14,834 bases of DNA from Gammaproteobacteria bacterium. Lineage in GTDB: Bacteria; Pseudomonadota; Gammaproteobacteria; Pseudomonadales; Azotimanducaceae. The notes beneath the pieces were generated by a model that ran no database searches, was not told where the DNA came from, and saw only the letters and a list, made by a program, of their open reading frames with translations. Position 1 is the stretch's first letter. Each line of letters starts with the position of its first letter. The translations under genes were made by a program, and so were the position numbers. The DNA lies in NCBI GenBank assembly GCA_002704325.1, contig PAFJ01000006.1:48559-63392 (forward strand), given 5' to 3'. Below are positions 1-14,834 of the stretch, piece by piece.

Positions 1-477
1 AACAGAGGAAAGGCACCAAGATCACCGTCAGATTTAAAAAACTATCGTGATGGTGGCTCTGGAATGGTGAAGGGCATTAAGGACAAAAATAAAGAACGTG
101 AAATAACTTTTTGGGAGACAGTTGCAGAAACAGGCATAACAAATGAAGCTGTCCGTACTTCTGCGAAAAAATTCAAAGAAGCGTTGGATGTAATTGATGA
201 AAATCTTGCCAATAGCAAATATATTCTCTCAGAGAAAATAAGTTTATTAGACGTGGCCTGGTTTATTTACGTAAACCGTTTAAATTTATGCGGCTATCCA
301 ATTGAGTCACTTCACCCCAATGTCTTTAAATGGTTTAAATCACTCGCAAGCCAATCTGAATTTTCCAATGAGATAAAAATCCCAACTGAGGTTAAACAAT
401 CAATAGATCATCACCACGAGTTTTTATCTCAAGAGAGATCAACATTAATTGATATTGCTGAAATACTCCAAAAATAA
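1..477 (+). CDS. Glutathione S-transferase family protein, C-terminal part (5' end outside window)
   Basis: The reading frame is open from base 1, so the gene begins upstream and the ATG at 64 is internal. About 158 residues are visible. They match the all-helical C-terminal domain of glutathione S-transferases: a helix containing 'ALDVIDENLANSKYI' followed by 'SLLDVAWFIYVNRL', which corresponds to the family's conserved S/T-x-x-D N-capping region in helix 6. The thioredoxin-like N-terminal domain with the glutathione site is not in the window, so the class and substrate cannot be assigned. GSTs of this kind conjugate glutathione or use it to reductively cleave small molecules in the cytoplasm. 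It lies 90 bp upstream of the SDR gene on the same strand and no clear terminator separates them, so it may belong to the catabolic region. Family call is fairly sure; role is open. Confidence 0.75.
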   Translation, partial: NRGKAPRSPSDLKNYRDGGSGMVKGIKDKNKEREITFWETVAETGITNEAVRTSAKKFKEALDVIDENLANSKYILSEKISLLDVAWFIYVNRLNLCGYPIESLHPNVFKWFKSLASQSEFSNEIKIPTEVKQSIDHHHEFLSQERSTLIDIAEILQK

Positions 478-567
478 AAGTATAAAAGAAGCGCCTAAAA
501 TTTTTTTTATTACAGAGAAAATATAATAGATAAAAGATGTCATAACTTTTTTAAGAAAGGGAAATAA

Positions 568-1317
568 ATGCGATTAAAAAATAAAAAAGCCATTATCACA
601 GGAGCTGGCGGTGGAATAGGGCGAGCCATTTGCCTTGACTTTGTCAAAGAGGGAGCTGGTGTAGTTTGTATCGACATAGATTACAAATCACTGAATGAAA
701 CAGCCAAAGAAATTGCTGATATGGGAGGAACAGCCTACACATTAAATGCTGATGTTGCAAAAGAACAAACTTCTATTGACGCCGCAAAGTTAGCCGTTGA
801 TAAATTGGGTGGATTAAATGTACTAGTAAGTAATGCGATCACTGACATCCCCTACGTACCACTAACTGAAATCGATGCTGACGATTGGCGCCGCTTGATG
901 GATGTGAATTTTAATAGCTCTTTTCTTTTTTGTAAGCATGCCATCCCTGAAATGGATAAGGATGGTGGAGGCAGTATAATTTTAGTCGCTTCACAACTCG
1001 GTCGTGTTGCTCGCCCAGGACGGCCTTGGTATTGTGGCGCCAAGGGTGGGCTTATTAATATGGCCCGAGCCATAGCATTAGATCATGCGAAACAAGGGAT
1101 ACGTTGTAATGCTCTATCACCTGGCCCAATTGAAACTGGGCGTTATGTCAGTAATTTTGATAGTGTGGAACATGCTAGAGAGAATAATTTTACGTTGTTT
1201 GAAAGATTAGGCCGTCCAGATGAAATATCGCCAGGAGCGGTTTTTTTAGCCAGCGACGAGTCCTCTTTTATGACTGGGTCCGATTTGCTAATAGATGGGG
1301 GATTTACAGCAGTATGA
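568..1317 (+). CDS. SDR family NAD(P)-dependent oxidoreductase
   Basis: A classical short-chain dehydrogenase/reductase of 249 residues, the normal length. Visible motifs are the Rossmann glycine motif TGAGGGIG (11-18), acidic D36/D38 at the end of beta-2 (favouring NAD over NADP), the N89-A90 position of the NNAG motif (here S-N-A), N114, and the catalytic triad S142, Y155, K159 in the YxxxK arrangement 'YCGAK'. The C-terminal 'GSDLLIDGGFTAV' is the usual end of the family. It should oxidise a secondary alcohol or reduce a ketone in the cytoplasm; the substrate cannot be told from sequence. The ATG at 568 follows an AAAGGG ribosome-binding site. A TATAAT at 522-527 could be a -10 box, but no convincing -35 accompanies it. 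It ends in TGA 107 bp before the metallolyase gene, which seems to have its own promoter. Confidence 0.93.
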   Translation: MRLKNKKAIITGAGGGIGRAICLDFVKEGAGVVCIDIDYKSLNETAKEIADMGGTAYTLNADVAKEQTSIDAAKLAVDKLGGLNVLVSNAITDIPYVPLTEIDADDWRRLMDVNFNSSFLFCKHAIPEMDKDGGGSIILVASQLGRVARPGRPWYCGAKGGLINMARAIALDHAKQGIRCNALSPGPIETGRYVSNFDSVEHARENNFTLFERLGRPDEISPGAVFLASDESSFMTGSDLLIDGGFTAV

Positions 1318-1321
1318 TCGT

Positions 1322-1350
1322 TTGACACTTTTGGGTTGGTTGCTTATGTT
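1322..1350 (+). promoter_or_regulatory. Putative sigma70 promoter for the DRE-TIM metallolyase gene
   Basis: TTGACA (1322-1327, consensus) and TATGTT (1345-1350, 4 of 6) are separated by 17 bp. The promoter lies just after the SDR stop codon and predicts a start near 1357. That would give a leader of about 70 nt ending in a strong AGGAGG ribosome-binding site. The dyad AATTAG-GG-CTAATT at 1361-1374 lies right after the predicted start and could be an operator. Motif reading only. Confidence 0.45.
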
Positions 1351-1424
1351 CCACACGGAAAATTAGGGCTAATTATTGGTCCTTAAGGCAATTTTTACGA
1401 TGTTCAATACTAGGAGGACTTTTT

Positions 1425-2651
1425 ATGACCGATACACCATGGAAACAAGACGGTTGGTTTACCAGCCCATGGAACTTCGATCCAGAAGTGACCAAGGACT
1501 GGAAATTTCCAAATAATATACGTATTCATGACGTGACATTGCGTGATGGAGAGCAACAAGCAGGTTTAGCATATAATTATGACGACAAAATTAGAATAGC
1601 AGAGGGACTTGCTGAAATTGGTGTTCAGAGGTTAGAAGCCGGAATGCCTGTTGTTTCCAAAGATGATGCAAAGGTTGTCACGGAGTTAGCTCGTCGCGAT
1701 TTTGGTCCAAAAGTCTACTCATTTGCTAGATGCATGGTTGACGACGTAAAACGAGCTGTTGATGCCGGTGTGAATGGCGTTATCATGGAGGTCCCAGCCA
1801 GCCCACATTTAATCGAAAAAGGATATCGTTGGGAATTAGATCGAGCCATTGACCTATCAATCGAGTCAACTTCATTTGCTAGAGATCAAGGCTTAGAAGT
1901 AGTATTTTTTCCTATTGACTTTACTCGTTCAGACCTCGTTTGGGTTTGCGATTTAATAGAGCGAGTTGGTAAAGAAGGGCACATGGACGGTTTGGCTCTT
2001 GTAGACACAATGGGAGCAACATCTATTCACGCGATGCAATTTTTCGTTCGCACTATGAAAAATCGCTTCCCCGACATTCCGCTTGAAGCACATTTTCATA
2101 TGGACTTTGGAATGGGTATAGCTAATACAATTATGGCATTATCAGAAGGAGTAGAAGTTATTCAGTCTACAGTATTAGGCGTAGGCGAAAGAGCTGGCAA
2201 TGTTCCAATGGAAGAAACGGTAATGGCGCTAAAATGTCTTTATAATATTGATATTGGAATCAAAACCGAAGGATTTAAGAAATTAGCTGATATGGTTGCA
2301 GAGATATCAAATATACAGATTGCTTCTAATCGCCCAATTGTTGGAGATAATTTATTTAAAGTCGAATCCGGAATAATAGCAACATGGCTATTAAACTGTG
2401 GGTATGAGGATCAGACTGAAGTTGTTCCTTTCCGACCGAGTTTAGTTGGACAAGATGAGCCAGAAGCAGTAATGGGTAAAGGGTCTGGTATTGATAACTG
2501 TAAACATTGGTTAGATAAATTTCAGATTCAAGCTTCAGAGGAACAAGCCATGGAAGTACTTATGGCTGTAAAGGATTGGGGACTTATTCATAAACGACTA
2601 ATGACTGATAATGAATTTTCTAGTCTGGCAAAAGATGTTCTTGAAAATTGA
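1425..2651 (+). CDS. Claisen-type DRE-TIM metallolyase (isopropylmalate/homocitrate synthase-like)
   Basis: A 408-residue protein of the HMGL-like/pyruvate carboxyltransferase superfamily, starting at an ATG behind a strong 'AGGAGG' site. The TIM-barrel DRE motif is 'DVTLRDGEQ' (36-44), giving R40, metal-binding D41 and E43. The metal pair H223-x-H225 is followed by D227, and 'GVGERAGN' (252-259) is the signature of the Claisen-condensing branch rather than of HMG-CoA lyase. The subdomain after the barrel is present ('PIVGDNLFKVESG', about 304-316), but the family's catalytic GIH tripeptide is replaced by G-I-I (316-318). There is no C-terminal leucine-binding regulatory domain. By family it should join or split an acyl-CoA and a 2-oxo acid. 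The changed tripeptide argues against plain isopropylmalate, citramalate or homocitrate synthase. It closes a unit ending at a terminator. Confidence 0.85.
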   Translation: MTDTPWKQDGWFTSPWNFDPEVTKDWKFPNNIRIHDVTLRDGEQQAGLAYNYDDKIRIAEGLAEIGVQRLEAGMPVVSKDDAKVVTELARRDFGPKVYSFARCMVDDVKRAVDAGVNGVIMEVPASPHLIEKGYRWELDRAIDLSIESTSFARDQGLEVVFFPIDFTRSDLVWVCDLIERVGKEGHMDGLALVDTMGATSIHAMQFFVRTMKNRFPDIPLEAHFHMDFGMGIANTIMALSEGVEVIQSTVLGVGERAGNVPMEETVMALKCLYNIDIGIKTEGFKKLADMVAEISNIQIASNRPIVGDNLFKVESGIIATWLLNCGYEDQTEVVPFRPSLVGQDEPEAVMGKGSGIDNCKHWLDKFQIQASEEQAMEVLMAVKDWGLIHKRLMTDNEFSSLAKDVLEN

Positions 2652-2669
2652 TTAAAAAAAATATTTTGA

Positions 2670-2699
2670 AAAGGCCCGACATATCGTTGGGCCTTTTTT
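2670..2699 (+). terminator. Rho-independent terminator after the metallolyase gene
   Basis: An 11-bp stem (2670-2680 with 2686-2696, one G-U pair) containing AAGGCCC/GGGCCTT closes a 5-nt loop and runs into T6 at 2694-2699. It begins 18 bp after the TGA stop and separates the metallolyase unit from the cupin unit. Confidence 0.9.
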
Positions 2700-2712
2700 A
2701 TGCCTGAGTCGT

Positions 2713-2741
2713 TTGGCAACGTAGCAAGAGAATATTATAAT
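2713..2741 (+). promoter_or_regulatory. Putative sigma70 promoter of the cupin-CMD-CMD-MFS unit
   Basis: TTGGCA (2713-2718, 5 of 6) and TATAAT (2736-2741, consensus) are separated by exactly 17 bp, directly downstream of the preceding terminator. The predicted start is near 2748, about 57 nt before the cupin ATG. This is the best promoter match I see in the window. Confidence 0.65.
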
Positions 2742-2804
2742 ATTTGTCATATGAATATCCTCGTATTAGACTAAAAGTGTTTAATTTTTTAGGAGAGTAA
2801 TTTT

Positions 2805-3260
2805 ATGGTACGTAAAGCTAAGAAAGTTGGCTCGGATGGTGGTAATCTATACGAACGAGCCAATGATATGTTTGTAAAAGTAACAGCTCAAGATACTAAT
2901 GGATCATATGAAGTGTGCGAAGAGCGTTGCCCTGCCGGATTCTCTTCTAGGCCCCACCTGCATACTATTAGCCATGAAACATTCTATGTTATCGAAGGTA
3001 GTGCTACTTTTATTCTCGGAAAAGACGAGCATCAGGGAAAAGTTGGGGATTTGATACATATTCCACCAGGCATACCACATCAGATGATAGCTGGAGACGA
3101 CGGTGTCAGAGTTTTAATGGTATACAGTCCAGGAACAACAGAAGCGATGTTTGCTGACATGACAGCACTTACACCAGAAGAGCGATCAGATTTTAAAACT
3201 GGTGCAGCTGTCGCAGCGAAGCATAATACTGTATGGGTTGAGAATTTCCCCAAGCCATAG
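2805..3260 (+). CDS. Single-domain cupin protein
   Basis: A 151-residue cupin. Motif 1 is present around 'PHLHTISHETFYVIEG', giving metal ligands H51, H53 and E58 plus G65. Motif 2, 'GDLIHIPPGIPH' (81-92), supplies H92 with the G-x5-P-x-G-x2-H spacing intact. All four ligands are there, so it should bind a divalent metal such as Fe, Mn or Ni. Single-domain cupins include dioxygenases, isomerases, decarboxylases and DMSP lyases (DddQ/DddW/DddL types); nothing here singles out one of these. The ATG at 2805 follows AGGAGAG. It is the first gene after a strong promoter and lies 61 bp before the selenocysteine CMD gene. Its place beside a transporter and CMD proteins suggests a ring- or acid-modifying step, by inference only. 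Confidence 0.88.
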   Translation: MVRKAKKVGSDGGNLYERANDMFVKVTAQDTNGSYEVCEERCPAGFSSRPHLHTISHETFYVIEGSATFILGKDEHQGKVGDLIHIPPGIPHQMIAGDDGVRVLMVYSPGTTEAMFADMTALTPEERSDFKTGAAVAAKHNTVWVENFPKP

Positions 3261-3321
3261 TGCTAAATAGTTAGAAAGTTGTAAATTAAATAATACGCAA
3301 CAGGTCATAGGAGAAATAGTT

Positions 3322-3951
3322 GTGCCCAACATAACGATGCTTAATATTGAAGATCTTAAAAAAACTAAACTTGCTGGTTACATTAAGAAAAGTCTGCGTC
3401 ATAAAGCACCAGACCCTGCTTTTCATGCTATGCTTGGCCATAACCCAGAACTCTCAGCGTCTATGTATGTTGCCTGGGGCACTGTGTTCAACACTGGAGT
3501 AATTGATCACAAACTAAAAGAAATTATACGAGTGCAATTATCAAGAACTGCAGATTGCAATTATTGAGGCAATGTAAGATCTGCTTCGGCGAAGCAGCAG
3601 GGGCTCACAGAAGAGTTAATTGATGAGGGTATTGAAAATTATGAAAACTCGGACAAGTTCACAAAGGCTGAGAAAATTGCCCTCAAGTTCTCGGAACTTA
3701 TGGATACTAATCCCGATAAGGTTGATGAAGAGTTTTACCTAAGCCTAAAAGATTATTACAGCACCGAAGAGATAATCGAATTATCGGCCTTTATTGGTTT
3801 TAATATAGGATTTCATACTTGGTTTGGGACATTAGGTTTTTATCCTATGTTTACACCAGATGGCCGATTAGTAGATCAAGAAGAGTCTGCCCGCATTTAT
3901 GGAGAGAAGCCAATCTCACATACAAAGGGGGCGGTAGAACGCTCTAAATAA
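3322..3951 (+). CDS. Carboxymuconolactone decarboxylase/AhpD-like selenoprotein; in-frame UGA read as selenocysteine at codon 82 (CxxU)
   Basis: One 209-residue protein read through a single in-frame TGA (3565-3567). It starts at GTG 3322, behind AGGAGA. Upstream of the TGA are the CMD-family helix 'HKLKEIIRVQLSRTADCNY', with conserved E67 and resolving C79. Downstream the same frame continues 'GNVRSASAKQQGL' and runs to a TAA, with a full second half of the fold. The TGA therefore replaces the second cysteine of CxxC. E67 to C79 is 12 residues, as I recall for Glu118/Cys130 of M. tuberculosis AhpD; the family's relay histidine four residues after the second Cys is R86 here. A SECIS-like hairpin follows (3581-3597). 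Expected activity is thiol/selenol redox chemistry, such as peroxide or organic hydroperoxide reduction, rather than decarboxylation. Alternatives are a nonsense mutation or sequencing error. Genes for Sec insertion (selA, selB, selC, selD) are not in this window. Confidence 0.85.
3568..3607 (+). promoter_or_regulatory. Putative bacterial SECIS element
   Basis: Directly after the in-frame TGA lies a perfect 7-bp stem, CTGCTTC (3581-3587) with GAAGCAG (3591-3597), closing a GGC loop (3588-3590). The loop begins 20 nt after the TGA, within the roughly 16-37 nt range known for bacterial SECIS elements, and it has G in its first two positions as that model requires. A weaker outer helix could pair TGAG (3565-3568) with CTCA (3604-3607), enclosing the recoded codon as in E. 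coli fdhF. The stem is GC-rich in AT-rich surroundings. Folding was done by eye. Confidence 0.72.
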
Positions 3952-3971
3952 ATTAATTAAGGTATAAATTA

Positions 3972-4517
3972 ATGTCAATTATAAAACCGATACCGTTGGA
4001 AACACTAAATCAAGAGAAGTTTGAATATCGATTAAACCTAGCACGTGACCTGTTAGTTCCAGATGAGCTTTTTTTTCAGATTACCGCACACGCCCCTGGT
4101 TACGCTGAAGCACTATTTGATGCGATGTACCAATCACACGCTCTTGGGGAAGTTGACCATACTTTAAAAGAAATCATTCGAGTTAGATTAACCCAATTCT
4201 CTAAAGACACTTATTTCTCAAAGCTTAGATCGAAGAAAGCAAAAGACCTGGGCCTAACTGAAGAAAAAATAAAAGCTGGCTGCGGAAATTTTTCTAATGA
4301 TAATCAATTTACCCCTGCTGAAAAATGGGCGTTAAATTATGCATCTTTAATGTATAGCGATCCGAAAATGGTGAATGCTAACTTTTATGATCAAGGTAAA
4401 AAACTTTATAGTGAAGCAAATATTATAGAGTTGGGGGCATTTATTGCGTTTCACTATGGAATGCAAATGTTCATGAGAACTCTTAAAATGCTTCCACTGG
4501 ATAATTCCACTCAATAA
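3972..4517 (+). CDS. Carboxymuconolactone decarboxylase/AhpD-like protein lacking the CxxC redox pair
   Basis: A 181-residue paralogue of the preceding selenoprotein, 20 bp downstream and behind a modest AAGG site. The two align without gaps through the core: 'LKEIIRVRL' (65-73), 'LRSKKAKDLGLTEE' (85-98) and 'IIELGAFIAF' (151-160) mirror the same stretches of the neighbour. The redox positions are lost: the resolving Cys is D79 and the Sec position is F82, within K-D-T-Y-F. E67 is kept. CMD proteins assemble into trimers or hexamers, so a redox-dead partner subunit or an enzyme using non-thiol chemistry are both plausible. Neither can be decided here. No frameshift or stop interrupts it, so it looks maintained rather than decayed. 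Confidence 0.85.
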   Translation: MSIIKPIPLETLNQEKFEYRLNLARDLLVPDELFFQITAHAPGYAEALFDAMYQSHALGEVDHTLKEIIRVRLTQFSKDTYFSKLRSKKAKDLGLTEEKIKAGCGNFSNDNQFTPAEKWALNYASLMYSDPKMVNANFYDQGKKLYSEANIIELGAFIAFHYGMQMFMRTLKMLPLDNSTQ

Positions 4518-4605
4518 TTTAGTCTTCAAATACACCACAACGATTTAATACCTCTAAATGCCTAACAAGAGGCATAGAAATATATAAAGAAAGTAATTTT
4601 ACTCA

Positions 4606-5817
4606 ATGTTGATATCTAAATATATGGAACGTCACGAATATGGCTGGGCAATGGTTGCCATTGCTTTTACGCTGAGCGCTATAAGTTTTGGGATGTTATC
4701 ATCTGTTGGAGTGTTTATTAAGCCACTTCAAGCTGAATTTGGCTGGTCTAGAGGCAGCTTATCTTTTGGCTATTCTGCCATAACCTTATCAACCGCGGTT
4801 GCTGGATTATTTTGGAGTTTTATCGCTGACAAATATGGTACACGTTGGATTGTACTTTTTGGTTCGTTAACTCTCAGTATTCCTCTTCTTCTTTTGAGTA
4901 AAATGGAAACTATTACTGAATTCTATCTTTATTATCTTCTTTTTGGTGCTTTTGGGCATGCCGCGGTATCGAGTCCCCTATACGCGAATATTGGCCTTTG
5001 GTTTAAGAAAAATGTTGGTTTAGCTCTGGGTTTCACGGTGGCAGGTTCAGCTTTTGGACAAGGAACTGTGCCATATATAGCTCAATATCTTATAAATGAG
5101 TACGGTTGGAGTATGGCATATTCAAAACTTGGGACTGCATATATCATTACAGCAATTCCAATTGCTTTATTGGTTAGGGACTCCCCTTCGAGAAAATTAA
5201 TGAATTCGGAACTACCCCCAAATCAGAATAATGGCAAGCCGTTTCCAGTTAAACCGAAAACAGCAATTGCCTGGATCGCATCTGCGGTTTTATTTTGCTG
5301 TATCGCAATGTCACCGCCTATTTTACATCTCGTTCCGTTATTAACTGATTCCGGGATAAGCTCTGAAGAAGCGGTTACAATTTTCTTGTGTCTTATGATT
5401 ACCGGAGCCTTTGGTCGAATAATAGGGGGAAAACTTAGTGATCAAATTGGAGCGTTAAATAGTTATTTTTGCATGTCGGTAATTCAAACAATAGTTATTT
5501 TTACTTTCCCTCATTTAGATAATATTATCATAATTTATCTTGTTGCAATGGTTTTTGGTTTATCGTTCTCAGCAGTGATGGCGTCCTTTATAGTATGCGT
5601 TAGAATGATGGTTCCAGCTAAATTACTTGCAAGAGGAATAGCTGTCGTTGGAATGTTCGGTTGGTTTGGGATGGGTCTAGGAGGCTGGCAAGCTGGTTAT
5701 ATGTTTGACATAACTGGAAACTATAATTGGTCTTTTGGATTAGGGAGTGTTGCAGGCATAATAAACCTGTCAATACTTGCCAGCTTTTATTTTAAAATTA
5801 AAAAGCTTAACGGATAA
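4606..5817 (+). CDS. MFS transporter, monocarboxylate/oxalate-formate (MCT/OFA)-like
   Basis: A 403-residue major facilitator protein of the inner membrane with about 12 hydrophobic segments and a hydrophilic central loop (about 197-218). The loop 2-3 signature is 'FIADKYGTRW' (72-81), repeated in degenerate form as 'GRIIGGKLSDQIG' between helices 8 and 9. The 'EFGWSRGSLSFGYS' stretch before helix 2 is characteristic of the MCT/OFA-like families that carry small carboxylates. The ATG at 4606 is used here; M7 at 4624 is an alternative, since no strong ribosome-binding site decides. It is the last gene of the cupin-CMD-CMD unit, 88 bp after the second CMD gene, and ends just before a bidirectional terminator. 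It is the likely importer, or exporter, for the substrate or product of the cluster. Confidence 0.88.
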   Translation: MLISKYMERHEYGWAMVAIAFTLSAISFGMLSSVGVFIKPLQAEFGWSRGSLSFGYSAITLSTAVAGLFWSFIADKYGTRWIVLFGSLTLSIPLLLLSKMETITEFYLYYLLFGAFGHAAVSSPLYANIGLWFKKNVGLALGFTVAGSAFGQGTVPYIAQYLINEYGWSMAYSKLGTAYIITAIPIALLVRDSPSRKLMNSELPPNQNNGKPFPVKPKTAIAWIASAVLFCCIAMSPPILHLVPLLTDSGISSEEAVTIFLCLMITGAFGRIIGGKLSDQIGALNSYFCMSVIQTIVIFTFPHLDNIIIIYLVAMVFGLSFSAVMASFIVCVRMMVPAKLLARGIAVVGMFGWFGMGLGGWQAGYMFDITGNYNWSFGLGSVAGIINLSILASFYFKIKKLNG

Positions 5818-5819
5818 GT

Positions 5820-5872
5820 AAAAAAAGCCGCTACAAGAATATTTATAGCGGCTCTTAATATTTTTATTTTTT
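5820..5872. terminator. Bidirectional Rho-independent terminator between convergent genes
   Basis: AGCCGCTA (5826-5833) pairs perfectly with TAGCGGCT (5846-5853), an 8-bp GC-rich stem with a 12-nt loop. On the + strand it is followed by a T-rich tract (5861-5872); on the - strand the A run at 5820-5826 reads as a T tract. It serves the MFS gene from the left and the M24 gene from the right. Confidence 0.85.
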
Positions 5873-7201
5873 TTAGTGGTCTCTGCCGTCGATACTAGAA
5901 TGATGAAAATCACCTACTCGGTAATCCGATGTTGCCTCAACCATATGTTCCATCTTTGTAAAAATAACAGGACCATTTTTACTAACAAGAACATTTTCTT
6001 CTAATCGACAAGTTTGAGGCAAACCAGGATGACCAGCAAAGGTCTCAATCGCAAAGTACATGTTTTCTTTAATCTCAGCCGGATACTTTAGGGAATAAGC
6101 ACGTGACATCCACATCCCCTCATAAAGAGTGATACCTATAGAGTGAGCGAACTGTTGAAGTGTAACAGTGCCGTATTTATCATCATCATACTCTGGAAAC
6201 CTTGAAACAACGTCCGCAGACGTATTTCCTGGCTTTAAATACTCCATTCCAGCATAAAGCGAGTCATAAGTCTCACGATAAAGGTCGATTTCTGCTTGTG
6301 TCATTTTTGCAGCACATTTGATTGTTCGGACGAAATCAATGTAATAACCGCCTGGACCTACTGCATTAATATCAATAATAATTAAGTCACCTTGCTGAAT
6401 TATTTTATCAGTGGCCCAACGACGATACGGCGACGTATTACCTCCAGATGCAACAATAATGTCATAAATAATCTCACAATGCCTATCCAACATAAACTTA
6501 TGGACTTTTGCCTCAATCTGTCTTTCCGTTACACCCGGCTTTAACCATTTATGCTTGATATGCCACATTGCAGCATCACCAATTGAAGATGCCTGCTTTA
6601 GACACTCTATCTCATCTCTTGTTTTAACCGTTCTTGCCCGGGAAAATGCTGGCCAGCCGTTAACAACGTTTATTCCAGCTTTTTCAAAAGCATGAAGTGC
6701 TGGTAGGTCAAAATTATCTACCCCAATCTTTTCTTTTTCAACGCCATTTTCTTTAAGGACGTCTAAAATACCAGCGACCATTTTATCGGCCATTTCACCA
6801 ACAGCGCCCTCAGCCCACTGCCATGTCATAGCTGGCCTGATCCTATCCTTCATCCAAGGCAAGTCGATAATTGCACACTGCAAATCGGAGCCCGCTGTTT
6901 CAAACAACACAGGTTCTGCATCTCTGCACAAAACCGCGTACCTAATATTAATATTGTATTTCCAGTTACCTTGATACGAGCCCGTAATATATCGAATATT
7001 AGCTCCTGCAAATACAACTAACGCACCCAAGTCATCGTGTTCCATTTCCTTGCGAGCTCGCTCCAAGCGCTCAGCTCGCATACGCTCATGATCTATCCGC
7101 AGCTGCCAATCAGCTCCGGTCGTAGAATACAAACGACGCGGATTTGTATGATGTTCCTCTTGAAGGAACGTTGTGTCCATCTCGTAACCGGTATACCCCA
7201 T
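5873..7201 (-). CDS. M24 (pita-bread) metalloenzyme, DddP/creatinase/Xaa-Pro peptidase-like
   Basis: A 442-residue protein starting at the ATG at 7201, which has a GAGGAGA site just upstream; a longer start at 7237 lacks one. It has an N-terminal creatinase-type domain (about 40-190) and a C-terminal M24 domain (about 195-420). Metal ligands D277, D289, H353, E386 and E401 are all present, so it should bind two metal ions. The family's usual proton-shuttle His after the 'SGGNTSP' stretch (252-258) is absent; R260-R261-W262 stand there. Spacing of the ligands (12, 64, 33, 15) is close to that of the DMSP lyase DddP as I recall it. However, DddP's extra ligand Asp is N279, and its catalytic Asp six residues after the His is leucine (L359). 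It may be a hydrolase or lyase acting on C-N or C-S bonds, not an ordinary peptidase. It is probably controlled by the palindrome upstream. Confidence 0.83.
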   Translation of the reverse strand: MGYTGYEMDTTFLQEEHHTNPRRLYSTTGADWQLRIDHERMRAERLERARKEMEHDDLGALVVFAGANIRYITGSYQGNWKYNINIRYAVLCRDAEPVLFETAGSDLQCAIIDLPWMKDRIRPAMTWQWAEGAVGEMADKMVAGILDVLKENGVEKEKIGVDNFDLPALHAFEKAGINVVNGWPAFSRARTVKTRDEIECLKQASSIGDAAMWHIKHKWLKPGVTERQIEAKVHKFMLDRHCEIIYDIIVASGGNTSPYRRWATDKIIQQGDLIIIDINAVGPGGYYIDFVRTIKCAAKMTQAEIDLYRETYDSLYAGMEYLKPGNTSADVVSRFPEYDDDKYGTVTLQQFAHSIGITLYEGMWMSRAYSLKYPAEIKENMYFAIETFAGHPGLPQTCRLEENVLVSKNGPVIFTKMEHMVEATSDYRVGDFHHSSIDGRDH

Positions 7202-7254
7202 AGGTATCTCCTCTTTATGCCGAAAATTTATAAACAAATAACAAGTCTTTGACT

Positions 7255-7283
7255 ATAATAGTCTTATATAAGACTTTTCATAA
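7255..7283 (-). promoter_or_regulatory. Putative promoter of the M24 gene
   Basis: Read on the - strand, TTATGA (7278-7283, 3 of 6) and TATTAT (7255-7260, 5 of 6) are 17 bp apart, giving a leader of about 45 nt before the ATG at 7201. The -35 is weak, which would suit an activated or repressed promoter. The palindrome at 7260-7275 fills nearly the whole spacer. Confidence 0.4.
7260..7275. promoter_or_regulatory. Perfect 16-bp palindrome, putative operator
   Basis: AGTCTTATATAAGACT is a perfect inverted repeat lying between the predicted -35 and -10 of the M24 gene. A second, shorter dyad AGTC-TTT-GACT sits at 7244-7254 just downstream. The position suggests a repressor site for a dimeric regulator. 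No regulator gene is in the window and I do not recognise the family from the site. Confidence 0.55.
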
Positions 7284-7373
7284 GATAATAGATCATATGA
7301 ATCAAGCAACAAAACGATAATAATTTGTTTTAAATGTGCGCCAATTTATATCTAGCATAAAAATATTTATAAA

Positions 7374-8372
7374 TTAGAGCTTCACTGGTAAACCAGTTTT
7401 AGATGATTCACAAATAGCATCAAATATAGCAATATTATTAAGACTTTGATCGAGTGTTATAGGATACAATGCGTTTCCCAAAATAGCATCCGCCCAGGCC
7501 TCAAAATTTAATTTTACAGTATCCAAATATTTATAATTTTTTGTTTCAATCTGTCCCTCTGATTTACAAATGAATAAATCAGTCGGGCCATCTTCACTCG
7601 GATGAGAGTAATCTCTTGATTCGACCCAAGCATTGGAGCCAAAGACAGCATATCGCATGTATAATGGTGTTTCCAAAATAGAGTTAAAGGATCCTGTAGC
7701 TCCATTCTCGAAGCGCAGATTGAAATTCAAAACATCCCCATTTGCATTAGCTAAATTACGTGTGGCTACTTGGGCATATACCTCTTTAACCGGGCCAAAC
7801 ATATTAACGAACGAATCTGTTAAATGTATGCCGGTCGCGGTCATCGCAGCAGCTGGACTTTCTGTTTTAGAAACTCTCCAATTGGTTGATTGCAGATTTG
7901 CTAACTTGTCATGACTAAAATTAGCCTCAACATGCATTATTTGCCCTAAATCGCCACACCGAACCAATCGCTCGATTTCCTGCATGGCAGGCTCAAACCT
8001 CCGCTCATGGCCTAATCCCAGTATAACCCCCATGTCTTTGACAACTTTTACAGCTCTCTCCGCACTCGCCAAATTTAATGCCAGTGGCTTTTCACAAAAC
8101 ACGTGCTTTCCTGACTCGGCCACTTCAATTATTTGTTTTTCATGCAAACTATGAGGAGTTGCTAACACAACTGAATCAATTTGTTCATCTGCAAGTATAT
8201 CACTAAATTTATCTGATAATTCGATATTTTTGTTCGTTGCAAAATTCCTCACTAGTTCAGGTGAAGTATCCATTGCTCGAGAGAAATGAATTTTTTCACT
8301 ATTGTCTTGAAGCGTGTTAACAATGTGCTTACCCCACCAACCAAGACCAACTATTGCTGAATTAAGTCCCAT
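7374..8372 (-). CDS. Gfo/Idh/MocA family oxidoreductase
   Basis: A 332-residue NAD(P)-dependent dehydrogenase of normal length. The N-terminal Rossmann fold shows 'VGLGWWG' (8-14) and an acidic D35 after beta-2. The family's catalytic-lysine motif E-K-P is at 94-96 within 'GKHVFCEKPLAL'. The C-terminal alpha/beta domain carries 'GIHLTD' (181-186), the usual conserved Asp/His region. Members oxidise or reduce hydroxyl groups of sugars, inositols and sugar acids in the cytoplasm; some act on biliverdin or glycosides. The substrate is not readable here. The ATG at 8372 has a TAGGTAG site upstream. It is divergent from the CoA-transferase genes, sharing a 100-bp control region, and lies upstream of the M24 gene on the same strand with a 172-bp gap and no clear terminator. 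Confidence 0.92.
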   Translation of the reverse strand: MGLNSAIVGLGWWGKHIVNTLQDNSEKIHFSRAMDTSPELVRNFATNKNIELSDKFSDILADEQIDSVVLATPHSLHEKQIIEVAESGKHVFCEKPLALNLASAERAVKVVKDMGVILGLGHERRFEPAMQEIERLVRCGDLGQIMHVEANFSHDKLANLQSTNWRVSKTESPAAAMTATGIHLTDSFVNMFGPVKEVYAQVATRNLANANGDVLNFNLRFENGATGSFNSILETPLYMRYAVFGSNAWVESRDYSHPSEDGPTDLFICKSEGQIETKNYKYLDTVKLNFEAWADAILGNALYPITLDQSLNNIAIFDAICESSKTGLPVKL

Positions 8373-8412
8373 AATCTACCTACAATCTTATTGTTAAAAT
8401 ACATGCAATAAC

Positions 8413-8441
8413 TTGATACGACTCTTCATTCTACCTAAAAT
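8413..8441 (+). promoter_or_regulatory. Putative sigma70 promoter of the CoA-transferase genes
   Basis: TTGATA (8413-8418, 5 of 6) and TAAAAT (8436-8441, 5 of 6) are separated by 17 bp. The predicted start is near 8448, giving a leader of about 25 nt before the ATG at 8473. It lies in the divergent region shared with the Gfo/Idh gene. Confidence 0.55.
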
Positions 8442-8472
8442 ACGTTATAAATAATATATAAATTTGAGAAGA

Positions 8473-9135
8473 ATGATAAATAAAGTAATAAATTTTGTAG
8501 AAGATACAGTTTCAGATGTTCAAGATGGGGCAGTAATTTTAGCAAGTGGTTTCGGCAATGCAGGCGCCACTAATTGCCTTTTAGAAGCACTTATGGAGAC
8601 AAATGCTAAATACTTAACAGTTGTTGCGAATAATGCCGGCGAGAGTGATTACGGATTAGCTGCGCTGATTGGTTCAGGAAAGGTTTCAAAAGTAATCTGT
8701 TCTTATCCCATAAGCTCTGGTTCAACTATTTTTCAAAAACTATACAATACTAAAGAAATTGATCTCGAACTAGTTCCACAAGGAACATTAAGTGAGAGGC
8801 TACGAGCGGCTGGAGCAGGAATTGGCGGGTTCTATACACGTACCTCAGTAGGAAGCTTGTTAGCCACCGAGAAGGAAAAAAGAAAATTCAACAATATAGA
8901 GTATGTATTAGAATATGGACTGAAGGGCGACTTCGCGTTGATTCGCGGCAAAACTGCTGATCGATGGGGAAACATTATCTACGATAAGTCGGCCCGTAAT
9001 TTTGGACCCATAATGGCAGCCGCGGCGACTACAACTATTGCTCAAGTTGAGCAAATCGTTAAACTAGGCGAGATAGACCCAGAGTTAATTGTGACTCCAG
9101 GAATCTACGTTGATAAGGTTTATTTAAAAAAATAA
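8473..9135 (+). CDS. 3-oxoacid-type CoA transferase, subunit A
   Basis: The alpha subunit of a family I CoA transferase (AtoD/PcaI/ScoA type), 220 residues from the ATG at 8473. That start gives the family's usual 'MINKV' beginning; an in-frame TTG at 8464 would add three residues. Recognisable stretches are 'NNAGESDYGLAALI', 'PQGTLSERLRAAGAGI' and 'FYTRTSVG'. The glycine-rich signature near residues 25-33, normally GGF-x3-G-x-P, reads SGFGNAGAT, so its first Gly and final Pro are changed. With subunit B it should move CoA from succinyl-CoA or acetyl-CoA to an organic acid. The altered loop may reflect an unusual acid. It is followed after 21 bp by subunit B in one operon. The -aki/-aba type (3-oxoadipate, acetoacetate or other) cannot be set. 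Confidence 0.87.
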   Translation: MINKVINFVEDTVSDVQDGAVILASGFGNAGATNCLLEALMETNAKYLTVVANNAGESDYGLAALIGSGKVSKVICSYPISSGSTIFQKLYNTKEIDLELVPQGTLSERLRAAGAGIGGFYTRTSVGSLLATEKEKRKFNNIEYVLEYGLKGDFALIRGKTADRWGNIIYDKSARNFGPIMAAAATTTIAQVEQIVKLGEIDPELIVTPGIYVDKVYLKK

Positions 9136-9156
9136 AATATAAGGAAGTATTGTTTA

Positions 9157-9849
9157 ATGAATTCTCAAAAGAAACAAATGGGTCTCAATCGTCGTCAAGT
9201 TGCATGGCGAATAGCTCAAGAGATTTCAGAGGGTAGCTATGTAAACCTTGGTATTGGGAGCCCAGAATTAGTTGCAAACTATATCCCGGAAGATCGAGAA
9301 ATTATTTTTCATAGTGAAAATGGTATCCTAGGTATGGGACCAGCTCCGAGGCCCGGGGAAGAAAATGGCAATTTGATTAATGCGGGCAAAAAGCCTGTTA
9401 CTCTTTTGGAGGGTGGGAGCTATTTTCACCACACCGACTCGTTTGCTATGATAAGGGGTGGGCATATTGATATCTGTGTTTTAGGCGCTTATCAGGTGGC
9501 TCAGAATGGTGATTTGGCCAATTGGGCAACGCTAGATACCAGCAAGCCCCCTGGAGTTGGAGGGGCAATGGATTTGTCGGTTGGTGCAAAAAAAATATTT
9601 GTGATGATGGATCATTTAACCAAAGATAACGAACCCAAATTAATGAAAACATGTTCATACCCTGAAACAGGTTTTGGAGTAGTCAAAACCGTATTCACAG
9701 ATTTAGCTGTTATAGATATACTTGATAGTAAATTTATCGTGCGAGAGATGGTAGAAACTTTGAGTTTTACTCAGTTACAATCAAAGACAGGCGCACCATT
9801 AACTCTCTCAGATAACTTTAAAACACTTACCCCACCTAATCTTGATTAG
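9157..9849 (+). CDS. 3-oxoacid-type CoA transferase, subunit B
   Basis: The beta subunit (AtoA/PcaJ/ScoB type), 230 residues. It starts at an ATG nine bases after AAGGAAG. The catalytic signature 'FHSENGILG' (51-59) is an exact match to the family pattern and places the CoA-thioester-forming glutamate at E54. 'NLGIGSPELVANYIP' (30-44) and 'GGHIDICVLGAYQV' are typical of the fold. The enzyme forms a glutamyl-CoA intermediate and a heterotetramer with subunit A. It is the last gene before the core block, and converges on rng with 78 bp between. In protocatechuate catabolism PcaIJ acts after the CMD-family decarboxylase PcaC, but no ring-cleavage dioxygenase is visible here, so a beta-ketoadipate pathway is not established. 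Confidence 0.92.
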   Translation: MNSQKKQMGLNRRQVAWRIAQEISEGSYVNLGIGSPELVANYIPEDREIIFHSENGILGMGPAPRPGEENGNLINAGKKPVTLLEGGSYFHHTDSFAMIRGGHIDICVLGAYQVAQNGDLANWATLDTSKPPGVGGAMDLSVGAKKIFVMMDHLTKDNEPKLMKTCSYPETGFGVVKTVFTDLAVIDILDSKFIVREMVETLSFTQLQSKTGAPLTLSDNFKTLTPPNLD

Positions 9850-9898
9850 AAATTCATCCTAAAAACATAAAAGCTAAATGGTAAATACGTCAGTAATC

Positions 9899-9918
9899 AA
9901 ATCAAGGCTTATTGATTT
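9899..9918. terminator. Possible weak AT-rich terminator between convergent genes
   Basis: AAATCAA (9899-9905) pairs with TTGATTT (9912-9918) around a 6-nt loop, followed on the + strand by an A/T-rich tract without a true T run. It sits where a bidirectional terminator is expected, but the stem holds one G-C pair only. Confidence 0.25.
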
Positions 9919-9927
9919 AAAAAATAT

Positions 9928-11361
9928 TTAAACAACTTCAAAATTAAAACCTTGTAATTTTTTATCTTCAAGAAGTCTTACAACGGGGCCAATATTTTCT
10001 AGAAATATTTTCCAATTTAGGTTACCGTTAGCATTCATGTGCCTATATAAATTGGGGCTGCAATGAGCGACAAATATTTTCCCAGGGTTTTGTCTAAGTT
10101 CTCTGTTTATTGAATCAAAAAGATCCGAACTCGCCAGTTTAACATTACGGATTGGCTCTTGATAAGTTAGGAACCGTTTTGACAAACTCTCTCCAATACG
10201 ACGCCTCGATAACTCAAATAAACCTAGATTAGTAAAACCATATAAAATACTTCGTTTATCCTCTTTAAGTACTTTTAATATTATGTCTGAAATTATTTTT
10301 CTGCTTGATTTACTTCTAATCGGTAAAAAATCTATCACAATCTGTCCTGCTAGATTTCTAAGAATAATTTGTCGACCAATTTCTCGTGCCGCGTTTCGAT
10401 TGACATCCAATGCGAAGGTTTCACTATTCCCCGAATGATTGAGGCTATGACTATCTACATCAATTGCGACTAGAGCTGGTGTCTCATTAAAATGCAACAC
10501 CACCCCACTATCTAAGACTAGTTTTGGTTCAAACAATTCTTGTATTCTTTGATCTACCTCATAACTATCAAAATAAATATTGAAATTGTTTGTAAATTCA
10601 ATTCTTTCTACAACAGATGGTGTAATTTCTCCGAGGTATTGCTTAATCTTAGAGAACAGTAAACGATCGTCCACCATAATTCGTTTGATATTACCATCAT
10701 CAATATTTCTTAAATATACTCGAATAGCATCTAATTCTTGATATAAAATCCGAGGTTTTTTACTTTGCTTGCTCTCATTAAGTAATCGATTCATATCATC
10801 AACGAGTATTTTAGCTTCGTTGTCTAGAAATGATTCTTCAGAGAATTGAGACTTTGTCCTAATAATAAAACCAAATTCTGGATTCGTATATCGATTTATA
10901 ACTTTTGTAATTTCTCTCTGAAACTCTAAATTTTTTATACTTCTAGAAATAGTTATCTCAGGATTGCCCATAGTAGCGATCAGATTTCTGCCCCTTAACT
11001 CAACTTTGCTAGTTAACTTTAGTCCCTTACCTTCGCTAATATCACGTTTTACCTGAACAATGACTTTATCGCCCTCTTTATAAAGTTCAGAAATTATTCT
11101 TTTTTTTTTGGTATCGTCTCTTTTTAATTGCGCATCACTTCCAGATAGGAAACCCGTTTTACCAATTCCAATATCAACAAAAGCTGCATTTAGTTGTTTA
11201 TTTACACTATCAACTCTTCCCAGATAAATATTTCCTAATTTAATTTCTTCATCATCCCTAGATATTATTAGATTTCGTAATTTTCCATTGAATACTTCTA
11301 TTAACCTAACTTCCAACGGGCATTTCATAATGAAGAGTTCTGAATTACAATTTTCGCTCAT
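9928..11361 (-). CDS. rng: Ribonuclease G (RNase E/G family)
   Basis: A 477-residue endoribonuclease of RNase G size, without the long disordered degradosome tail of RNase E. An S1 RNA-binding domain lies at about 38-118 ('GNIYLGRVDSVNKQLNAAFV'), followed by the RNase-H-like and DNase-I-like subdomains. The catalytic magnesium ligands are visible as D301 in 'AIDVDSHS' and D344 in 'IVIDFLPIR'. It cleaves single-stranded AU-rich RNA in rRNA maturation and mRNA decay. The start ATG overlaps the maf stop by 4 bp (ATGA), which suggests translational coupling. In many alphaproteobacteria the zinc protein gene yacG follows rng; here the convergent CoA-transferase gene follows instead. Confidence 0.93.
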   Translation of the reverse strand: MSENCNSELFIMKCPLEVRLIEVFNGKLRNLIISRDDEEIKLGNIYLGRVDSVNKQLNAAFVDIGIGKTGFLSGSDAQLKRDDTKKKRIISELYKEGDKVIVQVKRDISEGKGLKLTSKVELRGRNLIATMGNPEITISRSIKNLEFQREITKVINRYTNPEFGFIIRTKSQFSEESFLDNEAKILVDDMNRLLNESKQSKKPRILYQELDAIRVYLRNIDDGNIKRIMVDDRLLFSKIKQYLGEITPSVVERIEFTNNFNIYFDSYEVDQRIQELFEPKLVLDSGVVLHFNETPALVAIDVDSHSLNHSGNSETFALDVNRNAAREIGRQIILRNLAGQIVIDFLPIRSKSSRKIISDIILKVLKEDKRSILYGFTNLGLFELSRRRIGESLSKRFLTYQEPIRNVKLASSDLFDSINRELRQNPGKIFVAHCSPNLYRHMNANGNLNWKIFLENIGPVVRLLEDKKLQGFNFEVV

Positions 11362-11963
11362 TTGTTGAACCCAAGGCCAAACATTAATTGAGCAGTTTCA
11401 TATAATGGCAATCCGACAATATTACTATATGATCCATTAATCGATGGTATAAATTTTGACGCAATTCCCTGAATAGCATACGAACCAGCCTTACCCTCCC
11501 ATTCACCGGATGCAATATAATAATTTATTTCTTGTTCGGATAATCTTTTAAATTTCACCATAGTTTCAACAACGCGGTGTCTCATTTCATGAGAAGGCGA
11601 CAGAAGCGCCACACCGCCAAAAACGCGACTACGGCGGCCCGAAAGTAGTTTTAGAAAATCCCGGGCTTGTTCTGAATTAATTGGTTTTGATAAAATACGG
11701 GATCCAACTGAAACAACTGTATCAGCACCTAATACAAAGTATCCCTCATAATTATAAGAAACTTTTACTGCCTTAGATTTAGCTAACCTCAATGCTAAAC
11801 TGCGAGGAGTGTCAGATTTAGTTATGGCTTCATCAATATCAGCTGGTATGATTTTATCAGGAAAAACACCAATCTGTCGTAATAAGTCTAAACGTCTCGG
11901 TGACGCTGAAGCCAAAATTAGCCTCTGGTTTGGTTTTTCATTCAATGGAAAGTCCTTGAACAA
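11358..11963 (-). CDS. maf: Maf family nucleoside triphosphate pyrophosphatase
   Basis: A 201-residue Maf/YceF/YhdE protein. The N-terminal substrate loop 'LILASASPRRLDLLRQIG' (15-32) is diagnostic. The catalytic Asp is D81 in 'GADTVV', and 'LSGRRSRV' (107-114), 'GKAGSYAIQG' and 'GSYSNIVGLPL' are the expected later motifs. Maf proteins hydrolyse non-canonical or specific NTPs (dTTP, UTP or m7GTP depending on subgroup) to the monophosphate; the subgroup is not decided here. It lies 22 bp after infA and overlaps rng by 4 bp, the standard alphaproteobacterial infA-maf-rng order. Confidence 0.94.
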   Translation of the reverse strand: MFKDFPLNEKPNQRLILASASPRRLDLLRQIGVFPDKIIPADIDEAITKSDTPRSLALRLAKSKAVKVSYNYEGYFVLGADTVVSVGSRILSKPINSEQARDFLKLLSGRRSRVFGGVALLSPSHEMRHRVVETMVKFKRLSEQEINYYIASGEWEGKAGSYAIQGIASKFIPSINGSYSNIVGLPLYETAQLMFGLGFNK

Positions 11964-11985
11964 CCGCTATCAAAAATAATTAAAT

Positions 11986-12204
11986 TTATTTAAAACGAAA
12001 AGTTATACGACCTTTTGTCAAATCATAGGGCGTCATTTCCACATTGACCCGATCTCCAGCCAGAACCCTTATTCTATGCTTACGCATTCTTCCTGCAGTA
12101 TGAGCGAGTATTTCATGATCGTTATCGAGAGTCACCCTGAACATTGCATTCGGCAATAACTCCATAACAGTTCCCTCAAATTCTAATAATTCTTCTTTAG
12201 CCAT
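11986..12204 (-). CDS. infA: Translation initiation factor IF-1
   Basis: A 72-residue S1/OB-fold protein, the exact length of IF-1, with the characteristic beginning '[22 protein letters not shown]', shown here in part (residues 1-20 match), and the end '[16 protein letters not shown]'. It binds the A site of the 30S subunit during initiation. The ATG has an AAGG site upstream. The 126-bp gap before it holds TTGACA (12234-12239) and TATAAT (12220-12225) on the - strand, only 8 bp apart and therefore not a standard promoter pair. Another promoter in the gap is likely but I cannot place it. Confidence 0.97.
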
Positions 12205-12330
12205 AGTCTACCTTACCCAATTATATGGAATATTGTCAATAATTCCTATGCCCCCCTTTGGTCAAGTTACTATATTACCGAAATAACTATTTTATAAAAA
12301 TACTCTAAAGTTATTGTTCTTTATATTTAT

Positions 12331-12777
12331 TCAAAATTCCAAAGGAAACTTAGATTGGATTTTATTAAACAAATCATCCCTTATTTGTCGAAATCCTATC
12401 AACCGCTCCTCGCGTTTACCTCGAATAGTATCTGGATCAAACGTCGGCCAATAAATAACATCACAATACATCCACCTCGTTAACTCTACAGCTGCATGCT
12501 GCGTTTCAGGCGTGAGCGTAATAATTAAATCAAAAGAAGTATCCTGAAGTGAATTTATTGTTTTTGATGAATGTCGTGATAAATCAATACCAATCTCATC
12601 CATAACCTCTATCATATAACCATTTTTCTCGCCGGCAGTTAATCCAGCAGAGTCTACAAAAATCTTATCACCATGAAAGTGTTTAAGTATACCTTCAGCC
12701 ATAGCCGACCTTACGGTATTCATTGTACACGCAAACAAAACTGAGTCTGGGAATCTTTTTGAAAAATCGCCGATCAT
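12331..12777 (-). CDS. Low-molecular-weight protein tyrosine phosphatase / arsenate reductase-like protein
   Basis: A 148-residue member of the LMW-PTP superfamily. The P-loop C-x5-R-S is C17-TMNTV-R23-S24, near the N terminus as expected, and the general acid is likely D114 in 'TFDPD'. The second and third redox cysteines of true thioredoxin-coupled ArsC are not seen in the usual places, so a phosphatase role is more likely than arsenate reduction. It starts in a 4-bp overlap with the UPF0262 stop. The gene sits at this spot between UPF0262 and infA in many alphaproteobacteria. Confidence 0.88.
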   Translation of the reverse strand: MIGDFSKRFPDSVLFACTMNTVRSAMAEGILKHFHGDKIFVDSAGLTAGEKNGYMIEVMDEIGIDLSRHSSKTINSLQDTSFDLIITLTPETQHAAVELTRWMYCDVIYWPTFDPDTIRGKREERLIGFRQIRDDLFNKIQSKFPLEF

Positions 12778-13247
12778 TTTCGTTCAACTATGATACAAAT
12801 AATAGTGAAAAATTGTCGTGCGGTCTCAAAATCTAGATCAATAAACTTTGATACACTTTTAATGAAAATCTCTGATCCCTCATCGTGAAGACTCCTGCGA
12901 GCCATATCAATCGACTGCAACCTAGATGGATTAGCAAATTTAATAGCATCATAGTAAGAGTCACAAATCAGAAAATAATCTTTTACAATAGATCTAAAGT
13001 TGGAAAAAGAAATTAGGAAATCAAATAAATATTCACTTTCTTCATCCATAACTGTGATTTTCAGTCTATTATCATTTGAACCGAGAGTTAAAATAAAAGG
13101 TCCTAATTCTCCACTTTTAGGGGAAAAAAAATTACCTTCCAGTAAATCAAATATGGCCACAGCAAGATTATGTTCTATTTTTGGCCCACGCTTAGTTTCA
13201 ACTTGTTCGGCCATTAAAATATTTACAATTCGATTACGTTCATCCAT
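12774..13247 (-). CDS. UPF0262 family protein
   Basis: A 157-residue conserved protein of unknown function. Recognisable family stretches are 'AIFDLLEGNFFSP' (31-43), 'VKDYFLICDSYYDAI' (88-102), 'IDMARRSLHDEGSE' (113-126) and 'TARQFFTIICII' near the end. It has no signal peptide and no membrane segment. The family is close to restricted to Alphaproteobacteria, which supports the taxonomic reading. It starts 5 bp after hisD and overlaps the phosphatase gene by 4 bp, so the three are translated from one message. Confidence 0.9.
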   Translation of the reverse strand: MDERNRIVNILMAEQVETKRGPKIEHNLAVAIFDLLEGNFFSPKSGELGPFILTLGSNDNRLKITVMDEESEYLFDFLISFSNFRSIVKDYFLICDSYYDAIKFANPSRLQSIDMARRSLHDEGSEIFIKSVSKFIDLDFETARQFFTIICIIVERK

Positions 13248-13252
13248 GAAAC

Positions 13253-14557
13253 CTATGCATCAGAATGCCTTCCTAGCCGTAATTTTATTGACAAAGCGTG
13301 TGCTCCCAAACCCTCTGCTTCTGCAAGTGTAATTGCCGCTGGACCGATTTTTTTAATCGAACTTTCTTTGGCTCCCACAAGCGTTGTTCTTTTCATAAAA
13401 TCGATTAGACCCAATCCTGACGAAAAACGTGATGTCCGTGAAGTCGGCAAAACATGATTCGGGCCAGCAACATAATCACCTAAAGCCTCTGGAGTTCTTC
13501 GGCCTAAGAATATAGCACCCGCATTAATAATTTTATCAGCCATTTTTTGTGGCTCATCAATTGCCAGTTCAAGGTGCTCTGGAGCAATTTTATTAACGAC
13601 CTCTGGGGCTTGTTCGATATTGTTAATAATGATTATTGCCCCAAAATCTCTCCAACTTGCTGTGGCTATGTCTTTCCTATCTAAAAGTGGCAGACAGGCA
13701 TCTATTTCTTCTTCCACATTATTAGCAAATTCAATATCATCTGTAATCAGAATAGATTGGGCCAACGGATCATGTTCAGCTTGCGACAAAAGGTCTACAG
13801 CTATCCATTTAGCATCATTTTTGTTGTCAGCAACCACTAAAATTTCGGAAGGTCCAGCAACCATGTCGATACCAACTTTACCAAACAGTTGTCTTTTTGC
13901 TGCAGCAACATAAGCATTGCCCGGACCCACAATTTTATCCACAGCATCTATACTGTTACAACCATATGCTAGTGCTGCAATTGCTTGCGCACCACCGATG
14001 CGGTAGACTTCATCAACACCAGATATTTTTGCAGCTGCCAATACTAAATGGTTTAATTTTCCCTTATTTGAAGGGGAAACCATAACCAATCTCTTAACGC
14101 CTGCAACCTTCGCAGGTATAGCGTTCATTAATACCGAGGATGGATAAGATGCGCTACCTCCAGGAACATAAATACCTACCGACTCAATCGGACTCCATCT
14201 AAGTGCTAGTTCAACTCCTTCAAGATCAATGTAATTATAATTATCTGGGAATTGTTTTTCATGAAATAATCTAATTCGACTTGAGGCCATTTTTAGCGCA
14301 TCAAGTTCCTGTGTTTTACATTTTTGATAAGAATTCTCGATCTCGCTCTCTGAAATCCTAATATTATCTTCAGTTAAAACGTAATCATCAAACTTCTTTG
14401 TAAGTTCAAATAAAGCATGGTCGCCTGTATCTTTTACCTGCGTAATGATCTGAGTAACGATATTTTCAACGTCATTCAGGGTTTCTCTTTGACTGTTCAA
14501 AAACTTTCTAAACTTGTCACCGAAGTTACCGCTGTTTGAATTAATTCGTATCGGCAT
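13253..14557 (-). CDS. hisD: Histidinol dehydrogenase
   Basis: A 434-residue enzyme catalysing the last two oxidations from L-histidinol to L-histidine with NAD. I chose the ATG at 14557 ('MPIRI'), which has an AAGGGG site upstream and matches the usual family N terminus; an in-frame ATG at 14581 would add eight residues. The signature '[11 protein letters not shown]' is at 211-221. Zinc ligands Q259, H262, D361 and H420 and the catalytic pair E327-H328 ('APEHLEL') are all present, in nearly the same numbering as E. coli HisD. It overlaps the end of hisG by 17 bp, so the two are coupled. Confidence 0.97.
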
Positions 14558-14834
14558 CAACCGCCCCTTGAATACAATCAATCCAAAATTTTATTTCATC
14601 TAATCGGGTTTTAAATGTTGTTCTATTTACCACCAGTCGGGATGTAATCTCCGCAATTTCTTCAACCTCAACTAGACCATTAGCTCTTAAAGTCGAACCC
14701 GTGGAAACTAAATCCACAATTCTTGAACACAATCCCATAGATGGGGCAATTTCCATTGCGCCATTCAGTTTTATACATTCAGCTTGTACCCCTCTTTTAG
14801 CGAAATGCCTCTTTGTTATTTCAGGGTATTTAGT
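14541..14834 (-). CDS. hisG: ATP phosphoribosyltransferase, C-terminal part (5' end outside window)
   Basis: The 3' end of hisG, open to the window edge; an internal ATG at 14756 is not the start. About 97 residues are visible. They show '[17 protein letters not shown]', '[11 protein letters not shown]' and the family signature '[16 protein letters not shown]', followed by '[17 protein letters not shown]'. HisG joins ATP and PRPP in the first step of histidine synthesis. The visible end matches the short form, which lacks the C-terminal regulatory domain and normally works with HisZ; hisZ is not in the window. Confidence 0.94.

Follow-up and report, generated by a model that had tools for sequence, protein, structure and literature searches.

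The window, i.e., the whole stretch of 14,834 nucleotides that was analysed (G000:C15:48559-63392), belongs to an assembly of 2.57 Mb that comprises 22 contigs and is 86% complete. A co-directional run within it consists of genes for a short-chain dehydrogenase (SDR), an HMGL-like enzyme, a cupin-domain protein, an AhpD/CMD-like protein with an in-frame TGA (Sec-CMD), a partner CMD protein and an MFS transporter. The features are summarized in Table 1. The Sec-CMD reading frame opens with GTG, meets TGA at codon 82 and continues for 127 more codons to the TAA at 3949-3951. An earlier note on this DNA had described a single in-frame TGA on the second cysteine column of a CxxC motif, with 127 further codons and then a TAA, and direct reading of the TGA and of the whole gene confirmed both points. 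The note had also expected standard ORF calling to split the gene, and the ORF list indeed gives two frames, 3322-3567 and 3700-3951.

Table 1. Features of the co-directional run in the window and further CMD genes with an in-frame TGA in the same genome.
Feature	Position	Strand	Remarks
Short-chain dehydrogenase (SDR)	568..1317	+	cluster in 11/56 loci
HMGL-like / isopropylmalate-synthase-like aldol enzyme	1425..2651	+	below NCBIfam cut-offs; cluster in 13/56 loci
Cupin-domain protein	2805..3260	+	adjoins Sec-CMD upstream; cluster in 8/56 loci
AGGAG ribosome-binding site	3309..3313	+	8 nt before the GTG start; direct reading
Sec-CMD gene, AhpD/CMD-like putative selenoprotein, 209 residues	3322..3951	+	C79-N-Y-U82-G-N-V-R-S
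In-frame TGA, predicted selenocysteine, residue 82	3565..3567	+	direct reading; conserved in homologues
SECIS-like hairpin CUGCUUC-GGC-GAAGCAG, 7 bp	3581..3597	+	13 nt after the UGA; triloop GGC at 3588-3590
Partner CMD gene, 181 aa, redox-dead	3972..4517	+	D-T-Y-F at the C-x-Y-U columns
MFS transporter	4606..5817	+	end of the co-directional run; cluster in 8/56 loci
Extra CMD TGA gene (L004)	G000:C17:133063		CNYU; folded
Extra CMD TGA gene (L006)	G000:C4:199019		CNYU; folded
Extra CMD TGA gene (L007)	G000:C14:106676	minus	CDYU
Extra CMD TGA gene	G000:C17:127905	minus	CAYU

The read-through Sec-CMD protein belongs to the CMD/AhpD-like fold family (PF02627) by both its gathering score and a fold test. 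With C in place of U it scores 31.5 bits against a cut-off of 23, and the best-matching stretch, residues 48-104, spans the TGA, in agreement with the earlier claim of CMD sequence on both sides of that codon. A first AlphaFold2 model built from 19 close sequences had a mediocre pLDDT of 75.1; a model from a 36-row alignment that included partners and paralogues reached 93.2. No NCBIfam model attained its cut-off on either the Sec-CMD or the partner protein. The active-site motif in full is C79-N-Y-U82-G-N-V-R-S-A-S-A-K. Glu67, 12 residues before the first Cys, is invariant in 19 orthologues and occupies a column that we take to be that of AhpD Glu118, the catalytic Glu. The usual His three or four residues after the second Cys, presumably equivalent to AhpD His137, is missing and Val85-Arg86 is found instead, so Sec-CMD is a member of the fold family and not a canonical AhpD. 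Of the 56 loci found in named genomes, 55 have GNVRS immediately after the Sec codon, and the 56th is without this region.

The in-frame TGA is conserved across each set of genomes in which the gene was found. Within the family, 20 of 24 genomes carry Sec-CMD, and all 20 have exactly one TGA in the match, in the same column. These 20 are included among the 23 carriers found in an order sample of 297 genomes, where a stop count gave one internal stop, a TGA, in 23/23. A scan of named genomes returned 56 loci with TGA at codon 82 in 55 (L070-L124), the motif being CNYU in 45, CRYU in 5 and CSYU in 5. Five further copies in four genomes of another family, taken from a class sample, are 53-59% identical, and each has the TGA within the motif CSYU-GNVRS. 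The family, order, class and named-locus sets overlap in part because some of the sampled genomes are also named-contig assemblies. At E 1e-25, Sec-CMD was found in 5 of 385 genomes of the class sample (own genome counted) and in one of 398 of the phylum sample, namely the window's own, and the gene is therefore rare outside its order. The closest named record, with near-own records possibly left out, is Rhodospirillales bacterium isolate BS30m-G14 (97% identical). Going by their titles, the records that hold the module come from Alphaproteobacteria, Nitrospinota, Tectomicrobia, SAR324, Acidimicrobiia and Betaproteobacteria. In a tree built from 53 proteins, grouping is mostly by taxon (5 changes for 5 groups, minimum 4); 7 rows belong to none of the groups, the Nitrospinota are split, and a record titled Chloroflexi sits next to one from Nitrospinaceae.

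Substitution patterns were compared between the window and other loci over 11 chosen pairs, with codons 83-96 left out of both parts. Uncorrected pN/pS was 0.07-0.24 before the TGA and 0.14-0.36 after it (pS 0.65-1.09), which shows purifying selection on both sides of the TGA, and the part past it is therefore translated in the same frame. Although ORF calling splits the gene and a related locus has truly decayed, the notion of a pseudogene whose TGA arose by nonsense mutation or by an error in sequencing is ruled out for practical purposes by this selection and by the recurrence of the same TGA in many assemblies of several phyla; the TGA is present in 55/56 loci and in all 23 order carriers, in line with the earlier opinion that a chance nonsense mutation or frameshift is unlikely. 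The decayed module lies in a Pseudolabrys-titled MAG (L125, 393-1182), where the Sec gene is missing its central part along with the motif, and the partner gene reads in broken frames.

Protein databases were searched for other forms of the codon. A profile search of 5.8 billion proteins returned 637 relatives, and the following figures come from the best 120 of these. Trp is found at the Sec column in 7 (P0002-P0006, P0012 and P0013) and Cys in one (P0029, CVFCGNVRS, a partial protein from a 518-base metagenomic contig); 39 have their first residue just past the Sec codon (xRS-SAK), and most others start further downstream, are frameshifted or resemble the partner. The Trp forms appear to reflect gene calling under another code, and P0002 is the window's own DNA called with Trp at this column. 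No full-length Cys orthologue was present among 14 proteins found scoring residues 1-115, a set confined to exact-word-sharing relatives, and no TGA-less orthologue was found at E 1e-25 in the class (385) and phylum (398) genome samples. Wider CMD relatives have Cys at the column. From these outcomes, the Sec-CMD family nearly always uses Sec in what was searched. Alignment at column 82, which the earlier note had suggested as a check, yields Sec (TGA) in relatives and Cys in P0029; the note had named Cys or Sec at this column as support for its reading.

A hairpin lies downstream of the TGA and its apical loop contains a G. When the window and 29 selected loci are aligned, paired cells make up 98.6% of the total and 5 of the 7 pairs are invariant. 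Pair 18-32 is UA in 18 sequences, CG in 11 and UG in one, and the covariation rests on this one pair; pair 19-31 is broken in 3 of the 30 sequences. Codon usage was examined at the 81 codons that encode a residue conserved to at least 90% across 29 sequences of the hairpin set, with Met, Trp and Sec left out, and only codons 88-91, inside the hairpin, use a single codon throughout. The base at the third position of codon 87 varies together with codon 92 (T with CAG in 17, C with CGG in 9, C with GGG in 2 and T with CGG in one), so the Gln/Arg difference in the protein follows RNA pairing. The RNA element is instructive because codon choice is held fixed and a protein difference goes with the hairpin. 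Judged by these alignments, the hairpin is kept, or "frozen", at the RNA level. Its fold energy alone is weak evidence, the window hairpin being only moderately more stable than shuffled sequences (z -1.78, 10 of 200 shuffles as good); the other values were z -0.67 for L004 (46 shuffles as good), -1.80 for L006 (12) and -0.85 for selD (33).

The machinery for selenocysteine insertion is encoded in the same assembly. A search of the parent genome for selA, selB, selC and selD had been advised, and all four are present with scores above their cut-offs. The tRNA-Sec scores 73.5 bits (gathering score 47) with anticodon tca (UCA); selA, directly before selB, scores 592.9 (cut-off 267.9), selB 470.9 (242.25) and selD 407.0 (125), the last with its own in-frame TGA in GGUGAK (L024:1531-1533). 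Among near-complete family genomes, selB was found above cut-off in 8 of 8 Sec-CMD carriers and 0 of 2 non-carriers. Counted over the whole family, 12 of 20 carriers have it, as do 2 of 4 non-carriers, and the 8 carriers lacking a selB above cut-off are assemblies 57-89% complete. The conserved codon, the RNA element and the machinery, as read from genome sequences, very strongly support the prediction that Sec-CMD encodes a selenoprotein, and none of the outcomes that the note had named as refuting came about.

Further candidates occur elsewhere in the genome. Four more CMD genes have TGA at the second Cys of CxxC, with a His three residues later (Table 1), and are followed by an inverted repeat with a GGTC loop; folding was computed for the repeats of L004 and L006 only. 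Counting selD and the window gene as well, the genome has six candidate selenoprotein genes. A nearly identical CFHC-type CMD gene lies near two contig ends (L003, G000:C19:11052, and L005, C17:1199), with more ambiguous bases in the C17 copy, and these are possibly one gene duplicated by assembly.

Readings of the codon without selenocysteine have very little probability, be it readthrough of the UGA as Trp or a regulatory stop that yields truncated and full-length products. Hairpins can promote readthrough, and seven Trp forms stand among the best 120 of 637 relatives. These Trp forms, however, look like miscalls, and TGA is the ordinary stop of 5 of 16 window genes checked (SDR, HMGL-like, Maf, LMWP and UPF0262), so the genetic code is not reassigned and code reassignment was ruled out. 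The codon also sits on the catalytic Cys column, where one relative has Cys, and selB goes with the Sec-CMD gene in near-complete genomes. According to the structure model, an 81-residue product would miss the second half of the fold.

The surroundings of the pair vary between loci. ORFs of the window and 55 loci were clustered and one representative of each cluster was scanned, with contig ends limiting the counts. In addition to the clusters in Table 1, FAA-hydrolase (16), fumarate-reductase-like flavoprotein (16) and class-III aminotransferase (13) clusters were found among the 56 loci. Cluster c1, made up of antisense ORFs over the Sec gene in 28 loci, was set aside, these ORFs being taken as by-products of an overlapping frame. 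Settings differ between Rhodospirillales and Nitrospinota while the Sec-CMD/partner pair is constant. Gene context does not fix the substrate, since neighbours beyond the pair differ between phyla. The Pfam hits of 16 window proteins include no thioredoxin, lipoyl or flavin disulfide-reductase domain, and the sole thiol-related neighbour is a gene with a glutathione-S-transferase C-terminal domain (64-477). A two-subunit gene pair for 3-oxoacid CoA-transferase (8464-9849) lies on the same strand, beyond two genes of the other strand, and could belong to the same catabolic pathway. The lyase-like, SDR and cupin neighbours could suit a non-redox lyase or decarboxylase of the CMD type in which Sec is incidental, and the CMD family does include a true decarboxylase; this alternative is nevertheless regarded as quite improbable.

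The class of AhpD/CMD-like selenoproteins is known. AhpD-like and CMD-like CxxU selenoproteins have been in print since 2005 (in the available text of PMC1088965, PMC2398784, PMC9312934 and PMC13188914), and the earlier mention of AhpD-like selenoproteins in marine metagenomes is borne out by the first two. In the accessible parts of these two, AhpD-like 1 (COG2128) and AhpD-like 2 (pfam02627) from the Sargasso Sea and Global Ocean are, like Sec-CMD, of CMD/AhpD type with CxxU; they too are marine and have a predicted bacterial SECIS downstream of the UGA (PMC1088965; PMC2398784). As far as the same text goes, they have 902 and 207 Cys homologues (GOS table), whereas Sec-CMD has one partial Cys form, and Sec-CMD differs further in the missing His and the constant redox-dead partner, although the survey reads may include Sec-CMD. 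A CMD domain-containing or CMD-like selenoprotein, with four Sargasso sequences, also combines PF02627 with CxxU and has, in the available account, 14 Cys homologues in the Sargasso data and 5 among genomes. The CMD-like example MBW1767730.1, known here by description alone, may equal the Sec-CMD family; the accessible text mentions no partner for it, and the operon section of the review covers Prx-like/AhpD-like clustering and no active/inactive CMD pair (PMC13188914).

Catalogued protein families are more distant. The best NCBIfam relative is NF053654, YciW-related (seleno)protein (67.1 bits for Sec-CMD, cut-off 310), followed by TIGR01926, peroxidase-related enzyme (31.1, cut-off 81.8), and NF041047 (22.5, cut-off 110). 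The catalogued AhpD-related (seleno)protein NF041238, with 357 positions and a two-domain length judged by length only, is absent from the 8 NCBIfam matches of Sec-CMD (E up to 0.05); two paralogues in the window's genome do match it, with scores under its cut-off.

Among solved structures, the best sequence match is the debrominase Bmp8 (6ohi and 6ohj; 8.4e-12), which has a CMD-type fold with a CxxC pair and was also the first Foldseek hit with the first model. Deiodinases use a selenol to attack a halogen. By analogy, Sec-CMD could be a reductive dehalogenase or detoxifier, and some carriers are marine by title (MarineAlpha3 bins). Bmp8 is about 23% identical to Sec-CMD and has Cys and not Sec, with a His three residues past the second Cys; PA0269 likewise has the His after the motif that is missing in Sec-CMD. 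Bmp8 itself has been proposed to act via oxidation of cysteine to a disulfide with release of HBr (review PMC5577590, available text). A dehalogenase role is considered unlikely, though less so than a lyase.

The partner gene starts 20 nt past the Sec-CMD stop, and its product is 37% identical to Sec-CMD over the match and scores 19.7 bits against PF02627 by itself, under the cut-off of 23. A downstream profile search over the window and 55 loci placed the partner directly after Sec-CMD in 53 of 53 loci with room for it; L077, L122 and L123 end too soon and none was found there. Of these 53 partners, 52 have D and one has A at the Cys column, 49 have F and 4 have S at the Sec column, and all have an Arg four residues past the Sec column. 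When 297 order genomes were queried with the partner at E 1e-25, 22 matched, comprising 21 with a dedicated partner and one (G038) with the Sec gene only. The Sec gene is present in 21 of 21 genomes with a dedicated partner, and no dedicated partner without it was found in this sample at this threshold. The two Sec carriers lacking a partner match are G038 and G004; the Sec gene of the former is at the edge of a contig, and that of the latter runs off its contig. A natural fusion in SAR324 (L111) joins the Sec part to the partner in a single run, with a TGA at its end. Seventeen database ORFs join the C-terminal part of the Sec protein to the partner, one of them (P0007) apparently from the window's contig, and D and F at the Cys and Sec columns are invariant in all 18 fusion rows. 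In one genome of another family, two Sec copies flank a single partner (L126, L134 and L130, in the order Sec, partner, Sec; G777:C5:88883-90787, minus).

CMD proteins are commonly homo-oligomeric, and the two proteins could form separate homo-oligomers joined by co-expression only. Against this stand the unbroken adjacency, the lack of dedicated partners without a Sec gene in the 297 genomes at E 1e-25 and the natural fusions. Separate homo-oligomers thus keep a minor but appreciable probability, the largest among the alternatives considered. The 53/53 pairing, the co-occurrence and the fusions are good evidence for a predicted single mixed assembly. Among the papers that full-text searches on AhpD-like and CMD selenoproteins returned, no title describes this pair. 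As far as searched, the subfamily appears new, as do its near restriction to Sec, its lack of the His and its constant partner; the earlier note had mentioned neither these last three traits nor the hairpin.

The preferred reading is that Sec-CMD is a genuine CMD-fold selenoprotein, decoded by SelB via the hairpin and encoded in a fixed two-gene module, whose product would be a heteromer with Sec catalysis for the reduction of a catabolic electrophile; this reading is considered probable. The Sec codon, RNA element, machinery, constant pairing, fusion and motif loss in this account are computed, and the heteromer, residue roles, chemistry and substrate are what we infer. UGA codon 82 would be decoded as selenocysteine by SelB and tRNA-Sec(UCA), with insertion directed by the hairpin inside the coding sequence. 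Sec-CMD and its partner would assemble into one mixed oligomer, with catalysis by the Sec subunit; the partner, its redox pair replaced by Asp and Phe, may shape the active site or the assembly. AhpD employs an attacking thiol, a resolving thiol and an acid. By analogy, the attacking selenol would come from Sec82 and the resolving thiol from Cys79, with Glu67 kept as the acid. The pKa of a selenol is low, and the loss of the His (Val85-Arg86) may be tolerable for such a group. The likely job would be the reduction of a peroxide, disulfide or other electrophile, perhaps one made by the neighbouring enzymes in the catabolism of an imported carboxylic acid. A stricter statement, in which an essentially Sec-only, obligate two-subunit CMD selenoenzyme has a fixed redox-dead Asp/Phe sister, Sec makes the His dispensable and the pair stands beside varied catabolic genes, is held with even odds of being right or wrong.

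Selenoproteins are easily lost in annotation, as can be seen in the best 120 of the 637 relatives, which show false Trp or loss of the N-terminus. The gene pattern points to Sec-CMD and its redox-dead sister gene as a putative two-part selenium enzyme that has been overlooked. If the pair is a heteromer, it would provide a natural test of what Sec buys: a Sec subunit without the His would stay active, and its sister subunit would have lost the chemistry.
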